The position numbers were made by a program, and so were the translations under genes. A stretch of 64,000 nt of DNA. Source: an uncultured Methanobrevibacter sp. (GTDB lineage Archaea; Methanobacteriota; Methanobacteria; Methanobacteriales; Methanobacteriaceae). The stretch is from contig NZ_CACZTX010000006.1 of the NCBI RefSeq assembly GCF_902784195.1, positions 1 to 64,000 on the forward strand. The letters run 5' to 3'. Below the pieces are notes generated by a model. The model saw only the letters and a list, made by a program, of their open reading frames with translations. It did not search any database and was not told the DNA's origin. Of the stretch, positions 1 through 64,000 are shown one piece after another (within the stretch, counting starts at the first letter, position 1; the number at the start of each line of letters is the position of its first letter).

Positions 1-340
1 TAGACAGGCAATAATAGGAAACAATCAACGGGATATCACTCGTGTAATCGAAAATATTGTTTATTTGGAACTTTTAAGAAGAGGATATGAAATCACCATC
101 GGCAAAGTTGATAGCCTGGAAGTGGATTTTGTATGCAAAAAACAAAACAAACCCATTTACATTCAAGTTTCTTATTTATTGGCAAGTGAAGAAACTGTTG
201 AAAGAGAATTTAAACCATTAAAGAAGGTCTCAGATAATTATCCTAAATATGTAATAACTCTGGATGATGTGGACATGTCTCATGACGGAATTATTCATTT
301 GAATTTGATTGATTTTTTAATGGATAATGATGTGATTTAA
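1..340 (+). CDS. AAA+ ATPase with DUF4143-like C-terminus (3' end only)
   Basis: The reading frame is open from the left edge (codons in frame from base 2) to the TAA at 338-340, so only about the last 112 residues are visible and the start lies outside the window. The visible part contains IENIVYLELLRRGYEI, followed by a predicted beta-strand with VDFVC and YIQVSY. This is the pattern of the PD-(D/E)XK-like C-terminal domain of AAA+ ATPases with DUF4143, which are very common in Methanobrevibacter. The Walker motifs would lie upstream and cannot be checked. The cellular role of these ATPases is poorly defined; a link to mobile or toxin-like functions is often suggested but is not shown here. 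Confidence 0.7.
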   Translation, partial: RQAIIGNNQRDITRVIENIVYLELLRRGYEITIGKVDSLEVDFVCKKQNKPIYIQVSYLLASEETVEREFKPLKKVSDNYPKYVITLDDVDMSHDGIIHLNLIDFLMDNDVI

Positions 341-553
341 ATTCTTGGAAATCATACTTGAGAGTACTGCATTAAGTATTTTCTTTCCATTTCAATCAAC
401 TTATTATTTTTTTATTGGAGACTATTGTAAATATAAATTAATTTTCCCAATAGTTCGCCATCTTAATGTTTACTTAGTATTTCATTAGATGTGTTGTTAG
501 TGTGGGAGCATTTGATTAGTAATATTGTGTTCGTTAACTACAAAACAAATCTG

Positions 554-642
554 GCTAAAAGTAGTAGATAATTTTGATACTTTTTAATCATTTTTTGTTC
601 GTATGGCATAGAAGAAATTTCGCTAAAAGTAGTAGATAATTT
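554..642. repeat. Two-copy 21-bp direct repeat, 68-bp period
   Basis: A 21-bp sequence beginning GCTAAAAGTAGTAG and ending ATAATTT occurs identically at 554-574 and 622-642. Each copy is preceded about 20 nt upstream by a GTTCGT hexamer, so the conserved block may be longer but degenerate. Two copies at a 68-bp period is the spacing of a minimal CRISPR repeat-spacer unit, but no third copy and no cas gene are present. Confidence 0.7.
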
Positions 643-670
643 AAAGTGTATTATGATATAATAATGAATC

Positions 671-726
671 TATGATAATGAATCTATGATAATGATTCTA
701 TGATAATGAATCTATGATAATAAATA
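671..726. repeat. 14-bp tandem repeat, about four units
   Basis: Units of TATGATAATGAATC start at 671, 685 (one substitution), 699 and 713 (degenerate), with a partial unit before 671. The array ends about 10 bp before the stop of the convergent phosphoesterase gene, so it lies in its 3' region. Confidence 0.85.
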
Positions 727-736
727 ATGATTTGAA

Positions 737-1819
737 TTAATTTTTCTTCCTTAATTTCAATATTACAAGCTCACTGTCAGTTCCCCACCTAAATGGATAA
801 TCCATGGAACCTACACCAGTTGTAACATGCAAATACCTATCCTTTCCACCAATGCTCTTCTTAAAAAGACCCATATTATACATGATCAAATTCCCTATCC
901 AAACAACTGGATAAAACTGACCTCCATGAGTATGGCCAGACAATTGAATGTCAAAGCCTAAACTTGAAAACACTTCCCAGTTTTGAGGCACATGGAAATT
1001 GATTATATTTACCTTATATTCCTTGATGAATGATTTCAAATCGTCCAAACTTACAGTTTCTATCTCACCAAAACTATAAGTAAGACCAAAGATATTCAAA
1101 TCATTGAATTCCATTCCTTCATTATCCAAAATAATGATTCCCGCTTTCCTGCATGCTTTATAAACATTTTCAATTCCAGGATAAAAGTCATGGTTTCCTG
1201 CTGTAAAGACAATAGGAATATTCACATCTTTAAGTGGCAGGAAATCATCCGCTTCAACCACACATGAACCATCTGCGAAATCCCCAGAGATGATTGCCAA
1301 ATCACAAGTGGTAGATAATTCATTTAGCTTATCCCTTAAGTCTAAAATGATTTTCTTATGTCTGATTGCTCCAAAATGAACATCAGATAAGTGGACAATG
1401 TTAATATCCTGATTGATCTTGTCAAGTTCAATTGTTTTCTCATGAATGATTATTCTATGAGCATGCCAATAGCTATAGATTGTTATTATAGGAACCAATA
1501 GAAGAAGGGCAACTATAATATAAAAGGGAATTTCTATAAAAGTGCCAATAATGTAAATAAATAGAATGTCAAAGAAGAAAAATAAGGACATCCAAATCCA
1601 AAATCCGGATATTTCATCCAAGGCCCTTGTTATGAATCTTGATTTCTTCTCCTCAAAAAACATAGGCACAGTATTCAATAAAACAAAAAGAACTGTTAAT
1701 AAAAGCAAATATAAATCATTTAATCCACCAAACAATAAAAACAGGTATTTCATTAGGAAAAACTCAAATATTGCAATAAGTGGAGTGGACATCAACACTC
1801 TTCTTATTCTGAAACTCAT
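737..1819 (-). CDS. Membrane-anchored calcineurin-like metallophosphoesterase
   Basis: A 360-residue protein with four likely N-terminal membrane segments (about residues 11-31, 34-55, 72-93 and 97-117), then a calcineurin-like phosphoesterase domain. The metal-binding motifs are all present in order: DVH (D146, H148), GDFADG, GNHDF, the histidine in NFHVPQ, and GHTHGGQ. The layout resembles the YkuE/membrane phosphoesterase family, which usually acts on phosphoesters at the cell surface; the substrate is unknown here. The ATG at 1819 is preferred over an in-frame start 28 codons upstream because an AGAGGT ribosome binding site (1826-1831) sits just before it. The gene is divergent from the aminotransferase. 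Confidence 0.85.
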   Translation of the reverse strand: MSFRIRRVLMSTPLIAIFEFFLMKYLFLLFGGLNDLYLLLLTVLFVLLNTVPMFFEEKKSRFITRALDEISGFWIWMSLFFFFDILFIYIIGTFIEIPFYIIVALLLLVPIITIYSYWHAHRIIIHEKTIELDKINQDINIVHLSDVHFGAIRHKKIILDLRDKLNELSTTCDLAIISGDFADGSCVVEADDFLPLKDVNIPIVFTAGNHDFYPGIENVYKACRKAGIIILDNEGMEFNDLNIFGLTYSFGEIETVSLDDLKSFIKEYKVNIINFHVPQNWEVFSSLGFDIQLSGHTHGGQFYPVVWIGNLIMYNMGLFKKSIGGKDRYLHVTTGVGSMDYPFRWGTDSELVILKLRKKN

Positions 1820-1931
1820 AAGAAAACCTCTAATATTAATCTTTAAAAAGTCATTTATAAAATTATCATAATTAACCAAATAAAGAAAAGAAAGTGCCGA
1901 CAAAATATTTAAGAACTATTAAAAAGAAAGG

Positions 1932-1940
1932 TTATATATA
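1932..1940 (+). promoter_or_regulatory. TATA box for the aminotransferase gene
   Basis: TTATATATA preceded by an A/G-rich stretch (AAAAGAAAGG) resembling an archaeal BRE. It lies about 110 nt before the start codon at 2050, predicting a leader of roughly 85 nt. Confidence 0.5.
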
Positions 1941-2049
1941 GCTTGACATATTATTATAACTTTAAGATAATAATATAAATCTAATAAAAAAACAATTAAA
2001 AATTATCCATTCAAGCTCATAATTCTTATTATATATTGGAGGAGAATAA

Positions 2050-3192
2050 ATGAACGAAATATTATTAATGCTCCCTGGTCCAACAACTGCAGACCCAAGA
2101 GTATTGCAAGCAATGGGAAAAGCTGTTGTAAACCACAGAGGAGACGAATTCGGAGAAATCTATACTGAAACCACTCAGTTAATGTCTAAAACTTTCCAAA
2201 CTGAAAATGATTCTTACATCCTTACTGGTTCAGGAACTTCTGCAATGGAAGCAGCTCTTTCCAACCTTGTTAACAGAGGAGACAAAGTATTGAATGTTAT
2301 TGGAGGAAAATTCGGAGAAAGATTTGCAGAAATTGCAAACTACCACGGAATTGAATCAGTACCTTTAAATGTTGAATGGGGAACTGCTGTAACTCCTGAC
2401 CAAGTACAAGAAGCTTTGGAAGCAGATGAAGACATCAAGGCAGTGACCATGGTTCACAACGAAACCTCCACTGGAGTGGCTGCACCTATTCAAGAAGTAG
2501 GAGAAGTTATGAAAAACTACGATGCATTATTCATTGTAGACACAGTATCCTCTTTAGGTGGAGACTACGTGGATGTAGACAAGTTCCACATTGACGCTTG
2601 TGTAACCGGATCCCAAAAATGTCTCGCTGCACCACCTGGACTTGCAGCTATTACCTTCAATGATGACGCATGGGCAGCATGTGAAAAGGTAGAACCTAAC
2701 AACTACTACTTAAACATGCCTAAATACAGAGCAAACGGTAACAAAACCCCTGCTCAAACCCCTTACACCCCATCAGTTTCATTAATCTACGGATTGAAAG
2801 CAGCACTTGAAGTAATTCATGAAGAAGGACTTGAAAACAGTGTAGCAAGACACCACCAAGCAGCAGCTGCATCAAGAGATGCTGTTAAAGCTTTAGGTCT
2901 TGAATTATTCCCTGATGAAGCTGTATCCTCTGCAACCGTAACTGCAGTAAACATCCCTGAAGGTGTAACTGACGATGACATCAGAGGAACCATGTTAAAC
3001 AAATACAAAGTTCAATTAGCTGGTGGACAAGACCATCTTAAAGGAAACATCATCAGAATTGGACACATGGGTGTAATCAATTACCAAGAATTAGCTATTA
3101 CCTTTACTGCATTAGGATTAACCTTAAAAGGATTAGGTTTAGTAGACGATGCAGGTGCAGGTGTAGCAGCTCTTGCTGATCATTACATTTAA
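2050..3192 (+). CDS. Class V aminotransferase (aspartate / alanine-glyoxylate family)
   Basis: A 380-residue fold-type I PLP enzyme of the alanine-glyoxylate/serine-pyruvate aminotransferase family. The N-terminus has LLMLPGPTTADPRVL, typical of the family; the central SGTSAMEAAL contacts PLP phosphate; IVDTVSSLGG carries the aspartate that pairs with the pyridine nitrogen; and the lysine of TGSQKCLAAPPGL (about residue 191) is the predicted Schiff-base residue. In methanogens without a class I enzyme, this family supplies aspartate or cysteate aminotransferase activity, so the annotation 'aspartate aminotransferase' is plausible but not proven. A strong GGAGGAG ribosome binding site precedes the ATG. 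Codon use looks like a highly expressed gene. Confidence 0.88.
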   Translation: MNEILLMLPGPTTADPRVLQAMGKAVVNHRGDEFGEIYTETTQLMSKTFQTENDSYILTGSGTSAMEAALSNLVNRGDKVLNVIGGKFGERFAEIANYHGIESVPLNVEWGTAVTPDQVQEALEADEDIKAVTMVHNETSTGVAAPIQEVGEVMKNYDALFIVDTVSSLGGDYVDVDKFHIDACVTGSQKCLAAPPGLAAITFNDDAWAACEKVEPNNYYLNMPKYRANGNKTPAQTPYTPSVSLIYGLKAALEVIHEEGLENSVARHHQAAAASRDAVKALGLELFPDEAVSSATVTAVNIPEGVTDDDIRGTMLNKYKVQLAGGQDHLKGNIIRIGHMGVINYQELAITFTALGLTLKGLGLVDDAGAGVAALADHYI

Positions 3193-3198
3193 ACCCAT

Positions 3199-3232
3199 TT
3201 CTTCTTTTTTTCTTTTTTTATTTTTCTTGTTT
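3199..3232 (+). terminator. T-rich archaeal terminator after the aminotransferase gene
   Basis: A run of T tracts (TTTTTTTC-TTTTTTTATTTTTC) begins a few bases after the stop codon, without a clear hairpin. This matches the oligo-T terminators used by archaeal RNA polymerase. Confidence 0.6.
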
Positions 3233-3309
3233 TATTACAATTTTATTTTTACTTTTAACTTTTCAAATAACATCTCTTTTTTAAAAAAATTAACTCAAAC
3301 TTAGAAACA

Positions 3310-3319
3310 TTTATATAGA
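3310..3319 (+). promoter_or_regulatory. TATA box upstream of the GerW-like operon
   Basis: TTTATATAGA follows AGAAACA, a good match to the archaeal BRE/TATA arrangement. It is about 170 nt upstream of the start at 3487, implying a leader of roughly 140 nt that would contain the 20-bp direct repeat at 3331-3369. Confidence 0.45.
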
Positions 3320-3330
3320 ATGTAATATAA

Positions 3331-3369
3331 TTTTAACATATGGAATGTATTTTTAACATATGAATGTAT
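3331..3369. repeat. 20-bp tandem direct repeat downstream of the TATA box
   Basis: TTTTAACATATG followed by (G)AATGTAT occurs at 3331-3350 and 3351-3369, and a third AATGTA lies at 3319-3324. It lies where the transcription start and early leader would be, so it could be a two-site operator or simply low-complexity sequence. Confidence 0.6.
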
Positions 3370-3486
3370 CAGACATATAAATGTAAATAGTAAAAAAAGT
3401 ATATTAAAAAAATATAATATATTATATGTTAATAGCAAACCATAATTAAAAATTATAGAATTTTAATAAAAATAAGGAGTTAAAGA

Positions 3487-3972
3487 ATGATTGACGAAGC
3501 ACCTATTAAAGCAACTGTAGAAGAATTAAGAAAACTTATTCACATAAGCAACTATATTGGAGAACCAATTGAAAGTGAAGATAAAATATTGATTCCAGTA
3601 AGCAAAGCAGCAGTAGGATTTGGAATAGGAGAACAGAAAGCGGGTCAAGAAATAACCGCAACTGGTGCTGGTGTAAGTGTTGAACCTGTAACCATGGTCG
3701 TTGTATCAAAAGGAAACAGCGGTGCAGATGGAATCAGAACCATAAACTTATCAAAAGGAAACAGCACTAACAAGACATTAAACGAATTAGGCTTAATCTT
3801 GACCGATATCCTAAAAGATGTCATCCCATCAAAAAGAAAAGATGATGAGTACATAAATGTTGATGATGTCACTGAAGTTGAAATCCAAGATGGGGAAATA
3901 AAGGAAAAAGCTGAAGACATCGTTGATGAAGTGGAAGAAGAGTTAGACATTGAAATAGATGATGATGAATAA
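3487..3972 (+). CDS. GerW/YtfJ-family protein
   Basis: A 161-residue protein whose first ~115 residues match the GerW/YtfJ spore-protein family: IGEPIESEDKILIPVSKAAVGFGIG, then a Gly/Val-rich block with VEPVTMVVVSKG and a C-terminal helix LGLILTDILKDVIP. The last ~45 residues form a strongly acidic tail. There is no signal peptide or membrane segment. In Bacillus the family is associated with spores, but distant members occur in non-sporulating bacteria and archaea with unknown function. An AAGGAG site precedes the ATG. The next gene encodes a DUF2953 protein, the same partner that ytfJ has in Bacillus (ytfI), so a shared membrane-associated role is likely. Confidence 0.8.
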   Translation: MIDEAPIKATVEELRKLIHISNYIGEPIESEDKILIPVSKAAVGFGIGEQKAGQEITATGAGVSVEPVTMVVVSKGNSGADGIRTINLSKGNSTNKTLNELGLILTDILKDVIPSKRKDDEYINVDDVTEVEIQDGEIKEKAEDIVDEVEEELDIEIDDDE

Positions 3973-4022
3973 ATCATCATATAAAATAAGTCTAATAAAA
4001 ATAAATATGAAAAGGCGATAAA

Positions 4023-4757
4023 ATGAACTTTAATCTTTTTTTAATTATCCTAATCGCCTTAATCATCATATTTTTAATAATTTTATACAACGGCATAAGA
4101 CTACTTTTAACCGTTGCAAAAGAAAAGGGTATAGTTAAATATGAATTTAAAGTAACTATACTGAAAATAGCTATTTTTACAAGAAAAGGCACTGAAGAAA
4201 TAATTGATAGCATTAGGTCCAAGAAAGATGAAGATTCTGAAGAAGATGATGAAGAATCTAAATCTGAAGAAAACGAGGAAAAATCTGAATCTGAAGGAGA
4301 GGAAGATGGAGATAAAAAAGGTTTAAAAGAAAAATATGAAGAGATTAAACCAATCCTAAAAGAACTAAAGAAATCCAAAGAGGAATTGAAAGGCTTCTTG
4401 AAGAATATTCTAAAAGCAATCGACTTAAAGAAACTTGAAGGGAATCTGATAATCGGTCTTAACGACCATACAACTACTGTAAAGATAGCAAGTTGGATCT
4501 GGTCAATAGGCGCTATTGTAAACAGCTCAAAGCCAACACAACTAAGTGTAGATCCTAGATTTAACGAAGTGATAACTGATTTTGAAGGAAAAATAGAATT
4601 AAAAATAAATATTTTACTCTTATTGATTCATAGTTTAACTTTATTAACTAAAAAGAACATTAGAGAACTGATTAAAGAACTCTATATACAAAAGAAATCT
4701 AAAGATAATGCAAAAAATGAATCAATAAATGATAATGAACAAAAAACTAAAAAGTGA
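4023..4757 (+). CDS. DUF2953 membrane protein (YtfI-like)
   Basis: A 244-residue protein with one N-terminal membrane segment (about residues 3-30), an early VKYEFKVTILKIAIFTRKG strand, an acidic Glu/Ser/Asp/Lys linker (about 60-100), then a C-terminal region containing GLNDHTTTVKIASWIWSIGAIVN, SVDPRFNEVITDFEGKIELKINILLLLI and a short cytoplasmic tail. This is the DUF2953 pattern. It follows the GerW-like gene by 50 nt on the same strand. The function of DUF2953 is not known; its repeated genomic pairing with GerW/YtfJ proteins suggests they work together at the membrane. The ATG follows a weak AAGGCGAT ribosome binding site. Confidence 0.75.
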   Translation: MNFNLFLIILIALIIIFLIILYNGIRLLLTVAKEKGIVKYEFKVTILKIAIFTRKGTEEIIDSIRSKKDEDSEEDDEESKSEENEEKSESEGEEDGDKKGLKEKYEEIKPILKELKKSKEELKGFLKNILKAIDLKKLEGNLIIGLNDHTTTVKIASWIWSIGAIVNSSKPTQLSVDPRFNEVITDFEGKIELKINILLLLIHSLTLLTKKNIRELIKELYIQKKSKDNAKNESINDNEQKTKK

Positions 4758-4780
4758 TTTAAATGGATGGAAAGGAGATA

Positions 4781-5122
4781 ATGAATAGCTTTACAAAAGA
4801 AACATTTTACGAATTTAGCGAAGCTGTTCCTGTATTTAATGATAATATATACTTTATTTTTAAAGTGGATATCATTTCAATTGACATGAATCCATCCAAA
4901 AGCAAAATGGATAAGCTAAAAAAATTAAGAGATAATAAAAATGCTGAAAATTCAATATCCCATTTAGACATTGAACCAATAGCTTATATTTTGAAAACTA
5001 AAAACAATTCTGAATTGGATTATCAAATTGAATCAATTGATGAAAAACATAATCAATTTATTGAAAAAAATAAAAACAATCTATTAAAAGAATTCCTTGA
5101 AATAGAAAAAACTAAAAATTAA
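4781..5122 (+). CDS. Hypothetical protein, third gene of the GerW-like operon
   Basis: A 113-residue Lys/Asn-rich protein of unknown function with no visible signal peptide, membrane segment or cysteine motif. The second in-frame ATG (4781) is chosen because AAGGAG lies six bases before its ATA-spaced start, inside what would be the coding region if the ATG at 4763 were used. The N-terminal part (FSEAVPVFNDNIYFIFKVDIIS) looks like beta strands, and the C-terminal half is predicted helical and charged. It begins only 23 nt after the DUF2953 gene, so it is likely co-transcribed. No family was recognised. Confidence 0.6.
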   Translation: MNSFTKETFYEFSEAVPVFNDNIYFIFKVDIISIDMNPSKSKMDKLKKLRDNKNAENSISHLDIEPIAYILKTKNNSELDYQIESIDEKHNQFIEKNKNNLLKEFLEIEKTKN

Positions 5123-5157
5123 AAAATAGATTTAATAGATATTTTAAGTTGAAAATA

Positions 5158-6972
5158 TCATCTAGGCAAAGGAATATCCTCTTCGCATACACATACATCA
5201 ACTAAAAATGCATGATTGGAACTGAATGCCTTATCAATAGCCAAATCAAGATCTTCTCTGGATTCCACTCTCATTGATTCGATTCCATAAGCATCAGCTA
5301 ATTTTGCAAAATCTGGATTTGACAATTCTATTTGATACTTATCCATATCATAAACTGTTTCTTCCCATTGGCGAATTATTCCCAATTGTGAGTTATCTAT
5401 AATGAAAACATTCACATTCAAGTCATATTCCCTAAGGGTAGCCAATTCCTGAATGACCATCTGAATGTCCCCATCACCGCATATGACAACGATTTGGCTA
5501 TCCGGATGGGCAATAGCTACACCAATAGCTCCAGGCAAACCATAACCCATTGGCCCAAATCCTCCTGAAAAGAGAAGTTTTCCAAACCTATCATTCTTTG
5601 AAAGCAATGTTGTCCAAGTTGTGTGAGTTCCTGCATCTGAAAGGAAATAGCTTCCCTTAAATGCATTTACAATCTTATTGATTGCATAAGGAGGCCTTAA
5701 TGGAATGTAATTATCCTCAACATCATCAATTCCATCAACAATCAACTCTTCGTAATGAGAGTAAATTTCATTAATCCAATCATTATACAATATAAATTCA
5801 TTGTTCTTATAATCTTTAGATTCAATTTCCTTTAACAATAAATCCAAAAAGTCTGATGCATCCATGGAAATGTCAATATTTCCCTTAAGACAATCATCAT
5901 CAATATTCACATGAATTATCTTATCCTTGACACCATCATAACCACATGATGCAATGGTTCTTTCAGATAATCTTGCACCAAGAACCAAAATGCAATCGGA
6001 ATTCTCATATGCATAATTAGCAAGTGAAGTTCCCCTCAAGCCAACAATGCCAAGGTTCAATTTGTCGCTTTCAGTGATGACCCCCTTAGAGTGAAAAGTA
6101 GTTGCGATAGGCGACCATGTTTTACTTACAAAAATGCTTAATTTATCAATAGCTTTACCCCAAACTATCCCATTTCCTACAATGACTAATGGTTTTCGTG
6201 AAAGTTTGAATTTATTAATAGCCAAGTTGATATTGTTATCTACATCACTCGCATTATTTTTTGAAAAAGAGTTAAATTTACTATAAAAATCATCAATGAA
6301 CACTAATTTTCCAGCATAATAAATGAAATGATTATCAAAGATATTTACCAATTCATAAACATCCCCAAAACTGGAAATGCTTTCATCGAATATTCCTAAA
6401 TTAGAATCAATTCCTTCAAAAATATCATGATCAAAAGAGTCGACTATCCCTTTCAAGTCAAGATCGTCCAAACTAATGTCCTCAAGGAGAATATCCTTAG
6501 ATAAATTGATATGGACTGGCCCTTTAGGATATTTTTGAAACATGACTAAAGCTTCAATTAAATTAGAAATAGCTGATTTGCCAGAAGACGGGCGAAAGCT
6601 CTTGATGCTTATATTCTCAAAAACCCCATTGATTGAAGAATTCTGAAAGATATCCTCATCCTTTTTAGAATAATCATTATCTCCAGTAATGACTAAAAGG
6701 GGTACAGAATCCTTAAAGGCAGTTGCAACCCCCATGACCAAATTCATTGCACCAGGTCCTGCAGTGGAAATGCATAATCCATAATTGCCTGATGAACGGG
6801 CATAGGCATCTGCTGCATGAGCAGCCCCCTGTTCATGTCTTGTTAAAATATGTTCAATTGAAGAATCCTTCAACGCCTTGTAAAAAGGAAGTATCTGCTC
6901 TCCAGGATGTCCAAATATATGTTTAACACCATCTTCTTCAAGCAATTTGATTAATGCTTCTGCAGTATTCAT
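5158..6972 (-). CDS. ThDP-dependent enzyme, acetolactate synthase large-subunit-like
   Basis: A 604-residue thiamine-diphosphate enzyme. The N-terminal PYR domain has the activating glutamate in ILTRHEQGAAHAADAYAR (E47). The central domain has ATTFHSKGVI and LVLGARLSERT, and the C-terminal domain has GAIGVAIAHPD then the ThDP/Mg2+ motif GDGDIQMVIQELATL with a downstream asparagine (NSQLG). It resembles IlvB but carries an Asp/Phe/Ser-rich insertion around residues 180-245 that normal IlvB lacks. No regulatory small subunit (ilvN) is adjacent, so it may be a paralogue acting on another 2-oxo acid rather than the valine/isoleucine enzyme. It is convergent with the GerW-like operon; GTGAT precedes the ATG. 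Confidence 0.75.
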   Translation of the reverse strand: MNTAEALIKLLEEDGVKHIFGHPGEQILPFYKALKDSSIEHILTRHEQGAAHAADAYARSSGNYGLCISTAGPGAMNLVMGVATAFKDSVPLLVITGDNDYSKKDEDIFQNSSINGVFENISIKSFRPSSGKSAISNLIEALVMFQKYPKGPVHINLSKDILLEDISLDDLDLKGIVDSFDHDIFEGIDSNLGIFDESISSFGDVYELVNIFDNHFIYYAGKLVFIDDFYSKFNSFSKNNASDVDNNINLAINKFKLSRKPLVIVGNGIVWGKAIDKLSIFVSKTWSPIATTFHSKGVITESDKLNLGIVGLRGTSLANYAYENSDCILVLGARLSERTIASCGYDGVKDKIIHVNIDDDCLKGNIDISMDASDFLDLLLKEIESKDYKNNEFILYNDWINEIYSHYEELIVDGIDDVEDNYIPLRPPYAINKIVNAFKGSYFLSDAGTHTTWTTLLSKNDRFGKLLFSGGFGPMGYGLPGAIGVAIAHPDSQIVVICGDGDIQMVIQELATLREYDLNVNVFIIDNSQLGIIRQWEETVYDMDKYQIELSNPDFAKLADAYGIESMRVESREDLDLAIDKAFSSNHAFLVDVCVCEEDIPLPR

Positions 6973-7029
6973 ATTATCACATTGAATGAAAAAAATTAAA
7001 GAAAATAAAAAAGTAAAAAAGTAAAAAGC

Positions 7030-7560
7030 TTAATAATAATGAGATGAATTGTTAGAGGTATTGTTTGAATACATCTGTTGCAGCTCATAATCGTCTACAA
7101 TTATTCTTGCCTCTAAACTATCATAAACTCTATTTAAAATTGTCAAATCCTTTGAAGACATTAAAATAAAGTTATTTGACATTTTATCCTCAACAAATAC
7201 AGTATAAGTTCCTAACTTATTGTTTTTATAATAAGTGAAATTGCCATTTTTTGCTTTTTCAGTACCTAAAACCTCTTGTTTGATGTTGTTGAATCTTAAA
7301 AGCCCTTGTGATCCTGTAACTGGAGACCCATTATTAAAGCTAGTAATGTTGAGGCCATAATCATAATCAGAATAGTAATGAATGTCTAGATTATCAGTAT
7401 ATTCAGATATTTGATTAGTCACTGGGACTTTAGCAGAGCATGAATTTGTTAAATTGATTTGATGATAAGTGACATCTCTGCCAGGCTCAAATATCATGTA
7501 TGAACCTACACATAATAAACAAAATACAGCAATTATTAAAATAGCCATTTTTTTATCCAT
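7030..7560 (-). CDS. Hypothetical membrane-anchored extracytoplasmic protein
   Basis: A 176-residue protein with one N-terminal hydrophobic segment (about residues 5-22, AILIIAVFCLLCVGSYMIF) and a presumed extracytoplasmic remainder. The body is rich in Tyr, Asn and Ser and ends in an Asn/Ser/His tail. The start at 7560 is chosen because AAAGGTG (7567-7573) lies just upstream; an in-frame GTG at 7569 is part of that ribosome binding site. It is 57 nt downstream of nothing co-oriented except the NSS gene further upstream, so it may be its own unit. Single-pass proteins of this type are common in Methanobrevibacter, and their roles are unknown. Confidence 0.65.
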   Translation of the reverse strand: MDKKMAILIIAVFCLLCVGSYMIFEPGRDVTYHQINLTNSCSAKVPVTNQISEYTDNLDIHYYSDYDYGLNITSFNNGSPVTGSQGLLRFNNIKQEVLGTEKAKNGNFTYYKNNKLGTYTVFVEDKMSNNFILMSSKDLTILNRVYDSLEARIIVDDYELQQMYSNNTSNNSSHYY

Positions 7561-7729
7561 ATAATACACCTTTATTTAAGATAATATTAATTATGTTTTT
7601 ATCTTTATATATATTATTATAAAAAAATTATAAAAATTATAAAAATAGCCAGATTAATATAAAAGATGAAAGAATCAAAAAATAAAAATTGAAAATAAAT
7701 ATCACTGCCTATTGGAAAAGCATGATGAA

Positions 7730-10183
7730 TTAGTCATCTAAATTGAAAACAGAATCTGCCCCTTTTCCTTCATAGTCATAATATCTATCTTCATCATCAC
7801 TTGATTCTCTTTTAAGAGATTTGGATTTCTTTTTAGAGGATTTTGGCTTTTCAACATAATCATCCAAAAGGGATTCGTATCCTTCATCACCAAATACTCC
7901 ATCATCAAAGAAATCATCACTAAAGTCTTCATACTCCTCTTCAGCAGGTTCTTCAACTTTAGCTTTTTTAGGAGATTTAGATTTAGTTTTTGAATTAGTT
8001 TTTGAATTGGAATCATCATTAGCATTAGATTTGGATCCTGATTTAACTCTTGATTTAGGTTTAGATTTTGATTTTGCTTTAGGTTTTTCAGCATAGCCAT
8101 CTAAATTGTCAAAAACATCCACATCTTTAGAGCTCTTAAATGTATGTCTTGATTTTTGAGACTTAGCTTCTTCATCCCTAATAGGGGAAATGTAACCTCC
8201 CTCTCCGAAATCATCATCGAAGCCCACATCTTCAAACTCCTCATCTAAATCAGACACTCCCTTATCCCTATTGAACATGTTTATTTTATCAAATAATGAT
8301 TTTGATTTCTTTTTGCCGTCATTTGAAGAAGAATCATCCGAACGAGAATGGAAATCCCCATAATCATAGTGATTATATTTGTCATCAAAGTCTTCATCAT
8401 AAGGGGAATCAAATTCTTCAGAGGACAAATCCACATTCCTTAGAACATTTTTACCTGATTTGGACTTTGAACTTCCAAATCTGTTTAATCCTCTGGATTT
8501 TGATTTGCCTTCCTCAACAACATCATCCCTCTTCTCATCATCATTATTATCCCTTTTGAACCTATTCCTAAAAGACTTGTAAGGACTTACAAATGAACCG
8601 TTTTTATCGAATAATGGATTGTGATCTTCATCTGCATAATCATCTATGGTCTTTTCAACATATTCCTTTTCCTTGAAGTAGTTTACTCCACCTTTATTAT
8701 CTGATAAATCAAGGGAATAATCTCCTTTATAAGGAATAACTGTTAAAGCCAAAGGAACAATTACGAATATTGAAGCAATTATTGATTGCACAAGCAAACT
8801 TTGCCTATCTCCAACAAGAATTAAATTGTAAACTCCTAAAATCCAAATGATGGTCAAGATTATTGGAATAATAAATTTAACTGTAATTATCCAAGATTTA
8901 TCCACTTTAATATAGGAATTGCTGTTTAAGACTGAACGTATGTCTTCAATATCATAAACCCAACCTAAAACAATTATTTCAAGAATGACAGCCAGTATAA
9001 TCGCAAATTGGGTTATGAATGAATCTGTAATTCTTAAAAGGTATTCTCCCATACCAGTTGCAAATATAAATGACAAGAATAATCCAACTAAAACAAGCTG
9101 TCTAATAGCCTTATCCCTTGTCCATCCAAATTTTTCACTTATTGCATTGGATAATGGTTCAATTAAAGCTAAAACAGTGCTTAAGCTTCCAACAAATATA
9201 AGCAAGAAAAATGCAGGAGCCACCATATAAACCCATGGATCCATTATATTGAATACATTTGGGAAAACAACAAATATCAATGAAAAGCTATCACTAACTA
9301 AACTAGTTATAGGAATATTCCTTCCTAATGCCATAAAACCCATAATTGCAAATAGTAGAACTGAAACCAACATTTCAAAGACAAGGCTTACCAAAACAAT
9401 GATCCATGCATTGTCAATCAGTTTTGCATTGTCTCCCAAGTAAGATGAATATGTGCTTGCAATGGCATAGCCTAAACCATATGAGAATATCAGTTGGCCA
9501 AATGCAGCCAGCCATACATTAAAATCCAAAAGCACAGACCAATTTGGATTAAACAATGCCATTATTCCAGTACGTGATCCAGGCAATTGAAGAGAGAACA
9601 ATAACATTCCGATTAACAATACAAAGGATAATATTAAAGATATTTTACTGATTGTCAAGATTCCCTTGTTGATTTCCTTACGGGAGAATAAATAAATCAA
9701 ACCCCATATTGCTATCAAGCCAACTCCAATAGGAACTACAAGATAAGTTAGCCCATATGGATTAGAGGTGCTATGAAGCAATGTTGTTGTAAAGAAAACA
9801 CTAGGATTATTGCCCCATCCTTTAAATAAACTAAGGACAATATAGATAAGGTCCCAAGACATTATGCAAGTGTAATAAATCAGCACTATAAAAATCAAGA
9901 ACACAATGAACCAGGCTATGATTTCAAACTCTGACTTGATATTATAAAACACCTTAGGCAGGCTTGACTTGAACTTGAAACCCACTCCAAATTCCAATAC
10001 TAAAATAGGAATAGCCATGATTACAATAGCTAGAATATATGGTATAAGAAATGTTCCTCCACCATTTTCATACATAAGATAAGAAAATTTCCAAATTCCA
10101 GACAGCCCAATAATGGCCCCTATCATAGCTATTAGAAAGCCTGTTGAACTATCCCATCTATTTCCTATAATTTCATCACCCAT
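7730..10183 (-). CDS. NSS (SNF)-family transporter with long charged C-terminal tail
   Basis: An 817-residue protein. Residues 1 to about 488 form an NSS/SNF-family transporter with about 12 membrane segments (ENGGGTFLIPYI in TM1-2, WDLIYIVLSLFKGWG, FGQLIFSYGLGYAIAST in the TM6 region). Residues ~490-817 form a soluble, low-complexity tail rich in Ser, Lys, Asp and Glu with scattered acidic-aromatic clusters, likely disordered and cytoplasmic. The LeuT-type Na1 ligand motif GLGN is GLSG here (G29 replaces the Asn), unlike the next gene. NSS proteins use Na+ gradients to import amino acids or similar solutes. No ligand can be assigned. A separate 12-bp tandem repeat lies upstream. Confidence 0.8.
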   Translation of the reverse strand: MGDEIIGNRWDSSTGFLIAMIGAIIGLSGIWKFSYLMYENGGGTFLIPYILAIVIMAIPILVLEFGVGFKFKSSLPKVFYNIKSEFEIIAWFIVFLIFIVLIYYTCIMSWDLIYIVLSLFKGWGNNPSVFFTTTLLHSTSNPYGLTYLVVPIGVGLIAIWGLIYLFSRKEINKGILTISKISLILSFVLLIGMLLFSLQLPGSRTGIMALFNPNWSVLLDFNVWLAAFGQLIFSYGLGYAIASTYSSYLGDNAKLIDNAWIIVLVSLVFEMLVSVLLFAIMGFMALGRNIPITSLVSDSFSLIFVVFPNVFNIMDPWVYMVAPAFFLLIFVGSLSTVLALIEPLSNAISEKFGWTRDKAIRQLVLVGLFLSFIFATGMGEYLLRITDSFITQFAIILAVILEIIVLGWVYDIEDIRSVLNSNSYIKVDKSWIITVKFIIPIILTIIWILGVYNLILVGDRQSLLVQSIIASIFVIVPLALTVIPYKGDYSLDLSDNKGGVNYFKEKEYVEKTIDDYADEDHNPLFDKNGSFVSPYKSFRNRFKRDNNDDEKRDDVVEEGKSKSRGLNRFGSSKSKSGKNVLRNVDLSSEEFDSPYDEDFDDKYNHYDYGDFHSRSDDSSSNDGKKKSKSLFDKINMFNRDKGVSDLDEEFEDVGFDDDFGEGGYISPIRDEEAKSQKSRHTFKSSKDVDVFDNLDGYAEKPKAKSKSKPKSRVKSGSKSNANDDSNSKTNSKTKSKSPKKAKVEEPAEEEYEDFSDDFFDDGVFGDEGYESLLDDYVEKPKSSKKKSKSLKRESSDDEDRYYDYEGKGADSVFNLDD

Positions 10184-10249
10184 CTTACATCACATCAATA
10201 AGAATAATCAATTTATTTTAATAAATATTTTAAAACATTCCTATATAAC

Positions 10250-10309
10250 TTAAAATATCTCTTAAAATATCTCTTAAAATATCTTTTAAAATATCTTTTA
10301 AATTACATC
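10250..10309. repeat. 12-bp tandem repeat upstream of the first NSS gene
   Basis: Units TTAAAATATCTC / TTAAAATATCTT start at 10250, 10262, 10274 and 10286, with a degenerate fifth at 10298. The array lies 67-126 bp upstream of the start codon at 10183, in the promoter or leader region. Confidence 0.85.
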
Positions 10310-10524
10310 TCATAAATAATTTAATTTTAGAATTTTATTATTATATAATATATTAAAGTTTTAATTATTTAAAAAATTTGCTTATTTTGAAAAAATTATG
10401 GAAGATATGGAAAATAAGAAAAATAATGAAAATATGAAAAATAAAAAAATAAAAAAAAATAATTAAAATAGTAAAAATAGTAAGAAAAAATAAAAAATAA
10501 AAAATAAAAAGATGATTATTAATT

Positions 10525-12012
10525 TTAATCATCTTGGATTGGTTTATAATAATCCTCATTCTTTGCAGGCAATAGAGTGAATACTATTGGAACAACCACA
10601 AGAACAATAACTAAAGCAAGCATAATCATATGGCTTGTAGTATCTCCAGTTAAAATAGTGCTATAAACTCCTTGAGCCCATAATACAAAGATACAGATAG
10701 GTAAGATATACTTGATAATAATCTTCCAGAATGGGTCCATCTGAATAGTTGAATGGCTGTTCAATACTTCAACAAGCTCATCAAAATTGTATATCCAACC
10801 GAATATTATACATTCAAGGAATACTCCAAATAGCAATGCAAAGTTGTTTAGGAATGCATCAAAGATTCCTAAGAGATAACTTCCTGCAGCAGTTGCAAAT
10901 AAGCAGGATATGCAGAATCCAACAACACATACCAAAGTTGCGGATTTTCTTCTTGAAAAGCCAAATTTTTCAGAAATTGCAAATGAAGCCACTTCAAGGA
11001 GAGCAATTAGAGAAGTTAGACCTGCGAATAAGATACATAAGAAGAATAATGGTCCAATAACAGATGCCCAAGGCCCCATTACATTAAATACCTTTGGGAA
11101 AACAACAAATGCCAAACCTGTTCCTTCAGTAACCAATTCGTTGAATGGAATTCCACTGGTTAAAGTCATGAATCCTAAGATTGAGAAGATTCCAATTGCA
11201 TTGAACACTTCAAATCCAGAGTTGGAAAATGCTACAATCAAAGCATTGTCAGTTAATTTGGAATCCTCAGGAAGGTAGCTTGCATAGGTAAGTGCAATTG
11301 ACATACCTAAACTAAGTGAAAATACGATTTGACCAAATGCCGCCAACCACACGTTCAAATTGGTTAAAGCAGACCAATCAGGAGTGAATATCTGAGTATA
11401 ACCTATTGAAGCACCAGGTAAAGTCAAGGAAAATGCAACAATCACAATCACAATCAAAACTAAGACAGGTAATAATATTTTGCTTACTTTACCAATACCT
11501 TCATTCAAGTCTTTTTGGACAATTGCCCATGAACTTAACCAAACAAGAAAAACAGATATGAGAACCCATGGAACAATGGTAAAAATACCAGAAAGGGAAT
11601 CAGAGGCATGTAAAACATTAACTGTAAAGAACAAATCAGGATTTGCACCCCATGCCTTGGTTAAACTCAAAGCAACATATATCAAATCCCAAGCAACTAC
11701 ACAAACATAATAAGTTGTGATTAAGAATACAACCAATATGATGAACCAAGCAATAGGTTCCAATCTAGGCTTGATGGTGAAAAATATCTTGGACAAGGAT
11801 GTTTTGAATTTAAATCCTACTGCATATTCCACTAAAACAAATGAGATCCCTAAAATAAATAATGATACTATATAAGGAATCATGAATGATCCCCCACCAT
11901 TGGAATAAAGAACATTTGGGAAACGCCAAATATTACCTAAACCAACAGCAGAACCAATCATTGCCAAAACAAAGGCAATGTTACTATCCCACACAGACTT
12001 TTCAGACGCCAT
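10525..12012 (-). CDS. NSS (SNF)-family sodium-dependent transporter
   Basis: A 495-residue transporter with about 12 membrane segments and the canonical NSS signature GSAVGLGNIWRFPN (N27 equals the LeuT Na1 ligand Asn27), followed by NGGGSFMIPY. The TM6 region has FGQIVFSLSLGMSIALTYASYLPED. It ends with a short charged tail. The family couples Na+ entry to uptake of amino acids or amines. The start at 12012 is preferred because TGTGAT precedes it; an in-frame GTG at 12021 belongs to that site. It is a paralogue of the next gene downstream, sharing TM1-TM6 motifs, and the two are probably an ancient tandem duplication. The substrate is unknown. Confidence 0.85.
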   Translation of the reverse strand: MASEKSVWDSNIAFVLAMIGSAVGLGNIWRFPNVLYSNGGGSFMIPYIVSLFILGISFVLVEYAVGFKFKTSLSKIFFTIKPRLEPIAWFIILVVFLITTYYVCVVAWDLIYVALSLTKAWGANPDLFFTVNVLHASDSLSGIFTIVPWVLISVFLVWLSSWAIVQKDLNEGIGKVSKILLPVLVLIVIVIVAFSLTLPGASIGYTQIFTPDWSALTNLNVWLAAFGQIVFSLSLGMSIALTYASYLPEDSKLTDNALIVAFSNSGFEVFNAIGIFSILGFMTLTSGIPFNELVTEGTGLAFVVFPKVFNVMGPWASVIGPLFFLCILFAGLTSLIALLEVASFAISEKFGFSRRKSATLVCVVGFCISCLFATAAGSYLLGIFDAFLNNFALLFGVFLECIIFGWIYNFDELVEVLNSHSTIQMDPFWKIIIKYILPICIFVLWAQGVYSTILTGDTTSHMIMLALVIVLVVVPIVFTLLPAKNEDYYKPIQDD

Positions 12013-12256
12013 AAAAATCACATATAAATAATAAAAATATAATAACAGTACAAAATTATAATAACAATATAAAATTATAATAAAAGTTTAATAAGAATAT
12101 ATTACTTGAAACTAGTAAATAAAACTTGTTAAAATAATTAAGTATTTTGATAAAAAATAGGGTTAATTAGAATTATAAAAAATAATGTATTGAAAAAATA
12201 AAAATAAAAAATAAAAAGAACTTAAATGGATTAAACCATTTAAGTAAAAATCATAT

Positions 12257-13981
12257 TTAAGCTGCTTCATCAAAAGGTACTTTTTCACCAAGTACTCTTA
12301 ATCCGAGGTACATTACTACAATAGCCACAGGGATTGAAATGTACCATTGGATACCGAATCCTGCAGGGATGTAACCGAATATGATAGCAATAGCTGCAAC
12401 AAATATTGCATAGTATATCTGAGTACTTACGTGGTCAATGTGGTTACAGCTTGTACCCATAGAGGATAAAATTGTGGTATCTGAAATTGGTGAACAGTGG
12501 TCACCGAAAATAGCACCAGTCAATACACCACTAGTACATACGATTACAAAGCCCATTTCAGGGTTAACTGCCCAAGCAAGAGGAATGGTTAATGGCATTA
12601 AAATACTCATAGTACCATATGAAGTACCTGTTGCAAAGGAAATCAAAGCACCTAAAACGAAGATTAATGTTGGTAAGATAAATATAGGTATTGCACCTGC
12701 CAATACACCTACTAAGTAATCAGCAGTACCTAATTCACCAATAACTCCACCTAAGGACCAAGCAAGGAGTAAAATTACACCAGTGATAACGATAGTTTTC
12801 ATACCGCCAACCCACTCAGCGATAGCTTCTTCGATGGTCATGATTTTTTGGAGCACAGCCATGAGGATAGCTACAATAGAAGCAAGCAATGCTGCCTGGA
12901 ACAAAGCAACAGATGCATCAGAAGCTGCTAATGCTTCAAATATACCGTTGAATGATAATGGAGAGGTTTTCATTAAGGTAATTAAAGCTTGATCTTCTCC
13001 ACCTAAGATAGTGGTATATCCGCTCCAATAGAATGCAATAAGTGCACCGACAATCAATACACCAATAGGAATGATTGCATTCCAAACAGATAATTTGATA
13101 CCATCAACCGGTTTAACGTCATCAAAACTGGTTGCTTCAAGAGATTCGACTGGTTCATCTTCTTTTCTAGCACGTGCTCTTTTCTCTGCTTCTTTCATTG
13201 GTCCGAATTCATAGTAGGTAATTGCAGAGATAACAATGAAGATTAAGATTAAAATGTTATAGAATCTAAATGGAATAGTTTGTAAAAATATACCGAATCC
13301 ACTTACATTCATTCCAATGGATTGGAAACCTTGAGTAATTAAACTGAGTTCTAAACCAATCCAGGTAGAAATAATAGCAATACCTGCAACAGGAGCTGCA
13401 GTTGCGTCTACTACAAATGCTAATTTTTCTCTGGATACATGAAGTTTGTCCATAACAGGTCTCATAATAGGACCTACAATTAAAGAGTTAGCGTAATCGT
13501 CAAAGAATACACATAAACCTAAAAGTTCAGTGAATAATTGAGCTTTTCTAGGAGTGTCAGCACGTTTAGCAAATTCATCTGCTAAAGCTTTTGCACCACC
13601 CATTTTTGTTACTAATTGGATGATACCACCAATAAGTAAACATTGAAGGATAATACCTGCATTCCATGGATCAGCCATACAAGATATAATTTGAGTACCC
13701 ATTGCTAAAAATGCATTGATAGCAGAACTGATAATGTTTAAATCGTTAACAGAAACCATAAATTCTCCAACGAAAACCCCAATAAACAAAGATAAAATAG
13801 TCTCTTTGGTTATGAATGCTAAAGCAATAGCCACAAGAGGCGGTAAGAGAGTTAAAATACCGAAACGAACTGCATTATCGTCTCCAGCTGGTGCATTGGT
13901 AATTAGCAAGGATAAAACGAAAAGAGCTATTACAGAAATAGCTACAATCAATCCAATTTTTAAATTTCTATTCATTTCCAT
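12257..13981 (-). CDS. nhaC: NhaC-family Na+/H+ antiporter
   Basis: A protein of about 574 residues with many membrane segments. Recognisable NhaC-type blocks are KETILSLFIGVFVGEFM, QCLLIGGIIQLVTKMGGAKALA, GLCVFFDDYANSLIVGPIMRPVMDKLHVSREKLAFVVDATAAPVA, SFATGTSYGTMSILMPLTIPLA and GAIFGDHCSPISDTTILSSMGTSCNHIDHV. The conserved aspartates in FFDDYAN and GDHCSPISD are the likely ion-binding residues. The role is Na+/H+ exchange, important in methanogens that run a sodium cycle, and it fits next to two Na+-coupled transporters. GGTGTGAT precedes two close in-frame ATGs (13981 and 13975); either could be used. Confidence 0.85.
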   Translation of the reverse strand: MEMNRNLKIGLIVAISVIALFVLSLLITNAPAGDDNAVRFGILTLLPPLVAIALAFITKETILSLFIGVFVGEFMVSVNDLNIISSAINAFLAMGTQIISCMADPWNAGIILQCLLIGGIIQLVTKMGGAKALADEFAKRADTPRKAQLFTELLGLCVFFDDYANSLIVGPIMRPVMDKLHVSREKLAFVVDATAAPVAGIAIISTWIGLELSLITQGFQSIGMNVSGFGIFLQTIPFRFYNILILIFIVISAITYYEFGPMKEAEKRARARKEDEPVESLEATSFDDVKPVDGIKLSVWNAIIPIGVLIVGALIAFYWSGYTTILGGEDQALITLMKTSPLSFNGIFEALAASDASVALFQAALLASIVAILMAVLQKIMTIEEAIAEWVGGMKTIVITGVILLLAWSLGGVIGELGTADYLVGVLAGAIPIFILPTLIFVLGALISFATGTSYGTMSILMPLTIPLAWAVNPEMGFVIVCTSGVLTGAIFGDHCSPISDTTILSSMGTSCNHIDHVSTQIYYAIFVAAIAIIFGYIPAGFGIQWYISIPVAIVVMYLGLRVLGEKVPFDEAA

Positions 13982-14327
13982 AATCACACCATTTTTATAA
14001 AAAATTAAAAAAATACGAATTAAACGATAAGCAAACTTTATTTTAAAAATCCAAAATAAGGGATTTGGATTTATAAATAAAAATTAAAAACCGTTCAATA
14101 TAATAAGTAAAAATAAAGCATTTAATATATTATGTAAATATTAAACAAAATTTTACTTAGTTAATATATAATATATTTATAAAATTAATATATAAATTTA
14201 ACTTTAAAATTAAGTAAATTTGGCTTTAAAATTGATTAAATTTAGTAAAATAAGAGTAAAATAAGATTGGAATAAAAAAATAAAAATAAAAATGAAAAAA
14301 TAGGAAATGATGGATAAAATTATGGAT
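13982..14327. other. AT-rich intergenic region with a 22-bp direct repeat
   Basis: Between nhaC and ftsY (both minus). It holds no gene. A two-copy imperfect 22-bp tandem repeat (14194-14237), AAATTT-N3-CTTTAAAATT, lies about 210-255 bp upstream of nhaC, and the ftsY side is A-rich, as expected for an oligo-U terminator on the minus strand. Confidence 0.5.
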
Positions 14328-15755
14328 TTAAGAGAATATTTGCTCTAACATCCAGTCAGCATCATATTCCTTAATGTCATCATAGGATTGTCCCATACCT
14401 AAGAATAAAATTGGTTTTTTAATGATGTAACCAATTGAAAGTGCAGCACCACCTTTTGAATCGGCATCTGCCTTGGTAAGTATGACACCATCTATATCAA
14501 TAGCTTCATTGAATTTTCTTGCCTGTTCTGTTGCATCATTACCGGTTAATGCATCACCTACAAACACGACCAAATCAGGTTTAGATACTCTACGGATCTT
14601 TTTCATTTCATCCATCAGATTAGTGTTTGTTTGCATTCTTCCAGCAGTATCAATCAATACAAGCTCTTTTCCTTTAGCCCTAGCATGTTGAACTGCATCA
14701 AATGCTACAGCTGCAGGGTCAGATCCCTTTTCATGCTTGATTAATTTAACACCTAAATTATCTGCATGGTATTGGACCTGTTCAATAGCTCCTGCCCTAA
14801 ATGTATCTGATGCAGCAATAACTGGAGTGTAACCTTTTTTAATGTAATAATTAGAAAGCTTCCCGATAGTGGTGGTTTTTCCAGTACCGTTGATACCTAC
14901 AAGCATTACAACAAGAGGTTCACCTTGAGCAACTTTCTCTTCAAGGAGTTCAGTCATTGATTTTCCTTCAATGTCAATGATTTTAGAAACTGCATTCTTA
15001 AGAGCTTTGTAAGTGTATTCCTCAATATCACTGCTTCTTTTTATCTTTTGACCAACCAAGTCATTTTTAACTGATTCGACAACAACACTTGAAACATCCA
15101 TTGCCACATCCGCTTCCAAAAGACCTAATTCAAGTTCAAATAGGATATCTTCAACATCATCTTCAGATATTGACTTTTCCTTAATGAATGATAAGAATCC
15201 GCCTGATTTTTCCTTTTTATCTTCATCTTCAGACTCATCAGATTCTTCTTTCTTCTTACGTCTGAAGAATGAACGTTTAGATTTTTTAGATTCCTCTTCT
15301 TTTTCTTCTTCCACTTCATCTTCTGGAATCTCTTCTTCAGAACCTTCAACTGATTCAAGCTGAGAATCTTCTTCAGACTCTTCTGCTGCTTCTTCGATTT
15401 CAGGTTCATCTTCTTCCTCTTCTTCAAGACCTGCATCTGAATCTTCTTCAGCCTCTTCTTTTTTATCTCTTTTTAAGAAACCTAAGAATCCTGATTTTTC
15501 CTTTTTATCTGCATCTGAATCTTCTTCAGACTCTTCCTCTAAAGCAGCATCTAGCATTTCATCCAATTCTTCTTCTGAAATATCTTCGTCATCTGAAAAT
15601 TCTTCAATCTCTTCAGATTCTTCAATTTCATCAAAAGTTTCTTCGATAGGCTCTTCGATTAATTCTACATTATTCTCTTCTTTAGCCTCATCTTCCACTT
15701 TATTCCTTAATTTACCACTTGCATCAGCAAATTTTTTCTTTAATGAATCAAACAA
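14328..15755 (-). CDS. ftsY: Signal recognition particle receptor FtsY
   Basis: A 475-residue SRP receptor. The first ~180 residues are a highly acidic, low-complexity A domain (Glu/Ser/Asp runs broken by KR-rich stretches such as RSFFRRKKK), which helps membrane association. The rest is the NG domain: helical N domain with LLEADVAMDVSSVVVESVK, then GTPase motifs VGINGTGKTTTIGKLS (G1), DTFRAGAIEQ (G2 and insertion box), DTAGRMQTN (G3) and TKADADSKGGAAL (G4). It delivers ribosome-SRP complexes to the membrane. The start is a TTG at 15755 after CAGGGAT. It is the last gene of a minus-strand translation cluster, after prefoldin alpha. Confidence 0.95.
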   Translation of the reverse strand: MFDSLKKKFADASGKLRNKVEDEAKEENNVELIEEPIEETFDEIEESEEIEEFSDDEDISEEELDEMLDAALEEESEEDSDADKKEKSGFLGFLKRDKKEEAEEDSDAGLEEEEEDEPEIEEAAEESEEDSQLESVEGSEEEIPEDEVEEEKEEESKKSKRSFFRRKKKEESDESEDEDKKEKSGGFLSFIKEKSISEDDVEDILFELELGLLEADVAMDVSSVVVESVKNDLVGQKIKRSSDIEEYTYKALKNAVSKIIDIEGKSMTELLEEKVAQGEPLVVMLVGINGTGKTTTIGKLSNYYIKKGYTPVIAASDTFRAGAIEQVQYHADNLGVKLIKHEKGSDPAAVAFDAVQHARAKGKELVLIDTAGRMQTNTNLMDEMKKIRRVSKPDLVVFVGDALTGNDATEQARKFNEAIDIDGVILTKADADSKGGAALSIGYIIKKPILFLGMGQSYDDIKEYDADWMLEQIFS

Positions 15756-16045
15756 GTTTATCCCTGCCTAATAATAAGTATTATAATTTAAATTTTTATC
15801 TTTATTAAAATATTATTAAATATTTTAAATATTTTTATCAATAATTATTTTTATATTTAAAAATTAATAAACTTACTTATTTTAAATATGAAATATAAAT
15901 TTTGTTATTAAAATTTAAAAAAACAGTACAAAAAATATGAAAAAATAAAATAAGAAAATCTGATAAAAAAAAATAAGAAATAGTTAAAAAAAGAAGAATA
16001 ATAGATAAAAATCTATTATCTAACTCAATAAAAACAAAGCATTAC

Positions 16046-16474
16046 TTACATCATTCCTTGAGCTTGAAGTTTTTGCATTAATTGTTCAGCTTGAGGAGAA
16101 AGCTGAGCTACAATATTAGTGATTTGTTGTAAATCTGCAAATAACTTGTCTAAAGTATTTTCAAGCTCTTGTTTTTGTTGAGCAGCAGTTTCTTTAGCTT
16201 CTTCAAAAGTTTTGGATACTGCTACACCAGAACCGAGGCTCATAATAACTTTATTTTCATTTTTAATCTCTGCATTAATGAAGGAGCCAGCACCTAGAGG
16301 TACTAAAGTCTCAACAGTGTCTTTACCACTTATATCATCTAATGTAGATTCTAAAATTTTAATTTCAGCAAGAGAAGTTTGAACTGCATCAATTTGAGTT
16401 TGGTATAACTCAGATTGGGATTTGTAAACTTCAAGTTGAGCTAAAATTTGTTGTAATTTTTGCTGGTCTTCCAT
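16046..16474 (-). CDS. pfdA: Prefoldin alpha subunit
   Basis: A 142-residue all-helical protein with two long coiled-coil arms and a central beta region (VETLVPLGAGSFINAEIKNENKVIMSLGSGVAVSKTFEEA), which is the signature of prefoldin alpha (GimC alpha). Two alpha and four beta subunits form the jellyfish-shaped cytosolic chaperone that passes unfolded proteins to the thermosome. AAGGTG precedes the ATG. It is 29 nt downstream of the LX gene and sits in the conserved archaeal order LX - prefoldin alpha - ftsY. Confidence 0.95.
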   Translation of the reverse strand: MEDQQKLQQILAQLEVYKSQSELYQTQIDAVQTSLAEIKILESTLDDISGKDTVETLVPLGAGSFINAEIKNENKVIMSLGSGVAVSKTFEEAKETAAQQKQELENTLDKLFADLQQITNIVAQLSPQAEQLMQKLQAQGMM

Positions 16475-16503
16475 TTTAACACCTTAAGATTATGATTGAT
16501 CCT

Positions 16504-16728
16504 CTAGAGAATTGCTTTAACTATAGGATCTTCTACTTCATCCTCAGAAATTTCTTCAATAGAGTCAACTTTAATTTGACTTCTTTTTATTCTATGTTTA
16601 CTTCCAAAAATGGAATAAAGTTTTTCATAAATGTCTTCTTCGTTGATAGCTTTGAATTCTTTAGTGAAAACTTGGGTTTCACTGCCCATTACAAAACTAC
16701 CTTTAATTCTATAAATTTTTGTTAACAT
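16504..16728 (-). CDS. rpl18a: 50S ribosomal protein L18Ae (LX)
   Basis: A 74-residue protein beginning TKIYRIKGSFVMG, followed by FTKEFKAINEEDIYEKLYSIFGSKHRIKRSQIKVDSIEEI. This is the archaeal LX (L18Ae/L20a) ribosomal protein of the large subunit. Length and sequence fit the family. AAGGGAT precedes the ATG. It lies between IF-6 and prefoldin alpha in a conserved cluster. Confidence 0.9.
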   Translation of the reverse strand: MLTKIYRIKGSFVMGSETQVFTKEFKAINEEDIYEKLYSIFGSKHRIKRSQIKVDSIEEISEDEVEDPIVKAIL

Positions 16729-16831
16729 AAGAATCCCTTCCTAATAATACTATAATTAATCATCTGACATATAATTGAATATTGAATGAAAATAATCAAT
16801 TAACACAACATATCCTTAAACTATGATGAAA

Positions 16832-17509
16832 TTAAAAATCACCGAAATCCAAAAAGCCTAAAGCCTCTTCGATTCTAGCCATTTCAGGACCGGTGGTATG
16901 TTCTCCAACCATAACTCCATTAGAGTTAGCGATACCACATGCACCTACAAGAGGCATACCTTTGCATACAGTTCCAATATTTCCTTCAACCTTAAAGAAC
17001 TCTTCAACATGTCCAAGTTCATCAGATAAGGTATCTCTATGTAAAAGAGCACCTTTATTGGTAACTATACTTGCTGAACCGACAATCTTGGAATCAGCAA
17101 ATTGATATATTTCTACAGGAACCTTTAAGGTATCTTCAATGACTTTGATAGTTTCTTCCTTAATGTTTGGACCTGCCATAGCACCGTAATCGTTTACTGC
17201 AAGGATATTACCTACTGCAGTATATTTTCCAGGAAGTCTTGCAACGTTAAGCCCTGCATCCTCTAACAGTTCGATTTCCCTATCAGTTGTGTGTGGAGAA
17301 ACAACAAAACCATTAGAATTTCCAGTAGCGAGAACTCCATTCAAATTGCATCCTGCAATGGAAGTTCTTATCAAATCTACTTCAAGCACCTCTTTCATCA
17401 CAGGTTCCATTTCAGTAGGAAGATTAAAAGGAACAATAGCTACTTCATCATTAACGGATATGTAAACTCCTAAATTAGGATTTCCAGTTAAATTTATTCT
17501 TTTAAGCAT
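16832..17509 (-). CDS. eif6: Translation initiation factor IF-6 (anti-association factor)
   Basis: A 225-residue protein with the fivefold pseudo-symmetric eIF6 repeat: recurring blocks such as NLNGVLATGNSNGFVVSPHTTD, VNDYGAMAGPNIKEE, and ANSNGVMVGEHTTGPEMARIEEALGF. aIF6 binds the 50S subunit and prevents premature joining with 30S. AAGGA precedes the ATG at 17509. It is downstream of L31e by about 70 nt in the translation cluster. Confidence 0.95.
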   Translation of the reverse strand: MLKRINLTGNPNLGVYISVNDEVAIVPFNLPTEMEPVMKEVLEVDLIRTSIAGCNLNGVLATGNSNGFVVSPHTTDREIELLEDAGLNVARLPGKYTAVGNILAVNDYGAMAGPNIKEETIKVIEDTLKVPVEIYQFADSKIVGSASIVTNKGALLHRDTLSDELGHVEEFFKVEGNIGTVCKGMPLVGACGIANSNGVMVGEHTTGPEMARIEEALGFLDFGDF

Positions 17510-17578
17510 ATTTTATTCCTTAAATAAATTTTAATTTTTAATAGATTGAAAAGATGATTAAATATAGTCATAGCAAAA

Positions 17579-17839
17579 TTAGTTTTCTGCTAAAGTTGCT
17601 TTAACAACACCTTCTTCATCTTTTACAGCGTTTACTTTTACTTTAGATGGAATTTTTTGAATTCCTCTTTCCCAAATAAATTCATTAATAGAAGCATCAA
17701 GTTTAACTTCTTCCGCTTTCATATGTTTCATTAAAAAGTTTTGAACTTCTCTAATAGCTCTAGGAGCTCTGATAGTTCTTTTTACATTTTTAACTTTTCT
17801 AAGTGGAATAACATAAGTTCTTTCTAATTCTTCTGCCAT
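17579..17839 (-). CDS. rpl31e: 50S ribosomal protein L31e
   Basis: An 86-residue protein starting [21 protein letters not shown], followed by [41 protein letters not shown], the L31e signature. It lies near the exit of the ribosomal tunnel. The ATG at 17839 is chosen because GGGGTG lies just upstream; the in-frame GTG at 17848 is part of that site. It starts 11 nt after the end of the L39e gene, so the two are almost certainly translated from one mRNA. Confidence 0.95.
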
Positions 17840-17850
17840 ATTAAACACCC

Positions 17851-18006
17851 CTATATTTTAAGATCATTTCTTCTCCAATGTCTAGGTTTAGGTCTGTATC
17901 TTAATTTACGTTGAGTTTTAGAATAAGCCCAAATAGGGATTCTTCTGTTTTGTTTATTAGCTTTAGCCATTCTTAATTTTTTAGCTAATGGTTTATTTCT
18001 ACTCAT
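17851..18006 (-). CDS. rpl39e: 50S ribosomal protein L39e
   Basis: A 51-residue highly basic protein missed by simple length cut-offs. It begins [18 protein letters not shown] and contains [33 protein letters not shown] in pieces typical of L39e, which lines the ribosomal exit tunnel. The start is the ATG at 18004-18006 after GGTGAAAAA, and the stop is TAG (complement of 17851-17853). It directly precedes L31e, the usual archaeal arrangement. Confidence 0.95.
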
Positions 18007-18079
18007 TTTTTCACCGCGAATATAATAAATTTGATATTTTGAAAAATAATTTAATTAATTTTAATTTCAATGATAACAA

Positions 18080-18679
18080 CTAAATCCTATTGATCTGTTT
18101 CTTTAGCCCACTAACATTAGTTTGATAATGTTCTGGGAAAATATCTGAGGAATTTCCTCCTTTCTTATCAATCAATAATCGGATTTCAACCTCATAATCT
18201 GAACTTGTATCCTTATTGCTCTTTTCATGCTTCAATTCAAAAAGATTGTTTACAAGATATTTGATTGTCTTATAGCCGAAACTATCAAGATTCATATATT
18301 GAATATCTTTTCTATCTTCCAAGCTTCTGATTTGATTTCTGTTGAGCTTAGGAGTCTTGTCATCCCTTCTTGTTCCATCAGCAACAAGTTCGTAATGATT
18401 TGCAACTTCCTCAACAACAGCTTCATGGAGATATTTTATTCCATCATTAGGAAAACCATCTTCCATAATCATATCAACAGCTTTTTCCAAAATTGAAATG
18501 TCCAAATTTAAAACCTTATGCTTTAAACCAATGGACTCTGCAGATTTTTGAGCCGGATGAAATGAATCATAAACGCCGAAGTTAGCAGTAACGAGTTCAA
18601 CATCAAAACCTAATTGGTCAAGGATAATTCCCATCAATGAACTGTCTTTGCCACCGCTATAAAGAACACAAGCTTTCAT
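18080..18679 (-). CDS. PP-loop ATP pyrophosphatase (adenine nucleotide alpha-hydrolase family)
   Basis: A 199-residue protein with the PP-loop SGGKDSSLMGI at residues 8-18, typical of enzymes that adenylate a substrate (tRNA thiolation, NAD synthase, QueC-like). Downstream blocks LVADGTRRDDKTPKLNRNQIRSLED suggest a specific, conserved archaeal subfamily. There is no zinc-finger pair of Cys-x2-Cys motifs, which argues against TtuA/NcsA. Its place between L39e and PDCD5 in the ribosomal cluster suggests a role in RNA modification or translation, but the substrate is unknown. Confidence 0.75.
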   Translation of the reverse strand: MKACVLYSGGKDSSLMGIILDQLGFDVELVTANFGVYDSFHPAQKSAESIGLKHKVLNLDISILEKAVDMIMEDGFPNDGIKYLHEAVVEEVANHYELVADGTRRDDKTPKLNRNQIRSLEDRKDIQYMNLDSFGYKTIKYLVNNLFELKHEKSNKDTSSDYEVEIRLLIDKKGGNSSDIFPEHYQTNVSGLKKQINRI

Positions 18680-18699
18680 TTTACCAAATCACTAGTCAA

Positions 18700-19065
18700 T
18701 TACCTTCTTGTAATGTGGATTTCTCTTTTTTGACCCATGAGATTTTTAAGTAAAACTTTAAGTTGTTCATCAGTTACTTTTCCTCTAAGAGAACCTGCTT
18801 GAGCTGATTGGAGCAATTGAATCTCAATATTTTGAACAAGTTCCGGTTTAGTTAATCTGAGATTATCTAATCTACCGCGAGCTTCTGGAGTCAAAATCTG
18901 TTTCATAGCTTGCTTTAACTGAGCTTGCATTTCTGCTTGTTGTTGAGCAGCTTGCTGCTCTAGCAATTGTTGCTGAGCCAATTGTTGTGGGTCAGCATTC
19001 ATAGCTGCTTGTTGTTGTTGTAATTCAGCCATACGTCTTTTGCGTATTTCATCAAGTTCACTCAT
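18700..19065 (-). CDS. PDCD5-family DNA-binding protein
   Basis: A 121-residue protein: start ELDEIRKRRMAELQQQ, a Gln/Ala-rich helix (residues ~14-50), then a three-helix core ILTPEARGRLDNLRLTKPELVQNIEIQLLQSAQAGSLRGKVTDEQLKVLL and a basic C-terminal tail ending REIHITRR. This is the archaeal homologue of eukaryotic PDCD5. Archaeal members bind DNA in vitro, and the cellular role may be linked to chaperonin or translation, consistent with its position beside S19e. GGGGT lies before the ATG. Confidence 0.9.
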   Translation of the reverse strand: MSELDEIRKRRMAELQQQQAAMNADPQQLAQQQLLEQQAAQQQAEMQAQLKQAMKQILTPEARGRLDNLRLTKPELVQNIEIQLLQSAQAGSLRGKVTDEQLKVLLKNLMGQKREIHITRR

Positions 19066-19157
19066 AATAAAAACCCCATTAATTTAAATATTTTTCATTG
19101 AATCAACCATTAAATAATCATCAAAAATATTCCATGATTAATTCTAATTAATTCTAC

Positions 19158-19598
19158 CTAATATTTTGAAAGTTCTGGAATATCTTTAATTAATTCAGCA
19201 GAAGTATTATCTAAGAAAGATCTACCTTCTGGAGTAATAATTCTTCCAGCATCGACTTTTTCTACGTAACCTGCATCTTCTAATTGATGTAAAGCTACTC
19301 TTACAATAGAGCCACTACCTTTTCTGAATTTTTCAGGGTTAACTCCTCTGTCTTTTTTACCACCGTAGAAGGTTCTTAAACTTCTTACTCCAACTGGTCC
19401 ATCAATATAAACTCTTCTTAAGATAGAAGCGCATCTTACATACCACCAGTCGATGTTTTCTGGTTTTCTTTCTTTGTGAACACCAGTTTTAACAAGTTTT
19501 GTCCATTCAGGGGCAACAATTTTATCGTTATTATCTTTAAATTCATCTGCAACAGTATTAATTAATAACTCTGCAGGAACATCAAATACAGTTGTCAT
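19158..19598 (-). CDS. rps19e: 30S ribosomal protein S19e
   Basis: A 146-residue protein with the S19e blocks [71 protein letters not shown] and [19 protein letters not shown]. It is a winged-helix small-subunit protein needed for late 18S/16S maturation. GGAG lies 8 nt before the ATG. It is part of the minus-strand translation cluster. Confidence 0.96.
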
Positions 19599-19679
19599 AT
19601 AATTTTCTCCAATTAATATGTTTCTAATCCAATTTTCTTACTCACCTAAGACTGGTGTCTGTAACTCTAAGTGAATAAT

Positions 19680-19946
19680 CTAATTAGATTGCTTTTTATA
19701 AATAACAGCAACATTTCCTCTAACGTCAATAAGTTGGGATTTAGTGCCTTCAACAATGTTGCTTATTAAATCATCTTTATTTCTTGCTACATTTTTAGCA
19801 AATCGTAATTTAATAATAGGATTGGATTTTAACTGACGTTTAATCTCTTCAATAACATTGTCATTAACACCAGCTTTTCCAATATTTATTGTCATAGCGG
19901 AACGAGCTTCATTCATAATCTCTTTTTTTGAAAGTGTAAGAGTCAA
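19680..19946 (-). CDS. YhbY/CRS1-type (CRM domain) RNA-binding protein
   Basis: An 88-residue single CRM domain: a helical start LSKKEIMNEARSAMTINIGKAGVNDNVIEEIKRQLKSNPIIKLRFAKNVA, then strands ending GTKSQLIDVRGNVAVIYKK. The GKAGVND loop corresponds to the GxxG RNA-binding loop. Bacterial YhbY binds pre-50S particles, so a ribosome assembly role is likely. The start is a TTG at 19946 after AAGGAG. The gene overlaps the 3' end of the RNase P component 4 gene by 38 nt in another frame, which implies translational coupling. Confidence 0.85.
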   Translation of the reverse strand: MTLTLSKKEIMNEARSAMTINIGKAGVNDNVIEEIKRQLKSNPIIKLRFAKNVARNKDDLISNIVEGTKSQLIDVRGNVAVIYKKQSN

Positions 19947-20280
19947 TTTTAGCTCTCCTTTTTAACTTTTTTTCCCTGATGTAAGGAATTTTCATGATAT
20001 GGCCACACTCGCCACAATAAATATTAATTTCATTATTAATTAGCCGGACAGCGCAGTTGTGACCGGGAACCAAAAACTTGTAACAATTTTTACAGTATCT
20101 TCGTCCCCAGACTTGAGGAATCTTTGCATTATACTTTTTGGAAATCTTTCGAGCAAGCTCAACATAACGATGAGATCTTTCAGGATGTTCTTTATATTCC
20201 TTTTCTGCACGATTAAAAAGAATATCCATCCTTTCTTGAGCTATCTCAATCATCCAATCAGGTTTTTTTCCTCTAGCCAT
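19909..20280 (-). CDS. rnp4: Ribonuclease P protein component 4 (Rpp21 family)
   Basis: A 123-residue protein: basic helical N-terminus (GKKPDWMIEIAQERMDILFNRAEKEYKEHPERSHRYVELARKISKKYNAKIPQ in segments), then the zinc ribbon with ligands in RRYCKNCYKFLVPG and IYCGECGHIMKIPY. This is Rpp21/Rnp4, which with Rpp29 supports the specificity domain of RNase P RNA. The start is placed at the ATG at 20280 because GAGGAG lies just upstream; an earlier in-frame ATG at 20295 lacks one. It is the first gene of the translation cluster. Confidence 0.93.
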   Translation of the reverse strand: MARGKKPDWMIEIAQERMDILFNRAEKEYKEHPERSHRYVELARKISKKYNAKIPQVWGRRYCKNCYKFLVPGHNCAVRLINNEINIYCGECGHIMKIPYIREKKLKRRAKIDSYTFKKRDYE

Positions 20281-20584
20281 AGATACTCCTCTCATACAAC
20301 ATATAATCTCTTTAAAATAACTGATTGCCTAAATAAAAGTAGATTTTGATGAGAAATCACATTTTAAGCAATGTAAAAATAAAGTAATTAAATAAATATT
20401 CCTATAATATAATAGTACAAGAGGAATATTAAGATAAGATATGTTTTTTATTATATAAAAAGGTTTTCTATATTATATATAATATTATAAAAATAAGACA
20501 AAAATAGTATAAATAAATTAATTATTTTTAAAATTTTAAGGTTCAGGACATATGAAAATGAATATGGGAAGAACAATGAAAAAA
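20281..20584. other. AT-rich region before the translation cluster
   Basis: No gene. On the minus strand, CTTTTTATATAATA (about 20447-20461) is a possible TATA box for the rnp4-led cluster, about 170 nt from its start. The rest is A/T tracts that include the likely 3' end of the kinase gene, whose stop is at 20585. Confidence 0.4.
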
Positions 20585-21166
20585 TTATTCCAAAAGCCAT
20601 TCCATATAATCGATTGAACCAACAGGGCATTCCATTTTATCAGATGCAATAGCTATTATCAAATCACGAATCTCTTCAACAGACTTGTCACTTGCATCTA
20701 TCTCATTGGTTTTATCCCCATAAATCTCATAAGCTTCTGCTGAACAGACTGCCAAAGCTTCTGCTTCAAGGTTTTCTTGAATTTTAGACTCTGAATAATT
20801 CCTTTCTTCAAGCCTATTTTTAAGAATGGATGGATTTAAACGAAGGACAATCATTTTATCTGCCCCTTCACAAAGATGAGACAAATGACCTTCCACTATT
20901 AAAACACAGCCACTGCTTTTATCGATTTCATCATTCAAAGATTCATTTAATCCATCAATGTCAATGATTTTATAAAGTTTATCGGGATCTTCACCTAAAA
21001 CCAAGTCATTTTCAATTGCAAAATCATTTACCTTAATGAGTCTTGAATGAAATCCATTGCTGGACAGATAATCATTCAAATCACTTGCAACAGTTGTTTT
21101 GCCAGTGCAAGGAGTGCCTGATATGAAAATAACTGTATCTTTGGACAAATCATTTAAAATAGACAT
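20585..21166 (-). CDS. Adenylate kinase-like NTPase (Fap7/AK6 type)
   Basis: A 193-residue P-loop protein: VIFISGTPCTGKTTVASDLNDYL (Walker A), then VLIVEGHLSHLC (Walker B-like), LRLNPSILKNRLEERNYSESKIQENLEAEALAVCSAEAYE. The layout matches the AK6/Fap7 family of adenylate kinase-like NTPases, which act late in small-subunit assembly (Fap7 binds S11/uS11). The ATG at 21166 is preferred to an upstream GTG. It is 16 nt downstream of the GTPase gene on the same strand, so the two are probably co-transcribed. Confidence 0.8.
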   Translation of the reverse strand: MSILNDLSKDTVIFISGTPCTGKTTVASDLNDYLSSNGFHSRLIKVNDFAIENDLVLGEDPDKLYKIIDIDGLNESLNDEIDKSSGCVLIVEGHLSHLCEGADKMIVLRLNPSILKNRLEERNYSESKIQENLEAEALAVCSAEAYEIYGDKTNEIDASDKSVEEIRDLIIAIASDKMECPVGSIDYMEWLLE

Positions 21167-21182
21167 GCTAAACACTGCAATA

Positions 21183-22277
21183 TTATTTTTTAAGGATTAT
21201 ACGTAACACATCCTCATCTTCAAGGACATGGTCTGGACCTACCTTTTGACCTGGGAATTTTACTGAAGTTCCCCAAATCTTAGCATGCCTAAAGTTCTTA
21301 ACAAACTCTCTGTGTAACTTTTCACATGCATCAATAACTGTAGAGCCTCTTCTGATAACCAAAGGATCTTCCATATCTGCTTTTCTACCTTGCGGCTTTA
21401 AATAAACCCTAATTAAATCCACACGATCGAATATTTCTTCTTTAAGTGCATCAATATTGAGTTTCTTATCTGCAGAAATAGGTATGAATTCAGGAATTTC
21501 CTTTTGAAGTTGCTTTAGATAATCAAGGTCAACCAAATCCACCTTATTCAATAGAATCATCATAGGAACATAGGATTTATTGTCTTCAATAACATCAATG
21601 AACTGGTCAATTGTTACATCATCCCTAAACAAGACATCTGCATTGTGGATTCCATACTCATTTATAATTGATCTGATGGTTTTTTCATCCAAATAGGTCA
21701 AAGGAACTGTTGTAGAAACATTAACTCCACCTTTACGTGTCTTTTTGATTCTAACATCCGGCTTGGTTTGATTTGGCCTTACACCTACATTATCAAGCTC
21801 CTTTAAGATAACATTCAAATGCTGTGGATTAAGTGTGTCCAATACAACTATAATCAAGTCTGCAGTTCTTGCAACTGATAGGATCTCTTTACCTCTACCT
21901 TTACCTCCAGCAGCACCAGTAATGATTCCAGGAATGTCAAAAATTTGAATTTGAGCATTGTTATATTCCATAACCCCTGGAATGATTTCTAAAGTGGTAA
22001 ATTGATAAGCGCCAACCTTACTTTCAGCATTGGTTAATTCATTAAGCAATGTAGATTTACCTACAGATGGGAAACCTACTAAAACCGCTGTAGCATCACC
22101 GCTTTTTTTAATGTGGAATCCTTCACCTTTAGATCCGCCACTACTTCTTTTAATCTGTTCTTCCTTAAGTTTAGAAATTTTAGCCTTTAATTTACCTATA
22201 TGGTGAGAAGTAGCTTTATTATAAGGTGTCTTTTGAATTTCCTCTTCAATAGCTTTTATTTTTTCTTCTATAGACAT
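21183..22277 (-). CDS. DRG-family GTP-binding protein with TGS domain
   Basis: A 364-residue GTPase: basic helical N-terminus, G1 [12 protein letters not shown], the Obg/[28 protein letters not shown] (G2-G3), insertion motif [28 protein letters not shown]4 NKVDL, and a C-terminal TGS domain ([25 protein letters not shown]...[35 protein letters not shown]). These are hallmarks of developmentally regulated GTP-binding proteins, which bind ribosomes. GGGGAG precedes the ATG. Confidence 0.93.
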
Positions 22278-22620
22278 AAACTCCCCAATAAATAATTTAT
22301 TATGAAATATTAATTAATTTTGAAATAAAAATTAAATTTTAATAATCAATAAGTTAATGTTTTATGAAATTATACATTGAAAAATGTAAATATTTTATTA
22401 TAATATAAATTTTGTATTTTTAACATATAAAATATGCGGTAAATAGGAAATTAAATGGTAAAAATAGATAATGAATTAAAAAAGATATGCCCAATAAACT
22501 TATTTTAAAAAAATAAAAAAAGAAAAAGAAAAAAGTTATAAAAATCATAAGAAGAGCTCAATGGACAAGCTGACCTTATAATCTATAACTAAATTTAAAT
22601 TTTATACATAAGCAAAACTG
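22278..22620. other. AT-rich intergenic region, no gene seen
   Basis: Lies between aglB (ending 22621) and the GTPase (starting 22277), both minus. It has T-rich sequence in the minus sense beside aglB, suitable for its termination, and TATA-like stretches nearer 22400 that could serve the GTPase. No RNA gene is recognised. Confidence 0.4.
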
Positions 22621-25326
22621 TTATGTCTCTGTTGTATTTGTATCTTGGCTGTCAGAACTTGAAGATGCACCATTAATTGACCAGGTAGAAACTCCTTCTT
22701 GCATATTGGTTAAGGTAAATGTATCTTGGCCTGCACCACCCAATAGGAATAATCTGGTAAAGACAGAGTCTCTAAGTTCATTATCCATCAATATAGCAGT
22801 ATAGTCATTTCCAGAACCAATAACATAAAGGGTATAATTACCTCCTTTGTCTAAGGTTTTATTTACAGTTAAATAACCATCTTCAATAGCAATGAGATTG
22901 CTTGCTTTAAGAGGGTTATATTCAGTACCGTTTAACTCGATTTTACTACCGTTCTTATCCCAAACAGCAGTCATTTGAGCAGTAGTACCATTAGTACCAT
23001 TAGATCCTCTTTTAACTACTGCATTGTATAAAATGCCACTGTCATTCAATACATTAATGCTACCTTGAGAATTAGGATTAATAGTAACATAATTTCCAGA
23101 CATGTAATATTGATAGTTTGTACTGTCTAATGTATCAAAATTCCATGAACCGAAGTAAGACCACCATCCAGCTTTTTGAATCATATCTGAACTTAAAACA
23201 AATGCAACATTATTTGGATTAGATGGATGTGATTGCTTTACAACAGCGTTTGCTTGACTTTCAGTTAAATTATAATCACTGATTAAAGTTGATTTAGCAT
23301 CTTCCCTACTTAATCCTAACGTTTTGTCCAATGCATCAACCGCAGTTACATTGCTTCCTGTGTAATTGCATAATAAATCAGAAGCATTACTACCAGTAGT
23401 TCCCAACATCTGCAAGATTCCTTTAGATTGGGCTAAATCTGAAGTAGTCAATGCTTTACCTACCCAGTATGCACGGTCTCCTGACTGAGAACCCCCATCG
23501 AAAGAAGTTGGATGGTCAGATGCAATTTGGAATAGGTAACCGTAGTCCCACCAGGAAATGATAACTGTATCATTAGTAGTGTTTTCCTTAACATAATCCA
23601 TAGCATTCCACATAGGGTCACTTGACCCTGGAGCAGTAGCTGCAGTGGTTTGATAAGCCCCACAAACAGTTGGAGACACTAAAGCTAAAGTGATCAATAC
23701 AACAACAAGTGCCTTTTTAAGGGATACATCTGAATCCCTGATAGATTTTCTAAGATATATGAATACTCCGGAAATAACTACAAGAGCAACAAATATAATT
23801 GAACCTATCATTAAGGCATTATCAAGACCATAATAAATTTGAGTAATTGGGAATGCAATCAAGAATGAACAGACAATAGCTATCAAGAATAATGTTCTAT
23901 CATCATCAATGTTAGCCTTGACATAGTCCACTGCATATCCTACAAAAATACCTGCACAGATACCCATAGGAACTACTAAAATCTGAATAAATCTTGTACC
24001 TTGAGTTACTGCTGCTGCAGATGCAAGAATCCATACAATGAATAAGCTTAAGTAAAGCACATTTAAACGTTTACTTTTATTGATTTCATCAGTTGAACCG
24101 AAAGAGCCAATGTCTTTAAGGGAAATTCTGAACCTTTCTTGCTCTTTTCTGATAGAAGTAGCTTTTCGTTTAGATTTATGAGGTTTTGATGAGTCTCCTT
24201 TAATTTTTACAGACCTTAATCTAAGCAATCTTTGAACAAATGTGAATAAGACCAATAAAACACCAAAGAAAGCAACTATTCCACCAACCCCGTTTATAAC
24301 ACCATTGGTGTTAGCTAAAAATGCTCCAGGAAGACCACCAGCTAAAATATTTGGCTTTTGCATCTCTGCAACAGAAACAAATACGTTAGGCCATACATCA
24401 CTTGATGCAGATAAAAGTGAGAAACCGCCAGTAAGACCGTTGATAGCATCTAATATACCACCTATTCCAACAGTGAACAATAAGCTGATAGCGCCTAAAA
24501 CAACAATTAAAGCTACTGGAAACAGTTCTTTTTGATTAATCAACCAGTTTAGCTTATTACTATAATTTTTAAATGGTTCCAATACTTCAATGTCCAGATA
24601 GAAACATAATATGAAGAACACTATCATCACAATTATCATTACTGCAGGATAAAACATATATCCAGTCCATGAAAGGGAATAAATACCAATAGTGATAACA
24701 GATAAAATTGCGAATATTATCCTATGAACCAATTTATCGCTTTTAACCGCTTCAACAAAGAAGAGTATAAAGAATAAAGGCAAGGTTACGTTAAACATAT
24801 CTGTATCGAAAAATCCTGCAAATGTGTGTGAAATATAGTTAGGACCTAAAGCTACAATCAATGTAGCAGCAATTGCCCCATAATCATTAGTGATTCTTCT
24901 TGTGAATATGTAAACAGGAATTACTGCAAATGATGAAATTAATGCACCAGTCCAGAATGCAACTTCCTTAAGGGACATGTCATGGAACATGTTCACTATT
25001 CCATATAAGAATGATGTGACATATGCAATCATCGGCTGATAGGACCCAACGTCCCTTCCTGATGGATAGTAGGAATGCATATCCCAACCAGAACCATTTA
25101 CTAAAGTATCACCAAAATATCCATGATCCATATAATCTTGAGTCATCCTTAAGTTAAAGTATGAGTCCATTTCACTGAAATAAGGAAGACCATCAGCATC
25201 CATATAATTTGCTTTAATTTCATTTGGAACTCCACCAATATCAGCGGCTTGAGCTCTAAGACCAAAAACCAAAACAAACAATATTGCTATGATAACCACA
25301 GATTTTAATATAGTTTTATTTTCCAT
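22621..25326 (-). CDS. aglB: Oligosaccharyltransferase AglB (STT3 family)
   Basis: A 901-residue membrane protein. After one N-terminal membrane segment come the catalytic loop motifs: SEMDSYFNLR (first metal aspartate), GFFDTDMFN (second DxD), then multiple membrane helices up to about residue 570 and a soluble C-terminal domain. WWDYGYLFQI (residues 592-596 are WWDYG) binds the acceptor Asn-x-Ser/Thr +2 hydroxyl. SDMIQKAGWW resembles the DK/MI helix. It transfers lipid-linked glycan to proteins on the outside of the membrane. GAGGA precedes the ATG. Length is within the range for euryarchaeal AglB. Confidence 0.93.
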   Translation of the reverse strand: MENKTILKSVVIIAILFVLVFGLRAQAADIGGVPNEIKANYMDADGLPYFSEMDSYFNLRMTQDYMDHGYFGDTLVNGSGWDMHSYYPSGRDVGSYQPMIAYVTSFLYGIVNMFHDMSLKEVAFWTGALISSFAVIPVYIFTRRITNDYGAIAATLIVALGPNYISHTFAGFFDTDMFNVTLPLFFILFFVEAVKSDKLVHRIIFAILSVITIGIYSLSWTGYMFYPAVMIIVMIVFFILCFYLDIEVLEPFKNYSNKLNWLINQKELFPVALIVVLGAISLLFTVGIGGILDAINGLTGGFSLLSASSDVWPNVFVSVAEMQKPNILAGGLPGAFLANTNGVINGVGGIVAFFGVLLVLFTFVQRLLRLRSVKIKGDSSKPHKSKRKATSIRKEQERFRISLKDIGSFGSTDEINKSKRLNVLYLSLFIVWILASAAAVTQGTRFIQILVVPMGICAGIFVGYAVDYVKANIDDDRTLFLIAIVCSFLIAFPITQIYYGLDNALMIGSIIFVALVVISGVFIYLRKSIRDSDVSLKKALVVVLITLALVSPTVCGAYQTTAATAPGSSDPMWNAMDYVKENTTNDTVIISWWDYGYLFQIASDHPTSFDGGSQSGDRAYWVGKALTTSDLAQSKGILQMLGTTGSNASDLLCNYTGSNVTAVDALDKTLGLSREDAKSTLISDYNLTESQANAVVKQSHPSNPNNVAFVLSSDMIQKAGWWSYFGSWNFDTLDSTNYQYYMSGNYVTINPNSQGSINVLNDSGILYNAVVKRGSNGTNGTTAQMTAVWDKNGSKIELNGTEYNPLKASNLIAIEDGYLTVNKTLDKGGNYTLYVIGSGNDYTAILMDNELRDSVFTRLFLLGGAGQDTFTLTNMQEGVSTWSINGASSSSDSQDTNTTET

Positions 25327-25844
25327 AAAAAATCCTCGTACATTTTACAAATTAATATTCGAATATATACTTTTAGCCATATTCAATCATCCCATGAAAG
25401 ATAAAAGCGCTTTAATTATCTTATTTTCATAAAACAACATCATATGACTTGTAAAACAAATTATTAAATATATTTTAAAATATATTGAAAATAATTATTT
25501 TTGAAATAAAATTATTAAACTTAAGACTTGATACAATGATTATTAAACCAATGTTAATAAAAATCAATTTAAATTTAATAATAATTAAATATACATTTTA
25601 TATACATATATAATTTTCTAATATACTATATAAAGGAAAAAATAGCCAATAAACATTTGAATATATACGAATAAAATTATTGGTTAAAAAATAAAAAAAT
25701 AGCTATTTAAAAAAATGAAAAAATGAAAAAATAAATTTATAATAATCCTTAAAAAATTAAAAAAAAAGTATAAAAAATAGAAAATAAATTGAAAAAATAA
25801 AAATTGAATAAAGAAAATGATAAATTTTTATAATAATCCTTTAA
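25327..25844. other. 518-bp AT-rich intergenic region
   Basis: Separates aglB and topA (both minus). On the minus strand, CCTTTATATAGTATA (about 25622-25636) is the best TATA candidate for aglB, giving a leader of about 270 nt. The segment next to topA is a long run of A tracts (T in the minus sense), consistent with topA termination. No coding or RNA gene is visible. Confidence 0.4.
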
Positions 25845-28028
25845 TCATTTACTTAATTCTTCTGATTTTTCTTGCAATACTTTGTCCAAATCCTTCAATT
25901 GGCAACTGAACCTGCATTGTGGGAAGCCACTGCATCCAACAAATTCACCAAATCTTCCAGAACGTTTCAATAAGTCTCTGCCACATTCCGGACATTTGCC
26001 AACAACTTCAGGAGCACGCCTTTTGCTTACTTCCTTACCGCAATTTGGATCAAGGCAAACGTGTTCCCTTCCCTTTTGGCCTTTTCTCTTAATTGAAATC
26101 ATAGGCAATCCACATGTTGGACAAGTTGATTTTAAGATATTTGCACCTTTAGGAAGTGAGTAAGTATTTCTGCATTGAGGGAAATTGGAGCATCCTATAA
26201 ATGTTTGCTTATTCCTTCTTGAATACTTTTTAAGCAGTTTACCACCACATGAACAATCTCCAACGATATTTGATTCCTGATAGGATTCATAAAGCTTTGA
26301 ACCAATTTCCTTTTGATTGTCATTAATATCCTTAAGAATTGATCTTACTTCCTTTTCACCATTAGCGAGAATTTCCTCTTTTGTAATCTTATCAGCAGAT
26401 AAGCTATCCAACTCTTTTTCAAATTCACGAGTTAACTCTTCGCTGGTTAAGTTCTTACAGTATTGCTTTAATGTGTCGATAATATGAACACCTAATGGCT
26501 TAACTTCAATCTTTTTGCCATCAATATATTTCCTATCATACAATTTGGCAATGATGTCTGCACGAGTAGCCTTTGTACCAAGCTCTCTTTTCTCTAATTC
26601 CTTGATAAGAGACGCTTCATTGTATCTTGCAGGAGGTTTGGTTTCCTTTTCCTCTGAAATGATTTCATGAATCTTAAGGAAATCTCCTTTTTTAAGCGGA
26701 GGGAACTCATCCGCTTCTTGTTTCTTAAATGGATAGTGTTTTAACCATCCTTCATGAGAAACCCTTTTTCTTGAAAAGACAAATTCCTCATTGTTAACAT
26801 TCAAGTCAACTTTCATGGTTTCCAATTTGGAATCCTCACTGAAGACACTTATGAACCTATAAACTATCAAACGATAAATCTTTTCCTCATCTGGAGATAA
26901 GTTAGATGGCAATACACCAGTTGGGTGAATAGCTGGGTGTGCTGCATCTTCCTTCTTACCTTCATTTGGCTTTAATTTTGCTGGCAAATCAGCAATATGT
27001 TTTCTAAACTCTTCATCCTTAAGAAGACCTGCAAAAATCTCTTTAAATCCTAATGATTCAGGAAGTTTTTGGGATGAGGTACGTGGATAAGAAGTGTATC
27101 CTCCAACATATAGGTTCTGAGCTGCAACTTGAGTCCTTTTAGGGGAAAATCCAAATACAGTGTGGGCTTCAGATTGCAATCCTCCTAAATTGAATGGAAT
27201 AGGAGGTTTTCTGATTGTTTCCTTAATATTTACATCAGTTACAGTTGCATCAGCCCCTTGACATTCATCAAATATTCTTTTAGCCCTTTCTTCATCAAAG
27301 ATCTTATCTTCAACATGATTTGCTATAATGTCAAAATCAGACTTGGCCTTGATTTGCCAATAAGGTTCTGGAATGAATGATTGTATCTCCTTTTCCCTAT
27401 CCACTAAAATGGATAATGTAGGAGTTTGCACACGTCCTGCAGATAAGCTTATGCGACTTGAAGATGCTGATCTAACAGCTTTCATCAAAGCTGAAGAGAT
27501 ATTCATACCAAAGTAATAGTCTAGCATATGTCTTGCAATACCACTATCCACTTGGTGTATGTCAATGTCAATCATATGGTCATATGCATCTACAATATCC
27601 TTTTTAGTCAATGTGGAAAATTTCATACGGGATGCTTTCGCTTCAGCATTGTTTCCACAGGCATATTTCAATGCATTATAACCAATCAATGTTCCTTCTA
27701 CGTCGTAATCGCAAGCATGAACAAATTTATCTGCATCTTTAGAGAGTTTTTTAATAGCATAAACATAATCCCTAACATATCCGCTATTCTTTTCAACTTC
27801 ATATGCTGGAACCCATTTTAAATCAAACCCTAATCTGTCTCTTGAAGTAGCGGATGTCAAAGAGTACAAGTGACCTACTGCAGACAAAACAGTGGTCCTT
27901 TTGCCATCTTCCTCAAATTCCCAATAGCTTATCTTCCTGCCGTATTTCTTCTTTTGGGCCTTTGAAGAGAGAGCCTTTGCTATCTTCTCAGCAGATTTCG
28001 GTTTTTCTGAAATAATCACTTCATGCAT
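25845..28028 (-). CDS. topA: DNA topoisomerase I (type IA) with zinc-finger C-terminus
   Basis: A 727-residue type IA topoisomerase. N-terminal Toprim: EKPKSAEKIA, GHLYSL, and DYDVEG (D107, D109, E111 bind Mg2+). SLSAGRVQTPTL and YPRT (catalytic Y314) form the active site, followed by HPAIHPTG and RYNEASLIKELEKRELGTKATRADII. The C-terminus has three Topo_C4-type zinc fingers (about residues 595-715): CSCGGKLL...CSNFPQC, CPTCGLPM...CLDPNC and CPECGRDLL...CSGFPQC. It relaxes negative supercoils. The start at 28028 follows TGTGATAAC. Confidence 0.95.
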   Translation of the reverse strand: MHEVIISEKPKSAEKIAKALSSKAQKKKYGRKISYWEFEEDGKRTTVLSAVGHLYSLTSATSRDRLGFDLKWVPAYEVEKNSGYVRDYVYAIKKLSKDADKFVHACDYDVEGTLIGYNALKYACGNNAEAKASRMKFSTLTKKDIVDAYDHMIDIDIHQVDSGIARHMLDYYFGMNISSALMKAVRSASSSRISLSAGRVQTPTLSILVDREKEIQSFIPEPYWQIKAKSDFDIIANHVEDKIFDEERAKRIFDECQGADATVTDVNIKETIRKPPIPFNLGGLQSEAHTVFGFSPKRTQVAAQNLYVGGYTSYPRTSSQKLPESLGFKEIFAGLLKDEEFRKHIADLPAKLKPNEGKKEDAAHPAIHPTGVLPSNLSPDEEKIYRLIVYRFISVFSEDSKLETMKVDLNVNNEEFVFSRKRVSHEGWLKHYPFKKQEADEFPPLKKGDFLKIHEIISEEKETKPPARYNEASLIKELEKRELGTKATRADIIAKLYDRKYIDGKKIEVKPLGVHIIDTLKQYCKNLTSEELTREFEKELDSLSADKITKEEILANGEKEVRSILKDINDNQKEIGSKLYESYQESNIVGDCSCGGKLLKKYSRRNKQTFIGCSNFPQCRNTYSLPKGANILKSTCPTCGLPMISIKRKGQKGREHVCLDPNCGKEVSKRRAPEVVGKCPECGRDLLKRSGRFGEFVGCSGFPQCRFSCQLKDLDKVLQEKSEELSK

Positions 28029-28363
28029 GTTATCACATAATAAATAAAAATTAAATATAAATTAATAATAAAATTGTTTAAAGCTTTTTCAAATATCAAA
28101 AAAGCTTATGAAAAATAGAATTCTATAAAATAATTTTTATAAAATCTAATGAAATAAATTGAAAAATTCAAATTTACAAATTATTCAAAATCATAAATAC
28201 TTTATACATAACCATTATATTTAATATTTTCGTTTTTGAACAATCCATATTTCAAGACAATTATAGTATTAAAATGAAGAGTAAAATTAGAATAGATGTA
28301 AAAAATTAAAAAATGGTTATTATAATCAATTAAATTGTAAAATAAAAAAGAAATGATTTAAAA
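28029..28363. other. AT-rich intergenic region, no gene seen
   Basis: Between topA and the small zinc-ribbon-like gene. Several TATA-like stretches occur (for example in the minus sense near 28205-28230) but none can be assigned. No repeat or RNA was recognised. Confidence 0.35.
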
Positions 28364-28546
28364 TTATTTTTTATCCATCAAATCCTCTTTATAAAAACCA
28401 TAGAAATTGCTGCAATACCCACACATAGGATATTTTCCATAGTGATAATGAGCCCCTTCATCACTGTTCATGTCAAATTCCTTTCCACAGGTGTAGCAAA
28501 CTTCTATTTTTTCTTCCTTTTTATCATTATTTTCATTTTCTGCCAT
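28364..28546 (-). CDS. Small double-CxxC (zinc-ribbon-like) protein
   Basis: A 60-residue protein with an acidic/Lys N-terminal 14 residues followed by CYTCGKEFDMNSDEGAHYHYG-K-YPMCGYC, i.e. two CxxC pairs separated by about 22 residues with a HYHYG segment between. This resembles a small zinc ribbon. GGGGATG precedes the ATG, and the AT-rich surroundings make a chance ORF unlikely. No family is recognised and no partner gene is adjacent on the same strand closer than 300 nt. Confidence 0.65.
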   Translation of the reverse strand: MAENENNDKKEEKIEVCYTCGKEFDMNSDEGAHYHYGKYPMCGYCSNFYGFYKEDLMDKK

Positions 28547-28847
28547 TGCATCCCCACAATATTATTTTTAAGATATTCCATCACAATTATAATAAAATTA
28601 GATTTAACTATTATATAAATTTACTTAACTATTATATTTCTATTATATTTCTATTATAATCTATTATAATCTATTAAAAAATCAGCTGGAAAATAACTAG
28701 AATAAATAAGCTCAAATGAAAAATAAACAAAATAAGAATTAAAATAAAATAATAAAAAAAGTAAATTAAAAAAATATAAAATAAACTAAATAAAAGAAAA
28801 TAAAAAGAAATTAAAGAAAAAATAAAAATTAATTAAAAATAATTTAA
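28547..28847. other. AT-rich region with 10-11-bp tandem repeat
   Basis: No gene. A short tandem array based on CTATTATATTT / CTATTATAAT runs from about 28627 to 28676, 80-130 bp upstream of the small CxxC gene. The part next to the SerB fusion gene is almost pure A (T in the minus sense), consistent with termination. Confidence 0.5.
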
Positions 28848-30674
28848 TTAATTAATATCGTATTTTTGCAAGAGTAAAAGCTCTTCAGTAGATAATTTCT
28901 TACCGTTTTTGAATTTATCAAAGATACTTTCAGCTCTTTCTTTTTCTTCACGATTTTTCTTATTGTTAGAAGAACCACCAGATTTATCAGATCTGCGTTT
29001 TCTGTTTTTGTTGCTTCCTAACTTTTTATTGATAACATGAATTTCACTTAAAATCATTTTAAATTCTTCATGTTTAGCAGAAGCATTCTTTCTAGCTTGG
29101 AGGAATAACTTGTGTGCTTCATCAGCAGCAGTTCTGATTTCATCAGTTTTTCTGAAGTAAGAAAGCATTTGTTCGTGAGCTTCTTGTGCTTGTTCTGAAA
29201 GTTCAACTACTTTAGCGTGGAATTCTTCAGATTTTTTCTTGAGTTCAGCAGCTTCTTCTTTGACTTTATCGTCTTCTTTGATTTCTGCAAGTTCTTTTCT
29301 TAAATCATTTGCATTTTTAACAAGTTGATTCTCCTTTTTGATGTCTAAAACTCTGGTTTCGATAATTTTATCAATCTTTTTGATTTCAGCTTCAATCCTG
29401 ATTTTATCTTTTTTACCAGAAGACCATTCAAGACTTTTAATTTCGTCATTGACTTTATTACGTGCTTTCTTGTTTTCTTCAACTTGTTTGTTGATTTCAT
29501 TACGTTGATCTCTGAACTCAATAGCCTTAGCTAAGTTTTCTTTTAATTCAGAATTTAATTCATCACGTATTTTACGTTGTTCTTTAGCTTCTCTGTTAAA
29601 AGCTTCTCTTTCATCTGCAACTTTAGCAATACGTTCTTCTCTTTCATCTTTTTGAGCTCTTACACCTTCAATGGTGTCAGCTAAATCAAAATCAGGTTCT
29701 GGAAGAGCGTTTTTCTTTTTGGATTTTTTAGGTTTTGCTTCTTTAACAGGTTTTTCTTCAGCCACTTCTTCTTCAGCTTCAGGAGCTTCTTCATCTTCAA
29801 CTTCCTCTTCAGCTTCAGCAACTTCTTCTTCCACTGCTTCTTCTTCAGCCTCTTCAGCTTCTTCCTCAGCAGTTTCTTCTTCAACAACTTCTTCTGTTTC
29901 TTCGATTTCTTCAACTACTTCTTCAGTTGCATCTGCAACTTGTTCTTCTTCTTGGTTTTCAACAACTACGTCAGTAGTTTCAACTACTTCAGTTTCTACA
30001 GCAACTTCTTTATCCACGTCAGCATCTCCTTCAGTGTTTTCAGAGTTTAAATTAATGATGACATTTAAAACGTCAGTTAAATCACGGGTTTCCACAATAA
30101 GGTCTGCATTCTCCTTTAAAGCAGGTTTAGCATTAAAAGCAATTCCATATTTAGCAGATTCAATCATGGAAATATCATTTGCTCCATCTCCAACAGCAAC
30201 ACATTCATCTAATGTGTAACCTTTTTCTTCTATGAGTTTGGATAGAACATCTAATTTTGAACCAGATACTAATGGTCCAGTGACTTCACCAGTTAAGATC
30301 CCGTCTTCTTCAACTAATGAATTTGTGAATATGTTATCCACATCAAGTTTTCCCTTAATAGTATCGGCGATTATATCAAAACTACCGCTAATAATAGCTA
30401 CATCAAAGCCATTTTCCTTTAAAGTGGAAACGGTTTCTTCAGCTCCTTTCATTAGAGGCATTTCATTAGCTAATGTTCTAATATCGTCAGTAGCAACTCC
30501 TTTAAGAAGCCCTACTCTTTTCTTAATGGATGTTTCGAAGTCAATATCACCTTGCATAGCCTGCTCAGTGATTGCTGCAATTTGATCTTCAATATTAATT
30601 AATTTTCCAATCTCGTCTATGCCCTCACCATCAATAATAACATTATCTAAGTCAAATACTACAAGTTTAATCAA
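28848..30674 (-). CDS. serB: Phosphoserine phosphatase SerB fused to acidic linker and coiled coil
   Basis: A 608-residue fusion. Residues 1-210 are an HAD phosphoserine phosphatase: VVFDLDNVIIDGEG (nucleophile and acid Asp), IISGSFD (motif II), GSKLD (motif III Lys) and VAVGDGANDISMIESA (motif IV). Residues ~215-325 are a Glu/Val/Ala-rich acidic linker. Residues ~330-590 form a long coiled coil (RDELNSELKENLAKAIEFR, NKQVEENKKARNKVNDEI) resembling archaeal stand-alone coiled-coil proteins. Serine synthesis is the expected role of the first domain. The TTG at 30674 is chosen because GGTGAT lies just upstream. The tbp gene precedes it closely. Confidence 0.85.
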   Translation of the reverse strand: MIKLVVFDLDNVIIDGEGIDEIGKLINIEDQIAAITEQAMQGDIDFETSIKKRVGLLKGVATDDIRTLANEMPLMKGAEETVSTLKENGFDVAIISGSFDIIADTIKGKLDVDNIFTNSLVEEDGILTGEVTGPLVSGSKLDVLSKLIEEKGYTLDECVAVGDGANDISMIESAKYGIAFNAKPALKENADLIVETRDLTDVLNVIINLNSENTEGDADVDKEVAVETEVVETTDVVVENQEEEQVADATEEVVEEIEETEEVVEEETAEEEAEEAEEEAVEEEVAEAEEEVEDEEAPEAEEEVAEEKPVKEAKPKKSKKKNALPEPDFDLADTIEGVRAQKDEREERIAKVADEREAFNREAKEQRKIRDELNSELKENLAKAIEFRDQRNEINKQVEENKKARNKVNDEIKSLEWSSGKKDKIRIEAEIKKIDKIIETRVLDIKKENQLVKNANDLRKELAEIKEDDKVKEEAAELKKKSEEFHAKVVELSEQAQEAHEQMLSYFRKTDEIRTAADEAHKLFLQARKNASAKHEEFKMILSEIHVINKKLGSNKNRKRRSDKSGGSSNNKKNREEKERAESIFDKFKNGKKLSTEELLLLQKYDIN

Positions 30675-30686
30675 TAATATCACCAA

Positions 30687-31232
30687 TTATATTAAGTCCA
30701 ATTCGCTAAGTCTAGCTTTTGCATTTTCTACACCTAACCTAGCGTCTTTTTTGGTTTTAGCTCCAGTACAAACAACTTTTCCGGAACCGAATAATAATAA
30801 TACAACTTTAGGATCAGATAAACGGTATACTAAACCAGGGAATTGTTCTGGTTCGTATTCAGTGTTTTCCAATTCCAAAGCAACTGCTTCTAAATTTAAA
30901 GTAGATTGTAAATTTGCAGAAGCAACAATGTTTTGAATTTTAATATCAAACTCATGAGGAATTTCAGTATCAATAGTTCTCATAAGATCGACAGTTTTTT
31001 TAATAGCTAATTTTGAATCATCGATTGATTTAGCGCCAGTACATACAAGTTTACCGGAACTAAAAATTAAAGCAGCAGTTTTAGGATCTTGAAGTTTAAA
31101 TACTAATCCTGGGAACTGTTCTCTGTTAAAATCGACACCTTCTAACGCTTTTGCCACTTCGGTAAGAACAATGTCTTTCCCAATGCTTGCAGAAGCTACA
31201 ATGTTTTCTATTTTTATATCAACATCGGTCAA
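30687..31232 (-). CDS. tbp: TATA-box binding protein
   Basis: A 181-residue protein made of two imperfect repeats (about 1-90 and 91-181), each with KIENIVASA / KIQNIVASA, FPGLVFKL-Q-DPK / FPGLVYRL-S-DPK, and GKLVCTGAK / GKVVCTGAK. This is archaeal TBP, which nucleates promoter recognition with TFB. The start is a TTG at 31232 after GGAGGT. It lies 13 nt before the serB start, so the two are likely one operon. Confidence 0.97.
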   Translation of the reverse strand: MTDVDIKIENIVASASIGKDIVLTEVAKALEGVDFNREQFPGLVFKLQDPKTAALIFSSGKLVCTGAKSIDDSKLAIKKTVDLMRTIDTEIPHEFDIKIQNIVASANLQSTLNLEAVALELENTEYEPEQFPGLVYRLSDPKVVLLLFGSGKVVCTGAKTKKDARLGVENAKARLSELDLI

Positions 31233-31593
31233 TTTATTACCTCCAAAATTATTTAAAAAAAGTAAGTAAATATTTTAAAAAATTAATATAATTTTAGTTT
31301 TGACAAATAAAGAAAATTGACAATAAAAATCAGTTAAAATTAATAATTTTTTGATTAAAATTTTTACTAATAAAATATATCATTTATATAGTATATAAAG
31401 TTAATGTTTATAAAGCATATAAATGGTAATACTTTTTCATATATAAAGTATTAATTAAAACTGAATAGGATTATTTATAAGGGTATTTGAAACAAATATA
31501 AAAATTGAATTGAAAATTAAAAAATGTTTAAAAGCAGTTTAGAAAATTGCTTAGAAAAGAGTTAGAAAATATTAATGATAGTGGGAAATTCCT
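31233..31593. promoter_or_regulatory. Divergent tbp / CYTH promoter region
   Basis: Intergenic region between tbp (minus) and the CYTH gene (plus). It carries several TATA-like elements: TTTATATAG (31383), GTATATAAAG (31391), CATATAAATG (31416) and CATATATAAAG (31438), the last inside an inverted repeat (31427-31453). Several promoters in both directions are therefore possible. Confidence 0.5.
31427..31453. repeat. 9-bp inverted repeat enclosing a TATA-like element
   Basis: TAATACTTT (31427-31435) and AAAGTATTA (31445-31453) are perfect inverted repeats with a 9-nt centre TTCATATAT. The centre plus the second arm gives CATATATAAAG, a TATA-box match. A bound dimeric protein would block TBP/TFB. 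Confidence 0.7.
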
Positions 31594-32139
31594 ATGATAG
31601 AAGTAGAAGTGAAAGCAAAAATAAGAAGCTTTGATGAAATGAGAAAAAGGCTTGATGAAATAAATGCCGTAAAGGTCAAAACCGAGCATCAGGAAGATAG
31701 ATATTTCAATAGTCCGGTGCGTGACTTTGCACAAACCGATGAGGCATTGAGAATCAGAGAAACAAAATCAGATGATAAGCACAATTTGTTCATTACATAC
31801 AAAGGCCCTAAAATCGATGCAAAAAGCAAAACCAGAGAAGAGGTTGAAATGGAAATAGAAGATGCTGACAAAGCTTCTAAAATATTTGAGAATTTAGGGT
31901 TCAAGGAAGTCAGAACCGTTGTAAAGGATCGTGAATACTACCAATATGAAAACTATGAAATCAGCTTGGACAATGTCCATGGCCTTGAACCATATATGGA
32001 AATAGAAATAAGCTTAGAGGACAATTCTGACTATTCAAAGGTACAGGAAAGCATATTTGAACTCTTTGAAAAATTAGGAATTACAGACGGATTTGAGCGA
32101 ACCTCCTACTTGGAATTACTAGAGGAACTGGACAATTAA
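31594..32139 (+). CDS. CYTH-domain protein (class IV adenylate cyclase CyaB-like)
   Basis: A 181-residue CYTH protein. It begins with the diagnostic MIEVEVKAKI (ExExK), followed by HQEDRYFNSP, EALRIRETK, YKGPKIDAKSKTREEVE, FKEVRTVVKDREYYQYENYEISLDNVHGLEPYMEIEIS and ERTSYLELL, forming the triphosphate tunnel. Family members include adenylate cyclases (CyaB), thiamine triphosphatases and inorganic triphosphatases; the closest layout is CyaB-like. The true substrate cannot be told from sequence. It is divergent from tbp. Confidence 0.88.
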   Translation: MIEVEVKAKIRSFDEMRKRLDEINAVKVKTEHQEDRYFNSPVRDFAQTDEALRIRETKSDDKHNLFITYKGPKIDAKSKTREEVEMEIEDADKASKIFENLGFKEVRTVVKDREYYQYENYEISLDNVHGLEPYMEIEISLEDNSDYSKVQESIFELFEKLGITDGFERTSYLELLEELDN

Positions 32140-32299
32140 ATTTCAATCACTTGAAAAATTATAAAAAAGTTTATAAAACAAAAATACATAACTTATTATA
32201 TTAAATTTAAACTAAAGAAATTTAAAATATTAAATTTAAAAATATTTAAAAAATATAAAATTAACTAAAATACAAAAGACATAAAGAGTTGATAAAAAA

Positions 32300-33478
32300 A
32301 TGCAATATTATACAAGTCCTTTCAATAAGGAAGAGGAATACAAATTCCCAAAAGATATTACTATTTATGATACAACTTTAAGAGACGGGGAACAGACCCC
32401 TGGAGTATGTTTCTCACTGGATGACAAATTGGAAATAGCCAGAAAGCTTGATCAATTAAGAATCCATCAGATTGAAGCAGGATTCCCTATCGTCTCAGAC
32501 AGAGAATCAGCTGCAGTCAAGGCAATAGCTAACGAAGGATTGGACGCTGAAATCATCTGTTTAGCAAGAACCAAAAAAGGCGATATTGACAGAGCTCTTG
32601 ACTGTGATGTGGATGGAATCATTACATTTATGGGAACTTCTGACATTCATTTGGAACATAAAATGCATATCAAAAGACAAGAAGCATTGAATATCTGCAT
32701 GAAATCCATTGAATATGCTAAAGACCACGGATTGTTTGTAGCATTTTCAGCAGAGGATGCAACAAGAACTGACTTGGACTTCTTAAAAAGAGTTTACTCA
32801 AAAGCAGAAAGCTATGGTGCTGACAGAGTGCATATTGCAGATACCGTTGGGGCAATCACCCCACAAGGAATTACATTCCTAATCAAGGAACTTAGAAAAG
32901 TGACTGATGTTCAAATAGCTATGCACTGTCATAATGACTTCGGATTAGCTGTAATTAACTCAATTTATGGATTGCTTGCAGGAGGAAGTGCTGTTTCAAC
33001 AACCGTAAATGGTATTGGAGAAAGGGCGGGAAACGCTTCCCTTGAAGAATTGATCATGTCTTTAAAATTATTGTATGGTAAGGACTTAGGATTCAAGACC
33101 AAATACATCCAAGAGTTATCTGAATTGGTATCCAAGAAAACTGGATTGGAAATTCCATACAATAAGCCAATTGTAGGAAGAAATGTATTTAGACACGAAT
33201 CTGGAATCCATGTGGATGCAGTTATTGAAGAACCTCTTACTTACGAACCATATTTACCTGAACTCGTCGGTCAAAGAAGACAATTGGTTTTAGGAAAACA
33301 CTCAGGTTGCAGAGCTGTAAAGGCAAAACTTGACGAATGTGGATTTAAAGTGACCAATGACCAACTTTGCCAAATCGTGAAGAAGGTAAAGGAAAGCAGA
33401 GAAGAAGGAAAATACATTGATGACGATGTATTTAAAGACATTGTGAGAAGCATTGATTCAAATTATGTTGATTTATAA
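32300..33478 (+). CDS. aksA: Homocitrate synthase family protein (AksA type)
   Basis: A 392-residue DRE-TIM enzyme: TIYDTTLRDGEQTPGVCFS (metal and acyl-CoA site), IEAGFPIVS, ITFMGTSDIHLEHKM, FSAEDATRTDLDF, MHCHNDFGLAVINSI (metal His) and NGIGERAGNASLEEL. Most similar to archaeal homocitrate synthases (AksA) that start 2-oxosuberate synthesis for coenzyme B; isopropylmalate or citramalate synthases share the fold but usually have an extra C-terminal regulatory domain, which is absent here. It is 217 nt upstream of aksD on the same strand, supporting the AksA assignment. Confidence 0.88.
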   Translation: MQYYTSPFNKEEEYKFPKDITIYDTTLRDGEQTPGVCFSLDDKLEIARKLDQLRIHQIEAGFPIVSDRESAAVKAIANEGLDAEIICLARTKKGDIDRALDCDVDGIITFMGTSDIHLEHKMHIKRQEALNICMKSIEYAKDHGLFVAFSAEDATRTDLDFLKRVYSKAESYGADRVHIADTVGAITPQGITFLIKELRKVTDVQIAMHCHNDFGLAVINSIYGLLAGGSAVSTTVNGIGERAGNASLEELIMSLKLLYGKDLGFKTKYIQELSELVSKKTGLEIPYNKPIVGRNVFRHESGIHVDAVIEEPLTYEPYLPELVGQRRQLVLGKHSGCRAVKAKLDECGFKVTNDQLCQIVKKVKESREEGKYIDDDVFKDIVRSIDSNYVDL

Positions 33479-33485
33479 TATAATC

Positions 33486-33522
33486 AACATTTTCTTTTTT
33501 TTTTATTTTTTAATTATTTTCA
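33486..33522 (+). terminator. T-rich terminator after aksA
   Basis: TTTTCTTTTTTTTTTATTTTTTAATT begins 8 nt after the aksA stop; the longest pure T run is ten. No hairpin is evident. A second T-rich array containing repeated TTTTTAAACT (33546-33580) follows. Confidence 0.6.
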
Positions 33523-33695
33523 AAATCTATTTTTAACTACCCTACTTTTTAAACTATTTTTTAAACTTATTTTTAAACTATTGAACTGAGATTAATATAA
33601 ATAAATTTATAAATCTAATAGTTTAAATTATAAAAATAGATATAAAATTAAATTAATTAAATTAAAGATATTGATAAATTTTTAGGAGATTAAAT

Positions 33696-34949
33696 TTGAA
33701 TATTTCAGAAAAAATATTATCTCAGAAACTAGGTCGTGAAGTCATTCCTGGAGAAATTATCGAAGTGGATGTTGATTTGGCAATGTCACATGATGGAACT
33801 TCACCTCCTGCAATAAAAACCTTTGAAAAAATAAGCGATAAGGTTTGGGACAATGAGAAGATAGTCATTGTCTTTGACCATAATGTGCCTGCAAACACAA
33901 TAGGATCTGCAGAGTTTCAAAAAGTAGCTAGAAACTTCATTAAAACTCAAGGAATTAAGAATCATTACATTCATGGAGAGGGAATCTGCCATCAGGTGCT
34001 TCCTGAAAAAGGGCATATTGAGCCTGGGAAAATCATTGTCGGTGCAGACTCACATACATGTACCTATGGAGCATTCGGAGCATTTTCCACTGGAATGGGC
34101 GCTACCGATCTAGCTATGGTTTATGCCACCGGCAAAACATGGTTCATGGTTCCGGAATCATTTAAGATAAAAGTTGAAGGAAAATTGAATCCGGGCATCA
34201 CTTCAAAGGACTTGATTTTAAATATCATCGGCAAGATAGGAATAGCTGGAGCTACCTATAAGACTGCAGAATTCTGTGGAGAGACAATCGACAATTTAGA
34301 TGTTGAAAGCAGAATGACCATGACAAACATGGCAATAGAAATGGGTGCAAAGAATGGAATTATGGAACCTAACAAAGACACTATTGAATATGTTTGCAGT
34401 AGAACCGGCAAGACAAAGGACCAATTGAACATCCTTAAATCCGATGAGGATTCAGTATACGAAAAGGAATTCCTATTTAATGTAGATGATATGGAAGCCC
34501 AAATAGCTTGCCCTAATGATGTGGATAATGTAAAGCCATTATCCCAAGTTGCTGGAACTCACATTGATCAAGGGTTCATTGGTTCCTGTACCAATGGAAG
34601 GTTATCTGACCTCGCACAGGCAGCAGCAGTGCTTGAAGGAAAGCAAGTCCATGATGATGTGAGATTAATCATCATCCCTGCATCAAAGGAAATATATCAA
34701 AAGGCAATGGATTTAGGATACATAAAGACATTCTTAGATGCTGGAGCTATGGTATCAAACCCTGGTTGCGGACCATGCTTAGGTGGACATATGGGAGTGC
34801 TGTCTGAAGGTGAAACAAGTATTTCATCTACAAACAGAAACTTCAAAGGAAGAATGGGAGATCCGAATTCATCTGTATATTTAGCTAATGCAGGAGTTGT
34901 GGCAGCATCTGCAATTTCAGGATTTATTGAAAATCCGGATAATTTATAA
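33696..34949 (+). CDS. aksD: Homoaconitase/3-isopropylmalate dehydratase large subunit (AksD type)
   Basis: A 417-residue aconitase-family large subunit: EVDVDLAMSHDGTSPPAI, FDHNVPANTI, GEGICHQVLPEKGHIEPGKIIVGADSHTCTYGAFGAFSTGMGATD and cysteine ligands for the [4Fe-4S] cluster in GADSHTCTYG, GSCTNGR and NPGCGPCLG. In methanogens HACN/AksD handles homoaconitate and longer homologues for coenzyme B, while a paralogue (LeuC) serves leucine. The small subunit AksE is not in this window. The start is a TTG at 33696 after TAGGAGAT. Confidence 0.88.
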   Translation: MNISEKILSQKLGREVIPGEIIEVDVDLAMSHDGTSPPAIKTFEKISDKVWDNEKIVIVFDHNVPANTIGSAEFQKVARNFIKTQGIKNHYIHGEGICHQVLPEKGHIEPGKIIVGADSHTCTYGAFGAFSTGMGATDLAMVYATGKTWFMVPESFKIKVEGKLNPGITSKDLILNIIGKIGIAGATYKTAEFCGETIDNLDVESRMTMTNMAIEMGAKNGIMEPNKDTIEYVCSRTGKTKDQLNILKSDEDSVYEKEFLFNVDDMEAQIACPNDVDNVKPLSQVAGTHIDQGFIGSCTNGRLSDLAQAAAVLEGKQVHDDVRLIIIPASKEIYQKAMDLGYIKTFLDAGAMVSNPGCGPCLGGHMGVLSEGETSISSTNRNFKGRMGDPNSSVYLANAGVVAASAISGFIENPDNL

Positions 34950-35040
34950 ATTTGCAATTTAATCCATTATTTAAATCTAAAATTTAAATCCATATTTTTA
35001 TTAAAAATAATAAAATCAACAATTAATACGGAGACTGAAT

Positions 35041-35607
35041 ATGTCAAAAACTACTGACAACAACATTAATGTACGGTTAATTGAAAAAATCAGTGATGTT
35101 GAAGAAAAATACAATAAGCAGTTTTCAAACACTCAAAAGATTCTATTGACAACTGATGGTTCAATTACAGCAATCCTTGACGTCCTATATGGAAAAATCG
35201 ATTTGAAAACCTTAGAGCAACATTTTGAAGAGGCAACTGAAGAGAGTGCACCTTTGGTTAATGTTGATGTTGGAGATGAAGTGAATTATAGGGAAATCGT
35301 AATGCATAAGGACGATAATCCATTAATTTATGCCGTTTCTTACATACCTCTAAAAAGATTGACAAAGGAAATCAAGGACGACTTAATCAGAGCAGACACT
35401 CCTATTGGAAGAATATTGAAAAACTATAATGTCGAATCCAGAAGAGAGATAAATGTTATTCAGATAGAAAAAGCATCAGATAAACTTAAAGAGCTTTATA
35501 ATACTGAAGAGGATTTCCTAACACGAGATTACACTATAATAAACAATGGTGAAATCTTGATGTGGATTAAGGAATTCTTCCCAATTAATTACTTTACTGA
35601 AATATAA
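35041..35607 (+). CDS. Chorismate lyase-like protein (DUF98)
   Basis: A 188-residue protein of the DUF98/UbiC-like family: TTDGSITAILDVLYGKIDLKTLEQ, NYREIVMHKDDNPLIYAVSYIPLKRL, DDLIRADTPIGRILKNYNVESRREINVIQ and LTRDYTIINNGEILMWIKEFFP. Its arginine/glutamate pattern (R in NYREI, R in TPIGRIL, E near the C-terminus) matches chorismate pyruvate-lyases, which make 4-hydroxybenzoate. In methanogens this is proposed as a precursor step for methanopterin. GGAG precedes the ATG. It is followed by fen1 on the same strand. Confidence 0.8.
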   Translation: MSKTTDNNINVRLIEKISDVEEKYNKQFSNTQKILLTTDGSITAILDVLYGKIDLKTLEQHFEEATEESAPLVNVDVGDEVNYREIVMHKDDNPLIYAVSYIPLKRLTKEIKDDLIRADTPIGRILKNYNVESRREINVIQIEKASDKLKELYNTEEDFLTRDYTIINNGEILMWIKEFFPINYFTEI

Positions 35608-35731
35608 TTTAAGCCATGAATAGTTAACTAAACATGAAAAATAGTTTTCAAATGCTCTATTTCATAAAATAGACATATTTACAATAGTTAAAATAAAAAT
35701 AAAAGAATTAAAGAAAATTTAGGTGGATGAT

Positions 35732-36718
35732 ATGGGAGTAAAATTCAAGGACATAGTTTCTCCAGAGGAAATTAGTCTAAAAGATTTGGAAGGACGAACT
35801 GTAGCAATTGATGCATACAACACAATTTATCAGTTTTTATCAGGCATTCGTCAAAGAGATGGAAGTCCTTTAATGGATCAAAACGGCAATGTAACCTCCC
35901 ATTTAAGCGGAATCCTTTATAGAACTGCATCAATAGTTGACAAAGGAATCAAACCTATCTATGTTTTTGATGGAGACAGTTCAGAGCATAAGGCAAAAAC
36001 CCTTGAACAGAGAAGGGCAATTAAGGAAGAGGCAATGGAAAAATGGGAAGAGGCAAAAGCTGCAGGAAACATTGAAGAAGCAAGAAAATTTGCTATAAGA
36101 ACTTCCAGAATGTCCCCATATACCCTTGAATCCTCTAAAAAACTGCTTGATTATATGGGAATCCCTTATGTGCAGGCGGAAGGAGAAGGTGAAGCCCAAG
36201 GAGCATACATGGTCGAGCAAGGAGATGCATGGGCTGTAGCTTCACAGGATTATGACTGCCTATTATTTGGTGCACCCCGTATTGTAAGGAACCTTACATT
36301 AAGTGGCGGATTATCAAACCTCGAATACTTGGAACTTGAGAAAGTCTTAAATGAAATAGACCTTACAAGAGAACAATTAATCGATGTAGCATTGATGGTA
36401 GGGACTGACTTCAACGAAGGAATCCATGGAATCGGTGCAAAAACCGGATTAAAATTAATTAGAAACAACACTTTAGAAGACATTTTAGTTCAGAAAGGAA
36501 TTACAGAAGTGGAAGTAGAACCTGATGAACTTAGGGACATTTTCTTAAAGCATGATGTGAACACCGATTATGAAATCAAGTTCAAAAGTGCAAAAAGGGA
36601 CAAGCTTGTTGAATTCATGTGTGAAGAGCATGGATTTTCCGAAAGCAGAGTCTTGAATGTAACTGAAAAACTGAAAAAATTAAGTTCAACACAAAAAAGT
36701 TTAGAGGATTGGTTCTAA
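35732..36718 (+). CDS. fen: Flap endonuclease 1
   Basis: A 328-residue FEN1: MGVKFKDIVS, AIDAYNTIYQFLSGIRQ (first metal Asp), YVFDGDSSEHKAKTLEQRR, MGIPYVQAEGEGEAQGAYMVEQGDAWAVASQDYDCLLFGAPR (acidic cluster binding two metals), MVGTDFNEGIHGIGAKTGLKLI (H3TH). The C-terminal SSTQKSLEDWF is the PCNA-interacting PIP box. It removes 5' flaps in Okazaki fragment maturation and repair. The ATG at 35732 is supported by AGGTGGATGAT; the GTG at 35723 is inside that site. Confidence 0.96.
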   Translation: MGVKFKDIVSPEEISLKDLEGRTVAIDAYNTIYQFLSGIRQRDGSPLMDQNGNVTSHLSGILYRTASIVDKGIKPIYVFDGDSSEHKAKTLEQRRAIKEEAMEKWEEAKAAGNIEEARKFAIRTSRMSPYTLESSKKLLDYMGIPYVQAEGEGEAQGAYMVEQGDAWAVASQDYDCLLFGAPRIVRNLTLSGGLSNLEYLELEKVLNEIDLTREQLIDVALMVGTDFNEGIHGIGAKTGLKLIRNNTLEDILVQKGITEVEVEPDELRDIFLKHDVNTDYEIKFKSAKRDKLVEFMCEEHGFSESRVLNVTEKLKKLSSTQKSLEDWF

Positions 36719-36745
36719 AACCAATCTACCTATTTTCTATTTTTA
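36707..36745 (+). terminator. Hairpin terminator overlapping the fen stop codon
   Basis: GATTGGTT-CTAA-AACCAATC (36707-36726) forms an 8-bp stem with a 4-nt loop spanning the TAA stop, followed by TATTTTCTATTTTTAAT. It may serve both fen and the convergent DUF2119-like gene. Confidence 0.6.
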
Positions 36746-36804
36746 ATAAGAGTTGAATTTGATAAAACTTTAAACAAGAATAATTTCATTTATAAAATCT
36801 ATTT

Positions 36805-37470
36805 TTAATATCTAGGAAAATCCAATCCATAAATTATTTTTACATACTTTAACGCAAGATCTGCCTGTTTCTTATAATCCTTCAACACTCTTTTTTCAAA
36901 ATCATCCCTATTCTTGCTGAGTGTAATCAACCTTAAAAATGACATGTATTCATGAACTGAGGCATCATAATCATAATCATATTTTTCAAATAGCTCATCT
37001 TCACTGAGCTTTAAGTCTTCGCCTCTGAATGATGGAAACTCCAATGTCTGGCAAATATTCTCCTTAGTGAAATGCTTTCTCCTTATCAAAGGGGAAACGG
37101 AACTGCATAATACATATTGGCTGCAATCAATCAATGGTGGAATTCCCTCCTTATCAAGTCTTTCCAAGCTTGTTAATCTATCAAAATGCTTAATATTGTA
37201 GGAGTGAAGTTCTGTATAAAAATCAGGCTTATAATAATCAACCAAATCCAATATTCTCTTTCCTTGCTCAGACTCATAAAATTCCCTATGAATTGTGGAA
37301 ACATATGGAGTCTTGTCAAAGTTATAGATATAGATCTGTCCGCTTGAGAAATCATCATTGGATAAAAGCTTGATTAAAGGCAAAACATCCTTCCCCTCAT
37401 CGCCATGAACTCCTCCAATAAATAATTTTGTAGGGCCTTCTCCATTATCAATATAGCGAAAATAAGACAT
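36805..37470 (-). CDS. DUF2119-like putative metallo-hydrolase
   Basis: A 221-residue protein with IGGVHGDEGKDVLPLIKLL near the N-terminus and TELHSYN about 85 residues later. HGDE plus a downstream histidine (ELHS) resembles the zinc site of the succinylglutamate desuccinylase/aspartoacylase (M14) superfamily. The rest (CSSVSPLIRRKHF, CQTLEFPSFRGEDL) fits an archaeal-only family recalled as DUF2119. No substrate is known. Upstream is adenosylhomocysteinase on the same strand, 121 nt away. Confidence 0.65.
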   Translation of the reverse strand: MSYFRYIDNGEGPTKLFIGGVHGDEGKDVLPLIKLLSNDDFSSGQIYIYNFDKTPYVSTIHREFYESEQGKRILDLVDYYKPDFYTELHSYNIKHFDRLTSLERLDKEGIPPLIDCSQYVLCSSVSPLIRRKHFTKENICQTLEFPSFRGEDLKLSEDELFEKYDYDYDASVHEYMSFLRLITLSKNRDDFEKRVLKDYKKQADLALKYVKIIYGLDFPRY

Positions 37471-37591
37471 GATATCAGTTCAATAGTTAAATAGAAAATA
37501 AAATTTAAAAATTTAAAAAAAATAAATTAAAGTAAAATAAAGATTTAAAAAAATAATTTATATAAAAATAAAATAAAAGGATTAAAGAGAA

Positions 37592-38842
37592 TTAGGTTCC
37601 TTCTCTCCAATCAGATAAGTAATCTTTTTGACGTTCTGACAAGTCATCGATTTCAATGCCCATAGCCTTAAGCTTTAATCTTGCAACATCGTCATCAATG
37701 CTGTCAGGAGCCTTTTCAACACTTAAGGATAAGTCATTTTCAACGATGTATTTAGCAGACAATGCTTGAACAGCAAAACTCATATCCATGATTTCTGCTG
37801 GGTGTCCTTGACCTCTTGCTGCTGCAAGGTTTACAAGTCTTCCATCTGCTAAAAGATAGATTTTTCTACCGTCTTTCATGGTAAACATTTCAATACTTTC
37901 CCTTACCTCTTCACAGCTTACAGATTGAGCTTCAAGGTCTTGTCTGTTGATTTCCACATTGAAATGTCCTGAGTTGGATAACATACATCCATCTTTCATG
38001 TACTTGAAGTCATCCCCATGGATAATGTCAATATTACCGGTTACAGTTACAACAAGATCAGCTATTTTTACAGCTTCTCTGATTTTCATTACTCTGTAAC
38101 CATCCATTCTAGCTTCAAGTGCTCTGATTGGGTCAACTTCAGTTACAATGACATTTGCACCAAGTCCTGCTGCACGGGATGCAACTCCACGACCACACCA
38201 GCCGTAACCGCAGACAACTACATTCTTACCTGCAATCAACATGTTGGTGGTTCCCATAATAGCATCCAATGAGGATTGGCCAGTACCATAACGGTTGTCA
38301 AATAAATATTTGGTATAAGCATCATTTACTGCAATAACTGGGAATTTAAGAGCTCCATCAGCATGCATAGCTTCCAATCTGTGAACACCAGTGGTTGTTT
38401 CTTCACAAGCACCCTTAATGTTTGCCAAGAGTTCAGGACGTTTTTCATGAAGGTACATGATCATATCTGCACCATCATCAATGATTACATCCGGCTTGTG
38501 GGATAATACATTATCAATAGCTTCGTAGTATTCCTCATCGGTTTGTTCTCTCCAACCATAGATATGCAATCCAAGGGCAGCTGCACCAGCTGCTGCATCA
38601 TCATGGGTTGAAAGAGGGTTACAACCGGTCATAGCCACTTCAGCCCCACCAGCTTGTAAAGTCAAACCTAAATTCACAGTTTTAGGTTCCAAGTGTAAGC
38701 ATGATCCAATGGTAATGCCTTCAAAAGGCTTTTCTTCTTCAAATTGTTTTTTGATGTGTTCAAGAACAGGCATGTGTTTTTGAACCCATTTGATTTTTCT
38801 AATCCCTTCATCAGCAAGGGACATGTCTTTAACATTACTCAT
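37592..38842 (-). CDS. ahcY: Adenosylhomocysteinase (S-inosylhomocysteine hydrolase-like)
   Basis: A 416-residue NAD-dependent hydrolase: GITIGSCLHLEPKTVNLGLTLQAGGAEVAMTGCNPLSTHDDAAA, DDGADMI, EETTTGVHRLEAM, FPVIAVNDAYTKYLFDNRYGTGQSSLDAIM (catalytic residues), VVVCGYGWCGRGVASRAAGLGANVIVTEVDP (NAD site) and SNSGHFNVEI. It removes the product inhibitor of methyltransferases. In Methanocaldococcus a homologue was shown to prefer S-inosylhomocysteine, so substrate choice is uncertain. GTGAT precedes the ATG. Confidence 0.95.
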   Translation of the reverse strand: MSNVKDMSLADEGIRKIKWVQKHMPVLEHIKKQFEEEKPFEGITIGSCLHLEPKTVNLGLTLQAGGAEVAMTGCNPLSTHDDAAAGAAALGLHIYGWREQTDEEYYEAIDNVLSHKPDVIIDDGADMIMYLHEKRPELLANIKGACEETTTGVHRLEAMHADGALKFPVIAVNDAYTKYLFDNRYGTGQSSLDAIMGTTNMLIAGKNVVVCGYGWCGRGVASRAAGLGANVIVTEVDPIRALEARMDGYRVMKIREAVKIADLVVTVTGNIDIIHGDDFKYMKDGCMLSNSGHFNVEINRQDLEAQSVSCEEVRESIEMFTMKDGRKIYLLADGRLVNLAAARGQGHPAEIMDMSFAVQALSAKYIVENDLSLSVEKAPDSIDDDVARLKLKAMGIEIDDLSERQKDYLSDWREGT

Positions 38843-39034
38843 AATATCACATGAAAAATTAATTAAATAAAATCAATAATAATCATTTTTTGAAAAATTA
38901 TAATAAAATAATCATAATATTATTTCAAATCATAATTTATATTATTTATTATAATTTTTATCATTATAATTTATTAATTTCAATATAAATATTAATTGTC
39001 TTTTTTATAATATAAGATTTACTAACAAACAAAA

Positions 39035-39044
39035 ACTATATAAG
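39035..39044 (+). promoter_or_regulatory. TATA box of the tRNA-Met gene
   Basis: ACTATATAAG preceded by CAAAAA. Its centre is about 38 nt upstream of the mature tRNA, giving a predicted transcription start about 12 nt before the tRNA, typical for archaeal tRNA genes. Confidence 0.65.
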
Positions 39045-39077
39045 TTATAAAAAACATAACTTTTAATACTGTCTGAT

Positions 39078-39187
39078 GCCGGGGTGGCTCAGCTGGTTAG
39101 AGCGCACGGCTCATAGGGTAACTAAGCGTGCTCTGACTTTTTTCCTGGGATACCGTGAGATCGCGGGTTCGAATCCCGCCCCCGGCA
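39078..39187 (+). tRNA. tRNA-Met (CAT) with a 36-nt intron
   Basis: Acceptor stem GCCGGGG (39078-39084) pairs with CCCCGGC (39180-39186); discriminator A at 39187; the CCA end is not encoded. D stem GCTC/GAGC, anticodon stem CACGG (39105-39109) with CCGTG (39153-39157), T arm GCGGG-TTCGAAT-CCCGC. The anticodon CAT is at 39112-39114. An intron of 36 nt (39116-39151) sits after A37, the canonical 37/38 position. CTCA (39110-39113) pairs with TGGG (39146-39149), giving the 4-bp centre of a bulge-helix-bulge with 3-nt bulges at both splice sites. CAT could also mark tRNA-Ile2, but an intron here is typical of elongator tRNA-Met in archaea. Confidence 0.92.
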
Positions 39188-39218
39188 TCCAATCCCAGGA
39201 ATCATAACATCATAACTT

Positions 39219-39232
39219 TTTTTAACTATTTT
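39219..39232 (+). terminator. Oligo-T terminator after tRNA-Met
   Basis: CTTTTTTTAACTATTTTT lies about 30 nt past the tRNA 3' end, a typical archaeal tRNA terminator. Confidence 0.55.
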
Positions 39233-39270
39233 TATTCAATTCAACAGAATTAGACAACTTAATAAATTAT

Positions 39271-39310
39271 TTTTAGACTATTTTAAACTATTTTAAACTA
39301 TTTTCAATAA
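39271..39310. repeat. 10-bp tandem repeat TTTTAAACTA
   Basis: Units at 39271 (TTTTAGACTA), 39281, 39291 (both TTTTAAACTA) and a degenerate unit at 39301. The same decamer recurs in the aksA-aksD spacer near 33547-33580. Confidence 0.8.
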
Positions 39311-39450
39311 TAAAAGTCCCTATTACCTAAACCTATTAAAAAATGATATTAATTAAAAGATTATATTAATTAAAAAGACTAATATTAAAATATTAAAAAA
39401 CATTATTTTAATGAAAATTTAAAATTTAATAAACGATAATAGGTAACACA

Positions 39451-40620
39451 ATGAAATATAGAACTTTAGGAAAAACTGGAGAGAAAGTTTCTATCTTAGG
39501 ATTCGGAGCAATGAGATTGCCTCATTTTAAAGACAATAATCAAATAAATGTTGAAGAGTCCGATAAAATATTGAGTTATGGGATTGAAAATGGAATAAAT
39601 CTTGTTGATACCGCTTATTCATATCATGCAAATAACTTATCTGGAAAAGGAAACTGTGAAGAGTATCTTGGAAACTTCTTGCATGAGAACTCATATAGGG
39701 AGGATATACTTTTAAGTACAAAGCTTCCTAGTTGGCTCATTAAGTCAAAAGAGGATATGGAAAACATATTCGAACAGCAATTAAAGGATTTGAAAACCGA
39801 TACCATTGATTTATACATGCTACATAGCCTTAATGAGGATTATTGGAAAATGTTTAGGGAACTTGATGTATTTGAATTTCTGGATGATATTTTAAGCTCA
39901 GGTAAAGCAAAGCATGTTGGTTTTTCAGCCCATACAGAGATGGATTGGATTGTTGATATTATAGATGACTATGACAAGTTCGAATTTGGCCTTACCCAAT
40001 TGAACTATCTCGATGAAAGATACCAGTCCGGAAGGGAAGGAGTTGAGTATCTGGCTTCCCAAAACTTAGGAACCATAATAATGGAACCTCTTAGAGGTGG
40101 AAGATTAGTGCAAAATGTGCCTCAAGACATTATGAAATTATGGGATATGGCTGAAGAAAAGAGAACTCCTCTTGAATGGGCTTTCCAATACCTTTGGAAC
40201 ATGGAAGAAGTGAACACAGTCCTTAGTGGTATGAATAGCATAGAGCAGGTAAAGGAGAACATTGAAATAGCCAACAGGTCAGAAATAAACTCCATTAGTG
40301 AAAATGACTTGGAGCTTATTCATGAAATTGCTTGGGAATACAAGCAAAGGAGAGGAAATGACTGCACAGGTTGCGGCTACTGCATGCCATGCCCTCATGG
40401 AGTGGATGTTGCAGGATGCTTTAGGGAATATAATGTAGCTAAAATGCTAAACAATCCTGCAGGAAGTGCAATGCATTATTTCTCACTTGAAAGCGGCACA
40501 AGAGCAGACAGTTGCCTACATTGCGATGACTGCTTAAACCATTGCCCTCAAATAATCCATATCTCTGAAGATTTAAAGAAAGTGGAAGAGTTCTTTGGAA
40601 GAAAATACACTTATTTCTAA
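39451..40620 (+). CDS. Aldo/keto reductase with C-terminal 4Fe-4S domain
   Basis: A 389-residue protein. Residues 1-~290 are an AKR barrel: GKTGEKVSILGFGAMRLP, NLVDTAYSYHANN (catalytic Asp and Tyr), DILLSTKLP (Lys), DTIDLYMLHSL (His), VLSGMNSIEQVKENI. Residues ~305-389 carry ferredoxin-like cysteines CTGCGYCMPCPHGVDV and CLHCDDCLNHCPQ. This architecture (Aldo_ket_red plus Fer4) is common in methanogens and clostridia. It probably links carbonyl reduction to ferredoxin electrons. The substrate is unknown. Confidence 0.9.
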   Translation: MKYRTLGKTGEKVSILGFGAMRLPHFKDNNQINVEESDKILSYGIENGINLVDTAYSYHANNLSGKGNCEEYLGNFLHENSYREDILLSTKLPSWLIKSKEDMENIFEQQLKDLKTDTIDLYMLHSLNEDYWKMFRELDVFEFLDDILSSGKAKHVGFSAHTEMDWIVDIIDDYDKFEFGLTQLNYLDERYQSGREGVEYLASQNLGTIIMEPLRGGRLVQNVPQDIMKLWDMAEEKRTPLEWAFQYLWNMEEVNTVLSGMNSIEQVKENIEIANRSEINSISENDLELIHEIAWEYKQRRGNDCTGCGYCMPCPHGVDVAGCFREYNVAKMLNNPAGSAMHYFSLESGTRADSCLHCDDCLNHCPQIIHISEDLKKVEEFFGRKYTYF

Positions 40621-40808
40621 TAATCTTAAAAAAAATGATTAAAAATTATGAATATGAAATGGTATTCAAAATCTAAAAAATTTCAAGGAAAAATAAAAAA
40701 ATAACAATTGTTATATAGGATGAGATTTAATATTAAACTAGGGATTCAAAGATATAAAAATATAAAAGGTAATTAATAATATATTATTAGATGTGAAAAG
40801 GTGGAAAT

Positions 40809-41561
40809 ATGCCAGAAAGATATAAAGGATTTGGATACTGGGATATAGCAACTCGTCAAATGAGTATTGTAACTAGAAGCCAACAAACAAGATTTAAAGA
40901 TGCTAAAATAGGAGTAGTTGGCTGTGGAGGCATAGGTGGAGGAACCATTCTTATGCTTGCACGTATGGGACTTGGAGACTTAACAATAATAGACAAGGAT
41001 GCATATGATCTGTCAAACTTAAACCGACAAGCAATCTCCAGCTTGGAAACAGTAGGTGTGGACAAATCAATTGCAACAAAGGAAAGAGTCAGAATTACAA
41101 ACCCTTATACAAAAGTGAATGCTTTCAATGAAGAATTAAATGAGGATAACATTGAGGAAGTATTTGGCGATAGGGACATAATCATTGATGCATTGGATAA
41201 CCTATACACAAGAATCATTGTAAGCAGATTTGCTAGAGAAAATGATATCCCATTTGTTCACGGAGCTATTCATGGAACACAAGGACAAGTAAGCGTATTC
41301 ACTAAAGACACTCCATCATATGAGGAATTGTTCTCCCTTCCATCCCTTGGAAAGAACTTGGGAGAGGAAACTAAAAAGGAAATATCAAAATTAACCAAAG
41401 GAGTGCCTCCAGTAATTGGACCAGTTCCAAATATTGTTGGATGTTTAGAATCATTTGAAGCTTATAAACTTGTAACTGGAATTGGAGAGGTTAACTACGC
41501 TCCAAAAATACTTAATTTTGATTTACTCAACTTAGAATCTTTTAAAGTTTTGGAATTATAA
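40809..41561 (+). CDS. ThiF/MoeB/HesA-family adenylyltransferase
   Basis: A 250-residue E1-like protein: RYKGFGYWDIATRQMSIV, nucleotide-binding IGVVGCGGIGGGTILMLARMGLGDLTIIDKDAYDLSNLNRQ (GxGGxG and the NLNRQ arginine), and IIDALDN. MoeB and ThiF normally have two CxxC zinc pairs; these are absent here, with only single cysteines (VGCGG, VGCLES). It should adenylate the C-terminus of a ubiquitin-like sulfur carrier (MoaD/ThiS/SAMP) or another acyl substrate, but the missing zinc site makes this tentative. AAGGTGG precedes the ATG. Confidence 0.8.
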   Translation: MPERYKGFGYWDIATRQMSIVTRSQQTRFKDAKIGVVGCGGIGGGTILMLARMGLGDLTIIDKDAYDLSNLNRQAISSLETVGVDKSIATKERVRITNPYTKVNAFNEELNEDNIEEVFGDRDIIIDALDNLYTRIIVSRFARENDIPFVHGAIHGTQGQVSVFTKDTPSYEELFSLPSLGKNLGEETKKEISKLTKGVPPVIGPVPNIVGCLESFEAYKLVTGIGEVNYAPKILNFDLLNLESFKVLEL

Positions 41562-41906
41562 ATTCCTTAACTACTTCTTTTTTTATTTTTTCTGAATTTT
41601 TTAATAGTTTCTATACATTATTTTTTTATGAATTTTTTAAATTTTTATTCAAATCTTATTGATTTTACTTTTATTTTAAATGATTTTAAATCATTTGATC
41701 TAAAAACTTTTAGATTATTTTCCCCCATTTTTGTCAAAAATCTATAAATATATATGTTAAAATACAGTTTTGTTCAATTTTTTATAATAAAAATAAATTA
41801 TTTTTAAAATTTTAATGAAAAATTAAATATTCAAATGAAAAATATTAAAAAAAATAAACCATTACACAACCTTTAAAAACTATAAAATAGATAAAATAAT
41901 ATATTA

Positions 41907-41916
41907 AAATATATAG
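41907..41916 (+). promoter_or_regulatory. TATA box for glnA
   Basis: AAATATATAG in ATTAAAATATATAGATATATT, about 25 nt upstream of the NrpR operator centre, so the transcription start would fall in or next to the operator. Confidence 0.5.
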
Positions 41917-41930
41917 ATATATTATTAGGT

Positions 41931-41944
41931 GGAAATCTATTTCC
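41931..41944 (+). promoter_or_regulatory. NrpR operator (GGAA-N6-TTCC)
   Basis: GGAAATCTATTTCC is an exact match to the GGAA-N6-TTCC operator established for the methanogen nitrogen repressor NrpR. It lies about 77 nt upstream of the glnA start and about 25 nt after the TATA box, where a bound repressor would block RNA polymerase. nrpR itself is the next gene after glnA. Confidence 0.85.
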
Positions 41945-42020
41945 GAACTAATATTAAAAAATAATTATTAAATTAAGATAATTATTATATATTATTCCAA
42001 ATCTAATGGAGAATGATTTA

Positions 42021-43364
42021 ATGGAAGAAAGAATCAAAAATGTAATCGAAAGAATGAAAGCAGACAATATAAAGTTTATTAGACTCCAATTTGTTGATTT
42101 GCATGGAATTCCAAAAAATGTGTCTATCCCATGTGAATTAGAAAATATGGAAGATTTATTAACTGACGGTATCCTATTTGATGGATCTTCAATACCAGGT
42201 TTCGTAGGAATTGAAGGAAGTGACCTTGTATTGAAACCTGATATAAGCACTTATTCCGCTTTATCCTGGAGACCTGAAGAATCTGCATCATGTAGATTTA
42301 TTTGTGACATTTACAAACCAAATGGAGAACCATTTGAAGGAGACCCAAGAGGAATCCTTAAAAAGGCATTGGCTAAAATCAAGGAAGAAGGTTACACCTA
42401 CAACATAGGTCCAGAACCTGAATTCTTTATTGTAGACACTGACGATGACGGATATCCAATTCCTCACGATGACGCAGGATACTTTGATGTGGAACCTGTT
42501 GACAAGGGAACTGACTTCAGAAGAGAAATTACCACTAACTTACAGGAATTAGGCTTTGAAGTTGAAGCAAGCCACCACGAAGTGGGACCTGGTCAAAACG
42601 AAATTGCATTTAAATTCGATGACGCTTTAAAAACTGCAGATGCAGTAATTACATTTAAACAAGCTATTAAAGCTATTGTAGCAAATATGGCTGATTTCGA
42701 TGGATTTGACTACAGAGTTACCTTCATGCCAAAACCATTCTTTGGAGAAAGCGGAAGTGGAATGCACTGTCACCAAAGTTTATTCAAGGATGGAGAAAAC
42801 ATCTTCTATGATGAAAACAGTGAAACTGGATTATCCCAAGAAGCAATGTGGTTTATTGGAGGATTATTAAAACACTCTGCGGCAATCACAGCAGTTACCA
42901 ACCCTATTGTAAACTCATACAAAAGATTAGTTCCAGGTTATGAAGCTCCTGTATACATTTCCTATGGTATCCAAAACAGATCCACTTTAATCAGAGTTCC
43001 AGCTGCACGTGGAAAGGCCACCCGTATTGAATACAGAAGCCCAGACCCAACTTGTAACCCTTATCTTGCATTTGCAGTGATGTTGGAAGCTGGTATGGAT
43101 GGTATCAAAAACAAAATTGACCCTGGAGAAGCAATTGAATTCAACATTTATGAGTTAAGCGATGAAGAAAGGGAAGAGATGGGTATTGAATTGTTACCTT
43201 CCAGTTTATGGGAAGCATATCATACATTTGAAGATAGCGAAATCATGAAAGAAGCACTTGGAGACCATATATTCGATGCATTCTTAGCTGCAAAATACGA
43301 GGAATGGGACGAATACAGAGTCCAAGTATTCAATTACGAACATAAGAAATACTTAAACTTATAG
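42021..43364 (+). CDS. glnA: Glutamine synthetase (type I-alpha)
   Basis: A 447-residue [51 protein letters not shown] (Mg/Mn site), [59 protein letters not shown], and [17 protein letters not shown]. The length and the lack of the GS-I-beta adenylylation loop fit the alpha type, controlled mainly by transcription and effectors. It assimilates ammonia. The start at 42021 follows GGAGAATGAT; the ATG at 42006 lacks a ribosome binding site. An NrpR operator controls it. Confidence 0.95.
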
Positions 43365-43396
43365 TTCAATCAATATTGAATTTAAGATTTAAGAAC

Positions 43397-43440
43397 ATAG
43401 CTATTTAAAAATTAAATAGCTATTTTTTATTTTATTTTTA
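43397..43440 (+). terminator. Strong hairpin-U terminator between glnA and nrpR
   Basis: ATAGCTATTTAA - AAA - TTAAATAGCTAT (43397-43423) is a perfect 12-bp stem with a 3-nt loop, followed at once by TTTTTTATTTTATTTT. It should end most glnA transcripts before nrpR. Confidence 0.75.
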
Positions 43441-43506
43441 AAGACTTATTTTAAACAATGAATAATACTTATTTTAAAAATTCCAGTTGAAAAAGTAGGA
43501 GATTAC

Positions 43507-45165
43507 ATGTCAGAATCCGAACATAGAATGATAGAAATTCTAAGAATCCTTAATGTGCAGGAAAAACCAATTGGTTCAAAGGTAATAGCTGACGAGCTTA
43601 AAAACAAAGGGTATAACCTTGGTGAAAGAGCAGTGCGTTATCATATGCAAATTCTTGATGAAAAGGGATACACAGAAAGGAAAGGATATTCTGGCAGAGT
43701 CATCACCGAACTTGGAAGAGGGAAACTTGAAAAAGGATTGATTTACGACCAAGTGGACTTCACATTTTCAAAATTTGAAGAGAGAATATACTTAACTGAT
43801 TTTGATTACAATAAAAAATGTGGAAATGTAATCGTAAATACATCAAATATCCTAGACAACAAGGCATTTGACATCATTAAGAAAGTCTTTGCAGCAGGAG
43901 TTTGCGTAAGTCCATTGATCAATGCTAAAAAAACTGAAATCAATGGCAAAAAGGGATATGTGATGAAAACCATCTGTGGTACAACAATTGATGGAGTGTT
44001 CTTAAAAAATGGAATTCCTTCTATCCCTCAATATGGAGGGCTCGTTGAAATCGAAGATTACTATCCTACCAAGTTCTCAGAACTGATTTCCTACAAGAAA
44101 ACTTCAATAACTCCATTAGATGCATTTATAGCAAAAGACATGACTTCAGTATTGGATGTTGCAGAACATGGAACAGGTACAATTCCAGCAAACTTTAGGA
44201 TAATTCCTGAAACCGGGTTAAAGAAGGCAAAGGAAATTATACAAAAACTTGAAAAAGTGGGAATTGGAGGAGTTTTGGAAATTGGAGAGACAAGTGAAAA
44301 CGTTTTAGGAATTCCAGTCCCTGAAGGAATGGTTGGAATATCAATCATTGGAGGAATCACACCATTCTGTGCAGCTCAGGAAATGGATTATAAAGTTGAT
44401 ATCAAGACTGGAGAATCCTCTAAGCACAAAATCAAGAAAGCAAAGAAAGTGGAGTATAAGAAAACACCGTTTATACTTACAAAATCATTGAATAGGATGA
44501 ATCAGGTGGATTATGATATTGAAACAAATGAAGGAAACATAGTTGCAAACATATCCTATTTAGATAGACTGGATCTTGATGATGCTTTGACCATCATGAA
44601 AAGAACATATAAGAATCTTCCAAAATACATGAATCCTTTATTTAATATTGTAGATCATCCAAGTGATGAAAGCAAAGTTGGAATAGCTACCGTTTGCAGC
44701 TTGTCAATTGATGGAATCCTAATCAACAATGGTATCATGAGCACACCAAGATATGGTGGATTATTGGAACTTGGAAAGCCACCATTGTTTGTAGAAATGA
44801 TTTCATATGACGGTTCTTCAATAGACCCTCATAAAATATTTATCTTTAAAAATTTAACCCAAATAAGCAAAAGGAAAAACCCTAAGAAGATACTCGCTTC
44901 AATTAAAGAAGTTCCATACATAGCAAGACCTGAATGTGAAGCTATTTTGGATAAAATTAATGAAAATGGATTCCCTATATTTAAAGTAGGTAAGCCAAGG
45001 GAATTGGTGTACAATGCAAAAGTGGACAACTACAACTTCGGAATTGTTACAGGAAGCGGATTGAATTCAATAGCTGCAATTAAGGAAAAGGGAATAGCAA
45101 TTGAAGCAAAAGCAGTTGAAACCATTTTGCCAATAGAGGATATGAGTTTAATCTATGAACAATGA
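43507..45165 (+). CDS. nrpR: Nitrogen repressor NrpR
   Basis: A 552-residue protein: N-terminal winged helix (about residues 5-70: MIEILRILNVQEKPIGSKVIADELKNKGYNLGERAVRYHMQILDEKGYTERK) then two tandem NrpR (DUF128) domains (about 85-315 and 325-552), each with a TICGTTIDGVFLKNGIPSIPQYGGLVEI / TVCSLSIDGILINNGIMSTPRYGGLLEL block. NrpR binds GGAA-N6-TTCC and releases it with 2-oxoglutarate, so it represses nitrogen genes when ammonia is plentiful. The two-domain fused form is as in Methanothermobacter-type and Methanococcus NrpR. GTAGGAG precedes the ATG. Confidence 0.95.
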   Translation: MSESEHRMIEILRILNVQEKPIGSKVIADELKNKGYNLGERAVRYHMQILDEKGYTERKGYSGRVITELGRGKLEKGLIYDQVDFTFSKFEERIYLTDFDYNKKCGNVIVNTSNILDNKAFDIIKKVFAAGVCVSPLINAKKTEINGKKGYVMKTICGTTIDGVFLKNGIPSIPQYGGLVEIEDYYPTKFSELISYKKTSITPLDAFIAKDMTSVLDVAEHGTGTIPANFRIIPETGLKKAKEIIQKLEKVGIGGVLEIGETSENVLGIPVPEGMVGISIIGGITPFCAAQEMDYKVDIKTGESSKHKIKKAKKVEYKKTPFILTKSLNRMNQVDYDIETNEGNIVANISYLDRLDLDDALTIMKRTYKNLPKYMNPLFNIVDHPSDESKVGIATVCSLSIDGILINNGIMSTPRYGGLLELGKPPLFVEMISYDGSSIDPHKIFIFKNLTQISKRKNPKKILASIKEVPYIARPECEAILDKINENGFPIFKVGKPRELVYNAKVDNYNFGIVTGSGLNSIAAIKEKGIAIEAKAVETILPIEDMSLIYEQ

Positions 45166-45243
45166 TTAAAAAAAATAGCATTTAAAAATTTGAATAAAAA
45201 TAGTAAAAAATTATTAAAAAAATAAAAAAAGAAATAAGAAGAT

Positions 45244-45546
45244 TTAGATTACTTCAATATAAACAGACTCTTTAGTTTCGTCTTTAGGATAGTGATGTAA
45301 TTCTATAATATCTTCCTTATATTCTTCAAAGTCAACTTCAATAGTATCAGAAATAATTTCACCATCTAAAGCAATCATCACTCTACAACTTGGTTTTCCT
45401 CTAAAGTCAGAAAGATCTACACCTAAGACATCTCCTTTAGCAGAAACACGGTTGTATGCAATATCAACTTTATCGAATTCTTTAAAATTATTCTTAATGT
45501 AATCGAGAACTTCATCAGAAGTCATTGTTAATTCCTTATCTACCAT
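45244..45546 (-). CDS. Small archaeal protein, paralogue A
   Basis: A 100-residue acidic protein. Its core EVLDYIKNNFKEFDKVDIAYNRVSAKGDVLGVDLSDFRGKPSCRVMIALDGEIISDTIEVDFEEYKEDIIELHHYP aligns with the neighbouring paralogue B in the same order (IxYNRVxxxGxVLGL, LxGExxxxxxxxDxxxxxxxIIExxHxP). It probably belongs to a methanobacterial family (perhaps DUF2097). No motif suggests an enzyme. AAGGAGGT precedes the ATG. A four-unit 13-bp repeat lies in its upstream region. It is the third minus-strand gene after the fwd operon. Confidence 0.7.
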   Translation of the reverse strand: MVDKELTMTSDEVLDYIKNNFKEFDKVDIAYNRVSAKGDVLGVDLSDFRGKPSCRVMIALDGEIISDTIEVDFEEYKEDIIELHHYPKDETKESVYIEVI

Positions 45547-45632
45547 ATTTTAGACCTCCTTAGAGATTAATTAAATTTTAGAAAATCAATTACTTATTTT
45601 ATTATTAAATTTTATTATTAAATTTTATTATT

Positions 45633-45684
45633 ATAATTTACGATTATATTTTACGATCATATTTTACGATCATATTTTACGATT
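45633..45684. repeat. 13-bp iteron-like tandem repeat, four units
   Basis: Units ATAATTTACGATT (45633), ATATTTTACGATC (45646 and 45659) and ATATTTTACGATT (45672) run without gaps. They lie 87-138 bp upstream of paralogue A's start, in the space between the two paralogous genes. Confidence 0.85.
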
Positions 45685-45780
45685 AATAATATATCGTTTC
45701 TAATATATAAAATTATTTGTATTTATTAAAACTAATTAATGATTTATAAAAAAAATAATGAGAAAATGAAAAAATTGAAG

Positions 45781-46083
45781 CTATAAACTAGCTTCAACAA
45801 TGATAAGCTTATCTTCATCTCCACCAGGCATATGACGGAATTCGATGATCTCATCCTTTACCTTATGCAAATCAATATCTACAGCCTGATTTAACAATTC
45901 ACCATTGAGCTGAAGGGAAAGTATTAATCCTTCACCGGTTTCCTCATCTTCTGGAGTAAGTCCAAGTACAGTACCTGGAGCAAATACTCTGTTATATGAT
46001 AATTCGAAAATATCATCAACTTTTACATTATTTCTTACATATTCTATAATATCGTCTGGGTCCATCTGTATCTCTTTGACCAT
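45781..46083 (-). CDS. Small archaeal protein, paralogue B
   Basis: A 100-residue acidic protein, the same length as paralogue A and clearly related to it (DDIIEYVRNNVKVDDIFELSYNRVFAPGTVLGLTPED, LSLQLNGELLNQAVDIDLHKVKDEIIEFRHMPGGDEDKLIIVEASL). No cysteine motif, signal peptide or membrane segment. The start at 46083 is preferred because AAAGGTG lies just upstream; the longer in-frame ATG would extend over it. It lies 3' of the fwd operon but after a strong terminator, so it is probably separately transcribed. Function unknown; perhaps DUF2097. Confidence 0.7.
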   Translation of the reverse strand: MVKEIQMDPDDIIEYVRNNVKVDDIFELSYNRVFAPGTVLGLTPEDEETGEGLILSLQLNGELLNQAVDIDLHKVKDEIIEFRHMPGGDEDKLIIVEASL

Positions 46084-46261
46084 ATTAACACCTTTTGTAC
46101 ATAGCATTATTTAAATTAAAATTATGATTAATAATCTTATACTTAATATCAATAAATGATAATTTAATTAATTAAAAAATTAATCTAATTGATTATAAAA
46201 TGAAATCATTATTTAAAAATTAATTAAATCATAATTTATCAATGTAATTTCTAAAAAAATA

Positions 46262-46317
46262 AAAAAATAAAAAAAGAAGAAAAATATAAGAAAAAGAGAA
46301 AGAGCTTATTGAGCTCT
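46262..46317 (-). terminator. Terminator of the fwd operon
   Basis: In the minus sense AGAGCT-CAATA-AGCTCT (46301-46317) forms a 6-bp stem overlapping the fwdC stop codon and is followed by TTTCTCTTTTTCTT and further T-rich sequence (complement of 46262-46300). Confidence 0.6.
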
Positions 46318-47172
46318 GTATTCTCTAATTGCGTTATATTCGTCGTCTTCTTCAATCCAAGTAGATAATCTGTCTCTGTTTTTCTCAGCATCAATAATTA
46401 AGGTACCTTTACCGTTTAAAGCAATGTCCCCTTTGTATTCGATGTATCTACCAGGATAAACAATACCATCTAATTCAGGATCGGTTACAATTCCTTGTTC
46501 TACGAAACCTTCGAGTAATCTTCCAACTTTTCCGTGAATTACGATGTTACCGTTTTTCATTTGTCCACCAGGCCAACGGTTTACGTTACCATCAATTTCA
46601 ATGGTACCTTTGGTCATGTGGATACCTGCGAGAATATCACAGTCACCTAAAACGTGGATTTTACCACCGACTAAACATTCACCACATTGTTTACCAGCAT
46701 TTCCGTGGATAATGATTTCTCCACCGGACATACCTCTCCATTCACCAATGTAGGATGCACCACAGAATTCTTTGGTATTACCCATAATTTCGAGTTTACC
46801 ACCTTTCATTTCACGACCAGCGTGAGCTGCTACGTTACCGAATACAGTAACTACTCCACCAGACATTTCTGCACCAACGTGAAGGTCTGCATCACCGTTA
46901 ACAACTACTTCACCAGCACTCATTTTACAACCGATGTATTTTACTCTGTTACAATCTCCGTTTAAAATCATTTTGACTTCAGCTGGAGATTCTGCTTCTC
47001 CTTCAACAGTGATGTCAAAGTAATCAGTGATTGGGAATCTGGAGTTTCCTACAGGTACTTTGTACTCTGCAAAGTCTTCTTCAGTCCAAGAGTAAATGTT
47101 ATCAGTGATTAACTCATCAAATTCTAAAGCAATTGAAGAAGTTTTCTTTTGATCAAAAGTTATAGTTTTCAT
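46306..47172 (-). CDS. fwdC: Formylmethanofuran dehydrogenase subunit C
   Basis: A 288-residue right-handed beta-helix protein with repeated Gly-rich units ([52 protein letters not shown] and so on), the GltB-C/FwdC fold. In the complex it joins FwdA and FwdB. It is the last gene of the operon, 15 nt after fwdA. AAGGAG precedes the ATG. Confidence 0.95.
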
Positions 47173-47187
47173 TAATAAACACTCTCC

Positions 47188-48906
47188 TTATTTAGCTTCT
47201 ACGTCCACTCTAGTTGGGTTTGGTACATAGTGGTCGTGTACTTGATAGTTTTCCCATTTGACAGAATAGTATTGGGTAAAGAATGGCATTATACTGTCGA
47301 TAATTTGTTTTTCTTCTTCTTCGTATCCTATGACGTTAGTCCAAATGGTGTGGCTTTGTTTAGTGGAAACAATGTCACCATCTTTAACAACGATTTGACC
47401 ATCTTTGATAGTGTAGTAAGCGTTACTGAATGCTTTTTCAACACCTTCAGGATCTTTGGATGGGTCAAAGTCATTAGGGTTAATGTCATATACAGCAATA
47501 TCCGCGTTGTAACCAGGGGTAAGTGCACCTCTGTCTTGGAATCCGTGGATTCTTGCAGGAGCTGCTCTGGAAATAGTAGCTATTTCGTAGAAATCGTATT
47601 CTCTTTCGAGACCAGCTAAGCCAGTTCTTTTGGAAGCCCATTTGTGTACTTCACCATTGTCAATCATAGACATCCTTTTCTCAGCACTCATTAACCAGGA
47701 GATGATCTTTGGATATCTGATGAAAGGACCTGCGTTAGGGTGGTCAGTGGTTAAACATACTTGCCATGGGTTCTTAATGTGCAAGAACAATTCAAGACCA
47801 ATAGCCCATTGTAAGGTACTTACTGGAGTTTTTGGAGAGTAAATACATGGAATGATACCAGCTGCGGTTTCACATTCAATGTCTTTGTTAGCCCATTTTA
47901 ATCCAGAAATTTTGAACAAGTCGTATTCCATAGGAGCGTCTGCAGTCATGGTTGTGGTTTCGTCGAAAGTTACTTGACCTACGTCACAAGTTACGTATGG
48001 GTTTTTGTTAATGAAGTCAGCAACTTCTTCTGCACCGGATGCTGCATCTTTCCAACTGTTACCAGTGTAAGAGTGGAATTGTGCGTGGGTACAGTGGATA
48101 GTTTGATCCCTTACGCCAGCAGATGCTTTAGTGGATTTTGCAATGTCTTTGATAGAGTCTAAAGTTGCAATAGTAGTTGGTACGTTTCCTGGGTGACCTA
48201 AATCATTAGGGTGGATGTGTATAGAGTGAGGAAGACCTAATTGTTCGTTAGCTTTTGCTAAAGCTCTTACAACTTCTCTGGAGGTTACGTCAAAGTAAGG
48301 TGCTTTGTCATCGTATCCGTGTACGTTCATACCCCAACCCCATGCTTCTGAACCACATGGGTTTACGATTTTTACACCGTATCCTTTAGATACTCTTAAC
48401 ATTGCTGCAATAAATGCTGCTAAGTCGTCAATTCTGTTTTCTCTTGCATATTCCATTACGAACCAGTTGTTACCGAATAATGGTAATGGGTTGATATCGA
48501 TGTTTGGAATAGTGTTAATTTCTTCGTGTGTGTGTTTTGCTTCTAAAGGAGGCATAGCTGCTTCACAAACAGTACCGTATCCCATTCTGGAGTATCTGTA
48601 TCCAGTGGTAGGACAACTTGGGATAGAGAAACCAGCTTCAGCTCTGGTTACTTTAGTTTTTTGAGCTACTCCTCTTCTTTCGTCTTCTGGTCTGTATAAT
48701 CTACCTACAACCAATTTTGGTCCTGCAACGTGAGCGTGAGGGTCTACACCAGCAGGCATTACAATTTTATCAGTGACGTCTAATACTTCAGCGTCAGCGG
48801 ATACATCTTCAACGATTTTACCATCTTTGAAGCAGATATCCATTTTTTCTCCGTTTACTTCATTAGCAGGGTCGTAAACAATACCATTTTTAAGTATATA
48901 TTCCAT
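47188..48906 (-). CDS. fwdA: Formylmethanofuran dehydrogenase subunit A
   Basis: A 572-residue metallo-amidohydrolase: [17 protein letters not shown] with metal ligands H57 and H59, [69 protein letters not shown]. It contains the dinuclear zinc site that condenses formate (from the FwdB side through the internal tunnel) with methanofuran. The ATG at 48906 is preferred because AAGGTGAT lies just upstream; the GTG at 48915 is part of it. It starts 10 nt after fwdB. Confidence 0.96.
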
Positions 48907-48916
48907 TAAAATCACC

Positions 48917-50314
48917 TTACTTATCTAAGAGACATGCGAGACCTTCATTAGGAACGTATTCATCTGCTACGTTAGGTTCTTCTCTGAGTTTCATTACTCT
49001 TTCTTTCAATTCACGTACAATCCATTCGTCATCACGACAGGTTTCAGGTTTGTCGATAGCTTTTTTCATCCAGATAGGAACACCATCCATACGGTAACTG
49101 GTACCTCCACATTCTACAGAAATGAAGGATCCAGGAAGTACTACGTCAGCGAGTTCGGTAGATGGTCCCCAGTGAATATCGATTTGGATAACTGGAATGT
49201 TTGCTAAGTGTTGGTTTGCTCCGTTAGGGAAGTGAGCACCAGGGTCAGCTGCAATTACCATGAAACAGTCAGGTTCTTTTCTTACGAGTAAGTCAATAGT
49301 GTTGGTTTCACCCATCATATATCTTCCGTATCCTCTACAGAAGTCTACACCGAATGCCCAACCGGTTTCGTAAGCCATGAAAATGTTGAAACCGTTTACG
49401 TTAAAGTGACCTCTCATTGGAGTAAGTCCCCATTTACTGTTGGTGTTTAAGTCTTGTACTAATTTAATTGCGATGTCAATGTTTCTTTGTTTACCTAAGG
49501 TGTGGGTTAAACCTAAACCGAAGAAGAGAACACCGAATTCTGCAGCTTCCATTTCAGCAGCTAATTCATAAATGTCTTCAGCTGGAATACCGGAAACAGA
49601 TTCAGATTGTAATTTTTTACCTTTTAATACAGCTCTTAAAGCGTTGTAGAAACCGTAGTCTCCGTTTTGTTCAAATCCAATCCATTTGTCAGACATTTTA
49701 GCAGTGTCTGAGAATTTTGGATCCATAGTGATAACGGTTCTGTCGAATCTACCTCTTTGTCTGAAGTATCCTCTAGGGAATGCTGCATATCTTGCTAAGT
49801 GTCTTGGGTGAGAGTTCATAGCGTTACTACCAGAGTATGCAATAACGTCAGCTCTGTTTTTTACTTCCCCTAAGGTTTGGATAGGGTAACCTGCGTTTTG
49901 CATAGCTTGTAAACTTGGACCGTGACAGATAGTTGCTTGGTTATCTAAAACAGCACCAATATATTCACCTAATTCTACACCTTCTTTCATACATTCAGTA
50001 GAAGTTTCAGACCAACCGTAGAATACTGGTCTAATAGAGTTTGCAATATATTCAGCTGCAGTGTCTAAAGCAGTATCCCAGTCCACTTCTTCAAGAACTC
50101 CTTCTTCGTTTCTTACCATTGGTACAAGTAATCTTTGGTCCATATCTTCCATAACTTTACTTGCACCTAATCTGCATGCGTGTCTTACAGCAACTACGTG
50201 ACCGTCTTTTACTAAGAAGTCTAAGTCGTCACAGTTACATCCACAAAATGCACAAGTACAATTTTCTACAATGTGATCGTAATCAGTTACAGGTGGTTCA
50301 TATGTCATGATCAA
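48917..50314 (-). CDS. fwdB: Formylmethanofuran dehydrogenase subunit B (W/Mo)
   Basis: A 465-residue molybdopterin/tungstopterin catalytic subunit: [20 protein letters not shown] for one [4Fe-4S] cluster, and QATICHGPS, where the Cys (about residue 130) replaces the selenocysteine seen in some fwdB genes. Further blocks [67 protein letters not shown] and [19 protein letters not shown] bind the pterin. It reduces CO2 to formate inside the complex. Its 5' end overlaps fwdD by 17 nt. TTG at 50314 has better spacing to GGAGG; ATG at 50308 is an alternative. Confidence 0.96.
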
Positions 50315-50870
50315 TCAACTCCTCCCATTTACGTCCGTTATAAACTGGTCTTTCACCTAATGATTCCATGTTTTCTACAACATCATCATCTTCTTCATCA
50401 ACATATTTTTTGTATACCCATCTCATTAAGTCTGCCATTAATAAAACTTTTCTGTCAGTTTTTTCAACGGTAGCGTGGATACCTTTGTAAGTAGGGTCTG
50501 AACAACAGTAGGTTTCGTGGCTTACAATAGTGTTAGCCCATGGACCTTTACATACAAAAATGGTACCTTCGTGAGGAGCATCTCTGGATTTTGCTGCGTT
50601 TAAAACAACTTCACCGTAGTCGGTTTTTACAAGTACAGTGTCCCAGTTTTTTACACCTAATTTTACCATGTCACGAGGATCCATGTAACAGGTACCTGAA
50701 GCGTTTTTATATTCTTCTTTTAAGGTAGAACCTCTTTTCTTACAAGCTCCTTGATATATGTCAGAACCAGTGTTTAACATACATTTGAGTACTTTAGTAG
50801 TACCTTCTTGAGCTACGTTTTCTAAATCTCCAACTACTGGTCTTTCTAAATAAGTATTTGCGTAATGCAT
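50298..50870 (-). CDS. fwdD: Formylmethanofuran dehydrogenase subunit D
   Basis: A 190-residue protein with the molybdopterin dinucleotide-binding fold: [90 protein letters not shown]. It completes the pterin-binding site formed by FwdB; subunits B and D correspond to the N- and C-terminal halves of formate dehydrogenase alpha. The C-terminal ~55 residues are longer than usual and acidic then basic. GGAG-type site before the ATG; the gene overlaps fwdB by 17 nt, implying coupled translation. Confidence 0.93.
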
Positions 50871-50880
50871 GTTATCACTC

Positions 50881-51111
50881 CTATTCTAACCATATAGCTT
50901 CAGTTGGACAGAACATTTGGCAAGTACCACATTTGTCACATTTGTCCACACTGAATAATTTAATAAATCCGTTTTCAACCATCATAATAGTTTCGGTTGT
51001 TTTGGAACCATGTCCACCAGCGTTTTCTGGGCTGATAGAAGCGTTTACTGGACATGCGATAACACATACTCCACAACCTAAACATTTATCTTGATCTACT
51101 TTAAGTTCCAT
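50881..51111 (-). CDS. fwdG: Ferredoxin subunit FwdG
   Basis: A 76-residue protein with two [4Fe-4S] motifs, [12 protein letters not shown] (residues ~10-21) and [12 protein letters not shown] near the C-terminus. It passes electrons between FwdF and FwdB. GGTGAT precedes the ATG; it starts 10 nt before fwdD and 18 nt after fwdF. Confidence 0.93.
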
Positions 51112-51129
51112 AAATAATCACCAATCAAA

Positions 51130-52230
51130 TTAATTTTTTAAAGCTTCGAATGCTGCAATCCAAGATTTAGAACTAGTTGGGGTGTAATCGATGTCAGTTC
51201 TAGTTACGGTTAATGCTCCGTTAGGACATGCTTTAGCACATGCACCACAGTGGATACAGTAATCTTCTTCTTTAACTAAGTGAGTTCCTCTGTCTCCAGG
51301 ACCAGATGATTTAGGGAAGGATAAAACATTACATGGACATACATCAATACATGCACCACAGGTACCACATTTTTCTTCATCGATTTCGAGAGTACCTTTA
51401 AATGCTTGTTTTACAGTAGCTGCGTCTGCAGGACAGACTCCTTCACACCATCCACATTTAATACAGGTTTCTTTATCAATAATTGCATTACCGGTAATAG
51501 CTGCTTTAGCAGGGTCGAGGTCATATTCACCGTAGGAACAGGATCTACATACTGCTTTAATAGCGTTAACAGGACATGCTTTTTTACATACGAGACAGTA
51601 TACACATTTTTCTTTGTCAATAACAATGCTTTCTTCACCGGTGGTTTTGTCTACTACAATAGCTTCTGCAGGACATAATTCAGCACAAGCGCCACAGTAA
51701 ATACAGTCGTCTTCACATACTTCGATTTCACCAGTTACTAAGTCAGCTCTGTTAGGTAAAGTTCTGTCAATAGTGATGGAAGCTCTAGGACAAGCTGCTT
51801 CACATTTTTTACAGAATAAACATTTGTCTTCATCGATTTCAGCTGAAGCGATGAGAGTTGGATAAGCTTCATTTTCTTTAATAGAGACGCCACCAATAGT
51901 AAGGTCTAATGCGCCTGCTGGACATACTCCACTACACATACCACAGAGAACACATTTGTTTTCATCAATGCATAATTTTGCTTTGACTTCATTGTCGTTT
52001 TTGAAAAGAGCATAATTTTGAGCAATCTTTTCATGACCACTGAAATAGGTTTCTGTGTATTTACGTTCAATAGGAGCTACTTCATCAAGAGCAATAGCTT
52101 CTACAGGACAAGTTGCTTCACAAAGGCCGCAACCAATACAAACGTGATCTTTAAAGGACAAAATTCTGTCTTCTTCTGCTGATCTTTTTATATTGAAGTT
52201 TTTGCCTTCAATTTCTTTAACGTTAACCAT
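51130..52230 (-). CDS. fwdF: Polyferredoxin FwdF
   Basis: A 366-residue polyferredoxin with eight CxxCxxCxxxC motifs in order: CIGCGLCEATCP, CVLCGMCSGVCP, CLFCKKCEAACP, CIYCGACAELCP, CVYCLVCKKACP, CIKCGWCEGVCP, CGTCGACIDVCP and CIHCGACAKACP, giving eight predicted [4Fe-4S] clusters that form an electron wire within the Fwd complex. GGAGGT precedes the ATG. The start overlaps the upstream HTH-ferredoxin gene by 8 nt. Confidence 0.95.
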   Translation of the reverse strand: MVNVKEIEGKNFNIKRSAEEDRILSFKDHVCIGCGLCEATCPVEAIALDEVAPIERKYTETYFSGHEKIAQNYALFKNDNEVKAKLCIDENKCVLCGMCSGVCPAGALDLTIGGVSIKENEAYPTLIASAEIDEDKCLFCKKCEAACPRASITIDRTLPNRADLVTGEIEVCEDDCIYCGACAELCPAEAIVVDKTTGEESIVIDKEKCVYCLVCKKACPVNAIKAVCRSCSYGEYDLDPAKAAITGNAIIDKETCIKCGWCEGVCPADAATVKQAFKGTLEIDEEKCGTCGACIDVCPCNVLSFPKSSGPGDRGTHLVKEEDYCIHCGACAKACPNGALTVTRTDIDYTPTSSKSWIAAFEALKN

Positions 52231-52681
52231 TTTTTACCTCCAAAATTTCAATTGATTTTGTTGGGCAATTCTCAACACACATAAGACAGCCACAACAATA
52301 ACGGGGGTTTATCTTTGCTTTCAATGAATCTAAGTTAATAGCCTTCATCTCACACAAATCTACACACAATCCACAACCAATACATCCATCGTTAATCTGT
52401 GGGTCATAATGATTCATATTAAAAATAGTCACGATTTGACGAATTTCTTTATAATCTCCAAATAAAACTTTTGTTATTAATATAAAATCCTTAGGACTTA
52501 ACTCTAAAATAGTTTTAGCAAGTTCGATAGAATCCATGGATATGTTTCTACCATTCAAGTAGTGAGAAATAGTTGATCTGTCTACACCGATTTGAGATGA
52601 AATCTCCTTTTGGGACAAGCCTCTTTTTCTCAACTCAACACTTTCTAAATATTTTAGTCCAGATACTATATGTTTTGGCAT
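52223..52681 (-). CDS. fwdH: HTH-ferredoxin protein, first gene of the fwd operon
   Basis: A 152-residue fusion. Residues ~14-48 form a helix-turn-helix of the XRE/Cro type (LRKRGLSQKEISSQIGVDRSTISHYLNGRNIS); residues ~50-95 are a linker; residues 100-139 hold two [4Fe-4S] motifs CIGCGLCVDLCE (C100, C103, C106, C110) and CCGCLMCVENCP (C129, C132, C135, C139). The position matches fwdH of Methanothermobacter, first in fwdHFGDACB. The DNA-binding domain suggests an iron-sulfur-sensing transcription regulator rather than only an electron carrier, though it could be both. It overlaps fwdF by 8 nt. GGTGAATTT precedes the ATG. Confidence 0.85.
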   Translation of the reverse strand: MPKHIVSGLKYLESVELRKRGLSQKEISSQIGVDRSTISHYLNGRNISMDSIELAKTILELSPKDFILITKVLFGDYKEIRQIVTIFNMNHYDPQINDGCIGCGLCVDLCEMKAINLDSLKAKINPRYCCGCLMCVENCPTKSIEILEVKNG

Positions 52682-52756
52682 AAATTCACCATGTGTACAT
52701 TATAATATATATTATATATACTTATAAAAGGCACATACTTAGACTCAAGTATAAAG

Positions 52757-52768
52757 ATTTATATATGA
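52757..52768 (-). promoter_or_regulatory. TATA box for the fwd operon
   Basis: CATATATAAATC in the minus sense, about 80 nt upstream of the start at 52681; predicted transcription start about 52735. A second TATA-like run (TTTATAAGTATATATA, 52711-52726) lies closer to the gene. Confidence 0.4.
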
Positions 52769-52769
52769 C

Positions 52770-52786
52770 TGTGTATTATTTACACA
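52770..52786. promoter_or_regulatory. Operator-like palindrome 1 (TGTGTA-N5-TACACA)
   Basis: TGTGTA-TTATT-TACACA, a perfect 6-bp inverted repeat with a 5-nt centre. It abuts the predicted TATA box of the fwd operon on its upstream (BRE) side. Confidence 0.6.
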
Positions 52787-53050
52787 TTTGTAAAAATATT
52801 AATTTTTAATTATATTAATTATTTTCAAAAAATAAGAATAAATAATAAATTAATATAAAATATTTAACTAAATAATTATTTACTCATTAAATAAATTATT
52901 TTTTAACCTAATTATAAAAATTAAACTGATTTTATTAAAATAAAAATAGTTAAAATCTAATCAAAAATAGCTAAATTATATCTCCAATATGTAAACAAAT
53001 TTACATCGAATTTATGAAAATTTTTTAAATTTTTAGGCCAAACAAAAAAA

Positions 53051-53067
53051 TGTGTACTAAATACACA
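53051..53067. promoter_or_regulatory. Operator-like palindrome 2 (TGTGTA-N5-TACACA)
   Basis: TGTGTA-CTAAA-TACACA with one more complementary base on each side (A53050, T53068), so 7-bp arms. Confidence 0.6.
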
Positions 53068-53074
53068 TGATGCA

Positions 53075-53091
53075 GGTGTAGTAAGTACACA
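53075..53091. promoter_or_regulatory. Operator-like palindrome 3 (GGTGTA-N5-TACACA)
   Basis: GGTGTA-GTAAG-TACACA, five of six arm bases complementary. Its centre is 24 bp from palindrome 2, so the two sites are on nearly the same DNA face (about 2.3 turns). Confidence 0.55.
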
Positions 53092-53145
53092 TAGGGATTT
53101 TTGAAGAAAAAAACAATGAAAAAATGGAAAAATTCACTAAAAAAA

Positions 53146-53199
53146 AATATATAAAAACTATATGAAAAATATATAAAAACTATATGAAAAATATATAAA
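53146..53199. repeat. 22-bp tandem repeat
   Basis: AAATATATAAAAACTATATG-AA occurs twice in tandem (53146 and 53168) with a third partial unit from 53190. AT-rich and possibly just replication slippage. Confidence 0.7.
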
Positions 53200-53308
53200 A
53201 AAATAATGAAAATTAAGATAAAAATTGATGAGGAATTTATTAAAAAAATATAAAAAATTTATAAAAAATATTAAAAAGATTATTAAAATAATCTATAAAA
53301 AAATAATA

Positions 53309-53359
53309 AAAAATAGAAAATAATGAAAAATAGAGAATAATGAAAAATAGAAAATAATG
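53309..53359. repeat. 17-bp tandem repeat, three units
   Basis: AAAAATAGAAAATAATG at 53309, 53326 (one substitution, A to G) and 53343, ending 13 bp before the moaA stop codon. In the minus sense it gives T-rich sequence that could help terminate moaA. Confidence 0.85.
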
Positions 53360-53372
53360 AAAAATTTATTAT

Positions 53373-54305
53373 CTATTCTTCCTTATAGAAAGGTTCCCTA
53401 TTATGGATTCCCTTAAGGAAAATGTCTACAAGTTCCTCATCAGAGACTCCTTCTCTAATGAACTCCACCAAGTCAACAAGATTATCGTTTCTAAGAAGAC
53501 AAGGTTTGATCTTTCCTTCAGGAGTGATTCTAAGTCTAGTGCAATTCTTGCAGAAATTGGTATTGTCTACAGGATGGACAACTTCAATCTCACCGCCTTC
53601 AATGAAATATTTCTTACGATCCTGCATAAATTCCCTTACCTTGATTTCATCTGCAATTTCAGCAAGGTATTTTTCAAATTCTGCAAGTGGGTAATGGTAC
53701 TTGGAGTTGAAGTCATTATCATCACAGCTTTGAGATTCTATAATCTCAATAAGTTGAAGTATGACACCATTCTCTTTAGTGAATTCGAACATGTCCATGA
53801 TCTCATCATTGTTGATATTATTCATAACTACCATATTTATCTTAACTGGATACATACCAACTTCACAAGATTTAACAATTCCATCCTTTACTCTTTGTAA
53901 AACGTTTTTCCCTACAATCATTTGATAGGTTTCTTCATCAAGTGTGTCTAAACTGACATTAACTCTGTCTAATCCTGCATCGACTAAATCTTGTGCAAAT
54001 TTCTCCAAAAATATACCATTGGTTGTGATTGAAATATCCTTGAAATCAAGTGAATTAATTTTTTCAACAATTTCAACTATGTCTGGCCTGACTAAAGGTT
54101 CGCCACCAGACAAACGTATTTTCTCAACACCTAATTTCTTTGCAATTCTACAGATTTCATAAATTTCATCAGGAGTCATTTCAGAAGATGAATCCAACAT
54201 ACCATCATGGTGGCAATATATGCAGTTTACATTGCAACGATTGGTAATGGAAATCCTAAGTGAAATAATTGGCCTTTCATAATCGTCTCTTACTTTATCC
54301 TTCAT
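53373..54305 (-). CDS. moaA: GTP 3',8-cyclase MoaA
   Basis: A 310-residue radical SAM enzyme: [18 protein letters not shown] (CxxxCxxC for the SAM cluster), [28 protein letters not shown], and a second [4Fe-4S] site near the C-terminus in [22 protein letters not shown]. It starts molybdopterin synthesis, feeding the W/Mo cofactor needed by Fwd and Fdh around it. Length fits archaeal MoaA. GGGG lies before the ATG. It is the last minus-strand gene before the fwd regulatory region. Confidence 0.95.
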
Positions 54306-54409
54306 CCATAAACCCCAAAATAAAATTCATTCTTTAACATGATAAAATCATAAATAATAATAAAAAATACAAAACTTATAAAAATCAATTTAAAAAAATG
54401 ATCTAATGA

Positions 54410-54595
54410 TTATTCATTATCAATGGAAATTTCAACATTCTTTACTTCATCTACACCATATTCTGAAGTTTTAATAGCTTTCAATAACCCAAGAATAGTT
54501 TCCTTAATGATATCATCAGTGAATTTATTCAATTCAATATCATTTCCATTAATCACTAACTTAACTTTATTTTCAAAATCTTTATTATCACTCAC
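54410..54595 (-). CDS. Stand-alone homologue of the MobB C-terminal domain
   Basis: A 61-residue acidic protein. VKLVINGNDIELNKFTDDIIKETILGLLKAIKTSEYGVDEVKNVEISI aligns along its whole length with the C-terminus of the neighbouring MobB (VNLAIDGVNIGLNRFVSDYLKQTILGVLTPLKIKEYGVENFDDIDITI), with identical residues such as NRF/NKF, QTILG/ETILG and EYGV. It is a duplicate of that domain on its own. GTG start at 54595 after AGGTGAT. It lies between moaA and mobB. Confidence 0.75.
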   Translation of the reverse strand: MSDNKDFENKVKLVINGNDIELNKFTDDIIKETILGLLKAIKTSEYGVDEVKNVEISIDNE

Positions 54596-54666
54596 ATAAT
54601 CACCTAAATAAACTTTATAATAAACAATCTAATAGTATAATAAAATTTTTTTTAAATACTATTATA

Positions 54667-55374
54667 TTATTCTTTTTTATTTTTAATTGTTATGTCAATA
54701 TCATCAAAGTTCTCTACACCATATTCCTTAATCTTAAGTGGAGTCAAAACTCCCAATATGGTTTGCTTGAGGTAATCGCTAACAAATCTGTTCAATCCAA
54801 TATTCACCCCATCAATAGCTAAATTGACTTCCGCTTGAGTTTCCGGATTGTAATCCAATTTTCCTTGTGCGAAAGCTTGACCTATGAGACTTGCATCATT
54901 ATATCCGCATTCATTAACAAATAATGTCTCCAAAATATCGTAAGATCTTTCTTCCACAAGGTCAACCAATTCCAATAGCTCTTCATCTGTGATTTCAAAA
55001 GAGTTCACAACTTTGATTGTATATTCATCCTTGACCTCTTCACAGGTAGCTATTTTAGCATAAGGATAAGCTTTAAATCCTTCTATAACCACAAAATCAG
55101 GATTTTCCATAAGTTTTATTAAGAATAAAATACGTTCTAAATCAAGTCTTTCATTAATATTGAAATAGGTTCTTCCACCGATTCCTACAACAAAATCAGA
55201 ACCGGCTTCCATTTGCTTATAGGTGTCGGTTCCCTCATGATCCATTTCCATTTGGTGATGAGAATGCTTAATGCTTGCTACCTTAAAGTCCCTATTGCCT
55301 AATTCCGTGATAATCTTGCTTGTAAGGGATGTCTTGCCAGTATTCTTTAAACCTACAATTGAAATAATTCTCAT
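54667..55374 (-). CDS. mobB: Molybdopterin-guanine dinucleotide biosynthesis protein MobB with extra C-terminal domain
   Basis: A 235-residue protein: P-loop GLKNTGKTSLTSKI, IKHSHHQMEMDHEGTDTYKQMEAGSDFVVGIGGR, LIKLMENPDFVVIEGFKAYPYAKIATCEEVKD, typical of MobB GTPases. Residues ~180-235 form an extra C-terminal domain not found in bacterial MobB, homologous to the separate 61-residue protein next door. MobB helps attach GMP to molybdopterin. GGTG precedes the ATG. Confidence 0.92.
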   Translation of the reverse strand: MRIISIVGLKNTGKTSLTSKIITELGNRDFKVASIKHSHHQMEMDHEGTDTYKQMEAGSDFVVGIGGRTYFNINERLDLERILFLIKLMENPDFVVIEGFKAYPYAKIATCEEVKDEYTIKVVNSFEITDEELLELVDLVEERSYDILETLFVNECGYNDASLIGQAFAQGKLDYNPETQAEVNLAIDGVNIGLNRFVSDYLKQTILGVLTPLKIKEYGVENFDDIDITIKNKKE

Positions 55375-55776
55375 TTTTACACCAAATTATAAAAAATTTT
55401 TAAAAAACTTTGATTGATTAAATAAAATTTATAACCTATTGTTAAATTTAATTTATCTAAATAAACTTTTGTCCCCAATCATAGATTAGATTATCTATTA
55501 ATCAAAACTCATCAGAAAAAATAGACAGTAAAATTTCACTAAATAAATTAAATTTAAAAATAAATCAATAGCTATTTTTAAAAAAATAATTTAAAAAATA
55601 GTTTTTCATGGAAATGAGTGAATAAGAGGTGACTATTTTAAAAATTATTTAATTAAAAAGGAGAATAAAAATAGAAAATTGTAAAACGAATATAATAAGC
55701 AAAACGCTCATTACAAAGTTTTACAACAACTAATTTATTCTATCGTGTTTCACCATTTTGATTTAAATCTTCAATC
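55375..55776. other. 402-bp region between fdhB and mobB
   Basis: No gene. It contains an inverted repeat (TTGTAAAAC 55679-55687 and GTTTTACAA 55718-55726, loop 30 nt) followed in the minus sense by TTTTCTATTTTTATTCTCC, a possible terminator for the fdh operon. The rest is AT-rich and presumably carries the mobB promoter. Confidence 0.5.
55660..55726 (-). terminator. Possible terminator of fdhAB
   Basis: 9-bp stem TTGTAAAAC/GTTTTACAA with a long 30-nt loop, then T-rich sequence in the minus direction, about 50 nt past the fdhB stop. The long loop makes it less certain. Confidence 0.4.
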
Positions 55777-56985
55777 CTAGTATTGTCTGTAGGATTTAGG
55801 ACCAAATTCAGTGAATGGTAATGGTTCTTCGTTGTCTACACCACTGTAGTAACCGAAGATGTCTCTGACTTTTTGGTTTACAGTAGCCCATACTTTGGAT
55901 ACTGGAATTTCACAAGGACATACTTCAGAACATTGACCACAGTTAGTACATGCATCTACCATGTGTACCATACGAGTTAAGTGGAAGAATGGAGCTGCAG
56001 GGGTGTATCCACCAGGTACCCATTCAGGACCTTCAGCTTCGAGACAGCAGTCATCACAGAAACAGAGAGGACATGCTTCACGGCAACCGTAACATTTCAT
56101 ACATCTGGAGAATTCTTCTTTGTATTCTGCGAATACTTCTAAGATGTCACCAGAGGTTCCAGCAAAGTCTTTTTCTCTTTGTGCCATTGCTTGTTTTACC
56201 ATGATGTTGTCGATGTTAGAACGGATTGTTACACCTTTTTCGATTGGTGCTTGGGTTTCAATTAATCCAGCATCAATTACTTTTCCTAAGATGTCTGCAC
56301 CTTTTTCGGAGCATACTTCTACGAAGGTTGCTTTTCCAGCTAAGTCACCGATAACTCCCCAGTTACCTAAAGCTAAATCAGCGTTGGTAGGGATGTTCAT
56401 GGTACATCTTTGACAGTTTTCTCTTCTACCCATTCCGTCTTCTTCGAGTTCATCGATGGAAATTGCTTTTTCACCATCAGCGGTTTCCATAATGAGTTTT
56501 CCTTTGGAAATTTCTTCTTTGATGACGTCAGCAGGGTCTAATTCGTAAACGTCTCTAATCATTTTCATGGTTGGTACAGGTGGCATGGTTCCTCCACAGT
56601 TTACACCAATCATGATTACGTTTTCTTCGATAACTTTTCTTTTTCTCATTAACTCTTTTAAGGTCATTGCGTCACATGGTTTTGTGGTAACTGCAATTTT
56701 CATATCTCTTGCACCGTCTAAGTATTTGGATACGAATTTTGCTAAGTTTAAGGTACCACAGTGAAGGGATCCTGCAGATTTGATTACATCTTCAGGGTCG
56801 GTGATGAGAATAGGTTTAGCATCGTATAAGTCAGCTGCTTCTTCTACAGCAACTACTGCATCAACAATACCTTCTTCGAGTAAGTATTTCATGATAGTAG
56901 TTACGACTCCACCGTATTCTCCTTTTTCTTTAATTGCTTCATTACCAGAGTATGCATAAAACATATCATTTACATTTACAGCCAT
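55777..56985 (-). CDS. fdhB: Formate dehydrogenase beta subunit (F420-reducing)
   Basis: A 402-residue FdhB/FrhB-family protein: [89 protein letters not shown] for F420/FAD binding, then ferredoxin motifs [19 protein letters not shown] and [16 protein letters not shown]. It takes electrons from FdhA to F420. AAGGAG precedes the ATG and the gene is 21 nt after fdhA. Confidence 0.95.
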
Positions 56986-57006
56986 ATTATCTACTCCTTA
57001 TTCACC

Positions 57007-59058
57007 TTATAATTTTTCTACTTGAATAGCACAAGCTTTTAATTCAACCATTTTACATTTAGGGTCGAAAGAATCGGAGTTGGTTAACATGTTAGCTGCA
57101 CATTCGGTAAAGTGCATAGGAATGTTTACAATACCTTTCTTAATGTCGTCAGTTACACGAGCAGGAATTTCAATTTCTCCTCTTCTAGAGTATGCTTTTA
57201 CTATTTCATTGTTAAGAATTCCTCTTTCTGCTGCATCTTCGGTGTTGATTTCGATGAATCCAGTAGGTACTTCCTTATCTAAGGTTTCACATCTTCTGGT
57301 CATAGCAGCGTGATAGTGGAACAAGATACGGGTAGTAGTTAAGAGTAATGGGTATTCATCATCAACAACTTCGACAGGACCTTTGTGTTCTAATGCTTGG
57401 AATACACCTAAACCGTCTGGGTGAGCGAATTTATCTTTGTGCATTAAAGGTTCACAAGGATCTTCTGGGTCAAGACATGGCCAGTGGACACCTTCAGGTT
57501 TGAGTAATCTTTCGTGAGTAATACCGTAGTAGGAAGGAGCGAGTTCTCTGATTTCTTCCCAAATTTCAGCAGCGTTTTCATAGTGGAATAATTCTCTTGG
57601 TCTGCCCATTCTAACAGCAATTTCTTCCATGATCTTCCAGTCAAGCATAGTGCCTTCAGGTGGTTCTTGAGCTTTACGTAACCATTGAACTCTTCTTTCA
57701 CCGGAAGTGAAGGTACCTTCTTGTTCACCCCAACCTGCTGCAGGTAATACAACATCTGCTTCAGCAGCGGTATCGGTCATGAACAATTCTTGAACGATTA
57801 ACATTTCTAAGTTTGCAATTGCTTCTTTGGTGTGTTTAATATCTGCATCGGAGAGTACAGGGTCTTCCCCGTGGATGTATAATACTTTTAAGTCACCAGA
57901 GTGAGCAGCATTCATCATTTCAACTAAGGTTAAACCAGGAGTGGTTGGTAAGTCGATTTGGTAAGCTTCTGAGAATTTTTTGGTAATTTCAGGGTTTGCA
58001 ACTTTTTGGTAACCTACATAATCAGAAGGTAATGCACCCATATCACAAGCACCTTGTACGTTGTTTTGTCCTCTTAATGGGTTTACTCCTCCACCGATTT
58101 TACCTAAGTTACCGGTTAACATTGCTAAGTTAGCAGTGGACATTACGTTGTCTGCACCGTGAGAGTGTTCGGTAATACCTAAGGAGTATACAATAGCTGC
58201 GTTTTCAGCTTGTGCATATTCAATAGCTACACGTTCAATTTGTTCAGGGTCGGCTTCAGTAATTTCTGCTACTTTGTCAAGGTCGTATTTCATTGCAACT
58301 TCTTTCATTTCTTCGTAACCTTTGGTTCTGTTCTTAATGAACTCATCATCTTGTAAACCGTTTTCAATGATGATTTTGATCATACCGTTCATTAAAGCTA
58401 CGTCAGTACCGGTTTTGAATTGCATGTATTCGTGTGCTAATTTTGCAGTAGGAGTGTATCTTGGGTCTGCTACTACTAATTTAGCACCGTTTTTAATAGC
58501 TCTGATAATTTTACGACCGAATAATGGGTGTGCTTCCATGTTGTTAGAACCAATACAGAAGATGAAATCAGCTTCTTCAATACTGTCATAACCGTTGGTG
58601 GATGCACCGGAACCGAAGGTGGTTGCAAGACCAGCTACAGTAGGACCGTGACAGATACGTGCACAGTGGTCTACGTTTTGAGTACCACATCCAGCTCTTG
58701 CTAATTTCTGGGTTATGTAAATGTTTTCGTTAGGAGATCTAGCACATGCGTAGAAACCTAATTTGTTAGGGTCAGTGTCAGCATATTTTTTAAGGGTGCT
58801 AGCTACTAAGTCTAAAGCTTCATCCCAGGAAGCTTCTCTGAATTCACCATTTTCTTTGATTAACGGAGTAGTTAATCTGTCTGGGTGGTTAATGAATTGC
58901 CATCCAAAGTTACCTTTTGGACATACTTTTCCTTCATTAACAGGGTGTCTTTTCCATGGTTCGACACCAATGATTTTTCCATCTTTGACTACAAAGTTAA
59001 TACCACAACCGGTACCACAGTAAGGACAAATAGATGGTACATATTTTATCTCAACCAT
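57007..59058 (-). CDS. fdhA: Formate dehydrogenase alpha subunit (Cys type)
   Basis: A 683-residue molybdopterin/tungstopterin oxidoreductase: [4Fe-4S] Cys11, Cys14, Cys18 and Cys46, catalytic CARICHGPT with Cys136 in place of selenocysteine, [69 protein letters not shown] and the C-terminal [17 protein letters not shown]...[16 protein letters not shown]. It oxidises formate. GGAG precedes the ATG. Upstream is a 517-bp region with a palindrome and a direct repeat. Confidence 0.96.
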
Positions 59059-59180
59059 TTTATAATCTCCATAATAAAATCAAGGTTTTATTTTTGTTTA
59101 GTTTACATATTGACAAAATCAATTATTGACTAACAACTGAAAACTTTTTAATAATAATTTATTAAAATCTTTCCTGGATT

Positions 59181-59214
59181 ATTGTGAATTGTGTCGAGTA
59201 TTGTGAATTGTGTC
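59181..59214. repeat. 15-bp direct repeat in the fdhAB leader region
   Basis: ATTGTGAATTGTGTC occurs identically at 59181-59195 and 59200-59214, 19 bp apart, separated by GAGT. It lies between the predicted fdhAB transcription start and the coding region. Confidence 0.85.
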
Positions 59215-59236
59215 TTTTGTTATAATCCAATAAAAG

Positions 59237-59251
59237 ATTATTGGCAATAAT
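59237..59251. promoter_or_regulatory. Palindrome at predicted fdhAB start site
   Basis: ATTATTG-G-CAATAAT has perfect 7-bp arms. It lies 10-33 nt downstream of the TATA-like element at 59261-59270 (minus sense), where RNA polymerase would start. Confidence 0.55.
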
Positions 59252-59297
59252 ATCAAAGTACATTTATAATATAATATTATATTATCATGAAATGTGA

Positions 59298-59329
59298 AAT
59301 TTAGAGTCTTTTAAAAAAAGCTCTAAATT
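59298..59329. terminator. 9-bp hairpin in the fdhC-fdhA spacer
   Basis: AATTTAGAG and CTCTAAATT pair around a 14-nt A/T loop. It is the strongest hairpin in the spacer and could end fdhC transcripts or be part of a regulatory structure. Confidence 0.4.
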
Positions 59330-59575
59330 GAGAAACAATCAAGTTTCTAAAGTATCATGAGGAATTTTAAATTCCCCTATAAATATGATTTCTATTCAAT
59401 TGAAATTTTTTAAAGAAATTTCTAAAAACTTTAATAAATTATGTAAATACTTATTGATATTTGAATTAAATAGGTTTCACTCAAATATTTCAATAAGTAA
59501 ATACAAATTTAGGGATTTATAAAAATCCTTTGTGTTTGACTAATAGAATATTAGATCCAAACTGATTTTGTACAT

Positions 59576-60397
59576 TTAGTCACGTAAGTATACGAACCAG
59601 TATGCACATGCTACAAATACTGCAGCACCAACGATGTTACCTAAGGTTACAGGTATTAAGTTGTTGATGAAGAATTGTGCCCAGGTTACTTCAGCACCTA
59701 AGAAGATACCTAATGGGATGAAGAACATGTTTGCGACACTGTGCTCAAATCCAATACATACAAACGCCATGATTGGGAACCAAATACCGAAGAATTTACC
59801 TACTACATCATCAGCTGCGTTAGCTAAGTATACTGCTAAACATACTAACCAGTTACAACCAATACCTCTAAGGAAACATTGTACCCAAGTTAAAGAAGCA
59901 GTTGATTTTCCAGCTGCCATAAAGGTTGCTCCACCTAAAGCTTTGGTGTTAGCAATGGTAATTGCACCGCCAGCGAATGCTTCAGGTACCATAATACCAG
60001 TTAAGTAAGCAAGTACGTAAGCAACAAAGAGACCACCGACTAAGTTGAATACCCAAGATCCAACCCAGTTTTTGAGTAATCCCATAATATCAGTTTTACC
60101 ATCTAAAAGACCCATAGTCATAAACATTACGTCACCAGTGAATAATTCAGATCCACAGATAACAACCATAATTAAACCTACAGGGAACACTCCCCCGAAG
60201 ATTAATTTAGAAATACCTATTGGTACGCCACCAGCTACTGCACCAGTGTTTGCTACTTCTGCAAGTAATCCACCGAATGCAATGTAAGCACCTGCTAAGA
60301 AACCTAAAACAGCAAGTTTTAAGATAGGCATTTCACCTTTTGCGGTAGCTGCAGATGCAATTGCTTTTGCAGTATCTGCAGGACTTTTAAAACTCAT
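59576..60397 (-). CDS. fdhC: Formate transporter FdhC (FNT family)
   Basis: A 273-residue FNT channel with six membrane segments: [135 protein letters not shown]. The GSELFTGD and GFEHSVANM motifs line the pore. The ATG at 60397 is preferred because GAGGTTGAGAT lies just upstream; the longer start lacks one. It leads the fdhCAB group and imports formate for FdhAB. Confidence 0.95.
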
Positions 60398-61262
60398 ATA
60401 TCTCAACCTCTTTTTTAAATTATCCCATATAATAATCAATACTCTCGAGGTTCATGTCAAACCTTACATAAAGAGAGCATTAATTATAATTATTTATCAT
60501 TCATATAAAAAGACTTTGCTATTAAAATAAAAACAAAACATTTATATAGTAAGGATGTGCATTTTTTCCAATAGAAAATTAATTCATATCGATAAAAAAA
60601 TAACAAAAAATTAAAAAATATTCAATTTGTCCATATTTTTGTGAAAAAGTGTGTAAAAAGAAATAAGTAAAAATTATTTTATTAAATAAAAAATTAATAA
60701 TTTGTTTCCATATAAAAATATATTCATATTGATAAATAATGATAAATTAAAAAATCCTCATTAAAGGATTTAAAATGGTTAAAAAAGAATTAAAATATTT
60801 ATTTTAAGAATATAATAAATATACATATCATTGAACTATTAAAAATTATTAAATATATTACGAACATAAGGAATATAGCAATTGACACTACGAATTAAAA
60901 AATCTTGAAAAAATTCTTAAAAATACAACAGTTAACTCAATTAAATTCGTTATTTTGCTAAAATAAGCGAAAATAGCCCAACATGAAAGACATATGTAAA
61001 ACGATAGAAAAAATTGCTTGAAAAATTTTTTTAAAACAAAGCCCCGACATTAAAGAAATCATGATAAATCATGATAAAATAATCTAAAAAATAGTAAAAA
61101 ATTAATGAAAAAAAGTTATTTGAAAGTTTTTTTGAAAAAAATTCAATGAGAAAAATTTATTTGAAGCTTATTTTGAAAAGAATTCAATGAAAATTAATAA
61201 AAAATTAATGAAAAGAAGAATGAAAATTGGAAGTTGGGGGTTATGAAAATGAATAAATGCAT
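60398..61262. promoter_or_regulatory. 865-bp region upstream of fdhC
   Basis: The longest gene-free stretch. A TATA-like ACTATATAAATG (minus sense, 60541-60553) would give a leader of roughly 120 nt that contains a nested hairpin (60438-60481). A second small hairpin AAATCCT/AGGATTT is at 60752-60771. Two copies of ATCATGAT occur at about 61056-61075. No coding sequence is visible, and no known RNA was recognised; an unannotated small RNA cannot be excluded. Confidence 0.45.
60438..60481 (-). promoter_or_regulatory. Nested hairpin in the fdhC leader
   Basis: Outer stem AAT-x-CTCTC (60438-60446) with GAGAG-x-ATT (60473-60481); inner stem AGGTT (60448-60452) with AACCT (60460-60464), loop CATGTCA. 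It lies 40-85 nt upstream of the fdhC start codon, inside the predicted 5' untranslated region. Confidence 0.5.
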
Positions 61263-61835
61263 TTATTCATCAATGATCTCATAATAAGCCCCTTCAGCAC
61301 ATGGCATGCATACTGGCTTTCCACCACGATTCAAGTGACGCCCATCAGTGATCTTTTCACCACAAACTGAACAGAATACACTGGTGTGTGGCTTACCAGG
61401 CATTTGAGAAGGGTTTAAGTCAACATGAACCTTTTCCACTTTAAATAAATCTTCAGCAGGAGTCATTTTAAACCTTTCAATCATTTCATCTTTGGTTTCC
61501 TTGATCTTTTCTTGCTTATTGGCATCAGCATCAGAAACCCTGATGGCTTCACCTGTATCCATATTATAGAAAGTTGCTGCAAACTTGCCATAATACATCT
61601 GCTTTAGGGTCCTTTTACCCATGGTGCATCTGGTGACAGCTTGAACTGCATCTGCCATGCATCTATCAATTTCCAAAAATACGATAAGATTCTTATGACG
61701 CTTGTTCAATTCAAAGCCCATTAATTCCATACCGTACATTGCAAGCTTGGTTCCGATGGCAATCCCACCGCAAATCTCTCCATGGAATTCACCAGCTTTA
61801 GCTAATTGCTCTTCATAGTCTTCTACACTTACCAT
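61263..61835 (-). CDS. FmdE-family protein with C-terminal zinc motif
   Basis: A 190-residue protein: HGEICGGIAIGTKLAMYGMELMGFE, LIVFLEIDRCMADAVQAVTRCTMGKRTLKQMYYGKFAATFYNMDTGEAIRVS, typical FmdE, then a C-terminal zinc pair CSVCGEKITDGRHLNRGGKPVCMPCAEGAYYE. FmdE is associated with molybdenum formylmethanofuran dehydrogenase operons, but no fmd gene is nearby. It may supply or sense the cofactor; its activity is not known. The start at 61835 is supported by AAGGGTG. Confidence 0.85.
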   Translation of the reverse strand: MVSVEDYEEQLAKAGEFHGEICGGIAIGTKLAMYGMELMGFELNKRHKNLIVFLEIDRCMADAVQAVTRCTMGKRTLKQMYYGKFAATFYNMDTGEAIRVSDADANKQEKIKETKDEMIERFKMTPAEDLFKVEKVHVDLNPSQMPGKPHTSVFCSVCGEKITDGRHLNRGGKPVCMPCAEGAYYEIIDE

Positions 61836-61982
61836 ATTAACACCCTTAATAAAAATCAATAGAATTTGAAAAATTAAAAAAAATAAAAAAATGAAATTGT
61901 TTATGAAATATTTTTGAATAATTTATGAATATTTTATGAATGATAAAAAAATTAAAAAAAGAAAAAAGGAAAATAGATAGGC

Positions 61983-62573
61983 TTATTCTAAAACAGTATG
62001 CCTATTTTTCAAGTCCTCTTCAGTTTTTCCCATAGCTTCCATCAATTCAGAAACCAATCCATCAAGGAAAACCAAGGAAGTCAATTCAAAAGCAGTTCCA
62101 AGAGGAGTCAATGAAGTATAATTTCCCTTAATTTGTCTTTTAAGGTAATTTTCATCATCCACTTCAACTTTTGTTCTGCCTTTAACATGAATTATACCAT
62201 CTGCCAATTGACCTAAGCTGCTTTCTGGATAAGAGGTCAATGCCAATACTTTTGCTCCTCTTTTTTTAGAAATTCTAGCTGCGGTTACGATGGTATTGGT
62301 TTCTCCAGAACCTGAAATGGCCAAAATGCAATCTCCTGCATTGATAGCTGGAGAAATGGTTTCACCTACAACATATGAACTTAGACCTAAGTGCATCAAT
62401 CTCATTGCAAATGCCTTAGCTGCAAGCCCAGATCTGCCTGCACCAGTTACAAAGATGTTGTCTGCAGTTGTAATGATTTCAATAAAATTTGCTATATCCT
62501 CTTCAACTAAATAATCTTCTGCATCACGAATATTGTCTAAAATTGCCTCAATTGCTGATAACATAAACTCCAT
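61983..62573 (-). CDS. hxlB: 6-phospho-3-hexuloisomerase (SIS domain)
   Basis: A 196-residue SIS-domain protein: NIFVTGAGRSGLAAKAFAMRLMHLGLSSYVVGETISPAINAGDCILAISGSGETNTIVTAARISKKRGAKVLALTSYPESSLGQLADGIIHVKGRTKVEV, matching archaeal PHI (HxlB). It converts 3-hexulose 6-phosphate to fructose 6-phosphate, linking the ribulose monophosphate route to pentose supply in methanogens without transaldolase. The partner synthase (often fused to Fae) is not in this window. GAGAT precedes the ATG. Confidence 0.9.
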   Translation of the reverse strand: MEFMLSAIEAILDNIRDAEDYLVEEDIANFIEIITTADNIFVTGAGRSGLAAKAFAMRLMHLGLSSYVVGETISPAINAGDCILAISGSGETNTIVTAARISKKRGAKVLALTSYPESSLGQLADGIIHVKGRTKVEVDDENYLKRQIKGNYTSLTPLGTAFELTSLVFLDGLVSELMEAMGKTEEDLKNRHTVLE

Positions 62574-62819
62574 TTAAATCTCTACCTAAACTTAATACAT
62601 AATTTCAATAATTATTAAATTAACTTAAAAAGCATGAAAAGAAAATAAAAAAACAAAAATTTAACAATTTAACTAATAAATATTTTGAAATTAGATAATA
62701 ATATTATATTCATTAATATATTTAAAATTAATCAGTGCTAAAAACAAAAACTTTTTTTAATATTTTAAATAAAAGAAAATATATATTTTCAAATTAAAAA
62801 TGGATTTTAGAGGGAGTAT

Positions 62820-63755
62820 ATGCCAAGCAGTGAAAATCAAAATCAGGAAGATGTATTCACAGATGATAAGAACAACATTAAGCCTGAGATTGGAATTGAA
62901 ATAGATGGAATATCATTTAATTACAAATTCTTTGAAACCCTGGAATCATTATCAAAAACATATTCCCAAAGAAAAACCGCAAAGGAATTGAAAGTGTCTC
63001 ACTCTGTGCTTAACAGAAGAATCAAAAATGCTGAGGACAAACTTGGCGAGAAATTGGTCATTACAGTAGGTTCCGGTTCTGAATTAAGCGAAAGGGGATA
63101 TGAACTCCTGGACATTTACTACAAATACAAAAATCGATTGGAGGATAGAAAAGAGATCATAATCGCCGGAGGACACATCATTACAGGCCTGCTTCAGGCA
63201 ATAAGTTATGACTTGCCATTCAATACATTGATTTACAGCAGTGATGACGAAAGCGCATATGAGCTTGCAAAACAGGATTTGGTTGACATTTTAGCATTGG
63301 ACGACCCATTACTTGCTTTTGAAAATGACTTGAACTTTACAGCTATTGCATATGACCATCTAGTGTTAATCTCTCCAAATCATGGAAAGACAATTGAAAA
63401 GATAGAAGATTTGGAAGGATTGAAATTCATTGGAGTCAAAGGAAGTGCTCAAAGGTTGGCATGGAGCACATTAAGACAGGAAAACATTAATTTTACAATA
63501 GATAGAGAAGTGAAATCACAATTTGATGCATTTAAGATTGTTAAAAACTCTGACGAATACTATACTTTCTTAAACGCAAGCTATTTCAATGGAAATGAAA
63601 TCCTAAAAAATGAAACCCGCCACGTAATAAGTTTGGTTCAAATCAATGATACAAAAGATGACATTTATAATTTAATTGAATATTTACTTTTTGATGGGCA
63701 AATAAAAATAGGGGAACAAGGATTTATACCAATGAAACCTTGGAAAACTAGGTAA
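62820..63755 (+). CDS. ModE/LysR-like regulator with substrate-binding-like domain
   Basis: A 311-residue protein. Residues 1-~25 are acidic and polar; ~33-85 form a winged helix of the ModE/LysR type (LSKTYSQRKTAKELKVSHSVLNRRIKNAEDKLGEKLVIT, TELSERGYELL style). Residues ~110-311 resemble a type 2 periplasmic-binding (substrate-binding) fold used as an effector domain, with EIIIAGGHIITGLLQAI and VKSQFDAFKIV. Such archaeal proteins are often linked to molybdate or tungstate control; no ligand can be assigned from sequence. GAGGGAG precedes the ATG. Confidence 0.75.
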   Translation: MPSSENQNQEDVFTDDKNNIKPEIGIEIDGISFNYKFFETLESLSKTYSQRKTAKELKVSHSVLNRRIKNAEDKLGEKLVITVGSGSELSERGYELLDIYYKYKNRLEDRKEIIIAGGHIITGLLQAISYDLPFNTLIYSSDDESAYELAKQDLVDILALDDPLLAFENDLNFTAIAYDHLVLISPNHGKTIEKIEDLEGLKFIGVKGSAQRLAWSTLRQENINFTIDREVKSQFDAFKIVKNSDEYYTFLNASYFNGNEILKNETRHVISLVQINDTKDDIYNLIEYLLFDGQIKIGEQGFIPMKPWKTR

Positions 63756-63831
63756 GTATTCAAATTTTATAATCAGATTATCATTAAAAAAAAATAGAAA
63801 AGTAGAAAATTACTCCCAACTATTAGAAAAA

Positions 63832-63914
63832 AATTTTGGTCCAGGTTTTGAGCTTCAGCTCAAAAGCTGGGAAAAAGTTTTGGTCAAGGTTTTTAGCCGA
63901 AGGCTAAAAAGCTT
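63832..63914. terminator. Two tandem hairpin repeats between convergent genes
   Basis: Two similar units each begin TTTTGGTC-AGG/AAGG and form a hairpin: TTTTGAGC-TTCA-GCTCAAAA and TTTTTAGCC-GAA-GGCTAAAAA. Each is followed by AAGCT/GCTTG. They lie between the regulator (plus) and thiC (minus), so they are likely bidirectional terminators that arose by duplication or a mobile hairpin element. Confidence 0.6.
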
Positions 63915-63916
63915 GT

Positions 63917-64000
63917 CTATTTAATTAATTCAGAATCAGATTGGTCTAACCATTGATTTACTATTTTTACAGCACAATAGTTACCGCACATGGTACAGGT
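63917..64000 (-). CDS. thiC: Phosphomethylpyrimidine synthase ThiC (C-terminal fragment)
   Basis: Only the last 27 residues are visible, from the window edge to the TAG at 63917-63919. They read TCTMCGNYCAVKIVNQWLDQ and then a short acidic tail. The CTMCGNYC cysteine cluster at the C-terminus followed by A-x-K-I is the ThiC [4Fe-4S] binding site; archaeal ThiC has this shortened form. The rest lies outside the window, so the call rests on this motif alone. Confidence 0.7.
   Translation of the reverse strand, partial: TCTMCGNYCAVKIVNQWLDQSDSELIK

Follow-up and report, generated by a model that had tools for sequence, protein, structure and literature searches.

The operon for the tungsten formylmethanofuran dehydrogenase begins with a gene named fwdH, and the question raised by this locus is whether its product is a subunit of the enzyme or a regulator of the operon. 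In methanogens of the rumen and gut, hydrogen-driven methanogenesis starts with the reduction of CO2 to formylmethanofuran. The window, i.e. the whole stretch of 64,000 nucleotides that was analyzed, comes from a Methanobrevibacter genome of 2.05 Mb whose nearest named species is M. olleyae. The operon lies on the minus strand in the order fwdH-F-G-D-B-A-C. Its first enzyme gene, fwdF (51130..52230), encodes a polyferredoxin that matched the NCBIfam model FMH_DH_FwdF with 455.6 bits (cut-off 375). The genes fwdG, fwdD, fwdB, fwdA and fwdC together span 46306..51111. NCBIfam matches were obtained for fwdB (48917-50314, above cut-off) and for fwdD (50298-50870, a clear match, yet below cut-off), while fwdG (50881-51111), fwdA (47188-48915) and fwdC (46306-47172) were assigned by gene order, family knowledge and tblastn counterparts in Methanosphaera. 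Two small proteins of 100 and 108 amino acids are encoded after fwdC on the same strand (45244-45546 and 45781-46107). In Methanosphaera both match the same positions downstream of fwdC and are therefore probably related to each other; the 108-residue protein gave no NCBIfam match. The protein encoded at 43507-45165 on the plus strand resembles the nitrogen regulator NrpR.

We analyzed the domains of the fwdH product (52223..52681, minus strand, 152 amino acids), which is assigned by its open reading frame, Pfam matches and orthology. The reading frame begins with ATG and its 3' end overlaps the start of fwdF by 8 bases. An earlier note had claimed that this protein carries an XRE-type helix-turn-helix (HTH) followed by two complete CxxCxxCxxxC motifs, and had proposed a profile search of the N-terminus and a structure prediction. 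Both were run, and both claims held. Residues 17-54 (52520..52633, minus strand) matched HTH_3 (PF01381) with an E-value of 4.9e-9 and 36.5 bits, above the cut-off of 23. The AlphaFold2 model, built with 14 orthologues, placed helices at residues 3-19, 24-31, 35-42 and 49-59, with block-mean pLDDT values of 82-95 over residues 1-60, so that the N-terminal half is predicted to be a canonical HTH. Searches of the PDB with this fold gave no strong match; the neighbours were HTH proteins with weak scores, and a fold missing from the lists is not excluded. The C-terminal half (residues 97-148, 52238..52393, minus strand) matched Pfam Fer4, Fer4_7, Fer4_9 and Fer4_10, all above cut-off. This half was unresolved in the model (pLDDT below 40), and we take it as a 2[4Fe-4S] domain whose bound clusters are inferred from the two cysteine motifs.

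Conservation was examined in 97 distinct orthologues. The eight motif cysteines (C100, C103, C106 and C110; C129, C132, C135 and C139) did not vary, and an additional cysteine beside the second cluster motif, C130, was present in 96 of them. The recognition helix and following turn, RSTISHYLNGRN (residues 35-46, 52544..52579, minus strand), were marked out by the same invariance: R35, S36, T37, S39, H40, Y41, G44 and N46 were identical in all 97 sequences. Mean identity in the linker (residues 63-94) was 58%. A vestigial HTH would be unlikely to retain precisely its DNA-facing residues, although this remains an inference from sequence alone.

When 151 genomes of the phylum were searched with a profile, FwdH was matched in 111, nearly always in single copy and distributed over four families. 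The orthologues were full length, and fwdF was found directly downstream on the same strand in all of the 41 loci checked. The HTH is thus not a chance domain match, as the complete architecture is conserved over its full length in the four families. One of these includes genomes whose FwdF is near-identical to Methanothermobacter FwdF (PDB 9sw6/5t5i), and it is from this near-identity that we inferred their assignment to the genus. By tblastn, the four Methanosphaera genomes (L095, L096, L180 and L181) possess fwdGDBAC without fwdH and also without fwdF. Genomes of the genus g5 that lack FwdH also gave no FwdB match, making their absence uninformative. No orthologue outside the class was detected in two other groups (23 and 115 genomes), in searches made without a positive control.

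Inspection of the DNA upstream of fwdH revealed a feature of which the earlier note made no mention: a palindrome, GTGTA-N5-TACAC, with the fuller 15-bp form tGTGTA-N5-TACACa, which recurs before the gene. The exact palindrome occurs only three times in the 2.05-Mb genome, each time upstream of fwdH; shuffles of the window gave none. Putative operator site A (52771..52785), reading GTGTAAATAATACAC on the minus strand, is located at -104 to -90 from the fwdH start and was identified by its conservation. It is followed after 5 bp by a TATA-like box, TATATAAA (52758..52765, minus strand), proposed as part of the fwdH promoter without a mapped transcription start. The two other exact copies are putative distal operators at -385 (53052..53066, GTGTATTTAGTACAC on the minus strand) and -409 (53076..53090, GTGTACTTACTACAC on the minus strand). 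Closer to the gene, TGTACAC (52693..52699, minus strand) appears to be the remnant of a putative site B; most other genera carry this site as a complete palindrome at -26 to -29. In the genus of the window only a half-site is left of site B, its left arm being lost, and the two distal sites, 24 bp apart, are conserved as a pair. A scan for bacterial-type promoters and terminators, not meant for archaea, gave no more matches than in shuffled sequences.

These sites were then followed in 101 upstream regions from the four families, accepting two mismatches or fewer and using shuffled sequences as control. Site A (about -104) was present in 94 regions (shuffled mean 1.35); for site B (about -27) the count was 72 (shuffled 0.45), and a perfect distal site was found in 57 (shuffled 0). 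Many of these regions come from close relatives and thus represent fewer independent cases; all four families nevertheless contain the sites. Sites A and B were 77-78 bp apart in 63 of 68 regions, the TATA-like box lay 5 bp downstream of site A in 62 of 94, and the core of site A, GTGT...CAC, was essentially invariant. In the Methanothermobacter-like genomes site B is GTGTGATTAACACAC, i.e. GTGTG-N5-CACAC. This A-to-G change at operator position 5 of site B is accompanied by the D34N substitution in FwdH, GTGTG replacing GTGTA in 12 of the 14 N34 sequences. The covariation is weak, because the N34 sequences come mostly from two families and from few clades. Methanosphaera has no conserved sites; a lone site with one mismatch was found about 140 bp before fwdG in one of its four genomes (L180).

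Other conserved elements were observed in the same region. One lies between the TATA box and site B (52737-52756, minus strand) and reads ACTTGAGTCTAAGT in the window, TTTTCTATTTGTTTTTTGTAGAAA in the Methanothermobacter-like genomes and TCTATTTNATTCTAGTAGG in g5; it may be the site of another regulator or the start region. Two further elements adjoin the distal operators (53031-53043 and 52974-52992 in the window, minus strand): a TTTAGGNNNNCCTAAA-like box, present in many genomes, and a stretch of ACATATTGGAGATATAATT that is conserved within the genus of the window. The former resembles the iron sites of the DtxR family. A second promoter is one possible reading of these neighbours of the distal operators.

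We also searched for targets beyond the fwd operon. The distal site of genus g5, in most cases GTGTAGTTACTACAC, faces the divergent gene mobB, whose product acts in molybdopterin guanine dinucleotide synthesis. In two genomes (L164 and L165) one operator copy is found at mobB and one at fwdH, with a polyferredoxin gene between the two genes. This additional gene (2018-3031 in L164, 1876-2889 in L165) resembles fwdF and has operator copies on both flanks. The mobB gene of the window (54667..55374, minus strand, Pfam MobB) does not face the distal operator, and no operator was found before it (55375-55776), even with three mismatches allowed. Apart from the mobB copies, the remaining exact matches examined in other genomes were mostly located within genes, so that the target set appears to be fwd plus, in some genera, mobB, and a wider regulon was rejected. 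A palindrome of the GTGTAATTATTACAC type was seen beside the gene of a small MRSRRRRR-protein in two related genomes (L167, position 1132; L174, position 1064) and is likely unrelated.

The two domains, the orthology, the palindromic sites and their specific location at fwdH are shown by computation. That FwdH is the protein bound to these sites is inferred from their location, from the invariant helix and from the joint absence of both in Methanosphaera. This absence supports the link, with the caution that it represents a single evolutionary loss and that L180 keeps its lone site. The genome contains no second close copy of the FwdH HTH, the next match having an E-value of 0.15. The earlier note had suggested that the protein controls its own operon, and had named two refuting cases, an N-terminus that aligns to no HTH family and a stable Fwd subunit without DNA binding. 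Neither was observed: the N-terminus gave the significant HTH_3 match, and FwdH matched no chain of the solved Fwd complexes, those of Methanothermobacter included, while FwdF of the same operon did. Absence from the solved structures is no proof of absence from the complex in cells. The claim of autoregulation is supported by new evidence, the conserved palindromes flanking the promoter and the invariant recognition helix, without binding data. In the literature searched we found no binding, expression or structure data on FwdH, no mention of it as a DNA-binding protein (an earlier mention in the fwd operon papers of the 1990s is not excluded) and no regulator of the tungsten fwd operon. Taken together, these results make it likely that FwdH is a DNA-binding autoregulator, in whichever direction the control is exerted.

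Three other binders of the palindromes were considered and rejected. Tfx, a DNA-binding regulator encoded before fmdECB and known to regulate fmd (PMC3087415), was absent from all Methanobacteriaceae genomes searched, and its domain TFX_C (PF14601) had no match anywhere in the genome of the window, FwdH included. MsvR, whose redox-controlled binding to an inverted repeat in its own promoter is modulated by cysteine residues, recognizes a different motif, TTCGN7-9CGAA (PMC3729527). The known operator of NrpR is GGAA-N6-TTCC, which also differs from the palindromes. Tfx was the sole candidate tested by name, and other unlinked regulators were not excluded one by one.

The model that we favour, with moderate confidence, is that FwdH is a dedicated Fe-S autoregulator exerting negative control on the tungsten formylmethanofuran dehydrogenase operon; binding is inferred here, and the signal and the repression are only proposed. 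A dimer of FwdH would use its HTH on tGTGTA-N5-TACACa, whose half-sites are one helical turn apart and thus fit an HTH dimer, as judged from repressors of the 434 and lambda type. Site A, abutting the BRE/TATA end of the promoter, would hold one dimer; a second would occupy site B, which would fall between the start of transcription and the start codon. DNA occupied on both sides of the start would probably block the loading or escape of TFB and RNA polymerase. The 2[4Fe-4S] half would be the sensor, its redox state or cluster assembly altering the affinity for DNA, and C130 may take part. Such sensing would couple the synthesis of an Fe-S-rich, ferredoxin-driven enzyme, with the mobB step in some genera, to the supply of electrons or Fe-S. 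The idea of a sensor of redox state, Fe-S supply or oxygen, put forward in the earlier note, stays a proposal, the signal read by the clusters not being established. Some observations count against the model. The tungsten enzyme has been described as formed constitutively in Methanothermobacter (PMC3087415), which makes molybdate or tungstate sensing by FwdH less likely; regulation may span only a narrow range, or something other than the metal may be the signal. The half-lost site B in the genus of the window also counts against the model.

The main rival to repression is that FwdH binds DNA as an activator, recruiting TBP/TFB from site A, with site B and the distal copies only tuning the response. 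Site A closely precedes the TATA box, a position used by archaeal activators, and it is retained in the genus of the window while site B is degenerate. However, most genera have site B on the downstream side of the TATA box, at a constant spacing from A, which is a place typical of a repressor; activation nevertheless remains possible. A more distant alternative, which we consider unlikely, is that FwdH belongs to the Fwd enzyme, as a subunit that carries electrons or as a loading factor, its HTH serving as a protein-protein module while an unlinked regulator binds the palindromes. The literature counts FwdH in a FwdA-DFGH complex (PMC3087415), its ferredoxin half is conserved, and fwdF follows fwdH in every locus checked (41/41). 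Against this stand the lack of a match among the chains of solved complexes, the invariance of the DNA-facing helix positions, the palindromes that accompany fwdH and, for the unlinked regulator, the absence of Tfx, the one candidate tested by name, from the Methanobacteriaceae genomes searched. Translation control, in which site B would act in the mRNA as a hairpin adjoining the ribosome-binding site, is still less credible. GTGTAATCATTACAC could indeed make a short stem 5' of GGTG, but the same sequence recurs upstream of the TATA box, as site A, and distally before mobB, outside the expected fwd mRNA, and no Rfam match for a structured RNA was obtained in 52200-53450.

A bolder reading, which we regard as possible, gives FwdH two jobs: electron exchange with either the Fwd complex or the ferredoxin pool, and DNA binding that depends on its redox state or engagement. 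If true, the operon encoding the first methanogenic step would directly sense electron pressure in its own pathway, by means of a repressor with a ferredoxin joined to it. Under the autoregulator model, a protein labelled as an enzyme subunit would appear to be the regulator of the tungsten operon, with a defined 15-bp candidate target, across the class. How the formylmethanofuran step is matched to electron or Fe-S supply could then be tested directly, using a single small protein and a short piece of DNA.

The closest known relative is FwdH of the Methanothermobacter fwdHFGDACB operon, an orthologue with 53-55% identity over the full length, the same cysteines and the same recognition helix, encoded directly before fwdF. 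It has been described only as part of FwdA-DFGH (PMC3087415), and no DNA-binding role was found in the literature searched. By sequence and by Foldseek, the natural proteins nearest to the HTH are C.Esp1396I and C.AhdI, XRE-type controller proteins of restriction-modification systems that share the DR[TS] opening of the recognition helix. These are small autoregulators binding palindromes at their own promoter. The matches are weak, however (sequence E-values of 0.011 and above, Foldseek E-value 0.13), and these proteins are bacterial and have no Fe-S domain. Tfx is alike in being encoded beside a formylmethanofuran dehydrogenase operon (PMC3087415), but carries TFX_C instead of a ferredoxin and is missing from the Methanobacteriaceae genomes searched. 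MsvR resembles the proposed FwdH as a redox-sensing methanogen regulator at its own promoter and differs in its motif. FwdH is best described as a candidate Fe-S transcription factor, its DNA binding being inferred, in which an XRE HTH joined to a two-cluster ferredoxin is hidden under the name of an enzyme subunit. IscR, FNR and SoxR are likewise HTH proteins with a cluster as the would-be signal, but have other folds and cluster arrangements than an XRE HTH joined to two ferredoxin-type 4Fe motifs.

Follow-up and report, generated by a model that had tools for sequence, protein, structure and literature searches.

Among the regulators described in methanogens, two offer the closest parallels to the locus analysed here. 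Tfx, whose gene stands at the head of an operon for formylmethanofuran dehydrogenase, as fwdH does, binds DNA near the promoter (PMC3087415). MsvR of Methanothermobacter and Methanosarcina acts on its own and on a divergent promoter, as the candidate FwdH circuit would; its boxes are inverted repeats that overlap or abut the BRE/TATA region, and its DNA binding is redox-dependent (PMC3729527). A further likeness is with the XRE/Cro-CI regulators, e.g., C.Esp1396I and lambda repressor, whose HTH fold resembles that of the N-terminal half of FwdH. The lambda operators are palindromic and ~17 bp long. Little is known about the control of CO2 entry into methanogenesis in hydrogenotrophic methanogens. 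FwdH itself is listed as a subunit of the tungsten formylmethanofuran dehydrogenase (fwdHFGDACB, MTH1553-1559), and a review states that no H2 sensor has been found in Methanothermobacter (PMC3087415). The window (the whole stretch of 64,000 nucleotides that was analysed) contains an fwd operon and the following features.

52770-52786: candidate proximal operator, exact palindrome TGTGTATTATTTACACA, at -105 relative to the start codon of fwdH and with the TATA box 4 bp downstream
53051-53067: candidate distal operator 1, exact palindrome TGTGTACTAAATACACA, at -386
53075-53091: candidate distal operator 2, GGTGTAGTAAGTACACA, with one arm mismatch, at -410
52692-52708, minus strand: the -27 operator position, where the right arm TACACA (52692-52697) remains and the left arm is lost
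52759-52766, minus strand: predicted fwd TATA box, ATATATAA, whose offset from the proximal palindrome is conserved in relatives
52686-52690, minus strand: ribosome-binding site (RBS) GGTGA of fwdH, read from the sequence
52223-52681, minus strand: fwdH, 152 aa, with an N-terminal XRE-type HTH and a C-terminal two-cluster ferredoxin domain; the candidate binder
51130-52230, minus strand: fwdF, a polyferredoxin gene, the second of the operon (NF042909, 9.4e-137)
50881-51111, minus strand: fwdG-like two-cluster ferredoxin, 76 aa, assigned by position and cysteine motif
46306-50870, minus strand: fwdD, fwdB, fwdA and fwdC; fwdB by TIGR03129, the others by sequence and order
53373-54305, minus strand: moaA, the same-strand upstream neighbour (NF001199, 3.4e-136)
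54667-55374, minus strand: mobB, which has an operator upstream in g9 and none in the window's genus
62820-63755: LysR-type HTH regulator (LysR/ModE-like), whose gene frequently shares a contig with fwd

The first-pass annotation of this DNA had described three palindromes with the same arms, all of which lie between moaA and fwdH, both genes being on the minus strand. This description was slightly generous, in that two of them are exact but the third carries an arm mismatch. The adjacency of one palindrome to the predicted fwd TATA box was confirmed, since the box begins 4 bp past the proximal palindrome when read on the minus strand, as was the presence of two others further up, whose starts are 24 bp apart and the nearer of which lies 281 bp from the proximal one (53051 back to 52770). 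A lone TACACA half-site had been placed over the RBS; the half-site exists, but it abuts the GGTGA motif, ending 1 bp upstream of it, rather than overlapping it. When the core TGTGT-N7-ACACA was scanned with up to one mismatch, no further site appeared within the 64-kb window, in agreement with the claim that no full palindrome was seen in its other intergenic regions. Versions with two mismatches were not rare in the window.

FwdH loci were then gathered from named genomes and, at the levels of family, order and phylum, from whole genomes. In 80 regions upstream of fwdH (up to 450 bp each), 182 core sites with at most one mismatch were found, against a mean of 1.02 and a maximum of 3 in 100 shuffled sets. 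The operator with at most one mismatch was present in 79 of the 80 regions, at fixed positions, so that the palindromes are not missing upstream of fwd in close relatives, which had been named as one of two refuting outcomes, although the genomes are related and the sites in this count are therefore not independent events. The proximal site was located at -104 to -109 across the relatives (-104 to -106 in g1, the window's genus, where all relatives with enough upstream sequence carry it), and a TATA-like motif started no more than 6 bp after it in 73 of 78 regions. The 5-bp spacer between the arms was also constrained, mostly to NTNAN across the relatives, giving TGTGTANTNANTACACA, and the fully symmetric form TGTGTAGTNACTACACA was frequent among them. 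In most other genera the proximal site was accompanied by a complete palindrome at -27 to -31, and wherever the two occurred together, in 58 of 58 such regions, they were separated by 77-80 bp. The half-site near the RBS in the window corresponds to this third operator. The same proximal/-27 pair was observed in families f2 and f3, where TGTGTG-type arms are common, and the 1.2-Mb genome of a fourth family (G151) has degenerate versions at both positions. Two assemblies (G046, contigs C90 and C119; G049, contigs C138 and C160) contain two fwdH copies each, every copy with an upstream operator; these could be true duplications or mixed assemblies.

The motif scan proposed with the first-pass annotation was run on whole genomes, and the sites were not frequent at random positions, so that the second refuting outcome did not occur either. 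In the window's genome (2,046,587 bp), TGTGTA-N5-TACACA occurred twice exactly and five times with at most one mismatch, and three of these five were in the fwd upstream region; a reversed control pattern gave 2 matches. The two remaining near-matches, one with the nearest gene start ~300 bp downstream (L004) and one inside an ORF (L005), look like background. Among the strict-pattern matches listed in 51 genomes, 71 of 75 lay within 600 bp upstream of the fwdH start, and the other four comprised two upstream of mobB (G042, G056) and two in apparently unrelated genes. A large regulon was rejected, the remaining core matches in the inspected genomes being mostly intragenic or not shared. Two exact strict matches inside long ORFs of g9 genomes (L118:1672-1688 and L119:1751-1767) are probably background. 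In families f2 and f1 (g15), a SAM-methyltransferase-like gene is preceded by a longer palindrome, TGTGTGT-N5-ACACACA (L172:1783-1801, L174:1765-1783, L162:1501-1519), which may be an extra target or the site of another regulator.

In the relatives examined the sites are hence position-conserved upstream of fwdH and nearly exclusive to that place, which upholds the proposal that they are operators, and they combine a location at FwdH's own promoter with conservation in relatives and rarity elsewhere, as is expected of an autoregulated operon. The occurrence of two-mismatch versions in the window might suggest chance palindromes in AT-rich DNA, but the shuffles, the reversed-pattern control, the genome-wide counts and the conservation all exclude this explanation, to which we attach practically no weight. 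From these patterns we consider it probable that the palindromes TGTGTANTNANTACACA serve as operators of a dimeric transcription factor over fwdHFGDBAC, most likely FwdH, in an autoregulatory circuit.

Distal site(s) were found around -350 to -410 among the relatives. All but one of the g1 relatives with enough upstream sequence had at least two of them, near -385 (-385 to -388) and -410; the exceptions to the g1 arrangement were L037, with three distal sites in 23-bp steps, and L036, with one at -295, where the contig ends. Within the window's genus the distance of the distal pair to the proximal site is held at 280-282 bp. In 11 g1 genomes the spacer between the distal pair and the proximal site measured 263-265 bp, with an AT-rich sequence whose pairwise identity fell to ~55-60%, and the listed alignments of this spacer, those of L037 excepted, had no more than 2 gap columns. 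The interval from moaA to the distal pair varied in g1 from ~130 to 282 bp. The spacing thus seems to be constrained within g1, because the length of the spacer is held while its sequence and the moaA interval vary, and this rigidity favours a putative DNA loop. Looping is weakened by the distances in different genera (246, 256, 258 and 281 bp), because they share no common helical phase, and the conservation of one phase between genera was therefore unsupported. The distal pair could instead be a leftover, or a separate operator of a divergent or non-coding transcript, that takes no part in fwd looping. This explanation, which we hold to be quite possible if somewhat short of an even chance, agrees with the homologous g9 site at the mobB promoter and with the other conserved blocks beside the distal pair; against it, the upstream neighbour of fwdH differs among g1 genomes, yet the pair remains with fwdH and its distance to the proximal site is kept within 2 bp, and neither an ORF nor an Rfam family was found at the distal pair.

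Other conserved elements were observed in this region. In g9 (e.g., L106, L113, L116) a second palindrome, TTTAGGTNAACCTAAA, lies directly on the fwdH side of the distal operator, and further along there is an inverted repeat GTAATAC...GTATTAC; g1 keeps a block related to the former, GTTTGGCCTAAAAATTT (~53025-53050 in the window). These blocks and the repeat are possibly sites of another factor. A further block, TTCGATGTAAATTTGTTTACATATTGGAGATATAATTT (minus strand, ~52970-53010 in the window), lies between the promoter and the distal pair and is strongly conserved in g1; no ORF or Rfam match was detected in it. A known RNA element in the fwd leader was rejected, as there was no Rfam match, and the proximal site lies upstream of the TATA box and would therefore be absent from the RNA of the predicted promoter.

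The upstream region had been said to feed only the fwd operon, which is true in the window but false in its relatives. In g9 a mobB-moaA pair runs divergently from fwdH. The single distal site of g9, at ~-350 relative to fwdH, precedes the mobB start by 65-90 bp and would be the promoter-proximal operator of the divergent mobB-moaA genes. L038 (g15) has its distal site in the interval that separates fwdH from a divergent moeA. In G042 and G056, fwdH and mobB are separated by a small ferredoxin gene and an FwdF-like gene, and operators are present on both sides. In the window's genus these genes have moved: where mobB and moaA are neighbours, both precede fwdH on its own strand, and no operator accompanies mobB. 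The regulon would extend to molybdopterin-cofactor genes, because the g9 distal site would serve mobB-moaA. The window's genome also has an FwdF paralogue outside the fwd operon, without an operator (~194050-195018 of G000:C2; L182:2051-3019), and it is a homologue of this paralogue that is placed between fwdH and mobB in G042 and G056.

FwdH matched HTH_3 (PF01381, 4.9e-09, above the curated cut-off) and Fer4 families. Its HTH_3-type DNA-binding domain, with a recognition helix at about residues 35-42, is fused to a C-terminal part with two CxxCxxCxxxC [4Fe-4S] motifs. The AF2 model was confident in the HTH half only, its HTH helices included; the ferredoxin half was poorly modelled, with a mean pLDDT of 61.6. 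In 79 FwdH sequences the eight cluster cysteines were invariant and a ninth, C130, was conserved at 99%; R35, S36, T37, S39, H40, Y41, G44 and N46 of the recognition region were also invariant, which matches the almost invariant operator. Covariation of FwdH with the operator offered no usable variation, since neither the recognition helix nor the operator varies enough, and an N43H change in the recognition region is found whether or not the outer operator bases are altered. The search of the phylum found full-length FwdH only in class Methanobacteria. Among solved structures the PDB matches covered the ferredoxin domain only, including Fwd subunits F and G; no chain matched FwdH over both domains, an absence from the deposits that does not in itself prove FwdH to be no structural subunit of the Fwd enzyme.

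The sites co-occur with FwdH in families f1, f2 and f3, and are degenerate in a fourth. In g12 (20 genomes), which is probably Methanosphaera, a guess from its gene content, neither FwdH nor a strict site was found; the g12 genomes tested have fwdB without FwdF and keep fwdDBAC, and three g12 fwdD-B-A-C regions read at length had no site with at most one mismatch. The phyletic argument has two limits: co-occurrence of gene and site is expected whoever binds, because FwdH heads the operon, and g12 has also lost FwdF and mobB. Also counting against control by FwdH are its published listing among the enzyme subunits and the description of the tungsten enzyme as constitutive (PMC3087415). Another regulator could bind the palindromes, either the LysR/ModE-like protein encoded ~10 kb away, whose gene is present in 36 of 36 genomes tested, or an unlinked one, and control fwd and the cofactor genes on sensing molybdate/tungstate or some other signal, FwdH being confined to electron transfer. 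The molybdopterin-cofactor genes among the targets fit such a regulator. However, the LysR/ModE-like gene is retained in g12, where the strict operator is absent, which disfavours this neighbour as the binder, and FwdH has an HTH of its own and is missing exactly in g12; we regard binding by another regulator as unlikely. By phyletic pattern and domain content, the HTH-ferredoxin protein FwdH, already named in the first-pass annotation, is the best-supported candidate binder. These results suggest a regulatory role for FwdH, which has been catalogued among the subunits of the enzyme.

A FwdH dimer would place one HTH on each half-site, the half-site centres being 11 bp apart. Bound to the proximal site, the dimer would cover the BRE side, directly ahead of the TATA box; bound to the -27 site, it would sit downstream of the start, which is predicted near 52735 on the minus strand. 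Occupancy of both would hinder TFB/TBP loading or promoter escape. In g1 the distal dimer would probably interact with the proximal dimer to form a loop, tying the distal site to fwd. Repression with autoregulation is our first choice for the sign of the control, because of these placements of the proximal and -27 sites; the main alternative is activation from the upstream position, in which FwdH would recruit TFB/TBP from directly upstream of the BRE. Archaeal activators often bind next to the BRE/TATA region. The proximal site ends beside this region and is the most strictly kept of all, and the enzyme has been described as constitutive (PMC3087415), all of which suits an activator; the -27 operator, downstream of the predicted start and complete in most genera, suits repression instead. 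We judge activation to be possible, though appreciably less than an even prospect. The [4Fe-4S] domain would be the putative sensor of cluster redox state or occupancy, and fwd output would follow the ferredoxin/redox state. Given the description of the tungsten enzyme as constitutive (PMC3087415), redox or cluster state is a more probable signal than Mo/W supply.

More broadly, and with more doubt than confidence, we propose that throughout class Methanobacteria FwdH may act as a redox sensor with iron-sulfur clusters that autoregulates the first step in CO2-reducing methanogenesis. It would match the level of formylmethanofuran dehydrogenase, and in many genera also that of molybdopterin-cofactor synthesis, to how far the ferredoxin pool is reduced (and thereby to H2 supply), by means of a fixed-length DNA loop in Methanobrevibacter. 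The sequence defines a specific operator, a candidate protein and a small regulon (fwd and molybdopterin-cofactor genes) that can now be tested directly, and the operator spans an order to which dominant rumen and gut methanogens belong. In the open literature that was searched, no description of an fwd operator was found, although papers under subscription, the 1996 operon paper among them, may contain one, and no report was found in it of FwdH DNA binding that changes with cluster state.

The differences from the known systems are as follows. MsvR is a V4R protein that recognizes TTCGN7-9CGAA, whereas FwdH combines an XRE-type HTH with a two-cluster ferredoxin and its candidate operator is TGTGTANTNANTACACA; FwdH had no match to the V4R domain and its operator is not of the MsvR type, so that membership of the MsvR family was rejected. 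Tfx is encoded beside the molybdenum fmdECB genes and regulates that isoenzyme, and its own transcription is repressed by tungstate; unlike FwdH, it is not described as a ferredoxin fusion, and it is by description only that the two are set apart (PMC3087415). In the fold search no match to FwdH had an E-value below 0.001, and the best ones, weak and not significant (best E 0.12), were chains of C.Esp1396I; compared with the XRE/Cro-CI regulators, the two [4Fe-4S] motifs are FwdH's own.
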